From the NCBI GenBank assembly GCA_024401335.1, contig JAKSLH010000016.1, forward strand, positions 1 through 62,378: a stretch of DNA of 62,378 nucleotides, written 5' to 3'. Positions 1 through 62,378 of this stretch are shown here, in pieces. This DNA is from Bacteroidales bacterium. GTDB taxonomy: Bacteria > Bacteroidota > Bacteroidia > Bacteroidales > Marinilabiliaceae. A program made the position numbers and the translations under genes. Numbering within the stretch: position 1 is the stretch's first letter; each line of letters begins with the position of its first letter. Under the pieces are notes generated by a model. That model worked only from the letters and a program-made list of their open reading frames with translations, was not told where the DNA came from and did not search any database.

Positions 1-2
1 CT

Positions 3-176
3 AAGGTGACCGTGGCCGATACTGTCGGTGCAGGCGACTCGTTCACTGGTTCGTTTATAGCCTCTCTGCTCAACGGCAAGACCATCGAAGAGGCTCACAA
101 GACTGCAGTTAAAGTGTCAGCATTCGTCTGCACGCAGAATGGCGCTATGCCAACTTACAATCCTAATACGATATAA
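3..176 (+). CDS. PfkB-family carbohydrate kinase, C-terminal fragment
   Basis: The reading frame enters from outside the window and ends at TAA 174-176, giving 57 residues. It begins with ADTVGAGDSFTGSF, which is the PfkB signature 2. The Asp of GAGD is the catalytic base in this family, and the neighbouring glycines form the anion hole for ATP-dependent sugar phosphorylation. The following helix and the tail, with VCTQNGAMP near the end, fit bacterial fructokinase or ribokinase-type enzymes, where this segment closes the nucleotide site. The sugar substrate cannot be decided from the fragment. Family assignment is secure; fructokinase is the commonest Bacteroidales member with this tail but is only a guess. 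Confidence 0.85.
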   Translation, partial: KVTVADTVGAGDSFTGSFIASLLNGKTIEEAHKTAVKVSAFVCTQNGAMPTYNPNTI

Positions 177-216
177 TTCACATATCGGGTAGAAATTTTG
201 TTATATTATTGAAAAA

Positions 217-246
217 GAGGCTGTGTCAGTATTTTGACACGGCCTC
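217..246 (+). terminator. Rho-independent terminator after the sugar kinase
   Basis: A 12-bp stem (GAGGCTGTGTCA pairing with TGACACGGCCTC, one G-U) closes a short loop 40 bases after the kinase stop and is followed by a T-rich run. It separates the kinase transcript from the accessory genes. Confidence 0.8.
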
Positions 247-407
247 ATTTGTATACATTTCTAATTTTTTCTATTTTATCTTCACTACTGGACGGATCGA
301 TAATCCTCTGTAAACATCCTGACTTGATTTGGCACCAGGCTTATTGGTATTAAAATGGGGGTGGAGATTGTAGATGAATTTTGGCTTGTCGAGAGACTGA
401 AATTAGA

Positions 408-437
408 TTTGTGTGTGTTTTTTTTTTACGAACTTTG
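408..437 (+). promoter_or_regulatory. Bacteroidota promoter with poly-T spacer
   Basis: TTTG (408-411) lies 18 bases before GAACTTTG (430-437), a 7-of-8 match to the TAnnTTTG -7 element. The spacer holds a GT run and ten consecutive T (418-427). A very similar block lies at 2723-2747. It would start a transcript about 45 bases before the ATG at 489. Confidence 0.55.
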
Positions 438-488
438 CGTGGAATATTGAAAGTTAATTGAGGATTCTTGACTATCAGAATATTTATC

Positions 489-1301
489 ATGGAGAAATAC
501 AACAGATATAAAAAGTTAGTGCGTTTGGTGTTTGCATGCATAATAGCAGGCGGGGTTGTATTAGGCTACTATAAGTATCTTAAGCACGAACAAAAGCGTA
601 TTGCGCATGAAATGACCAAAGAGTACAATCTGCCCGACAATGAGTATACATTAAAGTACGCTGAATATACAAGGGCGCTGTCCCAAATCTATGACATCTA
701 CGAAACTGACGAGCTATTAAATGAAGACTTAAAGTATAGAATCACAAGAGTCTTGGATAAGACTAGTATCGACAAGGCAAACAAACTTTTCATCAGTTGC
801 CCTGCGAGTTGTGAAGAAGGATTGGCAAGATTCATAATTGACAATTCCAACGGATGCATAGAAGAAGAGAAGCGATACTGGATTGAAGATTATCATTGGG
901 AAAATATTAAGGCGCAGCCATGCCCGATGGGAGCTTGGCAAATGTATCTGCTAATGAATAGTTATTTAAGTGGGCCTCTATTCGGACACTCATTATATGG
1001 TTACATCACTTATTATCATAGCGACCGAAAACACTTTGTGAATACAGTGAGTGAACATGGATTTGGTGGAAAGTTAGATGAGTCTTTGAGGTTAGCTTTG
1101 GACACAGTCGAACTTCACCAGCCGATGGTTGTCTATAACGATTCGACAAAGGTAGCGGACGTTTCCGTCATGTATTGGAGTGATTGGGGTGGGTTGGTAG
1201 AAGAATCCGTTAGAGTAGAATTTTTGCCAGACAGCACTGCTATATGTAAAGCAAGCAAACCAAAGATTTTGATAGAATACGATTGCGGTGTGAATTTTTG
1301 A
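489..1301 (+). CDS. Membrane-anchored protein of unknown function
   Basis: This 270-residue protein has a short basic N-terminus followed by one hydrophobic segment (about residues 10-28), so it is probably anchored in the inner membrane with the rest in the periplasm. The ATG at 489 is preferred over one 21 bases upstream because it leads directly into the K/R-rich start before the membrane helix. The body is rich in charged and aromatic residues with three scattered Cys, and I recognise no family. It stands alone between its own promoter and a terminator at 1326. The promoter and terminator sequences recur around the gene at 2771, but the two proteins share no obvious similarity. Function unknown. 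Confidence 0.65.
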   Translation: MEKYNRYKKLVRLVFACIIAGGVVLGYYKYLKHEQKRIAHEMTKEYNLPDNEYTLKYAEYTRALSQIYDIYETDELLNEDLKYRITRVLDKTSIDKANKLFISCPASCEEGLARFIIDNSNGCIEEEKRYWIEDYHWENIKAQPCPMGAWQMYLLMNSYLSGPLFGHSLYGYITYYHSDRKHFVNTVSEHGFGGKLDESLRLALDTVELHQPMVVYNDSTKVADVSVMYWSDWGGLVEESVRVEFLPDSTAICKASKPKILIEYDCGVNF

Positions 1302-1325
1302 CACCAATGGTCATCTCAACTAGTT

Positions 1326-1360
1326 AGAGCCACTCTCGTTTTGGAGGGTGGCATATTTTT
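1326..1360 (+). terminator. Terminator, repeat copy 1
   Basis: Hairpin with an AGAGCCAC-type left arm and a GTGGC right arm followed by T5. A 30-base stretch starting at 1324 is identical to the terminator after the gene ending at 3637, and a divergent third copy follows the ATPase. Confidence 0.7.
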
Positions 1361-1376
1361 GGGGTCTTGGGGCCGA

Positions 1377-1473
1377 TTTCGATATATCGAAAAAACTTGT
1401 ATTTTCGTAGTTGTCTTTTCGGTATATCGAAAAGAGATTGTATATTTGTCTCAAATTTTCGATATATCGAAAA
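1377..1473 (+). promoter_or_regulatory. Three 40-bp-spaced palindromic operators
   Basis: Three copies of the palindrome TTTCGATATATCGAAA occur at 1377-1392 (perfect), 1417-1432 (one substitution) and 1456-1473 (perfect, 18 bp). Their centres are 1384.5, 1424.5 and 1464.5, exactly 40 bp apart. The last copy ends three bases before the ATPase ATG. A perfect -7 element TATATTTG lies at 1441-1448 between copies 2 and 3, so copy 2 falls around the -33 region and copy 3 covers the predicted transcription start. This is the layout of a repressor-controlled promoter; the binding protein is unknown. Confidence 0.7.
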
Positions 1474-1476
1474 ATC

Positions 1477-2685
1477 ATGGAAGTAATAAAGAGACAAACA
1501 TACCTTGATAAGGTTATACCTTTTATAGATTCTAATCTGATAAAGGTTTTTACTGGTAGCCGACGTGCTGGCAAGTCGGTTATGATGCAACTTGTGCAGA
1601 ATGAACTGTTGCAGCGTGGTGTCGGACAGTCGCAAATATTATCTCTTAATTTTGAGTCACGAATAGATGGTCATGCTGTCAATGCCGAATATGTTTGGCA
1701 GCGAATCAGGGAGACAGCTGACCAAACCAATAAACGTCTATATCTGTTTTTTGATGAGGTACAGGAACTTGCGGAATGGGAAAAGATTATCAATTCTATT
1801 CAAATTGATTTTGATGCAGATATCTATTTGACGGGGTCAAATGCAAAGCTTTTGTCGAGTGAATTATCGACTTATCTGTCAGGTCGCTATGTCGAGATTA
1901 AGGTTTATCCATTTTCTTTCAAAGAAGTGGTGCAGATGTCGGAAGAAAACAATAGGCCGGTTGACAAACATCAGCTGTTTCGTGAGTATGTCGTCAAAGG
2001 AGGTTATCCTGTGCTCTACAATTATCAAATGTCGCATGACGATGAGATGATTTACCTTAACGATTTGTTCAACTCTATTATCCTCAAAGATGTCGCTCAG
2101 CGCAATAACATACGTGATGTAGCATTGTTCAAGCAGTTGGTTATCTTTATGATGGCGAATGTTGGCAACTTGTTTTCTGCTACGTCTGTAGTTAAATACT
2201 TGAAGAGTGAAAGTCGCAGGTTGTCAACTGAAACAATCTATAACTATATTGACTTTTGCAAGTCTGTTTATCTTGTCAACATGATTCAGAGGCAGAATAT
2301 CATCGGCAAAGAATTACTTTCTTCACAAAACAAGATCTATTTGACTGACCACGGATTGCGCCAGGCAATATACGGAAACAATCAGCGAGACATCAATCAA
2401 ATACTTGAAAATATCGTATGTGTTGAGCTTCAACGTCGTGGATATAATGTATCAATCGGTTGTATTGGCACGAAGGAAGTGGATTTCTGCGCTAGTCGTA
2501 ATAACGAGACTATTTACGTGCAAGTCTCGTATCTCTTGGCAAGTGATGAAACCATTGAGCGAGAATTCGGTTCGTTGAAGGCTATTGGCGATAATTATCC
2601 TAAATATGTACTTTCTCTCGATGAATTTGATTTTAGTCGAGATGGCATAATTCATAAGAATATTATTGATTGGTTGCTGGAATGA
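1477..2685 (+). CDS. AAA+ ATPase with DUF4143 domain
   Basis: 402 residues. The N-terminal AAA_14 domain has Walker A GSRRAGKS (27-34), Walker B LFFDE (90-94) and a sensor-like TGSN motif. The C-terminal DUF4143 half ends with an EVDF...VQVSY pattern that resembles the restriction-endonuclease-like fold of this family. These proteins are common, often multicopy and mobile-looking in Bacteroidota; their substrate is not established, though nucleic-acid binding is usually suggested. A longer frame opens at 1411, but ATG 1477 is chosen because the protein starts conventionally there (MEVIKRQTYL) and the upstream part is encoded by the palindromic operators. It is monocistronic, with a hairpin just after the stop. 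Confidence 0.9.
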   Translation: MEVIKRQTYLDKVIPFIDSNLIKVFTGSRRAGKSVMMQLVQNELLQRGVGQSQILSLNFESRIDGHAVNAEYVWQRIRETADQTNKRLYLFFDEVQELAEWEKIINSIQIDFDADIYLTGSNAKLLSSELSTYLSGRYVEIKVYPFSFKEVVQMSEENNRPVDKHQLFREYVVKGGYPVLYNYQMSHDDEMIYLNDLFNSIILKDVAQRNNIRDVALFKQLVIFMMANVGNLFSATSVVKYLKSESRRLSTETIYNYIDFCKSVYLVNMIQRQNIIGKELLSSQNKIYLTDHGLRQAIYGNNQRDINQILENIVCVELQRRGYNVSIGCIGTKEVDFCASRNNETIYVQVSYLLASDETIEREFGSLKAIGDNYPKYVLSLDEFDFSRDGIIHKNIIDWLLE

Positions 2686-2691
2686 ATAGTT

Positions 2692-2716
2692 AGAGCCACC
2701 TTTTTTGTGGGGCTCA
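2692..2716 (+). terminator. Imperfect terminator-like hairpin
   Basis: AGAGCCAC / GTGGGGCTC hairpin around a T6 loop, starting six bases after the ATPase stop. It resembles the terminators at 1326 and 3661 but carries a bulge and a weak T tail. Confidence 0.45.
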
Positions 2717-2722
2717 CTTTGA

Positions 2723-2747
2723 TTTGTGTTTTTTTTTACAAACTTTG
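2723..2747 (+). promoter_or_regulatory. Promoter, repeat of the one at 408
   Basis: TTTG (2723-2726), nine T (2729-2737) and AAACTTTG (2740-2747, 7 of 8 to TAnnTTTG), followed by a GGAATATT downstream stretch also present after the promoter at 408. The spacer is 13 bases against 18 in the first copy; the difference lies in the GT/T tract. Confidence 0.5.
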
Positions 2748-2770
2748 CTTGGAATATTAAATGTATAAAT

Positions 2771-3637
2771 ATGAATAGACTGTTTACACTTTTTGCTGCC
2801 ATTTGGGTGGGTGTTGTGGCTTCGGCACAGCTTCATACATTTGAAGCGTTTAATGCGAATAACAATTTTGCTCTAACTAAATGTAATATGTATGAAGGTG
2901 ATACATATTGGGACGTCGCGTTATCTTATGATTTAAATGGGAGAATTTCGGTAATGACAAGCAGTTACGAATGCGAGGAGCATGGCAGAGATGTGTATAA
3001 TAGAACTTACCAATACGACGAGAAAGGGAATTTGACAAGTGAAGTGGAGCTTATGGAAAAAAATGAGGAATGGGAAATGAAATCTCTATACGAAAATAAT
3101 TATGAAATGGGGATTTTGACAGGTTATGTAATAACAAGTTATGACCATGGTGATTATGTGACAACTGAGACCCACACGTTGACATATGACGGAAACGGTA
3201 ACATTATAAAGGATGAAATAAATTGTGTTGGCGAGTGGGTTCATTCAAATACAGAATTATTTGAGTATAACAGCAAGAATCAGATGGTTCTTTCAACATC
3301 ATATTCTGATACGGAACGCTACACCTATGATGAAAACGACAGATTGGTACAAGTAGAACATGGTTGTGTAGAGAACGACTGTGATGTTACCATCGAAAAA
3401 ATAACCTACAATGCTGACGGCACAGAGGCTGTTGGCAAGCATTATGAGGCAGATGGTGTGACACTTAAGACAGACACACCAGACAGCAAGTATTTCTTCA
3501 CGAAGAAAACGGCAACTCCTTCAAGACGTACGGAGCTTGACCATGTTGGCGTATACAACTTCAAGACTGTGGAGAATGGTCAGGTTGTCATTGTCAAGGA
3601 CGGAGAAAAATTTGATTTGGCAGGTAGAAAGCTGTAA
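2771..3637 (+). CDS. Secreted protein with YD-like repeats
   Basis: 288 residues. ATG 2771 gives a clean Sec signal peptide (MNRLFTLFAAIWVGVVASA) and is preferred to a start 45 bases upstream that would precede it with polar residues. The mature part carries at least five repeats of the type Y(D/N)xxGxL (YDLNGRIS, YDEKGNLT, YDGNGNII, YDENDRLV, YNADGTEA), the short beta-hairpin unit also found in YD/RHS proteins. The tail, with GQVVIVKDGEKFDLAGRKL at the very end, resembles short C-terminal tails common on secreted Prevotella-type proteins. It lacks the RHS core and a toxin domain. Likely periplasmic or surface; role unknown. Confidence 0.75.
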   Translation: MNRLFTLFAAIWVGVVASAQLHTFEAFNANNNFALTKCNMYEGDTYWDVALSYDLNGRISVMTSSYECEEHGRDVYNRTYQYDEKGNLTSEVELMEKNEEWEMKSLYENNYEMGILTGYVITSYDHGDYVTTETHTLTYDGNGNIIKDEINCVGEWVHSNTELFEYNSKNQMVLSTSYSDTERYTYDENDRLVQVEHGCVENDCDVTIEKITYNADGTEAVGKHYEADGVTLKTDTPDSKYFFTKKTATPSRRTELDHVGVYNFKTVENGQVVIVKDGEKFDLAGRKL

Positions 3638-3660
3638 GAATATGTATATGTGATATGGTT

Positions 3661-3694
3661 AGAGCCACTCTCGTTTTGGAGGGTGGCTCTTTTT
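3661..3694 (+). terminator. Terminator, repeat copy 2
   Basis: Stem AGAGCCACTCTC / GAGGGTGGCTCT (one wobble) around GTTTTG, followed by T4. Identical for 30 bases to the copy after the gene ending at 1301. Confidence 0.85.
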
Positions 3695-3813
3695 GTTTGT
3701 GTGTGGGTTAGAGGGCTATACATGAAATTTGAGTTCAGGAAATAGATGATGTGCCCCAAATTATAAGTAACTTAGTGGGAGTGTAAATATGGCATTGAAT
3801 TAATCGAGAAATC

Positions 3814-4275
3814 ATGGCAAAGATAATTGTACAAGATACAGAGATAACAGTTCTTAATGAGGGCGCTGGAGATTACATTTCGCTAACGGATATGGCGGGA
3901 GCACGCCAAGATGATTCTAGAGCAGCAGATGTAATTAAGAACTGGATAAGGAATCGTGGAACCTTGGAGTTCCTTGGAACATGGGAGATTATTCATAACC
4001 CCAATTTTAATGTGGTCGAATTTGACCACTTTAAAATGCAAGCAGGTCTTCCGAGTTTTGTGTTAAGTGCTTCAGAATGGATTGAAAAGACGAATGCTAT
4101 AGGTATTGTTTCAAAACGAGGACGCTACGGAGGAACATACGCCCATCGCGACATTGCATTTGAATTTGGCTCTGCTATCAGCATGCCATTCAAACTCTAT
4201 CTTATTGAAGAGTTCCAGCGACTAAAATCAGAGGAACAAAAACAACTAGCATGGGATGCTAATTTGCATAGCTAG
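3814..4275 (+). pseudogene. KilA-N domain protein, C-terminally truncated
   Basis: The 153-residue product is the N-terminal DNA-binding part of a KilA-N family protein: ISLTDMA near residue 24, VIKNWIRNRGTLEFLGTWE (about 47-65), then the KRGRYGGTYAHRDIAFEFG core and FKLYLIEEFQRLK helix. Chromosomal Bacteroidales homologues usually continue for roughly another 100 residues after this helix. Here the frame ends with LAWDANLHS, so the C-terminal region is missing. The remaining domain is intact and could still bind DNA. KilA-N proteins are typical of phage and accessory DNA. The downstream phosphatase promoter starts 35 bases after the stop. Confidence 0.7.
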
Positions 4276-4310
4276 AATTATAAGCGAGAATGGTTATGAT
4301 CATATTTTGC

Positions 4311-4318
4311 TATATTTG
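4311..4318 (+). promoter_or_regulatory. -7 element for the HAD gene
   Basis: Perfect TATATTTG 22 bases before ATG 4340, giving a short leader of about 15 bases. No convincing -33 TTTG at the right distance. Confidence 0.6.
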
Positions 4319-4339
4319 TATCAAATAAAAGACACTAAA

Positions 4340-5392
4340 ATGAAAAGAATCTATGTAATTGTGATGTTGGCCATGTCGATGTTGGCACAGGCCGAGTCGC
4401 GTGAACAACTTTGTAAGATTGCTGCTGGTCGTTATGGACAATTCAACTATTGGAAAGAAGGCTCAACAGTATTAGAGTCGCTGAAGAACTACATAAGTGA
4501 AGTTACTGACGAGAAGAGCGGCAAATTCATACCCAAGAAAGACCGTATTGCTGTGTTTGACATGGATGGAACCCTTATCAGCGAAACGACACCATACTAC
4601 TCAGGATGGCTGTTATGGATGGACTTCGTAAAGCAATATCCAGACAAGGTAAGCAAAGAGAACCGCCAATTTGCAGAAGACATTCACGATGATCTCTACG
4701 CACATAAGCACATCAGAGATCCAAGAGTCAACAACCAGGGGCGATACCAGTATGAATGCTTTACTGGCATGACAGCAAATGAATTCCACGCCTACGCACG
4801 TAACTGGATGGACACCACGCCAGCAGGAGGCATGAACAACATGAAGATAGGCGAAAGCTTCTACCTGCCAATGCTTGAAGTAATAAGCTATTTAACATCA
4901 AACGGCTTCACCATATATATTGTATCGGGAGCAGATCGAGGACTTGTACGAGCAACAATCGACGGAGTGATAGACATTCCTATGAGTCACTGTATAGGTT
5001 CGGACATAGAGATGAGAGCCGCATTACAGGGAGAGTCCAGAGACTACATCCATACGATCAAGGCAGGCGAGAGAGTGGAACGAACAGGCAACGGCCTAAC
5101 GGTCAACGTAGCATTTACCAAAATAAAGAACATCATTGAAGAGATAGGCCAGAAGCCAGTGCTTGCCTTTGGCAACTCTACAGGCGACTATGCGATGTTT
5201 CAATATGTAACAGACGACAACAGATATCAATCAGCAGCATACTGCATCATGTGTGACGACACCGAACGAGACTACGGCAATGCAGAGATAGCAGAAAACA
5301 TGAAAGGATACTGCGAGGACAACGGATGGCATACTATATCGACGAGAGAAGACTGGAAGACCATTTATGGTTATGAGGTGACAAAGAAATAA
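4340..5392 (+). CDS. Secreted HAD-superfamily phosphatase
   Basis: 350 residues with a Sec signal peptide (about 1-18, ending AQA). HAD motif I is FDMDGTL (D74 nucleophile, D76 acid/base), motif II is in YIVSGADRG, and motif IV is in AFGNSTGDYAMF. The large cap between motifs I and II and the export signal match the phosphoserine-phosphatase-like HAD proteins found in Bacteroides envelopes. It probably removes phosphate from a small molecule in the periplasm; the substrate cannot be told. The start at 4340 replaces a longer frame that overlaps the KilA-N remnant and would bury the signal peptide. Single gene with its own promoter. Confidence 0.8.
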   Translation: MKRIYVIVMLAMSMLAQAESREQLCKIAAGRYGQFNYWKEGSTVLESLKNYISEVTDEKSGKFIPKKDRIAVFDMDGTLISETTPYYSGWLLWMDFVKQYPDKVSKENRQFAEDIHDDLYAHKHIRDPRVNNQGRYQYECFTGMTANEFHAYARNWMDTTPAGGMNNMKIGESFYLPMLEVISYLTSNGFTIYIVSGADRGLVRATIDGVIDIPMSHCIGSDIEMRAALQGESRDYIHTIKAGERVERTGNGLTVNVAFTKIKNIIEEIGQKPVLAFGNSTGDYAMFQYVTDDNRYQSAAYCIMCDDTERDYGNAEIAENMKGYCEDNGWHTISTREDWKTIYGYEVTKK

Positions 5393-5530
5393 GCAATAGC
5401 CATAATCAGACGAAACAGTCATATCCAAACATAAGCAGTACACATATACTGCATTATTATCATTAGTAATCCTTATAACAGAGTATCAGTATTGAGTTAA
5501 CCAGTACAAAGGCAATATGAAGTAGTTGGG

Positions 5531-5538
5531 TATTTTTG
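5531..5538 (+). promoter_or_regulatory. -7 element for the QueD-like gene
   Basis: Perfect TATTTTTG 45 bases before ATG 5583 in the 190-base gap after the HAD gene. No clear -33 element. Confidence 0.5.
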
Positions 5539-5582
5539 CTTCACAGGTAAATCAAATGTTTCATTAACAAAACCAATTTATC

Positions 5583-6149
5583 ATGAGAAGCATCACAACA
5601 CTTGAGCTACAATATGCTCACCGGTTTTATGGGTTTCTTGGTGAAGCCATGTATCTGCATGGTCACACAGGCATCCTCACTATCGAGGTAGAAGACGATG
5701 TCACGCCCAAAGTCAATATGGTATATCCATGCAATGAGATCAAGAAGGTGGCATGGGACATACTGCGCAATTTCGACCATGCCCTTGTCCTGCGCGAAGA
5801 TGATCCTCTGTTGCCCGCCATTCTCAACGTGTACGATCAACAGGGTATTCGTAACGGACATGCTCTAAACAGCATGAAAGGCGAGGCCTTTCGCACACCA
5901 CTTGCCACTGCATATCCCGATTGTCGCCTAGTAGTAACCAAAGAGTCGATGACAGTTGAAGGGATGATAAAGATTGTCTATGATCTTCTGAAAGACAAGC
6001 TACCGATTGCCAAACTGACTTTCTCTAGTGGCGTCAACAAGGCATCGCAATGCTATGAGGTGAAAAAACACCTGGACAAATGTCCTATTTGCGGTGTCGC
6101 ACTCGACAAGAATGGCAAGTGTCCGAAATGCGGATGGAGGAAGAAATAA
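5583..6149 (+). CDS. 6-pyruvoyl-tetrahydropterin synthase/QueD-like protein with zinc ribbon
   Basis: 188 residues. The zinc-binding histidines of the PTPS/QueD fold are present (H13 in AHRFYG, H26 and H28 in LHGHT), as are the D65-H66 pair (NFDHAL) and a glutamate (E121, TKES) at the pterin site. The Cys that QueD and PTPS normally carry a few residues before LHGH is absent (EAMYLHGH). A C-terminal extension adds a four-cysteine zinc ribbon (C167, C170, C180, C183). QueD makes 6-carboxytetrahydropterin for queuosine and other deazapurines; the missing Cys suggests a different reaction or substrate. No other queuosine gene is nearby. Family sure, reaction unsure. Confidence 0.8.
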   Translation: MRSITTLELQYAHRFYGFLGEAMYLHGHTGILTIEVEDDVTPKVNMVYPCNEIKKVAWDILRNFDHALVLREDDPLLPAILNVYDQQGIRNGHALNSMKGEAFRTPLATAYPDCRLVVTKESMTVEGMIKIVYDLLKDKLPIAKLTFSSGVNKASQCYEVKKHLDKCPICGVALDKNGKCPKCGWRKK

Positions 6150-6189
6150 TCGACATAGATTAAGTAATTAGAAGTTTTATTATGGGTTG

Positions 6190-6222
6190 GCCACTTCTCT
6201 TAGTTGGGGAGTGGCTTTTTTT
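6190..6222 (+). terminator. Rho-independent terminator after the QueD-like gene
   Basis: Ten-base stem GCCACTTCTC / GGGGAGTGGC (two wobbles) followed by T7. Confidence 0.85.
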
Positions 6223-6325
6223 CATAATAAACATAACCTTTTTATTTACAACGCGTAATAATATATTGAACACAATTTCATAGACATTTCCATATATAGA
6301 ATATAGGTTAGTAATTAAGCGTTGG

Positions 6326-6357
6326 TAAAAGCCGAACCGTGAAGGAGTCGGCTTTTA
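6326..6357 (+). other. Perfect 10-bp inverted repeat between genes
   Basis: TAAAAGCCGA and TCGGCTTTTA flank a 12-base loop, after the terminator at 6190 and before the promoter at 6379. It could act as a terminator on either strand, since each arm carries a short A or T run, or be a small repeat element. The rest of the 6150-6471 gap holds only this, that terminator and the promoter. Confidence 0.5.
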
Positions 6358-6378
6358 TGTTTATATACAGGGCTTATA

Positions 6379-6409
6379 TTTGATTTTCTCCATATACTTA
6401 GTATATTTA
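6379..6409 (+). promoter_or_regulatory. Promoter of the small lipoprotein gene
   Basis: TTTG (6379-6382), a 19-base spacer and TATATTTA (6402-6409, 7 of 8 to the -7 consensus), 62 bases before ATG 6472. Confidence 0.6.
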
Positions 6410-6471
6410 TATCCACAAGCACTTTGAGGCTTAAAAACGGCATAAATAACCAACATAAAATATAACAGACT

Positions 6472-6828
6472 ATGAACATTCTCAAGTATGCCACAATAGG
6501 CGCAATAGCATTGCTGCTCACATCATGCAGTACGAAGGAAGAAAAATACATAAACAACCTGCGCAGCCTTACAGAAGAGATAGAGAACTGCGGTGATAAC
6601 AGCTTTGAGTATTTCACCCATAAGCTAGAGAGTATAGACAAGAACATTGACACTGACAGCTATGACTTCACTGACGAACAGCTGCTAGAGATAGAGAAGC
6701 TTCAAGCTCGCTTTGTTGCGCAATACACAAAGATGGCGGCTAAACAGGCTGGCAAGACAATACGAGATGCACTAAACAATGGCGAGGATCTGATAAACGG
6801 CTTCCTTGAAGGACTGAAAGGGGAATAA
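6472..6828 (+). CDS. Small lipoprotein of unknown function
   Basis: 118 residues beginning with a lipoprotein signal peptide; the lipobox is LLTSC with the lipidated Cys at residue 19. The mature 100 residues are mostly acidic and helical (repeated EEI, LESIDKNIDT, EKLQARFVAQYTKMAAKQ), suggesting a small helical bundle in the periplasm. No enzyme motif. It has its own promoter and terminator. Small DUF-type lipoproteins of this shape are common in Prevotella and Bacteroides, but I cannot name the family. Confidence 0.75.
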   Translation: MNILKYATIGAIALLLTSCSTKEEKYINNLRSLTEEIENCGDNSFEYFTHKLESIDKNIDTDSYDFTDEQLLEIEKLQARFVAQYTKMAAKQAGKTIRDALNNGEDLINGFLEGLKGE

Positions 6829-6849
6829 ATAACCGACATACTAAACAAC

Positions 6850-6884
6850 AAAAGACGCTGACCATGGGCCAGCGTCTTTTTGTT
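6850..6884 (+). terminator. Bidirectional terminator between converging genes
   Basis: AAGACGCTG / CAGCGTCTT stem with A-run on the left and T-run on the right, between the lipoprotein stop (6828) and the minus-strand barrel protein stop (6904). Confidence 0.8.
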
Positions 6885-6903
6885 TTATTACGCATATTTC
6901 AGA

Positions 6904-7833
6904 TTATCGACTTGACTTATGCTTGAATGATGAGTTGCGACCTGTGAGGGTGCTCTTGAAGTTATATACACCACGCACGCCGACGCAGAAGATACCGACA
7001 TTGCTGACATAGGAGTCGGTCAGCGAATGGACGATGACAGTAGTAGGTGTGCTGGTCGCACCATCGATAGCTGTAGGGTCGGCATCGGTGAAGTTGCAGC
7101 CCTTACCCTTGAAATTATCAACCAGACCGTAATCTACATAGATGCCCGCCTGGAGCACATGTCCAATTACCTTGAACTCATATCCTGCCTCGAGAGAGAC
7201 ACACATATTGAAGCTAGAGGCGTCGAGCTTGGCCTTCTGGTTCTTATCGTCGTTGGATACTACACCTGTGACTTTCTCATCCCTGATAGTTACCTCATAT
7301 TCATCGTAGGTAGCCGACAACGAAGGATCTTCCATTGTCTGGCTATAACGTGACATGGCTGGAATGCCGAAACGCAGACCTACATTACCGAAAAGGCGAT
7401 TATAGGCCACAGCGAACATGACTGGTATCTCGAGAGCAAACTGACGGTCGGTCTCCTTCACATTCTTAGCTGTTGCGTGGTATGTTATAGCATTACCCTC
7501 GGCATCTTTAGCACTATAGGTGAGGTCGATATTGCCCATTTTGATGGAGTTCTGTCGATAGCCTAGAGAGAGACCGGTGCGGAAACCATATCGCATCATA
7601 TCGGTCTTCCCACGCGAAAGGAAACTAGTAAAGACGAGTTCACCTGCACCATCGAAACCTTTTGTGCGATCACTAGACACTTCATCAGACTTTTGCATCA
7701 TAGAACCGAGACCCATACGAGCGCCTGCGCCAAGAGACCAACCCTTAGCATTGCGCTGGGCATACATATCAACAGAGAACGTGGCAAGCAGTAGAGCCAC
7801 ACAGTATATTATATAATTCTTCATCATCAGCAT
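6904..7833 (-). CDS. Outer-membrane beta-barrel protein
   Basis: About 309 residues from ATG 7833; a second in-frame ATG at 7824 may be the real start (MKNYIIYCV). Signal peptide ends ...MYAQ. The mature protein alternates aromatic and small residues as in outer-membrane strands (GWSLGAGARMGLGSM, YGFRTGLSLGYRQ, FNMCVSLEAGYEF, VGIFCVGVRGVYNF), with charged loops between. It fits the PorT/OmpW-like small-barrel class of Bacteroidota. Its start follows the stop of the giant repeat gene by only a few bases, so the two are almost certainly cotranscribed, and the barrel may help anchor or display the giant protein (inference). Confidence 0.75.
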   Translation of the reverse strand: MLMMKNYIIYCVALLLATFSVDMYAQRNAKGWSLGAGARMGLGSMMQKSDEVSSDRTKGFDGAGELVFTSFLSRGKTDMMRYGFRTGLSLGYRQNSIKMGNIDLTYSAKDAEGNAITYHATAKNVKETDRQFALEIPVMFAVAYNRLFGNVGLRFGIPAMSRYSQTMEDPSLSATYDEYEVTIRDEKVTGVVSNDDKNQKAKLDASSFNMCVSLEAGYEFKVIGHVLQAGIYVDYGLVDNFKGKGCNFTDADPTAIDGATSTPTTVIVHSLTDSYVSNVGIFCVGVRGVYNFKSTLTGRNSSFKHKSSR

Positions 7834-7836
7834 CAA

Positions 7837-10800
7837 TTACTTCACTACGTACTTGAGAACACTACCATTAGCATCGACTATACGGACAATATAAACGCCA
7901 GCCGTACCCTCGGCAGGGATCTCATAAGTGCAAGAACCATCTGTCTTAACTCTTCTAACAAGACGGCCATTAATGTCGTAAACTTCTATATCAGCCTCTC
8001 CGTCGATACCCTTCACAGTAAGTGTCTGTCCTGGGTTAGCGCGAGTAGGCAAGATAAGCGCCTTGTTGCTAGTAGAGTAGTCGAATACGCGAGTGCGGAA
8101 GAGAACGCCATCGACATTGACAACAGCGTAGTATTGTCCTGTGCCGATAAGATTGCGATCACTTGTGAAGTAGAAGCCCTCGCCAACAATAACGTCGTCG
8201 TCAGGAGTATTATCATCGCACACATTATCCTGTTCATTGACGATGCGGTACCAAGCGACATCAGACTCCTTGACATTATAGCCGCTGACACGCATGGTCT
8301 TATTGTCAACCATAAGGAGCCAGTCGTAAAGTGCAATAGCAGGAGCTATCTGGTAGCATGGTGCAGAAGGATCTGGCTTGAGGATTATCTCAGGATCATC
8401 AGGATCTTCAACATCTTCCGCAGAGAATGTTGCCGAATAGGTGACATTGCCGACAACCTCGATAACACGTTCGGCATTCTTATCACCATCATTCCATGAC
8501 ACGAAATAGCAGTTTTCCTCTGGCTTAGCCGAGATAGTGACCTTTGAGCCATATTCGTATGTACCACCACCGTAAACAGAACCAAGCTCAACATTATTGC
8601 AGTTGACTGTCACGGTATAGCTATTGAGAGTAGACAGGTAAGTAGCAGTATATACCGCATCACCAGAGACAGAGACAACTTGCTTATCCCAACCTGCGAA
8701 GGCGTATGTGTACTGAACATCGGCAGCACGTGAAGGTGCCTCACATGAAGGCATCTCGCCGTAGAGGTAACTACCACTCTTAATGACCGAGCCGTCGAAG
8801 TCAACGAACTGTACGGTATATGTGAGTGCCTGAGCAGAGAAGACTGCCTGGTAAGTAGCGTCGGCTGTTACAGGAGCGAGCGCAGGAGACCAGCCGCTCA
8901 GAACATAAGAGTACTGAGAGTCAGAAGCCTTAACAACATCGGTAGGAGCTACAGGAGTAGCGCCATATTCCACTTCGGAACTAGATATCTCATCGCCATT
9001 ATCCATGATGAAACGGATGGTATAGCTGCGGCCGCTTTCAGAATACTGTGCCTTGAAGGTCATATCAGCTGTTGCTGTCATGCCTTCTGTCAACTCTGGA
9101 CTCCAACCTGTGAATTCATATACTTTCTCGGCTGTTGATTTACGAGTAGGAACAATATTGCATACAATAGTCGCTCCGGCCTCGAACTTGACTGTCATCA
9201 ACTCTGTGTCGTCATAATCGACAAATGTCATGGTATAGATGACATCGGCAGTTGAATATACAGCTCGGTAAGTTGCCTCTTCCTCTACTGTTACCATATC
9301 AGGCGACCAGCCCATGAAGGTATAGTTGAGCAATCCATCGGAAGGACGAGTAGGAGTCTCGCCATTGTAAGCAGGAACAGCGCCGTATTCAAAGTAGCCC
9401 TGATCGAGAATAGCATCGTCATAATTGAGGAAGGAAACCTTATACTTCTTTACCTCACTAGAGAAGACCGCTGTATAGGTAACGTCGGCAGTGACCTCAG
9501 TTATCTCGCGATCCCAGCCTGCGAAATTATAGATATATTGAGCACCACCATCTCTTTCTGGAATGGATCTGCACTCAGGAGTAGCGCCATAGTTCCACTG
9601 TGCCTCCTCGATGACAGAACCATCGAAGTTCTTGAAGGTTACTGTGTACTTGTTGACCACGCTTGAGAAGACTGTGTTGTATGTGGCATCGCCTGTAACA
9701 GTCTCTATGTCAGGTATCCAACCCTCGAACGAATAGGTGTACTGGGCAGTAGGTGTCTTAACAGGTTCATCACCGTCATACACTGGCAACTGACCATATT
9801 CTACAGTATATGTCTTGATAGGAACATCATTCTCATCGGCGAAGATGATTGTATATGACCTTCTAGTCGCAGAGAAGGTAGCGGTATATACAGCATCGGC
9901 AGAAACCTTAATCACTTCGGCATCCCAGCCATCGAATGAATAGCTGAATTCTGGAGTAGAAGGTTTAGTAGGGTCATCACCGAGGAATTCTGGCTTGACA
10001 CCATATTCATATTCGGCTGACTGGAGCACTGTGCCATCTTCGTGCTTGAAAATAACATTATACTTATTAACCACTGAAGAGTATTGAGCTGTATAAGTAG
10101 CATCACCTACAACAGTAACGACTTGACTATCCCAACCTGTGAAAGTGTAGGTATACTGAGCATCTGCGTCGCGTGTAGGGTTAGCGCAGCTTGGAGTCTC
10201 GCCATACAGATAAGACTTCGAGAGAAGGACAGAGCCATCATAGTCGAGGAAAGAAACTGTATAGCTACGAACTTCAGATGAGAAGACTGCTGTATAGACT
10301 ACGTCGGAAACAACCTTTTCTATTGTCTTATCCCAACCAGAGAAGGTGTATGAATACTGAGCTGTCTTATCCTTTGTGACAGATGTAGGCTCAGTAGGCA
10401 ATGTGTTGTATTCTACCGCATTAGACTCGATAACTGTAACACCATCGTCCATCACGAAGGTAACATTGTACTTACGAGGAACGTCGGTATACTGAGCAGT
10501 AAATATCATATCTTCGGTAGGCTTCATACCATCGGTGAGAACAGGATCCCAACCAGAGAAGGTATATACCTTATCGACTGCCTCACGGGTAGGAATGATA
10601 TCGCAAGTGATAACTTCGCCCGACTCAACACCATTTGACAGGAGGATATGACCGTCGTAATCGACAAACGTTATGATATATACATTTTCAGCAGTAGTAT
10701 AGGTTGCTGTATAAGTTGCATTACCAGTAACATTTGTGATAGCAGGCGACCATGACTTGAATGTGTAGTTGACTAGCTTATCGCCCTCACGCTGAGGTGT

Positions 10801-13800
10801 AGAACCAGAGTACTCTGGAGTCTTGCCATATTCAACCATAACTGACTGGAGGAGAGTATTATCGTAGTTGACAAAACGTATCTCATAAGAGTTTACCTTC
10901 TCACTGTACTGAGCTATATAAGTAGCATTGCCTACAACATCGCTCACTGCCTTATCCCATCCTGTGAATACATAGCTAAACTGAGCGTCACCTGCCTTGA
11001 CAGGGTCGTCTGCCTTATAGACTGGAGTAGAGCCGTATTCGAGAGACTCTGTCTGGAGCACCGTACCATCATAATTCTTGAACACTACAGTGTAAGAGTT
11101 GACTTTAGAGCTGAAGACTGGCTTGTAGGTCACATTGTCAGTAACCATAGCGACAGTCGGAGTCCAGCCTGAGAATGTATAGGTGAACTCAGCTGTAGCG
11201 TCTTTGACTGGCTCGACACCATCAAATACAGGAGTTGAACCATATTCAAGCTGATAGGTCTTGATGGCATTACCTGACTCGTCGGCAAAGACAACTGTAT
11301 AGACATTCTTCTTAGCAGAGTAAGTAGCTGTATAGACTGCATTACCAGTAACCGCAACTACCGTCTTGTCCCAGCCTGCGAATGTATAAGTATATTCCTT
11401 AGTAGCCGACTTCTCTGGAGTCTTGTCACATCTAGGCTGAGCGCCATATTCATAGACATCAGAGTCAATAACCGTACCGTCATCATTCTTGAAAGTCACG
11501 GTATAAGTGTTGACTGTCAAGTTGTACTCTGCAGTATATGTAGCATTACCTACAACTTCGGTAACTGCTGGCTTCCACGACTTGAAAGAGTATGTATAGT
11601 GAGCATCCGACTCACGAGTTGGCTGAACACACGAAGGTGTCGTTCCGTAGTCGTACTCCTTTGACTGGAGAGTTGAGCCATCGTAATCGAGGAACTTGAC
11701 GGTATATTTACGGATAACAGGAGTAAATACCGCAGTATATGTCTGGTTGCCAAGAACCTCAGTTATAGGATTGTTCCATCCGGCGAATACGTATGTGTAC
11801 TTATCTGTCTGAGCCTTAGTAGGATCAGGTGGAGCAATAGGCAACTCATTGTATCTCACCTTCTTAGTAACAATCTCTGTATGATCATCCTTCTCGAAGC
11901 GAACATTATATTCGCGCCAAGTAGCATCGTACTGAGCAGTGAAAGTCATGTCGCCAGTAGCCTTCAAGCTGGAGGTAAGAGCAGGACTCCAACCATTGAA
12001 AGCATACGAGAAATTATCGTTTTGCTCACGAGTAGGAACAAGGTCACAAGTGATGACTGATCCGGCTGGTACATACTTAGTAAGCAGTTCGGTTCCATCA
12101 TAGTCTTCAAAACGTATTGTATAGATGATAGATGCAGTAGAATACTGAGCAGTATATGTCTTAGCACCCTTGACTGTACCTATCTCTGGAGACCAACCTG
12201 TGAAGGTGTAGTTGTTGAGAGCATCACTAGGACGTGTTGGTGTCTCACCAGAGTACGAAGGCGTCTGACCATACAAGAAATTGACAGACTCGAGAACAGT
12301 ACCATCGTAGTTAACAAAATTAATCTCATAAGATCTAACTGTCTCAGAATACTGCGCAGTGTATGTAGCAGGACCGGAAACAGCCTTTACTGAAGGATTC
12401 CATCCTATGAAGGCATATTCATACTGATCGGTTTGAGGTCGGACAGGAGTAGCTGTATAAACAGGGACCTTACCATACTCGACGCTTTGCACGCCATCGG
12501 TAAGAGCAGAACCATTCCAGTTGACGAAATTGACTAGGTATTCGTTGACTTTCTTAGAATAGACCGCAGTATATTTAGCCTTACCGGTAACTGTTGTGAT
12601 AGCTGGGTCCCATCCGCTGAAAGTATATGTATACTGAGCGTCGGCAGCCTTTTGTGGAGTAGAGCCCGTATAGTTAGGAGTAGAACCATATGGAACATCG
12701 ACAGAGAGCATAGGAGCCTTGCCACCCTCATTCCAGAACTCAATAGTATAGCTTTTAACCTTGCTGCTATAAGTAGCTGTATAGATAGTGTTGGCTTTAG
12801 CTGCAACAATGTCCTTATCCCAACCCTTGAAAGTATATGTATACTGAGCTGTTTCAGGTCGAACAGGAGTACCAGCATATGATGGCTTCACACCATACTC
12901 GCAAACCTGTTCGTCGAGAAGAGAACCATCGTAGTTCTTGAACTGGATAGTATACTTATTAATATCATAAGTTGCTGTGACAGTGACAGCTTTCTTAACC
13001 GAAGTATAAGAACCTTGCCATCCTCTGAAAGTATAACCCTCACGAGTAGGAGAAGTAGGAGGAGTAGCTGAACTACCATATTCGACATCCTGAACTTTAA
13101 GAGGAGTACCGTCATAGTCTTCAAAAGTAACGGTATATTTATTCTTTTTAGCAGAGTAAACTGCAGAATACTGAGCGTCACCAGTAACCGTGCCTATCTT
13201 AGGAGACCATCCGCTGAAGGTATAAGTATACTCATCGGTAGCCTTCTTAGTAAGCGCTGCACCAGAATAGACTGGAGTAGACCCGTAGGTGAATGTTGAT
13301 TGCTGACGAACAGTCACCCCATCCTCGTCGTAGAATGTAATAGTATAAGGACGAGGCGAAGCTGAATAGGTGGCCGTGAAGGTCTTAACTGACTTATCGG
13401 TAACTATCTGAACTGCAGGCGACCAGCCACTGAATGTGAACACACTCTGAGTTGTAGATGCCTTAGTAGGATCAGGACTATAGACAGGCTTCTCACCATA
13501 CTTATAGCTCTTGGCTAGAAGAACAGTGCCATCCTCATCAACAAATTTCACCTCATATAGTACTGCGTCGCCATCGACAAACTGAGCGGTATATGTAGCA
13601 TCTCCAGTGACAGGAGCTATAGTTGTGTTCCAACCATTGAACTTATACTTTATTTCAGCAGAAGCTGGTTTTGTCGGAGTTGCACCACTATAGACAGGTG
13701 TAGCACCATAGCTTACTTGAGTACGCTGGAGCTGAGAACCATCCCAGTTCTTGAATGTGATCCAGTACTTATTAGTAGTAGCAGTGAACTTAGCAGTATA

Positions 13801-16395
13801 TACAGCGTTACCAGTTACTTTAGTAATAGCAGGTTCCCAAGTGTTGTTGAAAGTATAAGAGAACTCAGCGGTAGCTGCCTTGGTAGGAGTCTCCGCACCC
13901 TTATAAGAAGGTGTTGAGCCATAGCTATATGTCTCGGTAGCCAGAGTCTTGCCATTACCATCTTTAAATGTAACAGTATAATTCTTAAGAGTAGATGTAT
14001 AAGTAGCAGTATATACCTGCTTACCGGTCACAGCTGCTACGGCAGGACTCCATCCCTTGAAAGTATATGTATACTGAACATCGCCAGCCCTTGTAGGATT
14101 GGCTGGAGGAGTAGGTGTCACACCATAATTGATCTTTTGGGTAGCCTTGAGGACAGCTCCGTCGTAATCGACAAACGTAATGTCATAACTATTGAGAGTG
14201 CGATTATATCGCGCAGTGTAAGTCACGTCGCCTGTCACGGTACCTGGAGTTGTATTCCAACCGAGGAAATCGTAAGTATACTGCGCATCAGCAGCCTTTG
14301 TAGGAGTAGCACCATTATATTGAGCTGCGGAGCCATATTCCTGAACAGTACTCTGGAGGACACTACCATTGTCGTTGACAAACTTGACAGTATAGGTACG
14401 TATCGACTCATCAAAAATAGGAGTATATGTCTGATCGCCCTGAACAAGATCGACAGCAGGGTCCCAACCAGCGAAACTATAGGAATACTTAGCTGTAGAA
14501 GCCTTAGTTGGGTCAGCCGGAATAGTAGGCATAGTGTTGTAATCGACCTGAGAAGAGCTTTGAACACCACCATCAGCCTTGAGGAAGACTATAGTATATT
14601 TAATAGGTCGGAACGTAGCATTGATATTGTAGTCGCGACTAAGATTTGATATGGAAGCCGGATTCGACGTAGAAGTTATGTCACCACTCCACGACGCGAA
14701 TTCATAACCCGGATTAGCAATAGCATTAAGCGAGACGTCTGTGCCCGCAGAGAATGTGCCATAACCAGTAACAGAACCCATAGCATCGTCGTTGACAGAA
14801 ACGCTAACGGTATATTTCTTAGTCTGGAAATAAGCTGTATAAGTCTTATTGGCAGTAGCGATCACCTTACGTGTAGGGTTCGTATCGCCATCATCCCATC
14901 TGAGGAAGTCGTAGTTGGCCTTAGGCGTAGCTGTAATAGTCACCTCAGTACCGAACTCGACAGTAGTAGAACCAGGCGAAGTAGTACCATAACTAGTATT
15001 AAGCGTCGATGTTTTAATTGTCACCTGGCCCTTTTCTATCTCAGCACTGTAGGTATTTGAAGATGTCACAGTCACCACACGAGGGTTTTCCTTATTACCA
15101 TCAGACCAACGTCTAAACTTATAGCCAGTCTGTGTCACATTACAATAGAGCGTAATAACATCACCATACTTGTAGTTGGTGCTGGCCGATGTATTGACAC
15201 CAGTAGTCTCAATCTTCTTTTCAGGTGTACCATTGTCAGTAGCAGACACCTGATAGTATCCTCTAACATCAGTTTTGTTCAAGTTCTCCGTACCCTTTTT
15301 GACAGTAATAGACTCATCATTAGCAACAAAGTAGGCTGTATAGGCGAAAGTCTCTGAACTTGTTTCGGGAACTACAACTTGTCGTGGGTTGCTAGTGTTG
15401 CCATCTTGCCATTGAACGAAACGTCCGAAAGTGGTAGGAATGGCCTCAATAGTGAACGTGCGAGAAACACAGTCGGCACGACTTCTGACCTTAACGTCGC
15501 CCAATTCAGGATCGTTGGTATAGACACGGAAGTCAACAACGACACCCTCAGTAAGAGCTCCTTTTATCTGAAAGCCCTTCCAATCACTCGCCTTATAGGC
15601 TGCCTCAGCGCCACATGGCACATAGACTGTTGTCACATTAACACCGGCAAGATCTTTCTTTATAAAATTAGGAGGAGTAGTCGATTTGAAGACCAATGTA
15701 TTCAACTTAGGAGTTTGGTCAAATGATCCATAGTCGATAACAGTCATTGAAGTAGGAATTGTTATTGACTCGACATAGGTCAGATGATACAAAGCATCAG
15801 TAGCAGCGCCCGTAACACCTTCAGGAATTACATAATCGTATGTATTCAACGCCTCAGGGAATCGGACAATCTTAGTAAAATCGGAAGTATAGAGTACACC
15901 ACCGATAGAAATATAAGAAGTATTGGCCTCATCAACAGATATATAAGTCATCGAAGAACAATCGGTAAAAGATCGGTCTTTAACATCAGTCACACCAGCA
16001 CCGATTGTTATGCTCTGAAGAGAAGAACAACCACGAAAAGCCTCGTTACCAATAACACTGACAGAAGAGGCCATCTGAACAGAAGTCAATTCAGTGCATC
16101 TATAGAAAAATGCAGCACCAATAGACGTAACACCCTCTTCGATAACAACGCTCTTGATACCGCTCCACCACCAATTTGTTGTGCGATAGTCTGCAATAGG
16201 AGATGACCCGGTAAAGCCATAATTCCATTCACCACCACGATTGTAGGTTTCACCAGTACCAAAAAGGCGCAGTTCACCGGTTGTCGTATCAAACTCATAC
16301 GTAACATTGTCTCCGGCTTTACCAGTTCTAATTTCTGCCAATGCACTCATGCAAAATGCGAAAAGCATCAGCAAAACAGTTGTTATATTTTTCAT
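7837..16395 (-). CDS. Giant secreted BspA/InlB-repeat adhesin-like protein with T9SS tail
   Basis: 2852 residues from ATG 16395; the signal peptide (MKNITTVLLMLFAFCMSALA) selects this start over a frame opening at 16461. Order of parts: BspA-type LRR_5 repeats (about 60-280; GAAFFYRC, GNEAFRGCSSL); four to five bacterial-repeat units of the RWSDG/DGDTNP kind (about 300-590); about 29 tandem InlB B-like units of 65-71 residues (about 595-2585; core YTVTFxDYDG...YG.TP...YTYTFxGWDP...YTAxYS); one more RWxDG-type unit; a 120-residue linker domain; and a C-terminal T9SS type A sorting domain (final 75 residues, VYDINGRLVRRV...GVYIVRIVD). It should cross the outer membrane by type IX secretion and sit on the surface. 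InlB and BspA repeats occur in adhesins, but the ligand is unknown. The barrel gene follows directly. Confidence 0.9.
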   Translation of the reverse strand: MKNITTVLLMLFAFCMSALAEIRTGKAGDNVTYEFDTTTGELRLFGTGETYNRGGEWNYGFTGSSPIADYRTTNWWWSGIKSVVIEEGVTSIGAAFFYRCTELTSVQMASSVSVIGNEAFRGCSSLQSITIGAGVTDVKDRSFTDCSSMTYISVDEANTSYISIGGVLYTSDFTKIVRFPEALNTYDYVIPEGVTGAATDALYHLTYVESITIPTSMTVIDYGSFDQTPKLNTLVFKSTTPPNFIKKDLAGVNVTTVYVPCGAEAAYKASDWKGFQIKGALTEGVVVDFRVYTNDPELGDVKVRSRADCVSRTFTIEAIPTTFGRFVQWQDGNTSNPRQVVVPETSSETFAYTAYFVANDESITVKKGTENLNKTDVRGYYQVSATDNGTPEKKIETTGVNTSASTNYKYGDVITLYCNVTQTGYKFRRWSDGNKENPRVVTVTSSNTYSAEIEKGQVTIKTSTLNTSYGTTSPGSTTVEFGTEVTITATPKANYDFLRWDDGDTNPTRKVIATANKTYTAYFQTKKYTVSVSVNDDAMGSVTGYGTFSAGTDVSLNAIANPGYEFASWSGDITSTSNPASISNLSRDYNINATFRPIKYTIVFLKADGGVQSSSQVDYNTMPTIPADPTKASTAKYSYSFAGWDPAVDLVQGDQTYTPIFDESIRTYTVKFVNDNGSVLQSTVQEYGSAAQYNGATPTKAADAQYTYDFLGWNTTPGTVTGDVTYTARYNRTLNSYDITFVDYDGAVLKATQKINYGVTPTPPANPTRAGDVQYTYTFKGWSPAVAAVTGKQVYTATYTSTLKNYTVTFKDGNGKTLATETYSYGSTPSYKGAETPTKAATAEFSYTFNNTWEPAITKVTGNAVYTAKFTATTNKYWITFKNWDGSQLQRTQVSYGATPVYSGATPTKPASAEIKYKFNGWNTTIAPVTGDATYTAQFVDGDAVLYEVKFVDEDGTVLLAKSYKYGEKPVYSPDPTKASTTQSVFTFSGWSPAVQIVTDKSVKTFTATYSASPRPYTITFYDEDGVTVRQQSTFTYGSTPVYSGAALTKKATDEYTYTFSGWSPKIGTVTGDAQYSAVYSAKKNKYTVTFEDYDGTPLKVQDVEYGSSATPPTSPTREGYTFRGWQGSYTSVKKAVTVTATYDINKYTIQFKNYDGSLLDEQVCEYGVKPSYAGTPVRPETAQYTYTFKGWDKDIVAAKANTIYTATYSSKVKSYTIEFWNEGGKAPMLSVDVPYGSTPNYTGSTPQKAADAQYTYTFSGWDPAITTVTGKAKYTAVYSKKVNEYLVNFVNWNGSALTDGVQSVEYGKVPVYTATPVRPQTDQYEYAFIGWNPSVKAVSGPATYTAQYSETVRSYEINFVNYDGTVLESVNFLYGQTPSYSGETPTRPSDALNNYTFTGWSPEIGTVKGAKTYTAQYSTASIIYTIRFEDYDGTELLTKYVPAGSVITCDLVPTREQNDNFSYAFNGWSPALTSSLKATGDMTFTAQYDATWREYNVRFEKDDHTEIVTKKVRYNELPIAPPDPTKAQTDKYTYVFAGWNNPITEVLGNQTYTAVFTPVIRKYTVKFLDYDGSTLQSKEYDYGTTPSCVQPTRESDAHYTYSFKSWKPAVTEVVGNATYTAEYNLTVNTYTVTFKNDDGTVIDSDVYEYGAQPRCDKTPEKSATKEYTYTFAGWDKTVVAVTGNAVYTATYSAKKNVYTVVFADESGNAIKTYQLEYGSTPVFDGVEPVKDATAEFTYTFSGWTPTVAMVTDNVTYKPVFSSKVNSYTVVFKNYDGTVLQTESLEYGSTPVYKADDPVKAGDAQFSYVFTGWDKAVSDVVGNATYIAQYSEKVNSYEIRFVNYDNTLLQSVMVEYGKTPEYSGSTPQREGDKLVNYTFKSWSPAITNVTGNATYTATYTTAENVYIITFVDYDGHILLSNGVESGEVITCDIIPTREAVDKVYTFSGWDPVLTDGMKPTEDMIFTAQYTDVPRKYNVTFVMDDGVTVIESNAVEYNTLPTEPTSVTKDKTAQYSYTFSGWDKTIEKVVSDVVYTAVFSSEVRSYTVSFLDYDGSVLLSKSYLYGETPSCANPTRDADAQYTYTFTGWDSQVVTVVGDATYTAQYSSVVNKYNVIFKHEDGTVLQSAEYEYGVKPEFLGDDPTKPSTPEFSYSFDGWDAEVIKVSADAVYTATFSATRRSYTIIFADENDVPIKTYTVEYGQLPVYDGDEPVKTPTAQYTYSFEGWIPDIETVTGDATYNTVFSSVVNKYTVTFKNFDGSVIEEAQWNYGATPECRSIPERDGGAQYIYNFAGWDREITEVTADVTYTAVFSSEVKKYKVSFLNYDDAILDQGYFEYGAVPAYNGETPTRPSDGLLNYTFMGWSPDMVTVEEEATYRAVYSTADVIYTMTFVDYDDTELMTVKFEAGATIVCNIVPTRKSTAEKVYEFTGWSPELTEGMTATADMTFKAQYSESGRSYTIRFIMDNGDEISSSEVEYGATPVAPTDVVKASDSQYSYVLSGWSPALAPVTADATYQAVFSAQALTYTVQFVDFDGSVIKSGSYLYGEMPSCEAPSRAADVQYTYAFAGWDKQVVSVSGDAVYTATYLSTLNSYTVTVNCNNVELGSVYGGGTYEYGSKVTISAKPEENCYFVSWNDGDKNAERVIEVVGNVTYSATFSAEDVEDPDDPEIILKPDPSAPCYQIAPAIALYDWLLMVDNKTMRVSGYNVKESDVAWYRIVNEQDNVCDDNTPDDDVIVGEGFYFTSDRNLIGTGQYYAVVNVDGVLFRTRVFDYSTSNKALILPTRANPGQTLTVKGIDGEADIEVYDINGRLVRRVKTDGSCTYEIPAEGTAGVYIVRIVDANGSVLKYVVK
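8640..14610 (-). repeat. 29-unit InlB-type tandem repeat with 1.44-kb higher-order period
   Basis: Within the giant gene about 29 units of roughly 205 bp follow one another. Units are diverged at base level, yet every seventh unit is specially alike: units 6/13/20/27 (three of which replace the YG.TP core by a VITCD-like core), 12/19/26 (LNNYTF, LVNYTF, LLNYTF), 15/22/29 (TTPSC, ETPSC, EMPSC) and 17/24 (FADESGN, FADENDV). Unit starts at about 13780, 12340, 10897 and 9458 give a period of about 1440 bp. This points to growth by duplication of seven-unit blocks. Confidence 0.85.
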
Positions 16396-16647
16396 AATAC
16401 CAATATTTCTAACATTTGTGTGATCATATTGCAGTATCATGGCTTCACATGGCACCCACAATTATGACAACACTACGGCAAAATATACCTATTAAGCGGC
16501 TAATATAACACTTTGTAACATAAACCGGAAAAAACATTGCCCATTTTTGCCATAAAAACGTCCATATCAAGAAAAAAGAGATGATATTCATATAATAGAC
16601 GTGACACATATCAGCGCATTAAAGACGCTACGGACAAGAGAAGACAT
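16396..16647. other. Upstream region of the giant gene
   Basis: No gene on either strand. A weak minus-strand -7-like sequence (reverse complement of 16479-16487, TATATTTTG, one base longer than consensus) would give a leader of about 78 bases. Nothing else is recognisable. Confidence 0.4.
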
Positions 16648-16681
16648 AAAAAACCGCAACACCAGATGACTGGCATTGCGG
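16648..16681 (-). terminator. Terminator of the xylan operon
   Basis: Read on the minus strand: CCGCAA / TTGCGG stem with further inner pairing (GCCAG / CTGGT), followed by T6, 34 bases after the GH43-GH8 stop. Confidence 0.8.
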
Positions 16682-16715
16682 CAGATATGATAGAGCAGAA
16701 ACAGCTATCTAAGAG

Positions 16716-19370
16716 CTATTTCTGAGGCTCGATAACGCGGTAATTGCCGCTCAGATGCATGAAAGCGAAGAGGCGGAGGATACCTTCATAGTAAGCATCG
16801 AAATAGCCGCTAGGCGCAGGTTCATGCTTGCTGTTCCAGAAACGATCGACAAACTCACGAGCCTTGCTATGTGAGCATACGAGCGAGAGGGCCGCACTAG
16901 TAGCTACAAAGCCAGGAGTATGGCGAAGCTCCTTGAAGCCACCAGCCTCCATGATGTCTGCAGGCGTTGTTCCGTCAACATTATACTGGTCGAGGAATGA
17001 GTCGATGCCCTCATTGTAGAGGAAGTTCTGCAACTTATGGCCGTAGGCGTTCTGCCATTCCTTGTCTTTACAAGCCCAAGAGTAGTCAAGAGCGATATTC
17101 ATTGGCACTCGCCATGAGTCGTAGCGGAACACATCTCCCAATGTACGTCCTGTCTTCAGGAGCGAACCGTCATAGTTGCTATAGTCAGGGTTGAGGCCTG
17201 TCACAGGATGGATGGCCTTGTGGAGGTATTCACGGCTTGCGGCTGCACACTGGTTCCAGTAGTCGCTACGGCCATCCTTGGCATATTTAGCCCACACTTC
17301 GTAGAAAGCAGGGATGTGATAAGAAGGGTCGGTATAAGTAGCACCAGGCACGAAAGTGATGAGCTTAGTAGCCTCATCAATGAGTCGAGGCTGACCGTCT
17401 TTACCCATAGTGCAGTCGAGTATATACTGAGCCTCCTTGAGGTAGTCAATGCCAGTATTATTGCCCCATCTGTTGGATGCGAAGATAAGGCTAGTGATGA
17501 AATAGAGTTCACCATCAGAAGCCGCACCAAAAGCTCCACGTACACCATCTGGCGAAACGCTCCACTTGAAGTAGCCCTTCATCTTGCCATCTGGCATCTG
17601 CATGTTTGCCTTAGCCCAGCGCCATATCTTGTCGAATACGTCTTTCTTGTTGAGCTGTACGGCAATCATGAGTCCGTATGACATGCCTTCGGTACGTGCA
17701 TCGTGATTCTTGACGTCGCTGATATATGCCATATCATCGCCTACCTCGAAGTAAATGCGGTTAGGACCAGTAAACAAAGCATCATAGAGTTCCTGAAGCT
17801 TAGCCTCGATCTGAGCTTGTGTGTAACCCATTTCAGCGAAGAGGTTGCGGTACTGATGAGTCTCAAAACCACCCTTTTCCCATGGACGGAGAGAGGTCTT
17901 TGTCATGACTGCTGAGTGCAGCTCTGGCTGAAGGTCGAAGCCAACCCAATCGATAGTTATCTCGTTGCCATCCTTGCTCTGGAACTTGAGGTCAATCACA
18001 CCCTTAGGAGAGCGGTTGATAGGGAGGGATATGACACGGTATTCGTCAGAAGTAGGGATCTCGACAGTAGCGATAGTAGAGAAACCTGCTGCGAACTGTG
18101 GAGGCATAGGACGACCGTTCCATGTAGGGAGCTTAGTAGTAAGGTCTGTGATGACAAGCTTGCCACCCTTAGGAGCCTTAGCACGTACACTTACGGTAGT
18201 GACCTCTCTAGAGCCGAAATCAACAGCGTTATAGGTAGAGTATGACTCTACCCCATTGAACGTAAGCTGCCATCCTTCGAAACGGTTGAGAGTGTCCTTC
18301 TCGTTGACAAAAGCCATCTTGACTCCTTCTGCCTTGCTATAACGGTCTATCTGAATGTTGCTACGGGCGTTAGTGATACCTACACCACGGAGTGTAGGCT
18401 TAACCTCAACGATAGTTCCGTCTGGATTGAAAAAGAGTGAGTCGGCACAGATGCTACGGTTCTTGTCGAAGTTTGGCGAGAAATCGTTGTGGTGATAGAA
18501 GAGATACCACTGACCATTATATTCGACAACCGACTGATGGTTTGTCCAGCATCCTGTAGGCGATTCTGGCATGATAAGGCCCTTATATTCGTATGGTCCC
18601 ATAGGGTTCTTGCTCATAGCGTAGGCTAGCACCTCTGTATTGTTGCGGACATAAGGATAAGTAAGATAGTAGTAACCATTACGTTCGAAAGCGAAAGGAC
18701 CTTCTGCCTGACGTGAAGGCAACCCCTTAAGACACTGTACACCACGCATAGCAAACTTAAAGTTGCCGAAACGGACAGTATCAACAGGATTATCGTCTGC
18801 CAGTTCGAGCATATTATCCTTCAGCTTAGCGCAGTTGCCCGCTCCCCAGAAGATATAGTTGTTGCCATCAGATGCCTGGAGCACGCATGGGTCAATGCCC
18901 GAGATGCCCTCGATGTTGGTAGGTTCTGGCTTGAATGGACCGTAAGGTGTGTCACTAATAGCTACGCCGATGCCGAATCCGCGACCGCCCTTAGGTGCGT
19001 TAGGGAAATAGAAATAGTAACGGCCGTCCTTGCCTTTGACGCAATCAGGAGCCCACATAGAGTAGGCATCAGGATTACCCCATGGCACATCTTTCTGATG
19101 AAGAATCATGCCGTGGTCGGTCCAATCGGTGAGATTCTCGCTAGAGAAAACATGATAATCCTCCATGCAGAACCAGTTAGGCTGCGATGGATTAGGATTG
19201 TTAGACGGAGGAATGTCGTGAGACGGATAGACATAGAGTTTACCGTCGAACACGCGAGCTGTAGGGTCAGCAGTGAACTGGTCGCGAATAAGCGGGTTTT
19301 GCGCCTGTGCACAAAGCCCGCCTATCAAAAGTGCTCCCAGTGCCGTAGATTTTAATACAGGCATTTTCAT
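16716..19370 (-). CDS. GH43-GH8 fusion glycoside hydrolase (oligoxylan exo-enzymes)
   Basis: 884 residues with a signal peptide (1-24). Residues 25-345 are a GH43 five-blade propeller with the expected acids D35 (ADPTAR), D160 (GIDPCVL) and E223 (AEGPFAF). Residues about 350-480 form a beta-sandwich resembling CBM6. Residues about 495-880 are GH8, with the proposed general acid E561 (ARTEGMSYG) and the SDGELY motif (D619). The GH8 part resembles reducing-end xylose-releasing exo-oligoxylanases (Rex) more than endo-cellulases, while the GH43 part resembles beta-xylosidase/arabinofuranosidase. One chain could thus shorten xylo-oligosaccharides from both ends in the periplasm. Last gene of the minus-strand operon, 22 bases after the preceding stop. 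Confidence 0.88.
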   Translation of the reverse strand: MKMPVLKSTALGALLIGGLCAQAQNPLIRDQFTADPTARVFDGKLYVYPSHDIPPSNNPNPSQPNWFCMEDYHVFSSENLTDWTDHGMILHQKDVPWGNPDAYSMWAPDCVKGKDGRYYFYFPNAPKGGRGFGIGVAISDTPYGPFKPEPTNIEGISGIDPCVLQASDGNNYIFWGAGNCAKLKDNMLELADDNPVDTVRFGNFKFAMRGVQCLKGLPSRQAEGPFAFERNGYYYLTYPYVRNNTEVLAYAMSKNPMGPYEYKGLIMPESPTGCWTNHQSVVEYNGQWYLFYHHNDFSPNFDKNRSICADSLFFNPDGTIVEVKPTLRGVGITNARSNIQIDRYSKAEGVKMAFVNEKDTLNRFEGWQLTFNGVESYSTYNAVDFGSREVTTVSVRAKAPKGGKLVITDLTTKLPTWNGRPMPPQFAAGFSTIATVEIPTSDEYRVISLPINRSPKGVIDLKFQSKDGNEITIDWVGFDLQPELHSAVMTKTSLRPWEKGGFETHQYRNLFAEMGYTQAQIEAKLQELYDALFTGPNRIYFEVGDDMAYISDVKNHDARTEGMSYGLMIAVQLNKKDVFDKIWRWAKANMQMPDGKMKGYFKWSVSPDGVRGAFGAASDGELYFITSLIFASNRWGNNTGIDYLKEAQYILDCTMGKDGQPRLIDEATKLITFVPGATYTDPSYHIPAFYEVWAKYAKDGRSDYWNQCAAASREYLHKAIHPVTGLNPDYSNYDGSLLKTGRTLGDVFRYDSWRVPMNIALDYSWACKDKEWQNAYGHKLQNFLYNEGIDSFLDQYNVDGTTPADIMEAGGFKELRHTPGFVATSAALSLVCSHSKAREFVDRFWNSKHEPAPSGYFDAYYEGILRLFAFMHLSGNYRVIEPQK

Positions 19371-19392
19371 GGGAAAATAAGTTATTTTGGGT

Positions 19393-20850
19393 TTATCTCA
19401 ATTCCTTAAGATTCCACTTGCAATTATCGTTGTTGAAGTCGAATTCAGCAAGAGTTGGAGTACTGTCGGCTATAGACACGAGGCAACGCTTAGCGCCCTT
19501 AGCCTCTGACTTAGGCATGATGCGATAAGTGCCATCTGTCATCTGGTCGATCTGCCAGAGCTGTTCGTCTGTCTTTTCGAACTTAGCGGTAGTAGTCACA
19601 TTACCTTCCTTAGTAGCGGTAAGAGTTCGTTCTGTACCAGCAATAGTTATCTTATAGTAAGGCTGGCCAAGGAAACCTCCAACACCTTCTACAGCAGTTA
19701 TTGTCCACTTCTGATGTGGGCGGACCATGAAGTCGCCGTTGCGAACGCCGATCTCGTCGGCTGGCCACTCATCCTGCACCTGTTCGAGAGTCTGCATAGG
19801 AATAGGATTGATCTCACGCTTCTCGTTAGGGTTGAACCAACGCATTCTGCCACCATCGATTCTCTTGAAGTCGACAGCGAGCTCGAGAGCGTAGCCATGA
19901 CGTTCAGATTCTACTTCATAGGTACCTTCGCGGAACTTCTCGCCTGCTACAGGCCAGCCGTTCTTCCAGAGGAGAGGACGTATACCGAGAACGCTGTAGC
20001 CACCCATATCGAAGTCAGCCTCGAAGTGACAAGACATCTTCTCAACTCCCTCAGCAACTACAGTACGGCCGAAGTGACCAGGACCAACAACCTTATCATG
20101 AGCAGCGATAACCATCTTACCGCCACCCTGGAGCATAGGACGACCGAGATTGTCAACATAAGGACCAGTCACATTACGTGAACGGCCACATACGATGTTA
20201 TAGGTAGAGTTAACACCATCGCAGCATGTGCCATGAGTACCGAGGAGGTAGTACCATCCATCCTTGTAGATAAGGTCGGTAGCCTCGCAGTCGATAGCCA
20301 CGTCAACAGCCTCGTTGCCTTCAACACGCTTACCTGTCTCAGGGTCGAGCTCGACAATGCGGATATTACCGAAGTAAGTACCATAGCTGCACCAGAGACG
20401 ACCTGTAGTAGGGTCAAGGAGCAAACCTGCATCGATAGCGTCGCAGTCTTCGCCATCAACAGAGCTAGCGACAACAACCTTCTCTGTGAACTTGAAATCA
20501 GGCGACTTAGGGTCAAGGGTCTTGTTCCACATTGTCAGCACATCACCGCTATGAGTACCGCCCAGTCCGCCACCGGTAGCACTCCAAGCGAAGAGATAAC
20601 GGTCGCCGATCTTGATACAGTCAGGAGCTGCACCACGGTTAGGACGTATAGCGCCGCTATGCCAAGTGTAGCCACCATCTTCAGACATGATACCGTTTTC
20701 ACCAGTACCATAAGTGTACCACACGCCATCACACTCCATGAGAGTAGCTGGGTCATGAATAAAAGGCTCACCCACCTGAGCATTCGCATTGTTAGCAGCC
20801 AACATAGCCGATGCAACAAGTGCGACATTCAATATATTTCTTGTTTTCAT
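19393..20850 (-). CDS. GH43 glycosidase with C-terminal lectin-like domain
   Basis: 485 residues, signal peptide to about 25 (NANA). The propeller shows HDPATLMECDG (putative catalytic Asp), AIDAGLLLDPTTGRLW (second Asp), DCEATDLIYKDGWYYL (putative Glu) and GPGHFG near the end of the GH43 part, a pattern of arabinan endo-1,5-arabinanase-like GH43 enzymes. Residues about 375-485 form a separate domain with repeated W/Y-x-I/L blocks (QLWQIDQMTDGTYRIM) typical of ricin-type beta-trefoil lectins. The protein probably cuts arabinose-containing side chains or arabinan. Third gene in the operon, 20 bases after the previous stop. The exact bond is uncertain, since GH43 subfamilies differ. Confidence 0.82.
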   Translation of the reverse strand: MKTRNILNVALVASAMLAANNANAQVGEPFIHDPATLMECDGVWYTYGTGENGIMSEDGGYTWHSGAIRPNRGAAPDCIKIGDRYLFAWSATGGGLGGTHSGDVLTMWNKTLDPKSPDFKFTEKVVVASSVDGEDCDAIDAGLLLDPTTGRLWCSYGTYFGNIRIVELDPETGKRVEGNEAVDVAIDCEATDLIYKDGWYYLLGTHGTCCDGVNSTYNIVCGRSRNVTGPYVDNLGRPMLQGGGKMVIAAHDKVVGPGHFGRTVVAEGVEKMSCHFEADFDMGGYSVLGIRPLLWKNGWPVAGEKFREGTYEVESERHGYALELAVDFKRIDGGRMRWFNPNEKREINPIPMQTLEQVQDEWPADEIGVRNGDFMVRPHQKWTITAVEGVGGFLGQPYYKITIAGTERTLTATKEGNVTTTAKFEKTDEQLWQIDQMTDGTYRIMPKSEAKGAKRCLVSIADSTPTLAEFDFNNDNCKWNLKELR

Positions 20851-20870
20851 TGTCTTCTATTGTAATTGGA

Positions 20871-21614
20871 TTATTTGATTGTTATGCCACTTGTAATAGC
20901 CTTACCGTTCTCATCAGCGAAACGAACGCAGAAGTCGCTCATACCAGGACCGTTGATTATTGCGCCGCGGATGATGTTTTCGCCCTTCTTGAGGTTGATG
21001 CGCTCAGACATGCAGTCGTCGGCCACCATACGGCGGTCACCCGAAAGGATAAGAGTCTCAGCACCATTCACCCACCACTTAGAAGCAGAATTTGAACCTA
21101 CAGAGAGACGAACATTCTCCATGTCCTTTTCGCAGTTGATAACAGTCACAACCCAATATATAACACCATAGAGACGCTTAGTCTGGTACTCACCGAAGCG
21201 CATAAGCTTAAGGTTGTATGTCTTGCTGTCGAGCTTATGCCAAGTAAGCTTCTCCTTGCTGAATGTTCTCTTTATCTCAGCATTCTGGTCGAAGCGTCGG
21301 AAGTCCTTTGGCATTTCAACATGCTCAGCAATAGCCGTAACCTTGTCGCCATCTTTTGGAAGACATGTCATCTGGCCTTTGAAATACTCCTTAGCGAAGA
21401 CCTCATTGAGGTAGCTGTCGACAAAGACAGTATTGGTGTGGTTAGGCTTGCTGATAGGCTCGAGAACCGTCCATCGACGGATGAAGCCCTCATCATCAAG
21501 CGAAAGCTCTGTTTTAGTTGGCGTATCGAAGTAGTTCGACTGCGCCATCGCGCTTCCGCAATCCACAAGCGAAAGGAGCGACAATGCAAATACCAATGCA
21601 GTTGATCTTTTCAT
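20871..21614 (-). CDS. Secreted protein of unknown function in the xylan operon
   Basis: 247 residues with a signal peptide (about 1-24, AMAQ). The body divides into an N-terminal part with IRRWTVLEPISKPN near its start and a C-terminal part (KWWVNGAETLILSGDRR, NLKKGENIIRGAIINGPG) that reads like the jelly-roll modules attached to glycosidases and esterases, where a backbone-contacting loop WWVNG and an xLKKGxN turn are usual. No catalytic motif is visible. Placement between GH5 and GH43 in a tight operon implies a role in binding or processing the same polysaccharide. I cannot name the family. Confidence 0.7.
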   Translation of the reverse strand: MKRSTALVFALSLLSLVDCGSAMAQSNYFDTPTKTELSLDDEGFIRRWTVLEPISKPNHTNTVFVDSYLNEVFAKEYFKGQMTCLPKDGDKVTAIAEHVEMPKDFRRFDQNAEIKRTFSKEKLTWHKLDSKTYNLKLMRFGEYQTKRLYGVIYWVVTVINCEKDMENVRLSVGSNSASKWWVNGAETLILSGDRRMVADDCMSERINLKKGENIIRGAIINGPGMSDFCVRFADENGKAITSGITIK

Positions 21615-21639
21615 TTCGTATATAAAGTTAAAGTATGAA

Positions 21640-23604
21640 TTATTCGAGATAAATATCCTCTATGACAATAGGCTTGCCACCAGTGGTCCAGATGCCGACA
21701 ATCGTGATATTTGTCGGGTCAAGTTTCTTGCCTAGTGGCTTGTTGTCGGTTGACTTATCCATGTCGCCAGATATGTTGATGACTGCCTTGCCGCCAGTGA
21801 AGGAAGCCTCATACGCCCCATCCCAATAACCGCCGCCATCGAATATACGGAACGAAGGGCTGCACGACATATCGGAGCCTTCACCAAGTACGCAAACCAG
21901 CTTCTTATAGCTAGAGATATCTATGCCTGGCGAATATTCCCATCCACCGAAGCCGTACTGACCTGTCACCAGTTCGTGAGTTGATTGATTAAATGAGCCT
22001 GTCTCCCAGATATTAGGATTGAACTTAGCAAAGTCGAATGGGTTGAAAGCCTCAACCTCAACATCGAAAGATGTCTCGATACCGAGAGCCTTAACTGTCA
22101 CCTTTGTCTTGCCCGACTTAAGAGCGACAAGCTTATTTCCTTTGACCTCAGCAACAGAAGCATCGGCTACAGTTATTTCGGTGCCTGTCATCACAGGAGA
22201 TATCTTAGTGCCATTCTTTGCATTGGCTATTATGAACTTAGAGCCACCCTTCTGCAAAGAGAGCTTACCATCAGACACGCCACCAACGACGATGTCATCG
22301 GCAGATGCAGGCTGTATGCGACCTTCGGCATAGTCCTTATACCAGTGATATATCTGCCAAGGGCAACCACGAGGGTCATTCCAGTAGTTAGTTGCCAGAT
22401 TCTCTTTTCCATATTTAGGGAAGTCGGCAAGGTCCCAAGGATCGGTAAAGAGGATATAGCCAGCATTGCCAAGATTGTCAACAAGCCACTTGAAGTTAGC
22501 TCCAAAGCCATGACCGCCAGCCTCACCAGTCACACTCTTGCCCCATGACTTGCCGTAGGATTCTGGAGCCCAGTCCATCTCAGTGATCAAGATAGGAGCG
22601 ATATTGGCGGCAGGAGTGATCTGAGCGTCCCAGCCTGACTTGAACGACTCGAATCCGCCACCCCAGGCACCGCCCAGTTCGGCACTCTCCTTTTCAGCAT
22701 CACTGCCATACCATCCGGGATAGCAATGGACAGCAAAGCCATAGTTATCGTCGTTGATCTTATATTTTGCATAACCTGCGTATTGGCTCTGATAGCCAGT
22801 GCCAGGTACCCAGATGATATTCTTAGCGTTGACACGAATAAGATCGACAAAAGACTGCATATATTCTGTAAGAGCCTTGTTGTGAGAGTCGTCATTGCCA
22901 CCAACGACGCCGTTGGCGTCCTTGATGCTACGTGGCTCATTGAGAATCTCAAACATCACATCCATATTGTTGCAGAGCTTAGGATGAGAACTCATAATCT
23001 TCCACTGACTATAGAGAACTCTATAGAAATTGTCGCCCTTGCCTATGCAATCAGGAGCATCATAACCTGGCTTGAGGAGGACATACAGACCTTTAGAGAT
23101 ACAATGTTCAACGATTGGTACAAACACTTCATCAAGATATTTCTTGAAAAGTTCCTCGTCATAGTCCTCATACTCTGCCCTATCAGTAGGCCAAGGACGA
23201 GTGCGGGCAAGGCTCCAGTATGAATCCATGTGAAGACGCATAAAATCGACCTTCCAACCAGCGGCTATGATATCGTCGATCTGCTTGAGGTTCCAGTTGA
23301 GACAAGCATCGACATCATAGTTGTTCCACTGATAATTGTTGCGGGCACCACCATTGAACCAAGGACTGTTGGTCTGCCAGAAACCATGAAGATTGACATG
23401 CTCACCAGCCTCATTGACAAGATAGCGGCCATCAGTATGAAGCAAAGGAAGTTTATGTATAACAGGGATATCGACATTCTCAACAGCACCACCATTCTCT
23501 TGTGAAGTGGAAGAGTTAGGGAATGTAATTTCAATAATCTTCTCGTCCTTTTCGCACGACGAAAAGAGAGTCATTGCAAGCAATAAGGGTAAAAAATGTT
23601 TCAT
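21640..23604 (-). CDS. GH5 endo-glycanase lipoprotein
   Basis: 654 residues from ATG 23604, which opens the lipoprotein signal (lipobox LFSSC, Cys17); an ATG 15 bases upstream is less likely. The GH5 barrel (about 48-440) has the acid/base in EILNEPRS (E221), the substrate-binding HCYPGWYG, and the nucleophile in ILITEMDW (E340). It is followed by a Big_2-type Ig domain (about 465-540) and a C-terminal beta-sandwich resembling a carbohydrate-binding module. As a surface or periplasmic lipoprotein it would make the first internal cuts in a beta-glycan. The operon suggests xylan or arabinoxylan; GH5 alone would also allow cellulose or mannan. First gene of the operon. Confidence 0.85.
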   Translation of the reverse strand: MKHFLPLLLAMTLFSSCEKDEKIIEITFPNSSTSQENGGAVENVDIPVIHKLPLLHTDGRYLVNEAGEHVNLHGFWQTNSPWFNGGARNNYQWNNYDVDACLNWNLKQIDDIIAAGWKVDFMRLHMDSYWSLARTRPWPTDRAEYEDYDEELFKKYLDEVFVPIVEHCISKGLYVLLKPGYDAPDCIGKGDNFYRVLYSQWKIMSSHPKLCNNMDVMFEILNEPRSIKDANGVVGGNDDSHNKALTEYMQSFVDLIRVNAKNIIWVPGTGYQSQYAGYAKYKINDDNYGFAVHCYPGWYGSDAEKESAELGGAWGGGFESFKSGWDAQITPAANIAPILITEMDWAPESYGKSWGKSVTGEAGGHGFGANFKWLVDNLGNAGYILFTDPWDLADFPKYGKENLATNYWNDPRGCPWQIYHWYKDYAEGRIQPASADDIVVGGVSDGKLSLQKGGSKFIIANAKNGTKISPVMTGTEITVADASVAEVKGNKLVALKSGKTKVTVKALGIETSFDVEVEAFNPFDFAKFNPNIWETGSFNQSTHELVTGQYGFGGWEYSPGIDISSYKKLVCVLGEGSDMSCSPSFRIFDGGGYWDGAYEASFTGGKAVINISGDMDKSTDNKPLGKKLDPTNITIVGIWTTGGKPIVIEDIYLE

Positions 23605-23639
23605 GCTCAAAATAATCAATCATACCAATTTAACAACCG

Positions 23640-23647
23640 CAAATATA
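23640..23647 (-). promoter_or_regulatory. Operon promoter (-7) for the GH5-GH43 genes
   Basis: On the minus strand TATATTTG, a perfect -7 element, 36 bases before ATG 23604. The -33 region is T-rich without a clear TTTG. Confidence 0.6.
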
Positions 23648-23846
23648 AAGAAACATATTAAAACACTAGTCGTTTTAGGGAAATAAATTGACTGCCATGC
23701 GAACAAGAGAGGCGAACAAGCATGGAATATTTTCAGAAGGCGGACATGAATCACGCAGATTGAGATGGATATTTGCAGAGATCGTGTTTTTTTTGTGGAG
23801 GGGGAAGTAATGGAGGCTACAGATATGTCAAGTTATCTCTTTTTTA

Positions 23847-23854
23847 TATATTTG
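23847..23854 (+). promoter_or_regulatory. -7 element immediately before the porin start
   Basis: Perfect TATATTTG ending six bases before the GTG at 23860. The predicted transcription start falls on or next to the start codon, implying a leaderless message. Confidence 0.6.
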
Positions 23855-23859
23855 CAATC

Positions 23860-25893
23860 GTGAAACGATTCGTAGCATACATACTAATATTTCTTGCGTC
23901 AGCAATAACGGCAACGGCGCAAAAGACTTTACCTAAGAGTCAGGCAGGAGCCGGGAACAACAGCTCGTCAAAGAACTCGAAGCAAACCTTTATCAGGCCA
24001 AACGTGAAGGCCTGGAAGATGGTTGACCAATATACCCTTGCCGACACTATACCTGTAGATACACTCACCAACGGACATCAGATAAACAACAAGATCTGGA
24101 AGAACAATGTGATGAACGTCACATTGGGTAATTTCGGTTCGCCATATATCCCTATGCTCTACATGAACCGACGTCGCACCGACGGATATATCTTTCTAAA
24201 CACACTACAGGAATATACAGAGCAGCCTCAGGACTTTGTCTATTACAACACGAAGACACCATATACAAATTTGGCTTATAACATGGGCTTCCCGAAAAGA
24301 CGTTCGGAGGAGTTTGTGCAGGTGCTCTTCACCCAGAATGTAAACAGACGTCTGAACGTAGGCATACACTATAAGTTCTCCACCTCTATCGGTCGATACA
24401 GCAACCAGCGAGCAGACCATGCTTCAGTGCGCCTGTTCAGCAGTTACGACGGTGACAACTACAAGAGCCAGTTCTCGGGTATATACACTCGTTCGGACAT
24501 AAACGAGAACGGCGGTATAACAAATGACGAGTTCGTGCTGCAAACGGACCCAACAGGAACAGACCAGAAGGAGTATGACAAGGCAGAAGATATCCCTGTC
24601 TTCTTCATGGACCAGACAAACAGACATGCAACATACCAGTTGCACTATGCGCATCAGCTCGACCTGGGGCATGTAGACAGAATAGACCCTGTTGACAGCA
24701 CCGAATATGAGGTGCCGGTAGCCACTGCATACCATCAGATACATCTGATGAGAAACCATCATGAGTACCGCACGGGAGACCTTAGCTCGTTTGGCAAGAC
24801 ACTTGACGAGCTATTTCCTATGACGCAGGACACAACGAAGACCGACGACAGAGTGAAATATGGTATGGTGACCAACACCTTCAACCTGAAACTCAACGAG
24901 GAGTTCAACTCGCTGCTACGCTTCGGTCTGAGAGGCTTCATAGGCAATGATGTCAAGAGCTACCACTGGCCAGACACGATACACAAATACACTAATGAAG
25001 ATGGTGATTGGGTAAGAGAGTATCAGCGTCAGGGTGTGACAAAGGTGAGCATGTTCTTCGGCGGTCAGATATTCAAGAACAAAGGAGAGCACGTAAGGCT
25101 CAACGCAGGCATCAAGCAGTATATAACCGGATATAACGCCGGCGACATGATCCTCAACGGAAGCATAGACAACTACATCAGAGTGTTGAACCAGCCTGTA
25201 AAGCTATGGGGCAAGGTGATATATGAACTCAAGACACCGGAAATATACCAGGAGCGATACTGTTCGAACCACTACAGGTGGAACAGGAGCTTAGACAGGC
25301 AGAACACGATCAGCTACAGCGGTGGCGTCAGAATGGACAGCCTAAGGCTTGAACTGACCGTATTCGGCAGTTCGGAAAAGAATAAGATTTACTTCAACAG
25401 CGACGGCAAGCCAGACCAGAGCGGCAAACTGGTGAACATCATAGGAGCTTATCTTTACAAGCATTTCTCGGTTATAGGATTCAACTCCATAAACCGCCTG
25501 GCAGTGCAGAGCTCGTTTGACAACGACGACATAGAGCCATTGCCACTATTCTCGATATACTCATCGAACTTCTATGAGAGATTGCTATTTAATGTGCTTA
25601 CATTCCAGATAGGCTTTGACTGGCGATATAACACACGTTATTACGCACCAAAGTATATACCAGCCATCATGCAGTTCTGTCCGCAGGACAAGAGCGATGC
25701 AGACAGCAGGAAGGTGGGAGGCCACCATTACATAGATCCATTTGTCAACATGCAGCTCAAGAGAGCGAGAATATATGTGAAATATGAGCATGTAAACACC
25801 ACATGGGGTGACAAGGACTATTTCCACACGGTGCACTACCCTGCCAACCCAGGATTCTTCAAGTTCGGCGTGTCATGGAACTTCTATGACTAG
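23860..25893 (+). CDS. Putative outer-membrane porin (Porin_10-like)
   Basis: About 677 residues from GTG 23860, the only start that gives a clean signal peptide (KRFVAYILIFLASAITATAQ); an ATG at 23773 would add a second hydrophobic stretch before it. The rest is a beta-barrel rich in alternating aromatic residues (LGNFGSPYIPMLYMNR, NVGIHYKFSTSIGRYSNQ, ARIYVKYEHVN, FFKFGVSWNFYD at the end), ending in an aromatic residue followed by Asp. It matches the large putative-porin family common in Bacteroidota. Cotranscribed with GH95, so it may pass sugars released at the surface, but the family is often unlinked to glycans. Confidence 0.78.
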   Translation: MKRFVAYILIFLASAITATAQKTLPKSQAGAGNNSSSKNSKQTFIRPNVKAWKMVDQYTLADTIPVDTLTNGHQINNKIWKNNVMNVTLGNFGSPYIPMLYMNRRRTDGYIFLNTLQEYTEQPQDFVYYNTKTPYTNLAYNMGFPKRRSEEFVQVLFTQNVNRRLNVGIHYKFSTSIGRYSNQRADHASVRLFSSYDGDNYKSQFSGIYTRSDINENGGITNDEFVLQTDPTGTDQKEYDKAEDIPVFFMDQTNRHATYQLHYAHQLDLGHVDRIDPVDSTEYEVPVATAYHQIHLMRNHHEYRTGDLSSFGKTLDELFPMTQDTTKTDDRVKYGMVTNTFNLKLNEEFNSLLRFGLRGFIGNDVKSYHWPDTIHKYTNEDGDWVREYQRQGVTKVSMFFGGQIFKNKGEHVRLNAGIKQYITGYNAGDMILNGSIDNYIRVLNQPVKLWGKVIYELKTPEIYQERYCSNHYRWNRSLDRQNTISYSGGVRMDSLRLELTVFGSSEKNKIYFNSDGKPDQSGKLVNIIGAYLYKHFSVIGFNSINRLAVQSSFDNDDIEPLPLFSIYSSNFYERLLFNVLTFQIGFDWRYNTRYYAPKYIPAIMQFCPQDKSDADSRKVGGHHYIDPFVNMQLKRARIYVKYEHVNTTWGDKDYFHTVHYPANPGFFKFGVSWNFYD

Positions 25894-25933
25894 CGAGCTA
25901 GAGGTGACTTCAAACGACACATACGAATCAAAT

Positions 25934-28330
25934 ATGAGAAAAAATCTATTATCAGCAATTGCCACTATCAGCCTGGCAAGTTGCACGCTAACCAGCACCT
26001 CAGACAACAACGACATATTATGGTATGACGAGCCTGCAACGATATGGGAGGAGAGTCTGCCCCTAGGCAACGGCAGATTGGGACTCATGCCCGACGGAGG
26101 TGTGATGGAGGAGCATGTCGTCTTGAACGAGATATCGATGTGGTCGGGATCTGAAGCCGACTACAGCAATCCGAAAGCGGCGGAGAGTCTGACAAAAATA
26201 AGACAACTGCTCTTTGAAGGCAAGAACCATGAAGCGCAGGAACTGATGTATGAGACATTCGTGCCCAAGACAACTAGCGAAGGCACGTATGGCGCATATC
26301 AGATGCTTGGAGACCTCAACATCACCTATGACATAGATACCACAGGAGGCATAGATGAGTATAAGCGTATGCTCGACATGCAACGAGGCATAGCGACAAC
26401 CGATATCATAGCGAGAAGAAACCGCATACATAAGGAATACATAGCGTCGAGAAAAGACGACATCATAGCCATAAACCTGAAGAGCGACCAGGCAATAAGT
26501 TTCACGATCAAGATGACCCGCAAGGAACGCAGCGAGACACACGCCGAGGGGAACAAGATTGTCATGTCGGGCAGAATGGACAGTGGTCAGTCAGGAGTAG
26601 AGGGCGTAGGATACCGGGCCATACTTACCACGCTAGAAGGCAGTGACGGGAAACAGACATATACAGACGAAGGCCTGAGAATAGAGCAGGCAAGAGACGT
26701 GACCCTCTTGATATCGGCCAGGACAAGCTATCTGTCTGGCGACAAGTATCAGGAAGCGACAGAAGATGACCTGACAAGAGTATCTGCCAAGACATACGAA
26801 GATATAAAGAGAGCCCACGTAGAGGAACATAGAGAGTTATATGACAGAGTGAAGCTGGACCTCAGAGGCAACGGAGACGCCTCGCTAGCGACAGACGAGC
26901 GTATATTGAGATATGCGGAGACTGCCGATCCCGAAATGGCAGAGCTTTACTATAACTTCGGAAGATACTCACTCATAAGCAGCACACGAGAAGGATCACT
27001 GCCACCCAACCTGCAGGGGCTATGGGCCAACGAATGCGGCACACCATGGAACGGCGACTATCATACAAACATCAATGTGCAGATGAACCATTGGCCGCTG
27101 GAGCAAGGCAACCTAGACGAACTATATGAGCCGCTGGTGGAACTCATGGAGAGATCTGTAGCATCGGGTGAGAAGACTGCCAAGGCTTTCTATGGGCAAG
27201 AGGCGAAAGGATGGGTGATGCACATGATGACCAACGTATGGCGATTTACAGCACCTGGAGAACATCCGTCATGGGGAGCGACAAACACAGGCGGTGCGTG
27301 GATGTGTGAGCATCTATGGGAGCGCTATGAATATACACAAGACACAACATATCTGAGAAGGATATACCCCGTCATGCGAGGAGCAAGCGAATTCTTCCAG
27401 TCGACGATGGTCAGAGAGCCTAAACATGGATGGAAGGTTACTGCGCCATCGTCATCACCAGAAAACGCCTTTATCTTAGACGGAAACGACCAGCCGACAA
27501 GCGTATGCATGGCTCCAACAATGGACATAGAGATAGTAAGAGAGCTATATAGCAACGTGATAAAAGCTGCGGAGATTCTCGGTATAGACGACAAGCTGAC
27601 GGCCGACCTGAAGAGAGACCTAGAGGACCTGCCTCCGCTACAGATAGCTGAAGAGGGCTATCTGCAGGAGTGGCTAGAGGATTACAAAGAGGTAGATATA
27701 CACCATCGACATGTATCGCACCTATATGGACTGCATCCGTCGAACCAGATAAGTCCGATAGAGACACCCGAGCTCGCCGAAGCATGCCGAGAGACCCTCG
27801 AGCGACGAGGTGACGGAGGCACAGGCTGGAGCAGAGCCTGGAAGATAAACTTCTGGGCACGACTCTTTGACGGAAACAGAGCCGAGAGGTTGCTCAAGAG
27901 CCTCTTCTCGACAGCCATAGAGGCCGACGGGAGCCACAGAAGCGGCACATTCCCCAACCTATGGTGCTCTCACCCTCCCTTTCAGCTAGACGGCAATTTC
28001 GGAGGAGCTGCAGGCATAGGCGAGATGCTCCTGCAAAGCCACATGGGGTATATAAACCCTCTGCCAGCCCTGCCTGACACATGGAGCGAAGGAAGAACAG
28101 AAGGCATGAGAGTGAGAGGTGGAGCAGAAGTAGGCATGACATGGGCAGACAGCAGACTGCGCACGATGTCGCTACACGGAGGTGCCAAGGATGCATATTC
28201 GATAGTAATACCAAGCAACATATCGGCAGCATATATCAACGGCAAAAAGGCAAGCATGAGAGACTATCATGGCACAAGAATTGTTGATGTAAAGATGGAC
28301 AATGGAGAGGCGACTCTAACGTTTGAATAA
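25934..28330 (+). CDS. GH95 alpha-L-fucosidase/alpha-L-galactosidase lipoprotein
   Basis: 798 residues from ATG 25934, which opens a lipoprotein signal (lipobox SLASC, Cys17). GH95 landmarks: N-terminal sandwich (LPLGNGRLG, 43-51); WNGDYHTNINVQMNHWP with the water-activating N379 and N381; SSSPEN with the proposed acid E510; HHRHVSHLYGLHP; and DGNFGGAAGIGEM with a substrate-contacting Asp. Inverting enzymes of this family remove terminal alpha-1,2-L-fucose, or L-galactose from complex xylans. His two residues before N379 is the fucosidase-type residue as I recall it (uncertain). Follows the porin by 40 bases, and its stop overlaps the next ATG by one base. Confidence 0.88.
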   Translation: MRKNLLSAIATISLASCTLTSTSDNNDILWYDEPATIWEESLPLGNGRLGLMPDGGVMEEHVVLNEISMWSGSEADYSNPKAAESLTKIRQLLFEGKNHEAQELMYETFVPKTTSEGTYGAYQMLGDLNITYDIDTTGGIDEYKRMLDMQRGIATTDIIARRNRIHKEYIASRKDDIIAINLKSDQAISFTIKMTRKERSETHAEGNKIVMSGRMDSGQSGVEGVGYRAILTTLEGSDGKQTYTDEGLRIEQARDVTLLISARTSYLSGDKYQEATEDDLTRVSAKTYEDIKRAHVEEHRELYDRVKLDLRGNGDASLATDERILRYAETADPEMAELYYNFGRYSLISSTREGSLPPNLQGLWANECGTPWNGDYHTNINVQMNHWPLEQGNLDELYEPLVELMERSVASGEKTAKAFYGQEAKGWVMHMMTNVWRFTAPGEHPSWGATNTGGAWMCEHLWERYEYTQDTTYLRRIYPVMRGASEFFQSTMVREPKHGWKVTAPSSSPENAFILDGNDQPTSVCMAPTMDIEIVRELYSNVIKAAEILGIDDKLTADLKRDLEDLPPLQIAEEGYLQEWLEDYKEVDIHHRHVSHLYGLHPSNQISPIETPELAEACRETLERRGDGGTGWSRAWKINFWARLFDGNRAERLLKSLFSTAIEADGSHRSGTFPNLWCSHPPFQLDGNFGGAAGIGEMLLQSHMGYINPLPALPDTWSEGRTEGMRVRGGAEVGMTWADSRLRTMSLHGGAKDAYSIVIPSNISAAYINGKKASMRDYHGTRIVDVKMDNGEATLTFE

Positions 28331-28947
28331 TGAGAAACAAGATATACATATTAGTCATCCTAAGTCTTCTTTTAGTATCATGCTCCAGAAAGAAGGAGCA
28401 GAAAGAGATGACTATGCGCCTACGTGACATCAACGAGCTACAGCTGGAGGAACTAACGCTGTCGAAGACATATACGGTGCGCGACCAGTACTATGAGAAC
28501 CAAGAGCACGGATATAAGCACGTATGGGAAGAGATAGCTGACTGGATGCATCACAACACACGCGTAGGAGCGAGAATAGGAGTATATGGCATAAACAGAA
28601 ACTATTCTGCCTACATCAACCTCAACGAGCTGAGACATGATGATGTAAGATTTGAAGAAGACAATATGTACGTCAGTCTGCCGCCAGTCAGAATCAAAGT
28701 ACTAGGCAACGACATGGTGCCAGACGCCATACACGAACGAGTGACAGGGCTGCGCTGGAGGATAACAGAGCCCGAACGCAACGCCATGAAGATGAAGGCC
28801 GCGCAACAGCTCGACAGCATAATGAACGAGAGCAACAGTCCGATAGTAGAAGAGCTAAAGACAAAAGCCCAGAGGAAAGCTCAAAAGTGGATAGAGAAAG
28901 TCATAGAGAGCCGAGGATATACACCAATAGTAACATTCAGGAACTGA
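28330..28947 (+). CDS. DUF4230-like lipoprotein
   Basis: 205 residues with lipobox LLVSC (Cys18). The mature part shows the DUF4230 pattern: LSKTYTVRDQYY near the N-terminus, RVGARIGVYGINRNYSAYINL as the central beta-strand pair, then VSLPPVRIKVLGN, and a long C-terminal helical stretch (ERNAMKMKAAQQLDSIM, AQRKAQKWIEKV). Function unknown; these proteins look like small envelope adaptors. The next gene encodes a shorter-anchored protein with the same strand pattern, so this is a tandem pair. Overlaps the GH95 stop by one base. Confidence 0.7.
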   Translation: MRNKIYILVILSLLLVSCSRKKEQKEMTMRLRDINELQLEELTLSKTYTVRDQYYENQEHGYKHVWEEIADWMHHNTRVGARIGVYGINRNYSAYINLNELRHDDVRFEEDNMYVSLPPVRIKVLGNDMVPDAIHERVTGLRWRITEPERNAMKMKAAQQLDSIMNESNSPIVEELKTKAQRKAQKWIEKVIESRGYTPIVTFRN

Positions 28948-28950
28948 CGC

Positions 28951-29625
28951 ATGGCAAAGAGAATAATCAAAATACTGATCATCGTATTGCTACTAGTAAT
29001 AATAGCGTCGTATATTATTCCGCTCGTTTTTCCTGCACTGGCGGTATATAGCATAGGCAGTTTTCTAGGCAAAGCCGAGACGACAGAGCAATATAGCGAA
29101 GCCCGCATAAACGAGATAAAGCAGATGGTGAAGCTCAATTCGCTGCAGGCGCAAGAGAACATCGTCTATAAGGACACCATAGACAACATGTTTGTAGTAT
29201 ATGGCATAGACGTGAACATCGTCGTAGGGTTTGACGTGGACAACATGCGTCACAAGGTAATAGATAACACGCTTGTCGTTGAACTGCCCAAGCCAAACAT
29301 CTCGTTTTACCAGAACGGCAAGGAACAGCTCCTAGACATATATGAGCTATCGCTAGGTGGCAAGATACATGAATGGACCAACATAGGATATGCGCCTAAC
29401 CTCAGCGGCACACAGAGTATGAAGCTACATGGTAAGATGGCCAAATACGTAGAAGAGACCATAACGCGCAAGCATTATGAGCGCAAGGCCCAAGAGACTG
29501 CAATGCACAACATGGCCAACCTATTATATGCCCTGCAGGGCGATGTGATGATAGTAGAAGACCTTGACGCCTACGTAGCGTCGCTATGGGACCACCGTCC
29601 GGTTATAACAATGCCTGACGAATGA
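28951..29625 (+). CDS. DUF4230-like membrane protein
   Basis: 224 residues with one N-terminal membrane helix (about 5-33) instead of a lipobox. The body repeats the architecture of the preceding lipoprotein: NMFVVYGIDVNIVVGFD, LVVELPKPNISFY, and a helical C-terminus (RKAQETAMHNMANLLYAL). It starts three bases after the lipoprotein stop. Its stop codon TGA directly abuts the opposing stop of the minus-strand transporter at 29626. Function unknown. Confidence 0.7.
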   Translation: MAKRIIKILIIVLLLVIIASYIIPLVFPALAVYSIGSFLGKAETTEQYSEARINEIKQMVKLNSLQAQENIVYKDTIDNMFVVYGIDVNIVVGFDVDNMRHKVIDNTLVVELPKPNISFYQNGKEQLLDIYELSLGGKIHEWTNIGYAPNLSGTQSMKLHGKMAKYVEETITRKHYERKAQETAMHNMANLLYALQGDVMIVEDLDAYVASLWDHRPVITMPDE

Positions 29626-30576
29626 TCAGGAAGCCTTACGCATCTTCCAAAGCTGATAAGAATTGATAGTATTCTGCCAAAGGACATAAGCGCCTGGGGC
29701 GACGGAACATATAGGCTCGAGATAGGTGTAAGCCATCCATATAGCGAGGACCGTATTCTTCTGTCCCAAAGCCTGACCGCCACTTATGCGGTCACCATAT
29801 TTCGTTCCCACATATTTACCAATAGCAAACTGCGCACAACAAGCGAGGAGACTTATGACAGCCAGCCATATAACAAGCTGCATATTGTCGGAGTCGTCGA
29901 CGATACTCTTAGCCGTCTTACCCATCACCATAGCCAAAGCCACAGCCCAGATATAGAAAGCCATACCCGAATGAGCCTTCAGCCAAGCGTGAGCCGATTT
30001 CCATACAAAACGAAGGAACTGAGCAACAAGGAATGGACAGATAAGAAGCGGAAACACCTTAGAGAGGATGAGGAGGAATGCATGAATGAATGTCAAGCCT
30101 TCGCTAGGATGTATGAGCGGGAACACGAGAGGCACGAAGATCGCGCAAAGAAGATTAATGAGCACAGTATAAGTCACCAGCGTCTCAGCATTACCGCCCA
30201 ATTTCTGAGTAACGACAGCCGCTGCTGTAGCCGTTGGACAGATGAGACATACCATAGCACCTTGAGCGACTACAGGGCTGAACGGAGCCAAGAGAAGGTA
30301 TATTGCCACACTCAAGAGAAGCTGTACCAAGAGATGAATCCAATGCCAGCCCATGAAGCGGAACTCACGTGGATTGACTTTGCAGAAAGTAAGCAAGAGC
30401 TGAGCAAAGATGAGAGAAGGAGCCAACACCTTGTCGATGGCGCGAACAGCAGGTTTAGTAGGCTGAAGGAGATCGATATGAGCAAAAGCCAGGTAAATCA
30501 ACACACCAGACACCATAGCGATAGGGAGGGTCCAGTTCTTCAAGAAAGCGACAAATTTCATCTCTGTGTATGCCAT
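29626..30576 (-). CDS. BASS-family (bile acid:sodium symporter-like) transporter
   Basis: 316 residues, about nine to ten hydrophobic helices. The unwound crossover signatures of the BASS fold are visible: CPTATAAAVVTQKLGGNAE in the first half and SGGQALGQKNTVLAIWMAYTYL in the second, the latter resembling the GQ.NT.LA motif. These are Na+-coupled organic-anion carriers in the inner membrane; substrate not predictable. Its promoter is at 30590-30597, divergent from the DUF1015 gene. Convergent stop-to-stop with the DUF4230 gene with zero spacing. Confidence 0.8.
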   Translation of the reverse strand: MAYTEMKFVAFLKNWTLPIAMVSGVLIYLAFAHIDLLQPTKPAVRAIDKVLAPSLIFAQLLLTFCKVNPREFRFMGWHWIHLLVQLLLSVAIYLLLAPFSPVVAQGAMVCLICPTATAAAVVTQKLGGNAETLVTYTVLINLLCAIFVPLVFPLIHPSEGLTFIHAFLLILSKVFPLLICPFLVAQFLRFVWKSAHAWLKAHSGMAFYIWAVALAMVMGKTAKSIVDDSDNMQLVIWLAVISLLACCAQFAIGKYVGTKYGDRISGGQALGQKNTVLAIWMAYTYLEPICSVAPGAYVLWQNTINSYQLWKMRKAS

Positions 30577-30589
30577 TAGAATTACGGGG

Positions 30590-30597
30590 CAAAGATA
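30590..30597 (-). promoter_or_regulatory. -7 element of the BASS transporter gene
   Basis: TATCTTTG read on the minus strand (perfect match), 13 bases before ATG 30576, giving a very short leader. Confidence 0.65.
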
Positions 30598-30636
30598 GCA
30601 GAAAGAGAGACGCTGAAAGCTGAAAAGTTGTGAAAA

Positions 30637-30668
30637 TTTGGATAATTGGTGTGAAAGGCATATATTTG
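30637..30668 (+). promoter_or_regulatory. Promoter of the DUF1015 operon
   Basis: TTTG (30637-30640), 20-base spacer, TATATTTG (30661-30668); both elements perfect. Transcription would begin about 20 bases before ATG 30697. Divergent from the BASS promoter, with back-to-back elements 40 bases apart. Confidence 0.75.
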
Positions 30669-30696
30669 AATATACAACACTAAAACACAGACAATC

Positions 30697-31938
30697 ATGG
30701 TAACAGTTAAACCTTTTTGCGGATTACGTCCGCCTATTGAACTAGTAGAGAAAGTGGCATGCCTGCCATACGACGTCATGAACACCCAGGAAGCCGCGGA
30801 GATGGTAAAAGGTAAGAAGGAGTCGCTGTTGCACGTAACAAGAGCAGAAATAGATTGTCCAGCAGGGACAGACATACATACGGAGACCGTATATCAGAAA
30901 GCCGTAGAGAACTTCAAGAAGATGCAAGATGAGGGGTGGTTGGTAAGAGATGCCAAGCCATGCTATTACATCTATGCGCAGACCATGAATGGAAGAACAC
31001 AGTATGGCATCGTTGCGGCAGCGGCATGCAAGGACTACATGAGCGGCACAATCAAGAAACACGAGCTAACCCGTCCGGACAAGGAGGAAGACAGAATGGT
31101 GCTTACACGTCATTTGCGAGCTAATACCGGTCCGGTCTTCCTATCATACAAGGCAGTACCTGAGATAGACGCCATAGTAGCCAAGAAGACGCAGGAGAAG
31201 CCAGAATATGACTTTGTAGCAGAAGACGGATTCGGTCATACATTCTGGGTCGTAAACGACGACAAGACAGTAAAAGAGATAGAGACATTATTTGCCACGA
31301 AAGTAGAATCGTCATATATAGCCGACGGGCACCACAGAGCTGCTGCTGCAGCGAGGATAGGAGCGGAGTGTGAGAAGAACAATCCTAACCACAACGGAAC
31401 AGAAGACTACAACTACTTCATGGCCGTACATTTCCCAGACAACCAGCTTCAGATAATAGACTACAACAGAGTAGTAAAAGATCTCAACGGGTTGAGCGAG
31501 AGCGAATTCATTGACAAGCTGAAAGAGAAGATGGTTGTTGAGAAGATAGGCCCCGAGATATACAAGCCACAAAAGCTTCATGAATTCGGCATGTATCTTG
31601 GTGGCAACTGGTATAAGCTTAGCGCCAAAGAGGGCACGTATGACAGCACCCCAACAGGTGTGCTCGACGTGACAATACTTTCAGACAATGTGCTTCTGAA
31701 CATCCTCGGCATAGAAGACCTGCGCCGTTCAAACAGAATAGACTTTGTAGGTGGCATCAGAGGACTTGGAGAGCTCCAGAAACGAGTTGACTCAGGAGAA
31801 ATGAAGGTAGCCTTTGCCATGTATCCGGTTTCGATGGACCAGCTCATTGCCATTGCTGACTCAGGTAATATCATGCCACCAAAGACGACATGGTTTGAAC
31901 CTAAGTTACGTTCAGGACTAATAATAAAGACATACTAA
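30697..31938 (+). CDS. DUF1015 family protein
   Basis: 413 residues, no signal. The family hallmarks are LRPPIE...LPYDVMN at the N-terminus, the central ADGHHRAAAA motif (about 208-217), and a C-terminal HPVPPKTTWFEPKL-like end (here MPPKTTWFEPKLRSG). DUF1015 proteins are soluble and widespread in anaerobes, often beside serine biosynthesis genes; here the partner downstream is a membrane glycosyltransferase. The fold is thought to relate to ParB/sulfiredoxin-like ATP-using enzymes, and a small-molecule kinase activity has been proposed for relatives, but I would not assign one. Starts a two-gene operon. Confidence 0.85.
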   Translation: MVTVKPFCGLRPPIELVEKVACLPYDVMNTQEAAEMVKGKKESLLHVTRAEIDCPAGTDIHTETVYQKAVENFKKMQDEGWLVRDAKPCYYIYAQTMNGRTQYGIVAAAACKDYMSGTIKKHELTRPDKEEDRMVLTRHLRANTGPVFLSYKAVPEIDAIVAKKTQEKPEYDFVAEDGFGHTFWVVNDDKTVKEIETLFATKVESSYIADGHHRAAAAARIGAECEKNNPNHNGTEDYNYFMAVHFPDNQLQIIDYNRVVKDLNGLSESEFIDKLKEKMVVEKIGPEIYKPQKLHEFGMYLGGNWYKLSAKEGTYDSTPTGVLDVTILSDNVLLNILGIEDLRRSNRIDFVGGIRGLGELQKRVDSGEMKVAFAMYPVSMDQLIAIADSGNIMPPKTTWFEPKLRSGLIIKTY

Positions 31939-31946
31939 TCATAACG

Positions 31947-33632
31947 ATGCAAAACACGATCAACAGCAAGCGATTACTGTTACTTGCTACCATCTTGATC
32001 TTTACGACCCTGCCATTTCTTGGCATTACAGACTTCAACACCAAAGGCGAGCCTCGCGAAGCCATTGTAGCCTATACGATGACCGAGAGCGGCAACTGGA
32101 TACTGCCTACCAACAACGGAGGCGAGATGGCATATAAGCCGCCTATGTTTCATTGGGGCATAGCCGTTGCATCTTCCATTATAGGAGAAGTCAACGAGTG
32201 GACATCACGTTTCCCGTCGGCCATAGCCTGTATCGGGATGATAATATGGTTCTATTGCTTTTTCTCAAGGCGAGGAGACGAAAAGACAGCATTCGTTGCG
32301 TCCCTCATTCTCTTCACGACATTTGAGGTACATAGAGCCGCCTTTGCTTGCCGAGTTGATATGGTGCTCACCTTCTTCATTGTAGGAGCATTACTCTCGT
32401 TTGCGAGTTGGACAGAGAAAGAGAAGCGAGGCATACCATGGATAGCAATACTCATGATGAGCTGCGGCACCCTCACCAAAGGACCGGTAGCCATCATTCT
32501 GCCATGCGCAACAACAGGTCTGTTCCTGCTCATCAAAGGTGAGAACATATTCAAGCTTACGGCACAGTTTGTGGCCATTGCTCTCGGGGCATTATTAATA
32601 CCAGCGACTTGGTATTATGCGGCCTATCAGCAAGGCGGCGAGGAATTCCTGGAGCTTGTGGCAGAAGAGAACATCGGACGCTTCCTAGGAAAGATGTCAT
32701 ACGGCAGCCATGAGAACCCATGGTGGTATAATGTAGAGATGATAGTGCTTGGCATCATACCATGGCTATTCCTCATACTCATCAGCCTCAAGAAAAGCTA
32801 TTTCACCATAGAGAAAAACGATTCGACATGGATGGCATGGATAAAAGGCAAACTGGCAGAGGCAAAGGACAAGATCATGTCAGCCAATCCATACGAAAGA
32901 TTTGCATTCCTTGCCGCCGTCGTGGTATTCGTCTTCTATTGCATACCCAAGAGCAAACGAGGAGTCTATCTGCTACCAGTATATCCGTTCTTGTGCTGGT
33001 TCATAGCCAAATATATCGTATGGAAGGCACAAGAGAACATCAAGATAGTAAGAGCATTTGGACATTTCATAACCGGCATTTGCGTCGTAGCAGCTATAGC
33101 ACATTGCATCGGATGGAATATAGATTCACTGAAGGCCATATATGACCCTCAGACGGTCACATACTGGACCAAGCTACTATTTATAGCATCTTTTGTCTAT
33201 GCATTCTTCTGGTGGGGCAAAAAGAGATACAAATGCGAAAACACACTGATGTGGACAGCAGCCGGAGTGGTGATCTTGTTCTTCTCTCTTGACTCTACAT
33301 ATCAACCAGCAGCTCTCAACGTCAAAAGCGACAAATACATTGCAGAGAAGCTAAAGAGCATGGATGGCAACGAGCATATCACATCATTTGTTGATGATGA
33401 TATGATGCACTTCTTTACCATCAACTACTACATGAACGATAGAGTTGGAGTTTGGAATGACGAGTCAGAAAACAACGGGTTGCTTGTCATCGGCGAGAAA
33501 GATGCCGTAGAGTTCATCAAGGGCCACGAAGCCTATAACTTCAACCTGGAATATACAAGTGAGAAAAAGAGCTGCGATGTAAAGAGGCAGCACGTACAGG
33601 TATATCGATTCAGCAAGATATCAGAAGAATAA
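31947..33632 (+). CDS. ArnT/PMT-like membrane glycosyltransferase
   Basis: 561 residues with about eleven to thirteen hydrophobic helices and a soluble C-terminus. The N-terminal catalytic loop carries FNTKGEPREAIVAYTM, which matches the D/E-x-E/R motif of GT-C enzymes such as ArnT (GEPREA). Further family marks are NWILPTNNG and YKPPMFHW. These enzymes move a sugar from a polyprenyl-phosphate donor to lipid A, other lipids or protein on the outer face of the inner membrane. Nearby GtrA, LtaS-like and acyl-CoA ligase genes also suggest envelope modification. Eight bases after the DUF1015 stop. Confidence 0.85.
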   Translation: MQNTINSKRLLLLATILIFTTLPFLGITDFNTKGEPREAIVAYTMTESGNWILPTNNGGEMAYKPPMFHWGIAVASSIIGEVNEWTSRFPSAIACIGMIIWFYCFFSRRGDEKTAFVASLILFTTFEVHRAAFACRVDMVLTFFIVGALLSFASWTEKEKRGIPWIAILMMSCGTLTKGPVAIILPCATTGLFLLIKGENIFKLTAQFVAIALGALLIPATWYYAAYQQGGEEFLELVAEENIGRFLGKMSYGSHENPWWYNVEMIVLGIIPWLFLILISLKKSYFTIEKNDSTWMAWIKGKLAEAKDKIMSANPYERFAFLAAVVVFVFYCIPKSKRGVYLLPVYPFLCWFIAKYIVWKAQENIKIVRAFGHFITGICVVAAIAHCIGWNIDSLKAIYDPQTVTYWTKLLFIASFVYAFFWWGKKRYKCENTLMWTAAGVVILFFSLDSTYQPAALNVKSDKYIAEKLKSMDGNEHITSFVDDDMMHFFTINYYMNDRVGVWNDESENNGLLVIGEKDAVEFIKGHEAYNFNLEYTSEKKSCDVKRQHVQVYRFSKISEE

Positions 33633-33634
33633 GC

Positions 33635-34018
33635 TCACGACTTGCGTTTAACAACGAAACGCACCAACAGGAAATTGACGGGCACCGCAATCAGATAGAC
33701 TGGTAGTGGTGCCCATTTTTCTGGCACACCAAGCCACAAGAAAAACGACAGGAGAACAATATGCAACACGAAATTAATGCCATGAGCACCCGCCATACCA
33801 ATAAAACGGCCCCATGTAGGTTCTACATGAAACGTGAAGTATGATGTCAGATAGAAATTGGCTATGAAGCTAGCTACGTAACCTATGGCATAACCGACTA
33901 CACTATTGATGGGAGTACACAAAAGAGCATAGTAGATGCCGTAATGAAGAAGAGTCGCAAAAACACCGACGACACCAAACCTGATGAACTCCCCTATTTT
34001 TTCTCTATTAATATCCAT
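33635..34018 (-). CDS. GtrA-family membrane protein
   Basis: 127 residues with four hydrophobic helices. FIRFGVVGVFATLLHYGIY at the N-terminus and NFYLTSYFTF near the middle are the GtrA signature. Family members help flip or present polyprenyl-linked sugars for O-antigen or wall glycan modification. ATG 34018 overlaps the upstream TGA by one base, so translation is coupled to the LtaS-like gene. The stop lies two bases beyond the opposing stop of the ArnT-like gene. Confidence 0.85.
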   Translation of the reverse strand: MDINREKIGEFIRFGVVGVFATLLHYGIYYALLCTPINSVVGYAIGYVASFIANFYLTSYFTFHVEPTWGRFIGMAGAHGINFVLHIVLLSFFLWLGVPEKWAPLPVYLIAVPVNFLLVRFVVKRKS

Positions 34019-35958
34019 CACTTTGAAACAACTGTCCTACCCTCTCTCACAATCTTCTCGGCAGCCTGCAGATTGCTGAACAGATACTGACGCATATCGG
34101 CAGTCACCGAATCACATTCAACGACCTCTTTGCCATCAACATAGACATGCTCAGTTTCAGTCGATGGCTGATAGATGAGCAGGCGGTCATGGCTACGAAC
34201 ACCTATTACGTTATCAGAGGTATAGAAGGCATAAGGCCTCTCTATACGCATAACATCAACACCGAAGTTAATCTGATCAGCCTCTATCCCAATCAACGAC
34301 AAGAGAGTAGGCTGAATATCCATCTGTTGCGTCCATCGATCGACAACCTTATGCTCCAGCTTAGGAGAATAGATCATCAAAGGAATATGATTGTAGGACT
34401 GAGGCATGTCATTCTCTGCTACACCGACAAGCTTGCCGTGGTCGCCAAGAAGAACAAAGACACTATTTTCAAACCAAGGTTGTTTTTTAGCCTCCTCGAA
34501 GAAACGGCTTATTGAATAGTCGCTATATTCAACTATCTGATCGGCAGGTTCTTCACTCTTAGCGTCAAACCAATCAGGGATGACATAAGGAGGATGATTA
34601 CTTATGGTCAACAAGTTGGCAAAGAAAGGCTGTGGAGCATCCTTGAGTCTTTCCAAGGCATACTCAAACAAGAAATCGTCCTGCACGCCAAAGCTATTGA
34701 CAACCTTCTCAGCAGGATAGTTCTCTTGCGAATATATCTCATCATACCCGTTGGTCCTAAAGAACGCATTCATATTGTCGTACTGGCTCTCATGAGTCAT
34801 GAAGAACATATTCCTATAGCCGTTATCTCGCAAGACAGTAGGCAACCCCGTATAGTTAGGGATATTACTACCCTTCATGAGGTTTCGGAACATAATTGCA
34901 GGGTACGAATATAAAGTAGCATACAAGCCGTGATTAGTGTGTATTCCTGCCGAATAGCAGTTGGTGAACAGAATACTCTGTTGAGCCAAACTATCGAGAA
35001 AAGGAGTCAGATTCTTATCATTACCGAAAGTACCCAACAGATTGGCACTCATAGACTCCATAATAATCATAACCACGTTGGGCTTGGCATCAAATGCTGA
35101 ACTGTCGGACTTCAGATGGTAATAGAGCGGAGACACATCGTTACCCTCACGGCCAAGATAGGCCTTTACGTTATCGACAGCCTCATCGGCATCCATAAGG
35201 TGAAGTTCCTTGCTCTCAGGGCGCATATCGTCCAATGTCGAAGTAAGGAGGTTGAACGACGGACTTATGCCAAGCTGGTTGAGAAACGCATCTTCACAAT
35301 AGTAAGCGGCGCTCACCTTTATAGGGTTATAACCCATGCGTCCTCGTATGCCGAAAACGCATAGACCTATACACACAAGACTCAGCACACAGGCACCTAT
35401 TCTGCCCATCAAGCCAACCTTAACAGAACCATATTCATCGGCTGCTTGACAGCATTTGTCGCACAACTTATTACACAGATAAACGAATAGCCATGTCAAA
35501 ACGAAAAACATGATAATCGGTGGATAATATGACCATTCACCGAACATGAGGCCAATCGTTGTCGTGCCATATTCAGCCCAATACCAGATGCTAGAATTTA
35601 CATTCTTGAAAAAATAGAGGAAGAAAGGTATATTACCGGCCGAAACGGCGAACGTCAGAGGCCAGAGGACCTCCATGAAGATGCACAATGGCTTAAGCAA
35701 TCGTCGTCCGCCATAGTTGAATATCGAGCAGATAAATATAGCAATAAGCGGCAATGCCAAGATGTAGCATGCTATGACATTATCAAACCACACACCACGT
35801 ATGAAGGCGGTAGCCTGAAGAAGAAACTCACCAGAGCTCTCCTCCGACATCAAAGATCCGCCCGCCAAGAACAAGGCAAAGCGGAACAAAAACAAAAAGA
35901 ATAGTCCCAGGACATGTATGCCTAGAACCATTCTTATAGAGTTGAAAAATATCTTCAT
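34018..35958 (-). CDS. LtaS-like membrane sulfatase-fold transferase
   Basis: 646 residues. Four to five N-terminal membrane helices (to about 205) precede an alkaline-phosphatase-superfamily domain. The expected metal ligand E301 (IIMESMS), the catalytic Thr341 (GIHTNHG) and the LLGDHGK motif near 505-511 are present. Relatives polymerise lipoteichoic acid or move phosphoglycerol/phosphoethanolamine; in Bacteroidales, which lack LTA, a phospho-head-group transfer to an envelope glycan or lipid is more likely. It lies between an acyl-CoA ligase (24-base gap) and GtrA (overlap). Confidence 0.85.
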   Translation of the reverse strand: MKIFFNSIRMVLGIHVLGLFFLFLFRFALFLAGGSLMSEESSGEFLLQATAFIRGVWFDNVIACYILALPLIAIFICSIFNYGGRRLLKPLCIFMEVLWPLTFAVSAGNIPFFLYFFKNVNSSIWYWAEYGTTTIGLMFGEWSYYPPIIMFFVLTWLFVYLCNKLCDKCCQAADEYGSVKVGLMGRIGACVLSLVCIGLCVFGIRGRMGYNPIKVSAAYYCEDAFLNQLGISPSFNLLTSTLDDMRPESKELHLMDADEAVDNVKAYLGREGNDVSPLYYHLKSDSSAFDAKPNVVMIIMESMSANLLGTFGNDKNLTPFLDSLAQQSILFTNCYSAGIHTNHGLYATLYSYPAIMFRNLMKGSNIPNYTGLPTVLRDNGYRNMFFMTHESQYDNMNAFFRTNGYDEIYSQENYPAEKVVNSFGVQDDFLFEYALERLKDAPQPFFANLLTISNHPPYVIPDWFDAKSEEPADQIVEYSDYSISRFFEEAKKQPWFENSVFVLLGDHGKLVGVAENDMPQSYNHIPLMIYSPKLEHKVVDRWTQQMDIQPTLLSLIGIEADQINFGVDVMRIERPYAFYTSDNVIGVRSHDRLLIYQPSTETEHVYVDGKEVVECDSVTADMRQYLFSNLQAAEKIVREGRTVVSK

Positions 35959-35982
35959 TACCTGTATAGTGGTATGATATGA

Positions 35983-37629
35983 CTATTTATATAGATATCT
36001 CTTTATCGACTTCTTAGGAGTCTTTTCAAACTCTTCATTACAAATCTCGATATTGGCTACCTGACAATAAGCAGGGAGAATAGCGTTGATAGACTTCATC
36101 GACTCATTCAAAGTAGCCAACACCTTATCACCCTTAACGCCAGCCTTCTTTAGACGATCGAAATCAGGATAGATGAGCGCGGTGATTCGTCCTTCTCTGT
36201 CAACCACAACCGACTCATTGACATAAGACAACGAGTTGATTCTATCCTCAATCTCCTCAGGATAGATATTCTGGCCACTAGGACCAAGTATCATACTCTT
36301 TGAACGACCCTTGATAAACACATTACCCTCGCTATCCATCAAACCGAGGTCACCTGTATGACACCAGCCCTCTTCATCGACGAAACTTGCCATAGCCTCT
36401 TCATTCTTGAAGTAGCCCATCATGGTATTCTCACCACGGGCAAGAATCTCACCAACGATATTCTGAGGATCTTCTGAGTCAATCTTGAGTTCCATGCGAG
36501 GAGCAGGACGTCCGCATGAGAAAGGCTTGTATGTAGCCCAACCAGAATAAGCCAAGATAGGTGCAAACTCTGTCATGCCGTAGCCGACAGTATATTCCAT
36601 GCGTATGTCACACAACATCTGCTCTACTTCACGGCTCAAAGGAGCGCCACCGATGATAAGCTCCTTGAAATTGCCACCAAGCGACTTACGAAGCTGATCA
36701 TGAACAACCTTGTATATTCTGTTCTTAACGAAAGGAATGCTCAAGAGGAACTTCATCATAGGAGTCTGAAGCTTAGGCATCACACTCTTGCGGATAATCT
36801 TCTCAATGACGAGAGGCACGGTAATAATCACGTCAGGACGAACCGACGCAAAGGCATCAGTTACAATCTTTGGAGAAGGGATACGCCCGAGGAAAGTTAT
36901 ATGCGAGCCAATACAGAAACCATATATGAATTCGAATGCCAAGCCATACATGTGAGCCATAGGCAACATGGCAAGCATTGTCTGACCGCTATCTTCTGAA
37001 AGCACCTCTATGGCGAACTTCAGATTAGAGTAGATAGCTCTATATGGAATCATGACACCCTTTGAAGAGCCAGATGTACCAGATGTATAGTTGATCAAAG
37101 CCAGTTCTTCAGGGTCTTCAACCTCAAACTTGACATCATCGGCTGTAAAACGTTCAGGATAACGCTCGCCGAATATCTTGTTGAGCGACATACGAGCTTC
37201 AGTCAACGACTCCTTGCGCGACAACCTGATAGAATAGTCCTCCATGCGAAAGACGCCATCAAGGTCGGGCATCTCATCAGCTTCCAAGCCCTTCCACACG
37301 TCATCGCCGACAAAGAGAAGACGAGACTCTGAATGGTTTACAATATGATGTATGTTATCCGGTTTGAATTCGTGAAGAATAGGTACAGCAACCGCACCAT
37401 AGGTAATGGTTGCAATAAAAGTCACACCCCATGTAGCCATATTACGGCTGCATATCGCAATACGGTCACCTTTCTTTATGCCACAGTTTTCAAAAAGAAT
37501 ATGCAACTTGATAATCTTTCGTGACACATCACGATACGCAAAAGTCGCACCATTATAGTCCGACAGAGAGGGTTTACCCCAATTGCGCCTGATGTTGGAC
37601 TCAATCTGTTTGAATAAGCTATTTTCCAT
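35983..37629 (-). CDS. Long-chain acyl-CoA synthetase-like AMP-binding enzyme
   Basis: 548-549 residues. ATG 37629 is used because the part of the frame before it overlaps the promoter. ANL-family motifs: NYTSGTSGSSKGVMIP (P-loop), VGYGMTEFAP, GWCHTGDLG, GRSKSMILGPSGQNIYPEEIE, and a C-terminal lysine cluster (KKSIKRYLYK) that should include the adenylation Lys. It activates a carboxylic acid, probably a fatty acid, as acyl-AMP then acyl-CoA. First gene of a three-gene operon with LtaS-like and GtrA genes. Confidence 0.87.
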   Translation of the reverse strand: MENSLFKQIESNIRRNWGKPSLSDYNGATFAYRDVSRKIIKLHILFENCGIKKGDRIAICSRNMATWGVTFIATITYGAVAVPILHEFKPDNIHHIVNHSESRLLFVGDDVWKGLEADEMPDLDGVFRMEDYSIRLSRKESLTEARMSLNKIFGERYPERFTADDVKFEVEDPEELALINYTSGTSGSSKGVMIPYRAIYSNLKFAIEVLSEDSGQTMLAMLPMAHMYGLAFEFIYGFCIGSHITFLGRIPSPKIVTDAFASVRPDVIITVPLVIEKIIRKSVMPKLQTPMMKFLLSIPFVKNRIYKVVHDQLRKSLGGNFKELIIGGAPLSREVEQMLCDIRMEYTVGYGMTEFAPILAYSGWATYKPFSCGRPAPRMELKIDSEDPQNIVGEILARGENTMMGYFKNEEAMASFVDEEGWCHTGDLGLMDSEGNVFIKGRSKSMILGPSGQNIYPEEIEDRINSLSYVNESVVVDREGRITALIYPDFDRLKKAGVKGDKVLATLNESMKSINAILPAYCQVANIEICNEEFEKTPKKSIKRYLYK

Positions 37630-37701
37630 ATTGAGGTTATACGTCGATGATGCATAAAAGTATACAACAATTATACCACATACATCAAGACATTCGGGAC
37701 A

Positions 37702-37733
37702 CAAAGATACAACAACAGAACAACATAGGCAAA
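37702..37733 (-). promoter_or_regulatory. Promoter of the acyl-CoA ligase operon
   Basis: Minus strand TTTG (37733-37730), 20-base spacer, TATCTTTG (37709-37702); both perfect. Leader about 65 bases to ATG 37629. Confidence 0.75.
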
Positions 37734-37896
37734 ACGAGAGCGTCAAATAACGCCGCCGTAACATGTTGTACAACATCTATCAAGAGCCCCAAAACACACT
37801 TTCTAGGTTGGCAGACAGACTCAAAACAGCTTAATCACAACTCAGACGACACACAACATTAAACATATTTATATAACACCCTACTCTATAAATTCA

Positions 37897-37904
37897 TAAC
37901 TTTG
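37897..37904 (+). promoter_or_regulatory. -7 element of the MFS gene
   Basis: Perfect TAACTTTG, 33 bases before ATG 37938. Divergent from the acyl-CoA ligase promoter; the 164 bases between the two start regions hold no gene. Confidence 0.65.
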
Positions 37905-37937
37905 CGGATAACAAAAAGGCATCAAACAACAGACAAC

Positions 37938-39119
37938 ATGCAACAGGAAAAACTTTGGAACGCCAATTACAACAAAGTGATGTTCACCAACTTCGCCTTG
38001 TTCTTCTCGTTCTACCTACTCATGCCACTTCTTCCCCTTTATCTGAGCGAGAACTTCGGTGCCACCAAGGACACCATAGGCGTCGTCCTCTCAGGATATA
38101 CACTAGTAGCGCTTGTCACCCGTATGTTCAGCGGGTATATCGTCGATAGTTTTTCGAGGAAGAAGGTCCTCATGCTCTGCCTCTTTGTCTATTTCCTCTT
38201 CTTTGGCGGTTATCTGGCGGCGGGAAGCCTCGTCATGTTTGCCATCTTCCGCACTCTCCATGGTGCCCCATTTGGTGCATCGACGGTATCCAACAGCACT
38301 ATGGCCATTGATGTTCTCCCCGAGTCACGACGCAACGAAGGCATTGGCCTCTACGGCCTTAGCAACAATCTAGGTTCAGCCATAGCGCCTACCGTCGGTC
38401 TCTATATCTATCATACCATACACGACTTCGACCTGCTCTTCTGGCTAGCCTTCATAGTTGCCGCATTAGGATTCATAGCCTCATGGAGCATCAAGGCACC
38501 AGCCAACGCCCAGGTGCGCAACAAACAGCCGCTATCTCTCAACCGTTTCTTCCTCACTCGCGGATGGTTCTTAGCAATCAACATCGCTTTCTTCGGCTTC
38601 TGCTGGGGCGTCTTGTCCAACTACCTCGCCATCTATGGCAAGGAATACCTCGGAATGACCGACGGCACCGGCATGTTCTTCATGATCCTCTCTATCGGGC
38701 TCATCCTCTCACGTCTTCAAGGGCGTAAGTCACTTCGCGAGGGGAAACTGCTCAAGAGCGCCTTTGGGGGCGTTGTTCTCTCTACAGTCGGCTACGTCAT
38801 CTTCATAGCTTGGCCATCTTACGTTGGCTACTACGGTGCAGCTGTCCTCATTGGCCTTGGCAACGGACACATCTGGCCAGCCTTCCAAAACATGATTATC
38901 GCCATAGCCCGTCACGATGAGCGAGGCACGGCCAACTCCACCGTCCTCACATCTTGGGACATGGGTCTTGGCATAGGAATACTTCTCGGTGGCGTTGTGG
39001 CCGAACATGTCGGCTATACGGCAGCTTTCTGGATGAACGCCGGTGTTCAGGTCGGAGGATGCATATTCTTCTGTCTGGTGACATATCGACACAGATTTTT
39101 TCACAAGGAAACAAAATAA
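37938..39119 (+). CDS. MFS transporter
   Basis: 393 residues, twelve hydrophobic helices. Start at 37938 because the longer frame (37902) overlaps the promoter. MFS loop 2-3 signature is GYIVDSFSRKKVL (DxxxRK variant), and helix 5 has GLYGLSNNLGSAIAP. The subfamily resembles drug or metabolite efflux carriers. No operon partner: the next gene begins 82 bases later. Substrate unknown. Confidence 0.85.
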   Translation: MQQEKLWNANYNKVMFTNFALFFSFYLLMPLLPLYLSENFGATKDTIGVVLSGYTLVALVTRMFSGYIVDSFSRKKVLMLCLFVYFLFFGGYLAAGSLVMFAIFRTLHGAPFGASTVSNSTMAIDVLPESRRNEGIGLYGLSNNLGSAIAPTVGLYIYHTIHDFDLLFWLAFIVAALGFIASWSIKAPANAQVRNKQPLSLNRFFLTRGWFLAINIAFFGFCWGVLSNYLAIYGKEYLGMTDGTGMFFMILSIGLILSRLQGRKSLREGKLLKSAFGGVVLSTVGYVIFIAWPSYVGYYGAAVLIGLGNGHIWPAFQNMIIAIARHDERGTANSTVLTSWDMGLGIGILLGGVVAEHVGYTAAFWMNAGVQVGGCIFFCLVTYRHRFFHKETK

Positions 39120-39201
39120 TTGACTGATATTTTCGTTACGTTCATAATATTTGGCATGCGTTTTGCCTAAGTTGTCACAAAACATTAATCATTCTAGTGA
39201 C

Positions 39202-41013
39202 ATGAAAACCTTTATCAACCCTAGCAATCTTTTCGGATTGCTCAAAAAGGCAACTTTGAGATTCCCTGTTGCCGTTCCGTTCATCGCTTTGCTTACTGTT
39301 CTCATGCTTTTGCAAGTATGGATATGGGCAAACTCCTATTCCACATTTAAAATCGACGGTTCGCTATTCTACTACGCTTCATGCGGCATTTGGATTTCAC
39401 TTATGTTCCACCTCTGGATGGAAGATTGCAAAAACAAGTCGCTTGTCCTTACAGCCTTTGTAGCATCGCACGTTCTACTTGCCATCGATGCCTACCATTT
39501 CTACAACATGACCCCCGACTATATATCAGACAATGGTTTCGAGATCTTTGTCTCTCGACTGTCGATATTCACCTCTTGCGCTCTGCTCGCGCTTGCCTTG
39601 CCATTCCTCAACAAGAAAAATGACATAGAGGCGGTCAACTTCACGCTCAAAACTGTTGTGAGGGCACTACAGTCGGGATTGATAGCTCTTGTCGGACTTA
39701 TAGGATGGAGCATACTGTTTGGATGCACAGTCACTCTTTTCAATATCGACAAAAGCGGTACCATTGCTGAACTCAGCCTCGGGTGGCCTCTTGTCATCAT
39801 GTGCATGACTGTTCCTATGCTCATCTTTATCGGCAGAATACCAGAAGGCGAAGATAAGCATGTGGATACGTTCAAGGCATCTAAGTTCTACTCGGGCATA
39901 CTCCACTACTTGTTCATTCCACTTGTACTTTGCTACATCTCTGTGCTCTATGTCTATCTTTTCAAGATAATACTAACATGGTCGCTCCCACAGGGCGGAG
40001 TAGTGACGATGGTCTCATCAATGATTGCAGGTGTCACGCTCGTAGTTGCAATGCTCTACCCTCTTGCCACAAATGGCGACAACCGTTTCGACAAGATGGC
40101 TATCAAATATCTGCCTATACTTGCCTTGCCGCTTGTTGTCCTCATGGCAGTCGGCCTCATCCGCCGTTTCTCCGACTATGGAATAAGCGTCAACCGCATA
40201 TATGTAGCCGTCTTCTGTATCTATTGCTTCATCCTATGCATCGGATTGATCATCAACAAGGCCCGACGCATCAGTTTCATCCCTATATCATTCTGTATAC
40301 TTTTCCTTCTCACTTCAGCCCATCCGTTCAACATCATCAACTCCACTTGCAACATTATGCACAACAAGCTGAGAGAAAAGGTAGCCGCCTTCCCACCAAA
40401 ACACCTGCCTATGGAGAGCAGCACAGAAATAAACTATTGGCTCTATAACATGCCCGACAGTTGCGGCAATGAGTTGGCATCATATATCCAGGAGCTCCGT
40501 TCTTATAGAGGACATTGTTTCGACACGACTATTGTCCAAAAAGGCGTATGGTATAGCGAATACCTTTTCAATGACTATGTAGACGAAAACAACGCCAATC
40601 CTGGTACAAAACATCACTATGACTACTATAGCTTCCCAGAACATCGTGCCGACACGCTGATATCGGTTTTCGTAGAAACCAAGAAAAACAAAATACCAGC
40701 TGGCTACAAATATTTTACCGACGAATCATTTAGAGTCTGTGCTGAAAAAGATTCCGTATTAAATGATGGCATATTAACCCTTGAAGTCGGCGACGAAACA
40801 CTTGAGGTCGACATGACTCCTCTTTTGCAATTAAATCGTCAAGAACAGGAAACCACGAAAGGCGACTTTGTCCTGAATGCCACAAGCGGAAATGGCCAAA
40901 ACATTGTTGTTAAGGCAGGAAACGGCAGACGTATCAAGTTGCTCGAATATGATGGTTTGATAATGTTCTGTATGGATGCCTATATCTACTACAACGAGGG
41001 TGTTGATTTTTAG
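39202..41013 (+). CDS. Polytopic membrane protein, DUF4153-like
   Basis: 603 residues from ATG 39202 (MKTFINPSNLFGLLKK), preferred over an in-frame ATG 51 bases upstream that precedes it with polar residues. About eleven hydrophobic helices fill residues 20-390; the last 200 residues are soluble and probably periplasmic, with Tyr-rich and acidic repeats (YNYWLYNMPD-like, YLFNDYVDENN). The layout and opening (LLKKATLRFPVAVPF) match DUF4153 proteins of Bacteroidota. Function unknown. Confidence 0.7.
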   Translation: MKTFINPSNLFGLLKKATLRFPVAVPFIALLTVLMLLQVWIWANSYSTFKIDGSLFYYASCGIWISLMFHLWMEDCKNKSLVLTAFVASHVLLAIDAYHFYNMTPDYISDNGFEIFVSRLSIFTSCALLALALPFLNKKNDIEAVNFTLKTVVRALQSGLIALVGLIGWSILFGCTVTLFNIDKSGTIAELSLGWPLVIMCMTVPMLIFIGRIPEGEDKHVDTFKASKFYSGILHYLFIPLVLCYISVLYVYLFKIILTWSLPQGGVVTMVSSMIAGVTLVVAMLYPLATNGDNRFDKMAIKYLPILALPLVVLMAVGLIRRFSDYGISVNRIYVAVFCIYCFILCIGLIINKARRISFIPISFCILFLLTSAHPFNIINSTCNIMHNKLREKVAAFPPKHLPMESSTEINYWLYNMPDSCGNELASYIQELRSYRGHCFDTTIVQKGVWYSEYLFNDYVDENNANPGTKHHYDYYSFPEHRADTLISVFVETKKNKIPAGYKYFTDESFRVCAEKDSVLNDGILTLEVGDETLEVDMTPLLQLNRQEQETTKGDFVLNATSGNGQNIVVKAGNGRRIKLLEYDGLIMFCMDAYIYYNEGVDF

Positions 41014-41046
41014 GACATTCTTTCAAGTAATCTCCCAATAAATTGT

Positions 41047-41054
41047 TAACTTCG
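41047..41054 (+). promoter_or_regulatory. -7-like element before alaS
   Basis: TAACTTCG, 7 of 8 to TAnnTTTG, 60 bases before ATG 41114. Confidence 0.45.
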
Positions 41055-41113
41055 CGCCGTAATTATGCTTCGGGTATAATATACGTTACGTAACTTATAA
41101 TATTTTCATAATA

Positions 41114-43738
41114 ATGACTGCATCTGAAGTCAGGGAGAGTTTCTTGGAATTCTTCCGTTCTAAGGGACATAAGATCGTCCCATCTGCGCCAATGGTCGTA
41201 AAGAACGACCCTACTTTGATGTTCACCAACGCTGGTATGAACCAGTTCAAGGACATCATTCTCGGTAACGAACCTATCAAAAACCCACGAGTAGCCGATT
41301 CACAGAAGTGTCTTCGTGTTTCTGGTAAGCACAACGACCTCGAAGAAGTAGGTCACGACACTTACCACCACACTATGTTCGAGATGCTCGGCAACTGGTC
41401 GTTTGGTGACTATTTCAAGGAGGATGCCATCGCTTTCGCATGGGAGTTCCTCACTGAGGTTATCAAGCTCGACAAGGATCGTCTCTACGTTACTATCTTC
41501 GAGGGTTCTCCTGAGGAGAACGTACCTCGCGACGAAGAGGCTTTCGCAGCTTGGGCTACTCATATCGACCCTGCTCGTATCATCAACGGTAATAAGCACG
41601 ACAACTTCTGGGAGATGGGCGACACAGGTCCTTGCGGTCCTTGCTCTGAGATCCACTTCGATATGCGTCCTGATGAGGAGCGTAAGAAGATCAATGGCCG
41701 TGACCTTGTAAACCACGACGACCCACAGGTTATCGAGATATGGAACCTCGTCTTCATGCAGTTCAACCGTATGGCCGACGGTCACCTCGAGCTTCTCCCT
41801 AACCACCATGTTGACACAGGTATGGGTTTCGAACGTTTGGTTCGTGCCGTTCAGAAGAAGACCTCAAACTACGATACCGACGTATTCACACCTATCCTCG
41901 ACAAGATTGCTGAGTTCACAGGCGTAAAGTATGGCACATCTGAGAAGACAGATATCGCTATGCGTGTTATGGCCGATCATATCCGTACCATCGCATTCTC
42001 AATCACTGATGGCCAGCAGCCTTCAAACAACAAGGCAGGCTACGTTATCCGTCGTATCCTCCGTCGCGCAGTTCGCTACAACTATACATTCCTCAACGGT
42101 CGTGAGGCTACACTCTATAAGCTCCTCCCTACCCTCGTAGAGACTATGGGCAAGGCTTATCCAGAACTCATAGCTCAGCAGGATCTTGTTGCTAATGTCA
42201 TCAAGCAGGAAGAGGAGTCGTTCCTCCGCACTCTCGCAACTGGTATCAACATGCTCGACAAGATCATGGCCGAGACAAAGGCAAAGAACAGCACTGTAGT
42301 AAGCGGCAAGGTTGCCTTCGAACTTTATGACACATACGGCTTCCCACTCGACCTCACCGAGCTCATCCTCAAAGAGAACGGCATGAGCGCTAACGAGGAT
42401 GAGTTCCAGGCTGAGATGAACGCTCAGAAGGAACGTGCTCGTAACGCATCAGCTATCGAGGCAGGCGACTGGGTTGTGCTCCACGACTATGAGAAGCAAG
42501 ACTTCGTTGGCTACGACTTCACAGAGGCTGACGTTCAGATCGCTCGTTATCGTACAGTAAAAGTAAAGAACAAGGAACAGGTTCAGTTCGTATTCAACCA
42601 GACACCTTTCTACGGCGAGAGCGGTGGTGAGCTTGGCGACCACGGCTATATTGAGGCTGACGGTGAGAAGACTGAAATCATCGACACAATAAAGGAAAAC
42701 GGCCTTGTCATCCATATCGCAACAAAGATGCCTAAGGATGTGGCAGCTGACTTCCGTGCCGTTGTCGATGTCAATCGCCGCAACGCCATGTCGAACAACC
42801 ACTCTGCTACTCACCTCATGCAGGAGGCGCTCCGCAAGGTTCTCGGCACACACGTTGAGCAGAAGGGTTCTCTCGTTTCACCAGAATACCTCCGTTTCGA
42901 CTTCTCACACTTCCAGAAGGTAACAGATGAGGAGATAGCTCAGGTAGAGAAGATGGTTAACGAGAAGATTCGCGAGAACATCGCTCTTGAGGAACATCGC
43001 GACACACCTATCGAGGAGGCTCGTCAGCTTGGCGCTATGGCTCTCTTCGGTGAGAAATATGGCGACAAGGTACGCGTCATTAAATATGGCACATCTATCG
43101 AGCTTTGTGGTGGTACACACGTCAAGGCAACAGGTCAGATAGGTCTCTTCAAGATCATCAGCGAGTCATCAGCATCAGCAGGTGTACGTCGTATCGAGGC
43201 TATCACAGCTGCTAAGGCAGAGGAGTATGCAAACAAGAATATCGACCTCGTCAAGAGCCTCACTGAGCAGCTCAAGACAAAGGACCTTCAGAAGAGCATT
43301 GACACCCTCGTAGCCCAAAACCAGAAGCTCACCGCACAGGTAGAGAAGATGATGGAAGGCATGATGAACGGTGAACGTGCAGAGCTCAAGGCAAAGGTTG
43401 AAGAAAAGAACGGCAAGAAGCTTCTCGTTGCAGAGGTTAAGCCACTCTTCGCTGACAAGCTCAAGGACCTCGCATTCCAGCTCCGCAACGAACTCAGCGA
43501 CTCGGTTATCGTTCTCGGCACAGCAGCCGACGAGAAGCCACAGCTTGCAGTCATGATAAGCGACTTGCTCGTTAAGGACAAGGGTCTCAACGCTGTTGAA
43601 GCCATCCGCGCCATCGCTAAGCACATCAACGGTGGTGGTGGTGGTCAGCCATTCTTCGCTACTGCTGGTGGCAAGAACGCCGCAGGTCTCGATGCAGCAT
43701 TGCGTGAGGCTAAATACTATTTCTCTGACAAGCTCTAA
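41114..43738 (+). CDS. alaS: Alanyl-tRNA synthetase
   Basis: 874 residues, the usual length. Class II catalytic core begins [14 protein letters not shown], motif 1 [14 protein letters not shown], and continues through [17 protein letters not shown] and [10 protein letters not shown]. The editing domain has the metal-binding NNHSATHL pair and the distal ELCGGTHV motif. The C-Ala domain ends with [16 protein letters not shown]. It charges tRNA-Ala and clears mischarged Ser and Gly. Codon use is strongly biased (GTT, CGT, CTC, AAG), as expected for a highly expressed gene and unlike its neighbours. Own promoter and terminator. Confidence 0.99.
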
Positions 43739-43761
43739 GATTTATCTTAGAACATAATACA

Positions 43762-43795
43762 AGCCCAATGGAGACAAAACTCTATTGGGCTTTTT
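43762..43795 (+). terminator. Terminator after alaS
   Basis: Twelve-base stem AGCCCAATGGAG / CTCTATTGGGCT (one wobble) followed by T5. Confidence 0.9.
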
Positions 43796-43833
43796 CATGT
43801 CATCATTACAACCATTCAAAGTCGAGAACAAGC

Positions 43834-43866
43834 AAAAAAAATGAGCCGTACTAAGAAGTACGACTC
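43834..43866 (-). terminator. Terminator of the LRR protein gene
   Basis: Minus strand GAGTCGTACT / AGTACGGCTC stem with TTCT loop, then a run of eight T. Confidence 0.85.
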
Positions 43867-43892
43867 ACTCAACACTTTGACAATACAAACAA

Positions 43893-44597
43893 TTACTCTA
43901 TAGTAAGGTCTACACCATTTTCATTCTTTACGCTTGCGCAATTGTAGAAAGCCTTATGACCTACTTCAACATTATCGCGCAATATAAAGCTAAGATTGCG
44001 ACACTCCTTGAATGCTTCTGTACCGATTTTCTTAACAGAGGCAGGTACTGACACACTCTCAAGGCCCAAACAATAGCGGAACATATCAGCAGGTATATAT
44101 GGCAAAGCAGGAAGGTCGATATGCTTGATAGCGAAACAGTCCTGGAAGATACCACGCTCAATATGCTTAAGAGAAGAAGGGAAATTAATCTTCTGCAAGT
44201 TCATGCAGCCACGGAACGCCTCAAAGCGAATAGTCTCAAGCTGATCATTCAATTCGATAGAACTCATATAACGGCAATCAGTAAAGGCATTACGCTCAAT
44301 AACGCGAATAGACTTAGGAAGCACAACCGCTGTAATATCACGATTTCTGAAAGCGCCCTCTCCAATTGCGACAATGGTATAGTTAACACCATTATATGAG
44401 ACAACCTCAGGAATAACAATCTCGACGTCAGTCTCCTCTGCCCATTCCATACCTTTTACAAGAGCAGCACCATTCTGATCATCCAATGACTCATAGATGA
44501 TAGTAATACCTTTTGTCACCTCCTGACGGAACTGCTGCTGCGAGAATGCTGGAATTGCCAATATGCAACCAAGCACCAAAGTAATAATCCTATTCAT
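43893..44597 (-). CDS. Secreted BspA-type leucine-rich repeat protein
   Basis: 234 residues with a signal peptide (about 1-19, PAFS). From about residue 70 onward it consists of LRR_5 units (IGEGAFRNRDITAVVLPKSI, ERNAFTDCRYMSSIEL, RFEAFRGCMNLQKINF, GTEAFKECRNLSFIL), the same class as the N-terminus of the giant protein at 7837-16395. There is no T9SS tail and no anchoring segment, so it is probably periplasmic or released. Monocistronic with its own terminator. BspA-type LRRs often bind host matrix or glycans, but nothing specific is visible here. Confidence 0.85.
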   Translation of the reverse strand: MNRIITLVLGCILAIPAFSQQQFRQEVTKGITIIYESLDDQNGAALVKGMEWAEETDVEIVIPEVVSYNGVNYTIVAIGEGAFRNRDITAVVLPKSIRVIERNAFTDCRYMSSIELNDQLETIRFEAFRGCMNLQKINFPSSLKHIERGIFQDCFAIKHIDLPALPYIPADMFRYCLGLESVSVPASVKKIGTEAFKECRNLSFILRDNVEVGHKAFYNCASVKNENGVDLTIE

Positions 44598-44904
44598 AAT
44601 TAATATGTTTTTACTGTTTATACTTACTGTAGTTATCTACTAATACGATGTAAATATACAAATGTTTTCACATTACAACAAGAATTGTGTATAATTTTAC
44701 TAGATAAAGAGGATTGTGTGGGGGATGTGTTGAGATGGGAGGTATTAAGGATGTGAAAGTGGAGCGCAAAGAGTATCAGATTGACCATTTGCATAATAAA
44801 GAGACATTTGATATAGGGAAATACCATTACTGGAAAAATCAAACTCTGTTTGTTGCATATTAAACTCTTATTTGATAAATTTCGGATATTGATATTATAG
44901 AAGG

Positions 44905-45024
44905 TCATATTATACAAATCAAAGCTGCTAGGTACACGCTAGGCTTATCCACCATTCCGTTACGAACATCCACAACTCCGTACTTGGTATCTGCTGTGTC
45001 AAACATACCATCTTCAATCATCAT
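44905..45024 (-). pseudogene. Possible gene relic (39 residues)
   Basis: Minus-strand frame opening with two ATG codons encodes a protein-like stretch (EDGMFDTADTKYGVVDVRNG) before running into AT-rich sequence and a stop. Composition is unlike the surrounding AT-rich DNA, so it reads as the surviving piece of a longer gene. No family recognised. Confidence 0.3.
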
Positions 45025-45137
45025 TCAACCTTATTCACCACTTTCTCAAACATCCTATATTTGTTTCATCTTCTGAGTTGCATCGCACCATGTTTGAGGT
45101 CGTGTGACTTGCCAATGATATTATATTCTAAAGCGAT

Positions 45138-45254
45138 ATGAGAAGGATGGTGTTAGAGTTCAGCAAGAACCCTGCTGTAGTACATGAGATCGATACAAAC
45201 TCGAATATCATCTACTACGTTGAGGATGGCAAGTTCTGTGCTAAGGCCCTTTAA
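45138..45254 (+). pseudogene. Possible gene relic or tiny gene (38 residues)
   Basis: ATG 45138 opens a 38-residue frame ending at TAA 45254 (core VVHEIDTNSNIIYYVEDGKF). It is followed after 42 bases by a good terminator, suggesting this is the 3' end of a once longer transcribed gene. An upstream in-frame stop lies at 45129. Confidence 0.35.
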
Positions 45255-45296
45255 TTAGCCTCAATCACTAGCATAACAAGCCATATAACATACGGA

Positions 45297-45332
45297 ATGG
45301 ACATTCCTTATTGGGAAATGTCCATTTTTTTT
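45297..45332 (+). terminator. Terminator after the relic ORF
   Basis: ATGGACATT / AATGTCCAT hairpin with a small inner asymmetry followed by T8. Confidence 0.75.
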
Positions 45333-45341
45333 ATTATCCTC

Positions 45342-45361
45342 AGACGCAAAATATTGCGTCT
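45342..45361. repeat. Intergenic inverted-repeat element, copy 1
   Basis: AGACGCAAAATATTGCGTCT: 8-bp arms around AATA. The same 20 bases, with a shared TTATTATCCTC left flank, occur at 47036-47055. Confidence 0.75.
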
Positions 45362-45599
45362 CTACAAGCCAATTACAACTTGCGACATACAAGGCCGTAC
45401 TTGACACCGTTCTTGATGATAACAAACCTACCGTTTTAAATGGTCTGGAAAACTCAATACAAAAATGAGAGCCTCGACATAAAAGCCTCCCATACTTATC
45501 TATTTAATAACAAATTATATCTAAATTGCGTTAGAATCTAGCTATGGGCTTTAGGATGCCGAAGACATAGCTAGCATTGTGATACTAACAAACAATATT

Positions 45600-46451
45600 A
45601 TGATTAGGGATATTGCACACATTGCCTTGAACCCATTAGATATGGACAAGACTGTAACGTATTTCGACAAGGTTTTCGGCTGGAAGAAAGTGTTTGAGCT
45701 TCATAAGGATAATGGTGATCCTTGGATCGTCTATCTGAAAATATGCAAGGGCCACTTTCTGGAACTATTCTACGACGGACAGAATGACCGCGACTATGCC
45801 TTCGACTTCAAGAAGACCGGCTACAACCACCTGTGCGTCACAGTAGGCAATATCCGCAAGACTCTACAGGGAATATACGAAAAGGGCTTTATCGACTCTC
45901 CAGAACCTCAGCTCGAACCTAGCGGATGCAAAAACCTATGGCTCTACGACCCCGACGGCAATGGCATCGAACTACAAGAATACACACCAGCATCAGTACA
46001 GATGCAAAGCAATGTCGCTCCATACGAATTTGGATGCGATGGCTATGTGGGTATCGGACATGCTTGCTTCGTCTGCAAAGACATCGAGGCATCACTCGAT
46101 TTCTACTGCAATAAGCTCGGAATGAAACTCGTTGGCATACAAAACAACGACAAGGGTGAACCTTGGCTACATTACGTCAGAATGGCCGATGGCATCTATC
46201 TTGAACTCATCCCTAACGGTGAAGGCGAAAATCCTAATACTGGGTGGAACTCGCGTGGCTTTCAGCACCTATGCCTCGAAACCGACAATCTGCTTGAAGA
46301 TGTGGAACGTCTGCGCTCTATCGGCGTACAGATAGACCAAGAGCCTAAGACCTCCTCCGACAAAAACTGGCAGGCATGGATACACGATCCAGACGGTAAC
46401 AAGGTGGAACTTATGATGATCGACCCAGAATCACCTCAAGCTAAAGCATAA
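45600..46451 (+). CDS. Double VOC-domain (glyoxalase/dioxygenase-fold) protein
   Basis: 283 residues from ATG 45600 (MIRDIAHIALNP). Two vicinal-oxygen-chelate halves: the first (about 1-140) with candidate metal ligands H7 and Glu residues in LELFYD and IELQEY plus His in NHLCVTV; the second (about 150-275) with GHACFVC, YLELIPN, QHLCLET and KVELMMID. Both halves keep the H/E pattern, so two metal sites are possible. VOC enzymes isomerise, cleave or detoxify small molecules. Coupled to the HD gene five bases downstream. Reaction unknown. Confidence 0.82.
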   Translation: MIRDIAHIALNPLDMDKTVTYFDKVFGWKKVFELHKDNGDPWIVYLKICKGHFLELFYDGQNDRDYAFDFKKTGYNHLCVTVGNIRKTLQGIYEKGFIDSPEPQLEPSGCKNLWLYDPDGNGIELQEYTPASVQMQSNVAPYEFGCDGYVGIGHACFVCKDIEASLDFYCNKLGMKLVGIQNNDKGEPWLHYVRMADGIYLELIPNGEGENPNTGWNSRGFQHLCLETDNLLEDVERLRSIGVQIDQEPKTSSDKNWQAWIHDPDGNKVELMMIDPESPQAKA

Positions 46452-46456
46452 ACGAC

Positions 46457-46954
46457 ATGAATACGACTCTCGCCCTGCTAATGAGGGCAATGGTAAAATA
46501 CGATAGCGGCGATGTTCCTCGCATACAGCATTTCGTTAAAGTGCATGATTTTGCGGCATCCATAGGAATGGCAGAAAACCTTGATGAAGAGACTCTCTTC
46601 ATCCTCGAATCTGCCGCCATACTTCACGACATAGGCATACATCCTGCCGAAGCTAAATATGGCAATAGCAATGGCAAGGCCCAAGAGGAACTTGGTCCCG
46701 ATGAAGCAAAAAAGATACTGGCGGAAGTTGGAGGTTACACAAGAGAACAAAGTGAACGTATCTGCTGGCTCATTGGCCATCATCATACCTACAACGGCGT
46801 AAAAGACCCAGACCATCGCATACTACTTGAGGCCGACTTCCTTGTAAACTCATTTGAAGACAACATACCACTAGATGGCATCATTGCCTTTAGAGACAAT
46901 GTCTTCCGCTCCAAGTCAGCAATAGATATGCTAAACAATATGTGGAAACTATAG
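46457..46954 (+). CDS. HD-domain phosphohydrolase
   Basis: 165 residues. Metal-binding HD motif: H25 (QHFVKVH), H57-D58 (ILHDIGIH), a HHH cluster near 98-100 (IGHHHTY) and an acidic residue in LEADFLVNS. The small single-domain form resembles YfbR/YedJ-like nucleotide or metabolite phosphohydrolases. Second gene of a pair with the VOC protein, ending with the terminator at 46990. Confidence 0.85.
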   Translation: MNTTLALLMRAMVKYDSGDVPRIQHFVKVHDFAASIGMAENLDEETLFILESAAILHDIGIHPAEAKYGNSNGKAQEELGPDEAKKILAEVGGYTREQSERICWLIGHHHTYNGVKDPDHRILLEADFLVNSFEDNIPLDGIIAFRDNVFRSKSAIDMLNNMWKL

Positions 46955-46989
46955 TTCCATAAATACATCTATCCAGCAAATACAAAAAT

Positions 46990-47025
46990 GGAGAGCCTCA
47001 CACAAAAGGCTCTCCGTTCTTGTTT
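46990..47025 (+). terminator. Terminator of the VOC-HD operon
   Basis: Perfect 8-bp stem GGAGAGCC / GGCTCTCC followed by a T-rich run. A degraded relative lies around 45464-45492. Confidence 0.85.
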
Positions 47026-47035
47026 TATTATCCTC

Positions 47036-47055
47036 AGACGCAAAATATTGCGTCT
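47036..47055. repeat. Intergenic inverted-repeat element, copy 2
   Basis: Identical 20-base palindromic core to 45342-45361, just after the VOC-HD terminator. Confidence 0.75.
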
Positions 47056-47122
47056 ATACGAGTCAATGTCAAAATTGACACTATTCTGCCACTTTATATA
47101 CCGCGCGGCTCATACGGTTTCT

Positions 47123-47308
47123 TTACGATATTCGAGTCATAGAGCTCTTATACTCGTCTTTCTTGTACTTTTCTCCTAGCTTGACAACAACAGAATCAAC
47201 ATCTATCCATACCGTCTTGTCCTTCTTCTTATAAGATCGGATCTTGTCAACCGCGCACAATGTCAACGAAAAGGCGATGACGACCACAAAAAACACTATA
47301 AAACTCAT
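47123..47308 (-). CDS. Tiny membrane protein (61 residues)
   Basis: ATG 47308 opens a frame with one hydrophobic helix (SFIVFFVVVIAFSLTLCAV) and a basic tail (KIRSYKKKDK). A minus-strand AAACTTTG (47352-47345, 7 of 8 to the -7 consensus) lies 37 bases before it. Single-helix peptides of this shape are common in Bacteroidota and hard to assign. It may not be expressed. Confidence 0.4.
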   Translation of the reverse strand: MSFIVFFVVVIAFSLTLCAVDKIRSYKKKDKTVWIDVDSVVVKLGEKYKKDEYKSSMTRIS

Positions 47309-47466
47309 AATTAATAATTTATTGTTAGATAATCTTTGACACCGCAAAGTTTGCGCGTTTTGTCTCCATGGGAAAGATATTTCGATTGATTGTTTCGATA
47401 ATGGCAATCGGCTTTTTCTTATAAATATTCATTATACTTGCTATCGAAAATATCAATAGCAACTAA

Positions 47467-47497
47467 TTGTTGTTATCGCAATATTATTTCATCTTTG
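47467..47497 (+). promoter_or_regulatory. Promoter of the AspT-like transporter
   Basis: TTG (47467-47469), 20-base spacer, CATCTTTG (47490-47497; 7 of 8). The predicted start falls at the beginning of a 12-A run. Confidence 0.6.
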
Positions 47498-47502
47498 CAG
47501 TC

Positions 47503-47514
47503 AAAAAAAAAAAA
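47503..47514 (+). repeat. Poly-A tract at a predicted transcription start
   Basis: Twelve consecutive A between the -7 element and ATG 47523. Such tracts are prone to slippage in replication and transcription. Confidence 0.8.
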
Positions 47515-47522
47515 CAACAGAT

Positions 47523-49193
47523 ATGTGGTTCTATAATCTTCTTTTCAACACAGGTGTGGCGCATAATGTCCTGCTCATCGCCTTTGTAATAGCGGCGGGG
47601 CTCGCTCTCAGCAGGATTAAGATATGCGGCGTCTCACTCGGCGTGACATGGATTCTTTTTGTAGGCATCATCGCCAGTCATTTCGGTCTTATCATCGACC
47701 CGACGACCTCTCATTTCGTCAAGGAGTTCGGACTTATACTCTTCATCTACAGCATAGGACTTCAAGTCGGCCCAGGCTTCTTCTCATCTTTCCGCAAGGG
47801 CGGCATCACACTCAATACGCTAGCTATAGGGATTGTCTTCCTTGGCGCAGTGACCACTTATATAATACATATTGTCACCGGCGAAGACCTATACGCGATG
47901 ATCGGTGTGCTCTATGGTGCGGTGACCAACACTCCCGGACTCGGTGCCGCACAACAGACATATAGCGACCTGCACAATGGCGCGACCAACGCCATATTCG
48001 CCCAAGGATATGCCGTAGCCTACCCTCTCGGTGTTGTAGGTATAATACTATCAATCATACTCATCAAGGTCATCTTCCGCATCAACCTTAAGGATGAGCA
48101 AAAGGAAGATACCAGCGATGACAATAGCGAGCAGATAAAGGCAGTCACCCTCGAGGTAACCAACAATGCTGCAAGCGGACATACCATGCAGGAGATACAG
48201 CAGATGACAGGCCGTGATATCGTAGCCACCCGTCTGCAGCATAGCGGATCATCTGAAATAGAACTGGTAAAGGGAGACACAAAGCTCACCCTTGGCGACA
48301 GGATATTCCTGGTTGCCAAACCAGCCGACATAGAGGTTCTGACAATCCTTATCGGCAAGCAGCTCACCGAAGTTGACCAACGTCGATGGGACGACGAGGC
48401 ACATGGCGAACTGATTTCCGAGCGCATCGTGGTAACCAACAGCAAGATGGAAGGCAAACGTCTAGGCGATCTCAAACCAAGGCAGAACTTCCACATCAAC
48501 ATCACCCGCATCAAACGAGCTGGAGTAGAACTCATAGCTTCTCCATCGCTTTCTCTGCAGCAAGGAGACCGCGTGACTGTAGTAGGCTCAAAAGACAACG
48601 TCAAGCGTGTGGCGGAGCTGCTCGGCAATGCCGTACAACGTCTCGACCATCCACAGCTATTCAGCATCTTCCTCGGCATAGCACTGGGAGTGCTGCTAGG
48701 CTCCATGCCTATATTCTTCCCTGGCATGCCAGTTCCGGTCAAGCTAGGACTTGCCGGTGGTCCACTCATCGTTTCCATACTTCTGAGCTGCTATGGTCCT
48801 AAGCTCCATATCATAACATACACCACGGCCTCAGCCAAGCTCCTTATGCGCGAAATAGGCATATCACTCTTCATGGCAGCAGTTGGTCTAGGTGCAGGTG
48901 CCGGCTTTGTCGATACGGTGATGAACGGCGGTTATCTGTGGGTCGCATACGGCTTCATCATAACGTTCCTCCCTTGCATGATTATCGGATTGCTAGCGCG
49001 CATGATATTCCACAAGAACTACTTTACAATAGCTGGACTAATAGCCGGAGCCACCACCGATCCACCAGCCCTCGCCTACTCCAACAGTATATGCGCGAAC
49101 GACCAGGCATCGGTAGCCTATTCAACGGTATATCCGCTTACCATGTTCTTGCGCGTTCTTGTTGCCCAACTGCTCGTTTTAACGGCTCTATGA
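47523..49193 (+). CDS. AspT/YbjL/YidE-family transporter with TrkA-C domains
   Basis: 556 residues: five to six N-terminal helices, two central RCK/TrkA-C domains (about 215-375), five to six more helices. Internal repeat signatures are GAVTNTPGLGAAQQ (about 138-151) and GATTDPPALAYSN near the C-terminus, the AAE-family marks. Members exchange amino acids or dicarboxylates (for example Asp/Ala). Cytoplasmic TrkA-C parts probably bind a regulatory ligand. Followed 22 bases later by a LysR gene, so regulator and carrier may be transcribed together. Confidence 0.88.
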   Translation: MWFYNLLFNTGVAHNVLLIAFVIAAGLALSRIKICGVSLGVTWILFVGIIASHFGLIIDPTTSHFVKEFGLILFIYSIGLQVGPGFFSSFRKGGITLNTLAIGIVFLGAVTTYIIHIVTGEDLYAMIGVLYGAVTNTPGLGAAQQTYSDLHNGATNAIFAQGYAVAYPLGVVGIILSIILIKVIFRINLKDEQKEDTSDDNSEQIKAVTLEVTNNAASGHTMQEIQQMTGRDIVATRLQHSGSSEIELVKGDTKLTLGDRIFLVAKPADIEVLTILIGKQLTEVDQRRWDDEAHGELISERIVVTNSKMEGKRLGDLKPRQNFHINITRIKRAGVELIASPSLSLQQGDRVTVVGSKDNVKRVAELLGNAVQRLDHPQLFSIFLGIALGVLLGSMPIFFPGMPVPVKLGLAGGPLIVSILLSCYGPKLHIITYTTASAKLLMREIGISLFMAAVGLGAGAGFVDTVMNGGYLWVAYGFIITFLPCMIIGLLARMIFHKNYFTIAGLIAGATTDPPALAYSNSICANDQASVAYSTVYPLTMFLRVLVAQLLVLTAL

Positions 49194-49215
49194 GCATAAA
49201 CCTGACCTCAATAAA

Positions 49216-50121
49216 ATGGAACTAAGACAGCTTAGATATTTCGTCAAGGTAGCTGAACTTAAAAGCTTCAGCGAAGCATCACGCGTTCTCAACGTAACAC
49301 AAAGCACACTCTCTCAACAGATAAGACAACTCGAAGGAGAACTAGGAGTAGAACTACTCGTGCGCGATTCACACCATGTAAGACTGAGTGATGTCGGCGA
49401 GTCATTCCTTCCACAAGCAGAGAAGACCATCTCGGCCGCCAAGAGCTGTGTTGACAAGATAAGAGATGTTCAGCAACTGGGATCAGGCGAACTCAACCTT
49501 GGTTCAACCTACTCGTTCCTTCCTCTGCTCAAGGAGACGGTACTAGCATTCATGAAGCAATATCCTGGAGTCAAGATGAACATATGTTGCCACTCTATGG
49601 AGACACTGCTGAAGATGCTTCAAGAAGAGCGAATAGACATGGCTTTGAGTTATAAGCCATCAATGGTAGTACCCGACATCGACTCGCATATACTCTTCGA
49701 CAACCGCCTTGCTGTCCTAGTATCAGACACCCACCCATTGGCAAGCAAAGAGTCGATACGTCTCTCCGAACTGGAGAAATTCCCGTTTGCGCTCCCAGCC
49801 AAAGGCTTGCAGGCACGCAATACGTTCGACCGCATCATCGAAGGCTGTGACTACCGATTCGACGTCAGGCTTGAGATCAACGAGGTCAATGTACTCATTG
49901 ACATAGTGCGCACCTCGGGCTATCTTGTCACCGTACTCAGCGAAGCGGCACTTGTCAGGACACCAGGCATCAAAGCACTGACCCTCGACCAGCAAGGCAC
50001 ACAGATGGAAGGATCATTCCACGTTCTCAAGAACGGCTACATGAAACGCTCCACCAAAGAGTTCCTCCGCATCCTCTGCGAGAACCGCTCTTACGGCCTT
50101 GCTCTGATGAACCTGCTCTGA
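49216..50121 (+). CDS. LysR-family transcriptional regulator
   Basis: 301 residues. N-terminal winged HTH (MELRQLRYFVKVAEL, SEASRVLNVTQSTLSQQIRQLE), then a substrate-binding domain (about 92-295, LNLGSTYSFLPLL start). LysR proteins bind as tetramers and respond to a small molecule. It lies downstream of, and in the same direction as, the AspT-like transporter rather than divergent, so autoregulation through an upstream promoter is less obvious than usual. Confidence 0.9.
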   Translation: MELRQLRYFVKVAELKSFSEASRVLNVTQSTLSQQIRQLEGELGVELLVRDSHHVRLSDVGESFLPQAEKTISAAKSCVDKIRDVQQLGSGELNLGSTYSFLPLLKETVLAFMKQYPGVKMNICCHSMETLLKMLQEERIDMALSYKPSMVVPDIDSHILFDNRLAVLVSDTHPLASKESIRLSELEKFPFALPAKGLQARNTFDRIIEGCDYRFDVRLEINEVNVLIDIVRTSGYLVTVLSEAALVRTPGIKALTLDQQGTQMEGSFHVLKNGYMKRSTKEFLRILCENRSYGLALMNLL

Positions 50122-50164
50122 CACAGCACAACGAGATTCATCAACAAACATATCAGAAAAAAAG

Positions 50165-50192
50165 AAATGAACTCCCAATCAGGAGTTCATTT
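50165..50192. terminator. Bidirectional terminator between LysR and truA
   Basis: Perfect 11-bp inverted repeat AAATGAACTCC / GGAGTTCATTT with six-base loop and A/T runs on both sides, between converging genes. Confidence 0.85.
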
Positions 50193-50234
50193 TCATTTAT
50201 ATAAGCCAAGTAATTCCTTTAGATATAGAGAAGA

Positions 50235-51026
50235 CTATCTCACATACAACAGCGGCATAGGCATTGCGATGTCATCGTCGGCCTTACCGCCAGGATAGTC
50301 AACACGTTCAAGATAGAGGCCAGCTGGAGGCACAGTAAACTGGGCAGGTTCAGGAGAGTACTGCTTAAAATAACTCTCCACCCTTCGCTTATCGATATGA
50401 CCACGACCAACTTCAATCAGCACACCAACAATACGTCGCACCATCTTCCAGAGGAAGTGTGACCCAACAACATTGATAACTATCGAGCTACCATCGAGGA
50501 ACACATTGATAGCCGTCACCTCCACGATTGTCGATTTAGTCTCAGAATCCTTATCACCAAACGACCTATAGTCCTTCATGCCCACCATCGCATCGGCAGC
50601 ATCTTGCATAGCCTCAGCATCCAGACTATCCTTTATCCAATAAGCATATCTCTTGCTGAACGCACTCTTGCGAGTCGAAATCTGATAGATATAGCTTCTC
50701 GAAGTCGCATCATATCGCGCGTGAAACGACTTAGGAACAGACACGACATCAATAATCGAGATAGTAGCAGGCAACGCATCATTCAGCTTATATTTCAGCT
50801 GTAAAGGAGACATCTGGGTATTGATATCAAGATGTGCCACCTGACCCAAAGCATGCACCCCAGCGTCCGTTCTACCAGCACCGTACAGTTCAAAACGTGA
50901 ATTCGGTCCGAACACATCACGCACAGCATCCATGATCTTTCCCTGAACAGAGTTGCTATCCTTCTGAAGCTGCCATCCATGATAGGCAGAACCATCATAT
51001 TCCAAAGTAAGCTTAAACCTAGACAT
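50235..51026 (-). CDS. truA: tRNA pseudouridine(38-40) synthase TruA
   Basis: 263 residues. Catalytic Asp54 in GAGRTDAGVHALGQ, N-terminal LTLEYDGSAYHGWQ, central SRSYIYQI, C-terminal GSHFLWKMVRRIVG. Isomerises U38-U40 in the anticodon arm. Its promoter (51048-51078) leaves a leader of about 20 bases. Monocistronic. Confidence 0.97.
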   Translation of the reverse strand: MSRFKLTLEYDGSAYHGWQLQKDSNSVQGKIMDAVRDVFGPNSRFELYGAGRTDAGVHALGQVAHLDINTQMSPLQLKYKLNDALPATISIIDVVSVPKSFHARYDATSRSYIYQISTRKSAFSKRYAYWIKDSLDAEAMQDAADAMVGMKDYRSFGDKDSETKSTIVEVTAINVFLDGSSIVINVVGSHFLWKMVRRIVGVLIEVGRGHIDKRRVESYFKQYSPEPAQFTVPPAGLYLERVDYPGGKADDDIAMPMPLLYVR

Positions 51027-51047
51027 ACTACAAGTAATTTCTCACTA

Positions 51048-51078
51048 CAAAGATAATGCACATCAAAGCAAAAACAAA
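51048..51078 (-). promoter_or_regulatory. Promoter of truA
   Basis: Minus strand TTTG (51078-51075), 19-base spacer, TATCTTTG (51055-51048); both perfect, the clearest promoter in the window. Confidence 0.8.
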
Positions 51079-51281
51079 AAAATAACCCTCACGGCTATCA
51101 CAGCAATGAGGGCGAACCAATAACTATTCCAAGTATATTTGAACTAATCCTTTCTATATTGACAAAAAAAACAACTAATCTTTATCATCTTTCCAAGGGT
51201 TGTTACGCTACCATTTTACAATATGTTACAAACAATATGTTAAATCTAACATACATAGAAAGACGTCGAAGGCAAATGGCA

Positions 51282-51315
51282 AAAAAGAGAGGCGCTCCTG
51301 AACAGGAACGCCTCC
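51282..51315 (-). terminator. Terminator of the nqr operon
   Basis: Minus strand GAGGCGTTCCTG / CAGGAGCGCCTC stem followed by T6, 22 bases after the nqrF stop. Confidence 0.85.
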
Positions 51316-51336
51316 GTTATAATAATTGTCTTAAGA

Positions 51337-52623
51337 CTATCCGCCGAAGTTATCGAAACGAATCATCTCATCTTCAACACCGAGTGAGTGGAGAAGGTCG
51401 AGAACTGTCTTAGCCATCATAGGAGGTCCGCAGAGATAGTATTCGCAATCTTCTGGAGCCTCATGAGCCTTAAGATAAGTGTCACCCATAACTGGAGCAA
51501 CGAAGCCAGGAGTGTACTTCAAGCCAGCCTCATCTGCCTTAGGATCAGGACGGTCGAGAGCCAAGTGGAAGTGGAAGTTAGGGAACTCCTTCTCAAGAGC
51601 CAAGAAGTCGTCGAGGAATGGAATCTCTTCCATTGCGCGAGCACCATAGAAATAGTGCATTGGACGCTGACGGTCTTCAGGAGCGATGCCATTACCCTTA
51701 AGCATGTGCATAATCTGAGCGCGGAGAGGAGCCATACCGGCACCACCACCTACCCAAATCATTTCGCGACCTGTACCATACTGAGGACGGAACTCACCAT
51801 AAGGACCGCTCATGATAACCTTGTCGCCTGGCTTGAGGCTAAAGATATATGAAGAAGCGATACCAGGCATTACATCCATGAAACCAGGACCCTGGTCTTT
51901 TGGCTTAAATGGAGGAGTAGCGATACGAACATTAAGAGTGATGATATCGCCCTCGTCAGGGTAATTGGCCATAGAGTAAGCACGGATAGTCTCCTCTTCG
52001 TTCTTACACTTCAAGCCGAACAAGCCGAACTTGTTCCAAGCAGGGAGATAAACATCGCCGATGAGGCTCTTATCGAAATCCTTATCGTAGTCAAGTTCAT
52101 ACTTAGGGATACGGATCTGTGCGTAAGAACCTGGTTCGAAGTTCATGTGCTCGCCCTTAGGAAGAGCAACCTTGTACTCCTTGATGAATGTAGCGACGTT
52201 CTTGTTGCCAATAACTTCGCATTCCCATTCCTTAACGCCCATTACAGACTCGTCAACCTTAATCTTAAGGTCGCCCTTAACCTTAGCCTGGCAACCGAGA
52301 CGCCAGTGGTCCATCTGCTGCTTACGGCTGAAGTGACCCTTTTCTGATGGAAGGATCTCGCCACCACCTTCAACAATCTGGCACTTGCACTGACCGCAAG
52401 AGCCCTTACCACCACAGGCTGATGGCAAGTAGATACCTTCTGCTGCGAGTGTGCTCAAAAGGCTTGAGCCTGACTCTACCTCTACATCCTTATCGCCGTT
52501 GATGTTGATCTTAACCTTACCTGAAGCCACCAAGAAACTCTTTGCAACAAGCAAGATAACGACGAGAAGAAGGATAATCACGAGGAATACGCCTATACTC
52601 GCTAATATCAAATCTAAATTCAT
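51337..52623 (-). CDS. nqrF: Na+-translocating NADH:quinone reductase subunit F
   Basis: 428 residues: N-terminal membrane helix, 2Fe-2S domain with C70, C76, C79 and C111 (SACGGKGSCGQCKC, LGCQAK), FAD domain (RAYSMANYP) and NADH domain (GGGAGMAPLRAQI). This is the electron entry subunit of NQR, which oxidises NADH, passes electrons via FAD and flavins to quinone and pumps Na+. Last gene of the operon. Confidence 0.97.
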   Translation of the reverse strand: MNLDLILASIGVFLVIILLLVVILLVAKSFLVASGKVKININGDKDVEVESGSSLLSTLAAEGIYLPSACGGKGSCGQCKCQIVEGGGEILPSEKGHFSRKQQMDHWRLGCQAKVKGDLKIKVDESVMGVKEWECEVIGNKNVATFIKEYKVALPKGEHMNFEPGSYAQIRIPKYELDYDKDFDKSLIGDVYLPAWNKFGLFGLKCKNEEETIRAYSMANYPDEGDIITLNVRIATPPFKPKDQGPGFMDVMPGIASSYIFSLKPGDKVIMSGPYGEFRPQYGTGREMIWVGGGAGMAPLRAQIMHMLKGNGIAPEDRQRPMHYFYGARAMEEIPFLDDFLALEKEFPNFHFHLALDRPDPKADEAGLKYTPGFVAPVMGDTYLKAHEAPEDCEYYLCGPPMMAKTVLDLLHSLGVEDEMIRFDNFGG

Positions 52624-52648
52624 TTTGATCTCAATTATTAATTCTTAA

Positions 52649-53281
52649 TTAAATGTTGAGGCCTGAGAAGCACATGAACGACATTGCCATCAAACCTACA
52701 ACGATGAAGGTGATGCCAAGACCGCGCAATGCTGGTGGCACATTAGAGTAAGCCATCTTCTCGCGTACTGCAGCAAGAGCCACAATAGCCAAGAGCCAGC
52801 CAATACCAGAGCCCAAAGCATAAACAAGAGCGTCTGTTACAGAACCGATAAACTTAGGATCAGTTGCATCGAGGCCGATACGCTGCTGCATGAAGAGCGA
52901 AGCACCCATGATAGCACAGTTAACGGCGATAAGAGGCAAGAAGATACCAAGTGAAGCATAGAGAGAAGGAGAGAAACGCTCTACGATCATCTCAACGAGC
53001 TGTACGATACCTGCAATGACTGCGATGAAAAGAATGAAGCTCAAGAAGCTCAGGTCAACGCCCTCGATGAGAGCGTCAGCAGCGAGCACCTTAGTCTGGA
53101 GCAAGTAGTTAACAGGGAGTGTCACGAGGAGCACGAATGTAACTGCAGCGCCAAGACCGAGAGCTGTCTTCACGTCCTTAGATACGGCAAGGTAAGAACA
53201 CATGCCGAGGAAGAAGGCGAAGATCATGTTATCCACGAAGATAGAGCGGATAAATAAGCTGATCAAATTTGCATTTTCCAT
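52649..53281 (-). CDS. nqrE: Na+-NQR subunit E
   Basis: 210 residues, six helices; [14 protein letters not shown] and [11 protein letters not shown] segments with the cysteines that hold the intramembrane Fe site shared with NqrD. Antiparallel inverted partner of NqrD. Between nqrD and nqrF. Confidence 0.96.
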
Positions 53282-53310
53282 TTTACCAATGTATTTATTA
53301 CCTTACTTAA

Positions 53311-53934
53311 TTATTTTTCCTGAAGATCCTTGTTGTGAGCTCTCTCATACCAGATGATGCAAGCGCAGATGATCAAAGCCATAGGAGGCATGAGCATCAA
53401 GCCATTGTTAGCGTAGCCAGCCTCGTAAGCGCAATCAGGGATAACCTGATAGCCGAGGAGCTTACCAGAACCGAGAAGTTCGCGGAAGAAAGCCACGATA
53501 ACGAGAATCTTAGCATAGCCAAGACCGTTGCCGATACCATCGAGGAGAGACTGCATAGGAGAGTTCTGCATAGCGAAAGCCTCCAAGCGGCCCATAAGGA
53601 TACAGTTAGTAATGATAAGACCGATATAGACTGAAAGAGTCATAGCCACATCGTAAGCGAAAGCCTTGAGCACCTCAGAAACGATAGTTACGAGAGAAGC
53701 CACGACAACGAGCTGAACGATGATACGGATACGGTTAGGAACAGTCTTGCGGAGAAGCGATATCACTACGTTTGCAAGAGCAGTGATGATAGTCACTGAA
53801 AGACCCATCACAAGAGCAGGAACCAACTGTGCTGTAACAGCGAGTGCCGAGCAGATACCGAGTACCTGAACAGTCACTGGGTTGTTAAGTGACAGAGGAC
53901 CACAAAATACATCTTTATTCTTTAATGCTGCCAT
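53311..53934 (-). CDS. nqrD: Na+-NQR subunit D
   Basis: 207 residues from ATG 53934 (MAALKNKDVF); the frame opens 60 bases upstream but that part overlaps the nqrC end. Six helices, with GICSALAVTAQLVPA and TNCILMGRLEAFAM carrying the Fe-ligand cysteines. Confidence 0.95.
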   Translation of the reverse strand: MAALKNKDVFCGPLSLNNPVTVQVLGICSALAVTAQLVPALVMGLSVTIITALANVVISLLRKTVPNRIRIIVQLVVVASLVTIVSEVLKAFAYDVAMTLSVYIGLIITNCILMGRLEAFAMQNSPMQSLLDGIGNGLGYAKILVIVAFFRELLGSGKLLGYQVIPDCAYEAGYANNGLMLMPPMALIICACIIWYERAHNKDLQEK

Positions 53935-53950
53935 TTTATTAATCCTCCAA

Positions 53951-54715
53951 TTAGTTGTTTGCAATAGAATCAGCGACTGCGACTGCAGTAGCATTAATTG
54001 AATCGGTAACTACGGCTGTATCAGCGAGAGCTGCAGTAGCAGCATCACCAGCGAGGAACTGCTGATAGTTCTTGAGACAGCTCTGAAGCATTGCTGCCAC
54101 ACCGTTAGAAGTAAGAGTACCACCAGAGATACCGTCGCATTCAACTTCAGCATCGGCAATAGTACCATTCTTTACAACAGTAAGAGCAACATTTGCATCC
54201 TTCATTACCTTCTTACCAGTGAACTGCTGCTTAAAGCCGTCAGCAGTAATTTCAGCACCAAGACCTGGAGTCTCTGAGTCGTGAGAGAAGTCAACGCCAT
54301 AAACAGTGTTCTTATCTGCATCTACAGAGATATAACCACGGATAGCGCCCCAGAGGCCGTTACCAGCGAGAGGGAAAACATACTTCTTGTCACCATCCTT
54401 TTCATAAACGAAAACATGGAAGTTACCATCCTTAATCTCACCAGCATACTGAGTCTTGAAATCGTCAGCAGACACCTCTTCGAGCTTACCGTTCTTATAG
54501 AGGTAATCCTTTACGCAATTTTTGAATTCAGATTCAGTGTCATCGCTCTGGTTGTTAACAGCGCGAAGGATCTGCTTCTGGATATCGAGCTTAACGTTCT
54601 TGCCCTGCTGCTCCTTGAGAGAAGACGATACGAACGAAAGGAGGAACGCCACGATTACAACCATTACAGCGGCATAAATCACTGTATAGGTATTACTATT
54701 TGTATTTGCTGCCAT
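53951..54715 (-). CDS. nqrC: Na+-NQR subunit C
   Basis: 254 residues, one N-terminal helix (about 10-31), then a periplasmic FMN domain. The covalent FMN Thr is T200 in DGISGGTLTS. A C-terminal extension of about 35 residues rich in Ala, Thr and Val (AATAALADTAVV, ATAVAVADSIANN) goes beyond the usual end and is low-complexity. Confidence 0.95.
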   Translation of the reverse strand: MAANTNSNTYTVIYAAVMVVIVAFLLSFVSSSLKEQQGKNVKLDIQKQILRAVNNQSDDTESEFKNCVKDYLYKNGKLEEVSADDFKTQYAGEIKDGNFHVFVYEKDGDKKYVFPLAGNGLWGAIRGYISVDADKNTVYGVDFSHDSETPGLGAEITADGFKQQFTGKKVMKDANVALTVVKNGTIADAEVECDGISGGTLTSNGVAAMLQSCLKNYQQFLAGDAATAALADTAVVTDSINATAVAVADSIANN

Positions 54716-54724
54716 TTCCTTCTA

Positions 54725-55876
54725 TTATTTAACGTTCTTTACTCGGTTCTTACGACGATTGATGTTAGCCTGTACGAAGCAGTAGTCAATCACAGGAGCA
54801 AATGTATTCATCAACAAGATAGCGAGCATCATACCTTCTGGGTAACCAGGGTTGAGAACGCGGATGATGATAGCCATTGCGCCAATCAAGAAACCATAAA
54901 TATACTTACCTTTTTCTGTACGGCATGATGTAACAGGGTCTGTAGCCATGAAGACAGCACCGAAAGCGAAACCACCGATAACGAGCTGCTCGCACCAGCA
55001 GAGTGGGCTTAAACCGGTTGCATTGAATACATAGCCCATCAATGCGCCACCAATAAATACAGAGAACATTGTCTTCCAGCTAGCAACACCAGTCCAGAGC
55101 AAGATCACTGCACCGATAAGGCAGCAGAGAGCACTTGTCTCACCTATAGAACCAGGGATGAAACCGATGAATTCGTTCTGGAAGTTGAAGATAGACGCAT
55201 CACCCTGGCCATTCAATGCGAGAGCAGTTGCGCCAGAGAAGCCGTCGACAGCCTGTGATGCGTCGAAGTCAGAATACCAAACAGAGTCGCCAGACATCTT
55301 AGTAGGGTATGCGAAGAAGAGGAACGCACGAGCTACGAGAGCAGGGTTCCAGATATTCATACCAGTACCACCGAAAACCTCCTTACCGAAGATAACTGCG
55401 AAAGCAGTAGCAACAGCAACGATCCACAGTGGAACATCAGCAGGCATAACCATAGGGATGATCATACCGGTAGCGAGGAAGCCCTCGTTTACTTCATGGC
55501 CACGCATCTGAGCTACAGCGAACTCGATTGAAAGACCAACGACGTAAGATACTACCAAGATAGGGAATACTGCAATAATACCCTCAAGAACGATATCGCC
55601 GAAAGTAGCAGTATCGAGCAGGCCGAGCATACGGAAATGCTGGTAGCCAGTGTTATAGATACCGAAAAGAAGGGCCGGTATCAGAGCCAAGATAACGCAA
55701 GTGATGGTTCTCTTCAGATCCACCGCATCGCGCACGTGAACGCCACCCTTGTTGACCGTGTTAGGAGTGAAGAGGAAAGTCTCGAACGCGCCGAAAGTAG
55801 AACGGAGCTTAGAGAACTTGCCGCCTTCCTCGAAGTTAGGCTTCACGCTGTCTATAAAGTCTCTTAATGAACTCAT
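54725..55876 (-). CDS. nqrB: Na+-NQR subunit B
   Basis: 383 residues, about ten helices. The FMN-bound Thr is T217 in DGFSGATALA; MNIWNPALVARAF is a further signature. Holds the Na+ path and the riboflavin. The gap to nqrA holds a 7-bp repeat at 55922. Confidence 0.97.
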   Translation of the reverse strand: MSSLRDFIDSVKPNFEEGGKFSKLRSTFGAFETFLFTPNTVNKGGVHVRDAVDLKRTITCVILALIPALLFGIYNTGYQHFRMLGLLDTATFGDIVLEGIIAVFPILVVSYVVGLSIEFAVAQMRGHEVNEGFLATGMIIPMVMPADVPLWIVAVATAFAVIFGKEVFGGTGMNIWNPALVARAFLFFAYPTKMSGDSVWYSDFDASQAVDGFSGATALALNGQGDASIFNFQNEFIGFIPGSIGETSALCCLIGAVILLWTGVASWKTMFSVFIGGALMGYVFNATGLSPLCWCEQLVIGGFAFGAVFMATDPVTSCRTEKGKYIYGFLIGAMAIIIRVLNPGYPEGMMLAILLMNTFAPVIDYCFVQANINRRKNRVKNVK

Positions 55877-55921
55877 TTATTTTTCAATTGTCACTGCGAA
55901 GCTGAAAGAACTCCGCAAATT

Positions 55922-55954
55922 AATTATCAATTATCAATTGTCAATTGTCAATTG
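55922..55954. repeat. AATTRTC heptamer tandem repeat between nqrA and nqrB
   Basis: Four full copies of AATT(A/G)TC plus a partial fifth (55922-55928, 55929-55935, 55936-55942, 55943-55949, then AATTG). A related CAATTGTCA lies at 55884-55892. Copies 3-4 differ from 1-2 by one base. Confidence 0.85.
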
Positions 55955-55956
55955 AA

Positions 55957-57300
55957 TTATCCGACTTCCTTAACCATCAAGTCAAGACCGTTGCGGAGTA
56001 CCTTCTGAAGTGGAAGCTTAGAAGTGCAGACAAACTCGCAAAGAGCGATATCTTCCTCAACAACCTCGTAGATACCGAGCTGATCCATCTTATCGATGTC
56101 CTGAGCCATGATAGCCTTGAAGAGATATTCTGGATAGATATCCATAGGGAACACCTTATCGAGCTCGTTGCTAACAACGAAAGCGCGATGTTCGCCATGA
56201 GTATTTGTATCGAGCTTGTATTCCTTGCTTCCTGTAAGCCAAGAGAAGAAAGTACGGCCAGCGCTGAACTTGTTGAATCCAGGGAGTGCCCATCCGAACA
56301 TCTCGTAGTGGTTACCCTCAGGGATTACAGTTACCTGAGCGTCATAGAATCCGAGATATCCTTCAGCCTTCGACTCAGCACCAGTAAGAACATTACCGCT
56401 GATAACGCGAACGTTGTCGGACAAGAGATTACCATTAACCACAGTAGAAAGCTGAGCACCTACTACAGTGCGGAAATATGCCTTGTTCTTAACCTCAGAA
56501 CCAGCAACAACTGCTACACGAGAGAAGTCGTGAACACCAGTAGTGAAGAGCTTGCCAACAGCGACAACCTCCTGAACACCAATTGTAAACACCTTTTCGC
56601 CAGCGTTGATTGGATTAACATGATTGATCTGAACGCCGACACAACCAGCTGGATGTGGGCCTTCAAATGCAGTTACTGTTACACCCTTTGCACCAGAGAA
56701 CACTTGAGCAGCGCCATTGTTGTGAACACCAACGAATACTGGAGCGATCTTGCCCAATACGTCGAGGCCCTTCTGGAAAGCGTCTTCATTGCCCTTGATT
56801 ACGAAATCGTAGTCAGGAGCGAGTGGAGCAGAATCAAAAGTTGACACGAAAATCGCCTTTGGCTCTGCCTTTGGATCAGCCACCACATTGTAAGGGCGCT
56901 GCTTAAAGTAAGGCCATGCACCAGCTTCGAGCATCTTTTCGATCACCTGCTGACGACTGAGAGAGTTGATATCAGCCTTGCCGAAATCTACTGCGCTATT
57001 CTGACCGTCTGCCTTAACGACAACTTCCAAAATAACACGTCTTTCGCCACGGTTGACAGCAACCAACTCGCCGCTCACTGGCGACACGAATTTAACCTCT
57101 GGCTGCTTCTTGTCAAAGAAGAGCACGCTGCCTGCCTGCACCTTGTCGCCTACCTTAGCTACCATCTTTGGCACCAGATTATGGAAATCTGTTGGCTGGA
57201 TGGCATAGAGCTCTGGAAGGGCAACCTGTGCAAAGACAGTCTCCGCCTTGCCTGCAAGGCGAATGCTGAGGCCTTTCTTGAGTTTTATTACATCAGACAT
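55957..57300 (-). CDS. nqrA: Na+-NQR subunit A
   Basis: 447 residues. Cytoplasmic subunit that shapes the quinone site; begins MSDVIKLKKGLSIRLAGKAE and has the NGRxxx-like barrel and GHPAGCVGVQINHVNP segment (HPAG). First gene of nqrABCDEF on the minus strand. No convincing -7 element was found in the 160 bases before it, although the opposite strand has one at 57351. Confidence 0.97.
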   Translation of the reverse strand: MSDVIKLKKGLSIRLAGKAETVFAQVALPELYAIQPTDFHNLVPKMVAKVGDKVQAGSVLFFDKKQPEVKFVSPVSGELVAVNRGERRVILEVVVKADGQNSAVDFGKADINSLSRQQVIEKMLEAGAWPYFKQRPYNVVADPKAEPKAIFVSTFDSAPLAPDYDFVIKGNEDAFQKGLDVLGKIAPVFVGVHNNGAAQVFSGAKGVTVTAFEGPHPAGCVGVQINHVNPINAGEKVFTIGVQEVVAVGKLFTTGVHDFSRVAVVAGSEVKNKAYFRTVVGAQLSTVVNGNLLSDNVRVISGNVLTGAESKAEGYLGFYDAQVTVIPEGNHYEMFGWALPGFNKFSAGRTFFSWLTGSKEYKLDTNTHGEHRAFVVSNELDKVFPMDIYPEYLFKAIMAQDIDKMDQLGIYEVVEEDIALCEFVCTSKLPLQKVLRNGLDLMVKEVG

Positions 57301-57350
57301 TGTTAAGAGATGAAATGGTTATATTAGTTTTATATTTATCGTTCTTTCGT

Positions 57351-57358
57351 TATTTTTG
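57351..57358 (+). promoter_or_regulatory. -7 element before the T9SS plug gene
   Basis: Perfect TATTTTTG on the plus strand, 103 bases before ATG 57462. Confidence 0.5.
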
Positions 57359-57461
57359 CGCGTCACAGCGATGCTAATAGTCAAAAAAAAGCACACTATA
57401 TGCCATTATCGCGAAACACAATGCAAAGAAAACGAAAATGACAATCATTTGCGAATATACG

Positions 57462-58736
57462 ATGAAAAAATTCTTTAAATACGCGAAAATTATTGTGTTA
57501 ATTATTGAAACCTCAATAATTTCAGCAAATGTAAAGGCACAAAACTGGATTGAAGGCACATACAGTCAACTCTCATCAATATCAACGGTTCAGATAAGTT
57601 CATCTGCCGACTCCCTTTCTACCCCTGCGGTCGTACTCGGTGCTGAAGATTTCATCACGCTCCAGTTTGACGAATTTGATGCAGACATCCGCACTCTCTA
57701 CTACACCCTACGCCACTGCAACATCGACTGGCAACCGTCGGACCTGCTCGACATCGAGTTCTACGACGGATTCAACAAGGTCTATGACGCCGACCAGAAC
57801 ATGCTGTCGTTCAACACAACAACCGACTATACTCACTACACACTCTCCATAGCCACCCAGCCCATCAAAGTATCGGGCAACTATATTGTAACCGTATATT
57901 CTTCCGACGACGACACAGAGCTGCTCCGACGTCCCTTTTTTGTCTATGAACCAATCGTTGGAATCAAGAGCCGCGTAACACGACAGCAAAAGCACGACCT
58001 TGCCAACCAGTCGCTTTCCCTCAGCGTCATACACCAGCAGATCCACACAAACAACGCGGCGATAGAATTCCGCATTGCGGCTTGGCAGAACTGCCGTCCC
58101 GACACATGGGTCACCCTCGATCAGCCAACCTTCGTCAGGCAAAACGAAATAGTATTCGACGACGCCGTGTCGTTTGAGGCAGGCAACGAATACAGATGGG
58201 CCGACAACAGAAATCTAAAATACAACGGCATCAACGTCAAGCACATAGACTTCTTCGACCCATTGTACCATATCACGCTCTATGCCGACAAGCGCGACAT
58301 AGGATACTCATTCCATGAAGATTTCAACGGAAGGCGCTACATCGAAGCTCGCGACATCTACAGACATACCTCGTATGGCGCCGACTATAACATGGTGCAT
58401 TTCACACTTCTAAGCGAGAAACTTGACGGTGATGTTTACGTATTTGGTGAACTGACCGACTTTCTCATGAGCAACAGAAATAAAATGCAATATGACGAAA
58501 CCAGCCATTGCTACCGACTTGCATTGCAACTCAAACAAGGACTTCACAACTACCAGTATCTTCTAGTAGATCAAAACAATAATGTGTCGGCAAACGACAC
58601 CGACGGGTCATTTACCGACACAGAAAATGATTATTACATTGCTGTATATTACAGACCGTTATCAGAGACTCACGACCGACTGGTAGGCTACAAAAAGCAC
58701 AACTCAAAGAACAGTGTCAACTCGTTTGTCCACTAG
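57462..58736 (+). CDS. Type IX secretion plug-domain protein (DUF5103)
   Basis: 424 residues from ATG 57462 with a signal peptide (KKFFKYAKIIVLIIETSIISANVKA, split by a hydrophobic run). The body shows DUF5103 landmarks: FDEFDADIRTLYYTLRHCN (about 73-91), LSFNTTTDYTHYTL, FFDPLYHITLYADKRDIGY and a C-terminal DTDGSFTDTENDY. These proteins occlude the periplasmic side of the SprA channel in T9SS when no substrate is present. The giant protein at 7837-16395 is a T9SS substrate by its tail. Converges with the SpoU gene. Confidence 0.82.
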   Translation: MKKFFKYAKIIVLIIETSIISANVKAQNWIEGTYSQLSSISTVQISSSADSLSTPAVVLGAEDFITLQFDEFDADIRTLYYTLRHCNIDWQPSDLLDIEFYDGFNKVYDADQNMLSFNTTTDYTHYTLSIATQPIKVSGNYIVTVYSSDDDTELLRRPFFVYEPIVGIKSRVTRQQKHDLANQSLSLSVIHQQIHTNNAAIEFRIAAWQNCRPDTWVTLDQPTFVRQNEIVFDDAVSFEAGNEYRWADNRNLKYNGINVKHIDFFDPLYHITLYADKRDIGYSFHEDFNGRRYIEARDIYRHTSYGADYNMVHFTLLSEKLDGDVYVFGELTDFLMSNRNKMQYDETSHCYRLALQLKQGLHNYQYLLVDQNNNVSANDTDGSFTDTENDYYIAVYYRPLSETHDRLVGYKKHNSKNSVNSFVH

Positions 58737-58745
58737 CGACAACAG

Positions 58746-59255
58746 CTAGACAGCAAAACGTCTTACCCACTCAAAAAGAGCCACGCAAGTAGCGTGTGAC
58801 ACATTCATGCTAGTGGCAGGTCCTGTCATTGGGATATTGACATGCAAAGGGCAGTCACCAAGCAGATCCATTCTTATGCCATCCACTTCATTGCCTACGA
58901 CAAGCGCCATCTTTCTTGGCAGCTCTGCCTTGTAGATATTCTGTGATATGCTAGATGTTTCCAGCGCCACAAGACTATACCCCTCAGGTATATAATCTGC
59001 ATAGTTCTCCTTTGTAGCATGAATGAGCTCTACATAATCCCACGCCATGCACGCAGTCTTGCGGATCTTGCTCTCACGATGAGGCTCTGTCTCAATGCTT
59101 ACTATACGCTTGATACCGATATTTGCCGCCATACGTATCAGGCTACCGATATTCTCAGGCGTCTTGAGCAGGTCGGCAACAATTATTGGAGCATCTTCTG
59201 GACCTGTCGATTGGCCACCAAAAAGCACTCTCGACTGTATCGTTATATTTTCCAT
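58746..59255 (-). CDS. SpoU/TrmH-family RNA 2'-O-methyltransferase
   Basis: 169 residues, short SPOUT type. Motifs: TPENIGSLIRMAANIG, LVVGNEVDGI, IPMTGPATSMNVSHATCVALFEW. Methylates a ribose in tRNA or rRNA with AdoMet; target unknown. Last gene of a four-gene operon, seven bases after the CCA enzyme. Confidence 0.92.
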   Translation of the reverse strand: MENITIQSRVLFGGQSTGPEDAPIIVADLLKTPENIGSLIRMAANIGIKRIVSIETEPHRESKIRKTACMAWDYVELIHATKENYADYIPEGYSLVALETSSISQNIYKAELPRKMALVVGNEVDGIRMDLLGDCPLHVNIPMTGPATSMNVSHATCVALFEWVRRFAV

Positions 59256-59262
59256 GTCAAAT

Positions 59263-60678
59263 CTACTTATTTACCGGTGTCAGTCCTTGTTCCGCAGCCT
59301 TAGCAATAATAAACGCACGGGCCTCTTCATAGTCGTTATGTATGACGCCATCAAGGATAGCATCTTTCAAGGCATTCTTTAGGACACCAATCGTTGGCGA
59401 AGGCTTGATGTCAAACATCTCCATTATCATCTCACCCGTCACCGGAGGCTGGAAGTTACGTATATGGTCTTTCTCTTCTATCTCCTTAAGCTTGCGACGA
59501 ACAATCTTGAAGTTTCTGAGATACCTCTGCACCTTCTCTTCGTTCTTAGATGTTATATCGGCCTCACAAAGTGTCATAAGGTCCTCTATGTCATCACCAG
59601 CCTCGAACAACAAACGCCTCACAGCTGAATCCGTCACCTCATCTTCGCTAAGAACGATAGGGCGCATGTGCAGTCCCACCATCTTCTGGACATATTTCAT
59701 CTTGCCATCGAGAGGCAACTTCAGACGCTTGAAGACACCAGGTACCATCTTCTCGCCTATATAGTTGTGATTATGGAATGTCCACCCTATCTTTTCGTCA
59801 TAGCGCTTCGTCCTTGGCTTGCCTATGTCATGCAACAACGCAGACCAGCGAAGCCACAGATTATCACTGTTATTGGCTACACCGTCAAGAACCTCCATCG
59901 TATGATAGAAATTGTCCTTATGCCCTCTCGAGCCGACCTTGTCAACACCTTTCATGGCCTTTAGCTCTGGTAAGATATATGTCAGCAGTCCCGCCTTGTC
60001 CATAAGCTTGAAGCCCGTGGATGGTTTTGCCGCCATCATCATCTTGTTCATCTCGTCGCAAATCCTCTCCATAGAGATTATCTCTATACGCTGAGCAGTC
60101 TTGACAATGCCATCGAATGTACTTTCTTCAATGGTAAAGCCCAGCTGAGTAGCAAAACGTATAGCACGCATCATACGCAGAGGATCATCGGAGAATGTCA
60201 CTTCAGGATCGAGAGGTGTGCGAATTATACCATTATGAAGATCGGCTATACCGCAAAAAGGGTCAACAAGGTCACCAAACGTATCCTCACTGAGGCTCAA
60301 CGCCAAAGCATTGATAGTAAAGTCACGACGATTCTGGTCGTCCTCCAGTGTACCATCTTCAACAATAGGCTTACGTGAATCACGACGATATGACTCACGA
60401 CGAGCGCCGACGAACTCCACCTCGACGTCACGTATCTTGACCATCGCAGTGCCGAACGACTTAAACACAGAGAGGTGTGAACCGCGGAAGGACTTATGTA
60501 CTCTTTCCGCAAGTCCTATGCCACTTCCGACGACAACAATATCGATATCTTTCGATTTACGCTCAAGAAGCAGATCTCGCACGAAGCCACCAATCACAAA
60601 AGCCTGCTCGCCCGTCTCGCCCACAATGTCGCGAACAACAGCAAACACCTTATGCGTAAGTGCCTCCTTGAAATTCAT
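59263..60678 (-). CDS. CCA-adding enzyme/poly(A) polymerase with HD domain
   Basis: 471 residues from ATG 60678. Nucleotidyltransferase head: GGFVRDLLL (30-38) and DIDIVVV with catalytic aspartates; RRDFTINALAL and DPLRMMRAIRFATQLGF follow. An HD domain lies near 265-345 (WSALLHDIGKPRT). It adds or repairs CCA on tRNA 3' ends; class II. Sits downstream of three tRNA genes. Confidence 0.93.
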   Translation of the reverse strand: MNFKEALTHKVFAVVRDIVGETGEQAFVIGGFVRDLLLERKSKDIDIVVVGSGIGLAERVHKSFRGSHLSVFKSFGTAMVKIRDVEVEFVGARRESYRRDSRKPIVEDGTLEDDQNRRDFTINALALSLSEDTFGDLVDPFCGIADLHNGIIRTPLDPEVTFSDDPLRMMRAIRFATQLGFTIEESTFDGIVKTAQRIEIISMERICDEMNKMMMAAKPSTGFKLMDKAGLLTYILPELKAMKGVDKVGSRGHKDNFYHTMEVLDGVANNSDNLWLRWSALLHDIGKPRTKRYDEKIGWTFHNHNYIGEKMVPGVFKRLKLPLDGKMKYVQKMVGLHMRPIVLSEDEVTDSAVRRLLFEAGDDIEDLMTLCEADITSKNEEKVQRYLRNFKIVRRKLKEIEEKDHIRNFQPPVTGEMIMEMFDIKPSPTIGVLKNALKDAILDGVIHNDYEEARAFIIAKAAEQGLTPVNK

Positions 60679-60679
60679 A

Positions 60680-61051
60680 TTAGTATGACTTGTAGGAGCC
60701 ATCAGCGTTGTAGTGTAGTTTTATTGTCTTTCCGCAGTCAGAAAGCAGCAGAATGATATTAAGATACACATCAAACGACACAACGATGTCGAAATGATGC
60801 TCATGATTCTCGTATATCCACTTGGTGATATCAGTATGAATGGCCAGCATATCCAACGCCTGTGGCTGATCGGCAGTAGCCTTAGCATATACATCGGCAC
60901 TTTCAGTAAGCATCACCACTTTAGCCGAATGGCGGGCCAGTCGTATAGCCAGCTTACCGTTATCTGGCGCACCGCACATAAGTATCGACACGCCATTCAG
61001 GTTGCCACCATAGGGCTTCTCTATCAAATCTACTATATCCTCAAGTGTCAT
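60680..61051 (-). CDS. Small Rossmann-like protein of unknown function
   Basis: 123 residues from ATG 61051. SILMCGAPDNGKLAIRLARHSAKVVMLTESADVYAKA reads as a glycine-rich beta-alpha-beta unit like the start of an AdoMet- or NAD-binding fold, but the rest is too short for a complete methyltransferase. Between GT2 (13 bases) and the CCA gene (one base), so tightly cotranscribed. Could be a methyltransferase remnant or a cofactor-binding adaptor. Confidence 0.6.
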   Translation of the reverse strand: MTLEDIVDLIEKPYGGNLNGVSILMCGAPDNGKLAIRLARHSAKVVMLTESADVYAKATADQPQALDMLAIHTDITKWIYENHEHHFDIVVSFDVYLNIILLLSDCGKTIKLHYNADGSYKSY

Positions 61052-61064
61052 AATCAACCGATTT

Positions 61065-62024
61065 TTATTCTATACCTATCTTACGGCTTATCTTATACAC
61101 ATTACGCTCAGGAGCGTTACGTGTCACCAGTTCCGCAATGAAGCCAGCAAGGAACAGCTGAGTGCCCAGTATCATGCATGTAAGTGCCAGGTAGAAATAC
61201 GGACTAGATGTAACAAGAGGCGCAGCTACGCTATGGAACACAAACCACAGCTTCTTCGCTCCGAGCCACAAGGCAGCCACGAAACCGATAAAGAACATCA
61301 ATGTACCGAGGGCACCGAAAAGATGCATAGGTCGCTTGCCGAACTTCGACATGAAAGTCACCGAAAGAAGGTCAAGGAAACCCTTTATGGTACGTTCGAT
61401 GCCAAACTTTGAAACGCCGAACTTACGTTCATAGTGAGTGACCACCTTCTCACCAATCTTCACGAAGCCAGCCTCTTTTGCAAGCAAAGGTATATATCTA
61501 TGCATCTCGCCATACACCTCAACCGACTTCACCACATCACGGCGGTAGGCCTTAAGGCCACAGTTGAAGTCATGAAGCTGTATTCCTGAAATACGACGCA
61601 CCACTCCGTTGAATATCTTTGATGGAAGTGTCTTGCTCAAAGGGTCATGACGCACCTTCTTCCATCCACTCACCATGTCATATCCTTCAACGAGTATCAT
61701 ATTCATGAGGGCAGGTATCTCGTCGGGGCTATCCTGCAGGTCGGCATCCATAGTTATCACCACATTACCCTGTGCGGCAGCGAACCCCACATTCAAAGCG
61801 GCCGACTTGCCATAGTTGCGGCGGAAACTAATAGCCTTGACTTCAGGATTTGAAGCCGACAACGTTTCAATAACCTTCATGGAATTATCTCGGCTTCCGT
61901 CATCAACAATGATCACTTCATAGGTCCATTGTGACTTAGCCATGACACGGGCAATCCATGCCACCAGTTCCCCAAGTGACTCTTCTTCATTGAAGGAGGG
62001 AACAATAATCGACAGATCAAGCAT
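61065..62024 (-). CDS. Polyprenyl-phosphate glycosyltransferase (GT2, DPM1-like)
   Basis: 319 residues from ATG 62024 (MLDLSIIVPSFNEEESL). GT-A motifs: EVIIVDDGSRDNS, DADLQDSPDE (DxD), HDFNCGLKAYRR. Two C-terminal helices (about 240-300) anchor it. It likely loads a hexose onto undecaprenyl phosphate for use by ArnT- or GtrA-type systems, which occur in the window. First protein gene of the operon after the tRNA cluster. Confidence 0.87.
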   Translation of the reverse strand: MLDLSIIVPSFNEEESLGELVAWIARVMAKSQWTYEVIIVDDGSRDNSMKVIETLSASNPEVKAISFRRNYGKSAALNVGFAAAQGNVVITMDADLQDSPDEIPALMNMILVEGYDMVSGWKKVRHDPLSKTLPSKIFNGVVRRISGIQLHDFNCGLKAYRRDVVKSVEVYGEMHRYIPLLAKEAGFVKIGEKVVTHYERKFGVSKFGIERTIKGFLDLLSVTFMSKFGKRPMHLFGALGTLMFFIGFVAALWLGAKKLWFVFHSVAAPLVTSSPYFYLALTCMILGTQLFLAGFIAELVTRNAPERNVYKISRKIGIE

Positions 62025-62040
62025 TAGAGTAGAATAAATA

Positions 62041-62075
62041 AAAAAACCTCGCATTCTGTAAAGAACACGAGGTTT
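62041..62075 (-). terminator. Terminator after the tRNA cluster
   Basis: Minus strand AAACCTCG / CGAGGTTT stem with T7 tail, between tRNA-Gly and the GT2 gene. Confidence 0.75.
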
Positions 62076-62091
62076 AAACTTTCATTTCATG

Positions 62092-62164
62092 AGCGGAAAA
62101 CGAGACTCGAACTCGCAACATTCAGCTTGGAGGGCTGACACTCTACCAATTGAGCTATTTCCGC
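62092..62164 (-). tRNA. tRNA-Gly (anticodon TCC)
   Basis: Minus strand acceptor GCGGAAA / TTTCCGC, D arm GCTC/GAGT, anticodon stem TCAGC/GCTGA with loop CCTCCAA, T arm with GTTCGAGTC. Reads GGA codons. Confidence 0.95.
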
Positions 62165-62206
62165 AATACTCTCCAAAGACCGCAGCAATGACCTTAAGAA
62201 AGGGAG

Positions 62207-62280
62207 AGCCTCTGGACGGATTCGAACCGCCGACCAGCTGATTACAAATCAGCTGCTCTGGCCAACTGAGCTACAGAGGC
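62207..62280 (-). tRNA. tRNA-Thr (anticodon TGT)
   Basis: Minus strand acceptor GCCTCTG / CAGAGGC, D arm GCTC/GAGC, anticodon loop TTTGTAA between GCTGA/TCAGC, T arm GGTTCGAATCC. Reads ACA codons. Confidence 0.95.
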
Positions 62281-62287
62281 AAGAAAG

Positions 62288-62369
62288 TGGGTGAAGATGG
62301 ATTCGAACCACCGAAGTCGAAGACAGCAGATTTACAGTCTGCCCCATTTGGCCACTCTGGTATTCACCC
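62288..62369 (-). tRNA. tRNA-Tyr (anticodon GTA)
   Basis: Minus strand acceptor GGGTGAA / TTCACCC, anticodon loop CTGTAAA, long class II variable arm, T arm GGTTCGAATCC; 82 bases. Confidence 0.95.
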
Positions 62370-62378
62370 AAAACCAAT

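Follow-up and report, generated by a model that had tools for sequence, protein, structure and literature searches.

We analysed a 62,378-nucleotide stretch of DNA (the window) from a Bacteroidales bacterium and found in it a giant gene with an array of 29 repeat units, in which similarity peaks at every seventh unit. The nearest ortholog likewise carries 29 units, ordered alike, which places the origin of the super-repeat before the split of these two species. In the best overall explanation, which we consider probable, the gene encodes an adhesin-like protein exported by the type IX secretion system (T9SS), carrying an old and fixed super-repeat of seven unit types that selection has kept. 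The window's own genome (G000) has 2.7 Mb in 33 contigs and is 84.6% complete. The giant gene, its domains and its partner gene were located as follows.

7837..16461, minus strand: giant surface protein gene, an open reading frame of 2874 codons from the listed TTG.
15907..16161, minus strand: BspA-type leucine-rich repeat (LRR_5), best stretch at residues 101–185 (PF13306, 79.2 bits, cut-off 27.7).
14602..14805, minus strand: divergent InlB repeat (Flg_new_2) ahead of the array, best stretch at residues 553–620 (PF18998).
8620..14598, minus strand: array of 29 InlB B-repeat-like (Flg_new) units (PF09479).
8404..8619 (end approximate), minus strand: trailing divergent InlB repeat behind the array, residues 2615 to ~2686 (sequence, plus a weak unit-profile match at residues 2632–2682).
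7840..8037, minus strand: C-terminal T9SS type A sorting domain (TIGR04183).
6904..7836, minus strand: partner gene directly downstream of the giant gene, an outer-membrane beta-barrel protein of 310 residues (PF13568, 29.1 bits, cut-off 27).

The giant gene more likely starts at an internal ATG at 16395, which opens a signal peptide-like stretch. The whole protein scored 123.9 bits with PF09479 (cut-off 27) and 79.2 bits, over three stretches, with PF18998. Singly, four of the 29 array units matched PF09479 at E 0.001 in a six-frame search, and the remaining 25 were assigned to the family because they are similar to each other. The predicted fold was beta-grasp-like without a helix, and in it unit 13 resembled the InlB B-repeat. 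The sorting domain scored 27.1 bits in one search with TIGR04183 and 35.5 in another (cut-off 23), while PF18962 (22.8 bits, cut-off 27) and NF033708 (27.7 bits, cut-off 40) fell below their cut-offs on the same tail.

From the T9SS machinery, SprA was the sole component sought; SprA_N matched in G000 with 590 bits and in none of the 14 control genomes. The sorting-tail model had 25 matches in G000, including the giant gene, and matched in two of the 14 controls, in one of them above the cut-off. Given the SprA and tail matches, T9SS export of the giant protein is plausible, and in this uncultured bacterium the protein is probably surface-bound. Family resemblance suggests a role in adhesion. 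A barrel homolog adjoined the homologous giant gene in all five other genomes examined, with an identity of 66–73% in three and 34% in two. The giant gene would thus encode a surface-anchored, adhesin-like protein that has a leucine-rich-repeat head, a stalk consisting of 29 InlB B-repeat-like domains and, at its end, the sorting tail, and that is co-produced with the outer-membrane barrel partner.

Segmentation of the array gave 29 units, from 14598 down to 8620, each of 61–71 residues and with a mean of ~206 bp. The initial annotation had proposed nearly the same, about 29 units of ~205 bp over 8640–14610. Over all pairs the mean amino acid identity was 0.374; it rose to 0.455 for the 22 pairs at lag 7 and to 0.426 for the 15 pairs at lag 14, and lay at 0.31–0.38 for the other lags. 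Only two of the 26 tested lags exceeded chance, lag 7 with z 6.8 (0 of 2000 shuffles) and lag 14 with z 3.6 (p 0.001). The seven-unit distance was therefore clearly better than other distances, bearing out the proposed similarity peak at every seventh unit. At the DNA level, identity was 0.530 at lag 7 vs 0.475 overall (z 6.3), with z 2.5 at lag 14. Pairwise BLOSUM62 scoring gave z 7.6 for lag 7, z 6.0 without units 13/20/27, and z 4.6 (lag 14, z 1.6) without both strongest types (units 12/13/19/20/26/27). Since lag 7 survived these removals, one insertion alone was rejected as the driver of the period.

When the scores were averaged over orthologous units, z increased to 8.9 at lag 7 and to 4.9 at lag 14, and was 0.2 at lag 21. 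In units 12–29, 11 of 11 lag-7 pairs then fell in the top three partners of their first unit. In units 1–11 taken alone the lag-7 signal was absent. Tandem Repeats Finder reported no repeat in the array region. Its only array in the window was a heptamer, AATTGTC x4.7, at 55922–55954, between two minus-strand frames (54725–55876 and 55957–57300).

Units 12–29 were sorted into seven types: a (12/19/26), b (13/20/27), c (14/21/28), d (15/22/29), e (16/23), f (17/24) and g (18/25). The blocks were located as follows.

12331..13767, minus strand: block 0, units 5–11, faint and most diverged (phase test, p 0.004–0.006).
10888..12330, minus strand: block I, units 12–18, types a b c d e f g (lag-7 partners, type profiles).
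9445..10887, minus strand: block II, units 19–25, types a b c d e f g (lag-7 partners, type profiles).
8620..9444, minus strand: block III, incomplete, units 26–29, types a b c d (lag-7 partners, type profiles).

The block starts (13767, 12330, 10887 and 9444) were spaced by 1437, 1443 and 1443 bp, each 10–14 bp off those given initially (near 13780, 12340, 10897 and 9458, 1.44 kb apart). The types were recognizable by marks shared over four carrier species, namely the window genome, G005, G001 and G009, which are apparently draft assemblies of uncultured organisms, with one genome per species. Type a had NYTF in 10 of 11 units, type b a three-residue insertion in 11 of 11, type c a DD or DN followed by I, type d a shortened, Cys-containing loop in 10 of 10, type e FKN in seven of eight, and type f FADE in five of six. 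Type g was without a sharp mark, and e and g were hard to separate.

Three unit families named in the initial annotation (12/19/26, 13/20/27 and 15/22/29) led in the ortholog-averaged scores; by window identities alone two of their pairs were weaker, unit 26 ranking fourth for unit 19 and unit 15 fourth for unit 29. Its addition of units 5 and 6 as earlier members held for the 5–12 pair, which was good, and for the phase of block 0, but the 6–13 pair was below average. With four-species profiles, the expected phase of units 5–11 reached 7.9 bits vs 1.7 for the next, beating all six others (permutation p as listed above).

Because the seven types recur in one order with type-specific insertions and deletions, in the gene and in its orthologs, successive duplication of a seven-unit block, as first suggested, is the best explanation for the lag-7/14 pattern. 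The stalk would have grown by duplication of a seven-domain block, of which four copies are still visible, two of them complete, one incomplete and one faint. In the array, cysteines occur in window units 9, 13, 15, 16, 20, 22, 25, 27 and 29, mostly of types b and d, within the loop that connects strands 2 and 3. For an exported protein, disulphides between units are conceivable.

A whole-protein search gave matches in 33 of 41 genomes, chiefly to common domains. Long, strong homologs of the giant protein were found in G005, G001 and G009, and weaker ones in G002 and G003. When units 12–15 were searched in 71 genomes of the family, many of which are incomplete and 15 of which belong to the genus, four genomes had matches at E 1e-70 or better and six at 1e-35 or better, all within the genus. 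The nearest ortholog, in G005, was 59% identical overall and had 29 units ordered as in the window. The same-numbered window unit was the best match for 25 of the 29 G005 units (another was best for 2, 6 and 10, with a tie at 17), and profiles built from the window only assigned the expected type to 18 of 18 G005 units 12–29. Behind unit 29, G005 had a divergent repeat, three units of types b, c and d, and another divergent repeat. In this locus (L045, G005:C67) the second tail, of b, c, d and a divergent InlB repeat, follows the first, which suggests the duplication of a tail segment of four units.

The more distant orthologs had 25 units each. G001 reads 1–11, abcdefg, abcde, ab, its order being broken at units 23–24, where e is followed by a and types f and g are skipped. 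G009 reads 1–11, two units of uncertain type, abcdefg, abcde. The expected type, set after viewing the identities, was the best profile in 12 of 14 G001 and 10 of 12 G009 units, and the misses were units read as e or g. Lag 7 gave z 5.6 in G005, z 3.0 in G009 and z 1.5 (not significant) in G001, where lag 5 was higher (z 2.7) because the second late block is short. The arrays of G002 and G003, from the same genus, had lags 1–2 instead of period 7. In G003:C24 (loci L050/L051) there was an open frame of 10406 codons with scattered InlB-type repeats, six of them consecutive at 63-residue spacing.

In a block tree, the window paired with G005 for block II (99.3/100) and for block III (99.9/100). 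With types a–d only, the block III pairing stayed at 99/100, and block II dropped to 14.4/52, with the G009 block joining (96/96). One late G001 block paired with one G009 block (97.3/98 and 100/100). The block duplication is older than the split of the carrier species.

The strongest competitor shares this history and differs from the favoured explanation solely in the selection step: the seven-type pattern would be a decaying relic of duplication without a function of its own. This is possible, with appreciably less probability than the selected super-repeat. It fits the almost faded block 0, the homologous arrays without period 7 in two other genomes of the genus and the two types skipped in G001, and no pitch or ligand is known. 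What weighs against decay is that none of 18 units has changed its type in the nearest ortholog despite a protein difference of ~40%. From this persistence we infer selection on the order of units.

Within units 12–29, codon identity at shared amino acids was 0.496 (n = 375) at lag 7 vs 0.471 (n = 3264) at non-multiples of 7, and fourfold-site identity was 0.379 (n = 195) vs 0.407 (n = 1752). The synonymous sites are randomised and hold no memory of the duplication. In the favoured explanation, selection at the protein level would have kept the order of the seven types while the synonymous sites were fully randomised. A period carried by amino acids only, and not by synonymous sites, would also be expected from convergence without block duplication, where a seven-unit pitch of the stalk or a ligand spacing makes equivalent positions alike by selection. 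We regard this as unlikely: the types share insertions and deletions (the three extra residues of b, the shortened loop of d) and are set apart by many positions spread along the unit, and an ancient duplication predicts identical synonymous saturation.

The best unit pair in the array reached at most 0.62 DNA identity. Exact repeats were no longer than 24 bp, and the two near 1.44 kb measured 20 and 16 bp. The synonymous disagreement at lag 7 and these short exact repeats indicate an old age of the duplications, and the blocks today offer recombination few stretches of identical sequence. The initial annotation had expected the gene to change length in 1.44-kb steps. The lag-7 DNA divergence (53% mean identity), the short exact repeats and the nearest ortholog's same 29-unit order speak against this, and such steps at present were rejected as unsupported. 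Among the four species, whose arrays had 29, 29 + 3, 25 and 25 units, none differed by one seven-unit block by type; the G005 total of 32 differs from 25 by seven, but by unit types this is not one block lost or gained. In this comparison of one genome per species, recent length variants are unlikely, though conceivable.

A stalk of present-day variable length, gaining and losing seven-unit blocks by recombination as in Periscope proteins, is accordingly a very unlikely explanation, even less likely than convergence. Its attraction lies in the block-wise origin of the array and in the different array sizes of the species (29, 32 in two parts, 25 and 25). Against it, the published Periscope proteins are tied to a high DNA identity (PMC8201768), which the blocks here do not have. 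The array would instead be a fixed super-repeat and not a current length switch.

The genomes around the locus were compared by the median identity of the window genes (hits over >70% of the gene, in stretches picked by DNA similarity), which was 84% for G005 (24 of 39 genes), 79% for G001 (23 of 39) and 67% for G009 (22 of 39). Because of this lowest median, G009 was treated as the outsider. Two other proteins, which from their sequence appearance we take to be AlaRS-like and NqrF-like, were 96% identical to the window in G005 and 76% in G009, with none found in G001, for the former, and 96% (G005), 95% (G001) and 81% (G009) for the latter.

The giant gene of G001 was a mosaic. Its ortholog (L046, G001:C39:9000-23000) resembled G009 at its ends and G005 in its middle, and lay in surroundings nearer G005. 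In the N-terminal part of the protein, the identity was 0.76 between G001 and G009 vs 0.50–0.58 in the five other pairs; in units 1–11 it was 0.76 between G005 and G001 vs 0.52–0.60 in the five other pairs. Unit by unit, G001 was nearest G005 in units 3–13 (0.65–0.87), mixed in 14–17, and nearest G009 in units 18–23, in type register (0.57–0.78). Quartet tests favoured (window,G005)(G001,G009) for three segments, namely the N-terminal part of the protein, its last 200 residues and the partner barrel; for units 6–11 they favoured (G005,G001)(window,G009). Each topology was rejected on the segments that favoured the other (AU below 0.01). Neither topology was decided for units 1–5 and the NqrF-like gene, and for units 1–11 jointly (window,G005)(G001,G009) was not rejected (AU 0.12). 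One flank of the G001 gene was 85% identical to G005 vs 71% to G009; the other was less clear-cut, with 73% over 2.7 kb for G005 vs 66% over 1.9 kb plus 74% over 0.46 kb for G009.

These conflicting topologies are most simply explained by recombination between lineages within the giant gene. A misplaced contig was rejected, as the conflict lies inside one gene whose surroundings are nearer G005. In the right half, G001 unit k paired with G009 unit k+2, and the types continued through the junction, indicating that the exchange kept the register. At least one between-lineage exchange would thus have retained the order of types, and present species diversity would come from substitution, gain or loss of a few units near the C-terminal end, and recombination between lineages. 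The two-gene unit (window 6904–16461; L045, L046 and L047) had largely different gene neighbourhoods in the relatives, as if moved or replaced.

The giant proteins of the window and G005 were 53–70% identical by segment, below the 84% gene median. Among the 24 genes compared between these two genomes, four were at 54–66% and two lower. Because other genes are equally low and the stretches were selected by DNA similarity, fast evolution suffices for the low identity of the giant protein; a deeper-than-species coalescence of the whole locus is possible.

Draft assemblies and the general difficulty of assembling repeat genes could raise suspicion that the ladder or the mosaic came from collapsed or chimaeric assembly, which is the least credible alternative: exact repeats of this length would not mislead most assemblers, the identical 29-unit order recurs in an independent genome, and the G001 gene sits in surroundings nearer its own clade.

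Several known protein systems resemble parts of the giant protein. BspA-like LRR proteins with T9SS tails are a usual kind in Bacteroidetes, and the giant protein shares with them an LRR_5 head and a T9SS type A tail; it differs in its very long InlB-repeat stalk and conserved barrel partner. With the InlB B-repeat (Listeria-Bacteroides repeat, PF09479) it shares the profile match of the array and the predicted fold of unit 13, whereas a single such repeat is present in InlB, and up to four homologous domains in several internalins (PMC8900821), vs 29 units with seven recurrent types here. A sequence profile made from eight aligned units matched no solved structure at E 0.01. By structure, the best Foldseek hit of a two-unit model was a SHIRT pair (7avh, E 3.9e-6, TM 0.41). 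Periscope proteins (SHIRT, Rib and SasG arrays) likewise have a long stalk of similar domains beneath an N-terminal domain. According to PMC8201768, neighbouring SHIRT domains are 82–100% identical in protein and the array length varies, unlike the giant protein, whose units are on average ~37% identical and have a conserved order. Tandem domains near-identical in DNA, as in Periscope proteins, were not found in the array, given its mean, lag-7 and best-pair values above.

The closest likeness in organisation is with nebulin. Excerpts describe its central part as super-repeats of seven simple repeats (PMC7109182) and its domains as expanded chiefly seven at a time, with multi-domain duplication known and a peak at seven in nebulin (PMC1553488). 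The same similarity peak at seven modules was found here, at lags 7 and 14 only. Nebulin, like the titin A-band with its super-repeats, consists of small domains in a higher-order repeat, as does the giant protein; they differ in having an unrelated domain, a place in vertebrate muscle and 22–29 super-repeats vs the three to four blocks here. The giant protein is bacterial and, unlike nebulin, has no known periodic partner. The likeness would be one of organisation and not of ancestry. Conserved repeat number and order are the rule in human protein repeats, according to a part of PMC3995336. By titles and abstract openings, we found no bacterial seven-unit super-repeat in the open-licence papers searched, nor anything there on giant type IX secretion adhesins with tandem repeats. 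In PMC3257693, the term super-repeat occurs in a reference title on human mucin.

By analogy with nebulin on actin, the seven types may tentatively be read as a functional register, a fixed order of seven faces, with each super-repeat making one turn or one set of contacts on a periodic partner such as mucin, a glycan fibre or a neighbouring stalk. Selection would hold the order, and lineages would exchange stretches of stalk by recombination that respects it. We consider this whole reading rather improbable, though less so than convergence. If it is true, the protein alters its surface while the ruler stays unchanged. An eight-unit structure model had a mean pLDDT of 52.4 and was uninformative on a seven-unit pitch.

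Periscope-type stalks have near-identical domains in variable number. The giant protein is the opposite, with strongly diverged domains, an old order of seven types that is kept across species and change that probably comes from between-lineage recombination. Should this order be functionally important, the giant protein would be a bacterial counterpart to the super-repeat proteins of muscle. If the order is without function, the protein would instead document, in well-preserved form, the growth of a long array of bacterial domains. In both cases, a visible higher-order repeat need not mean a current length switch.
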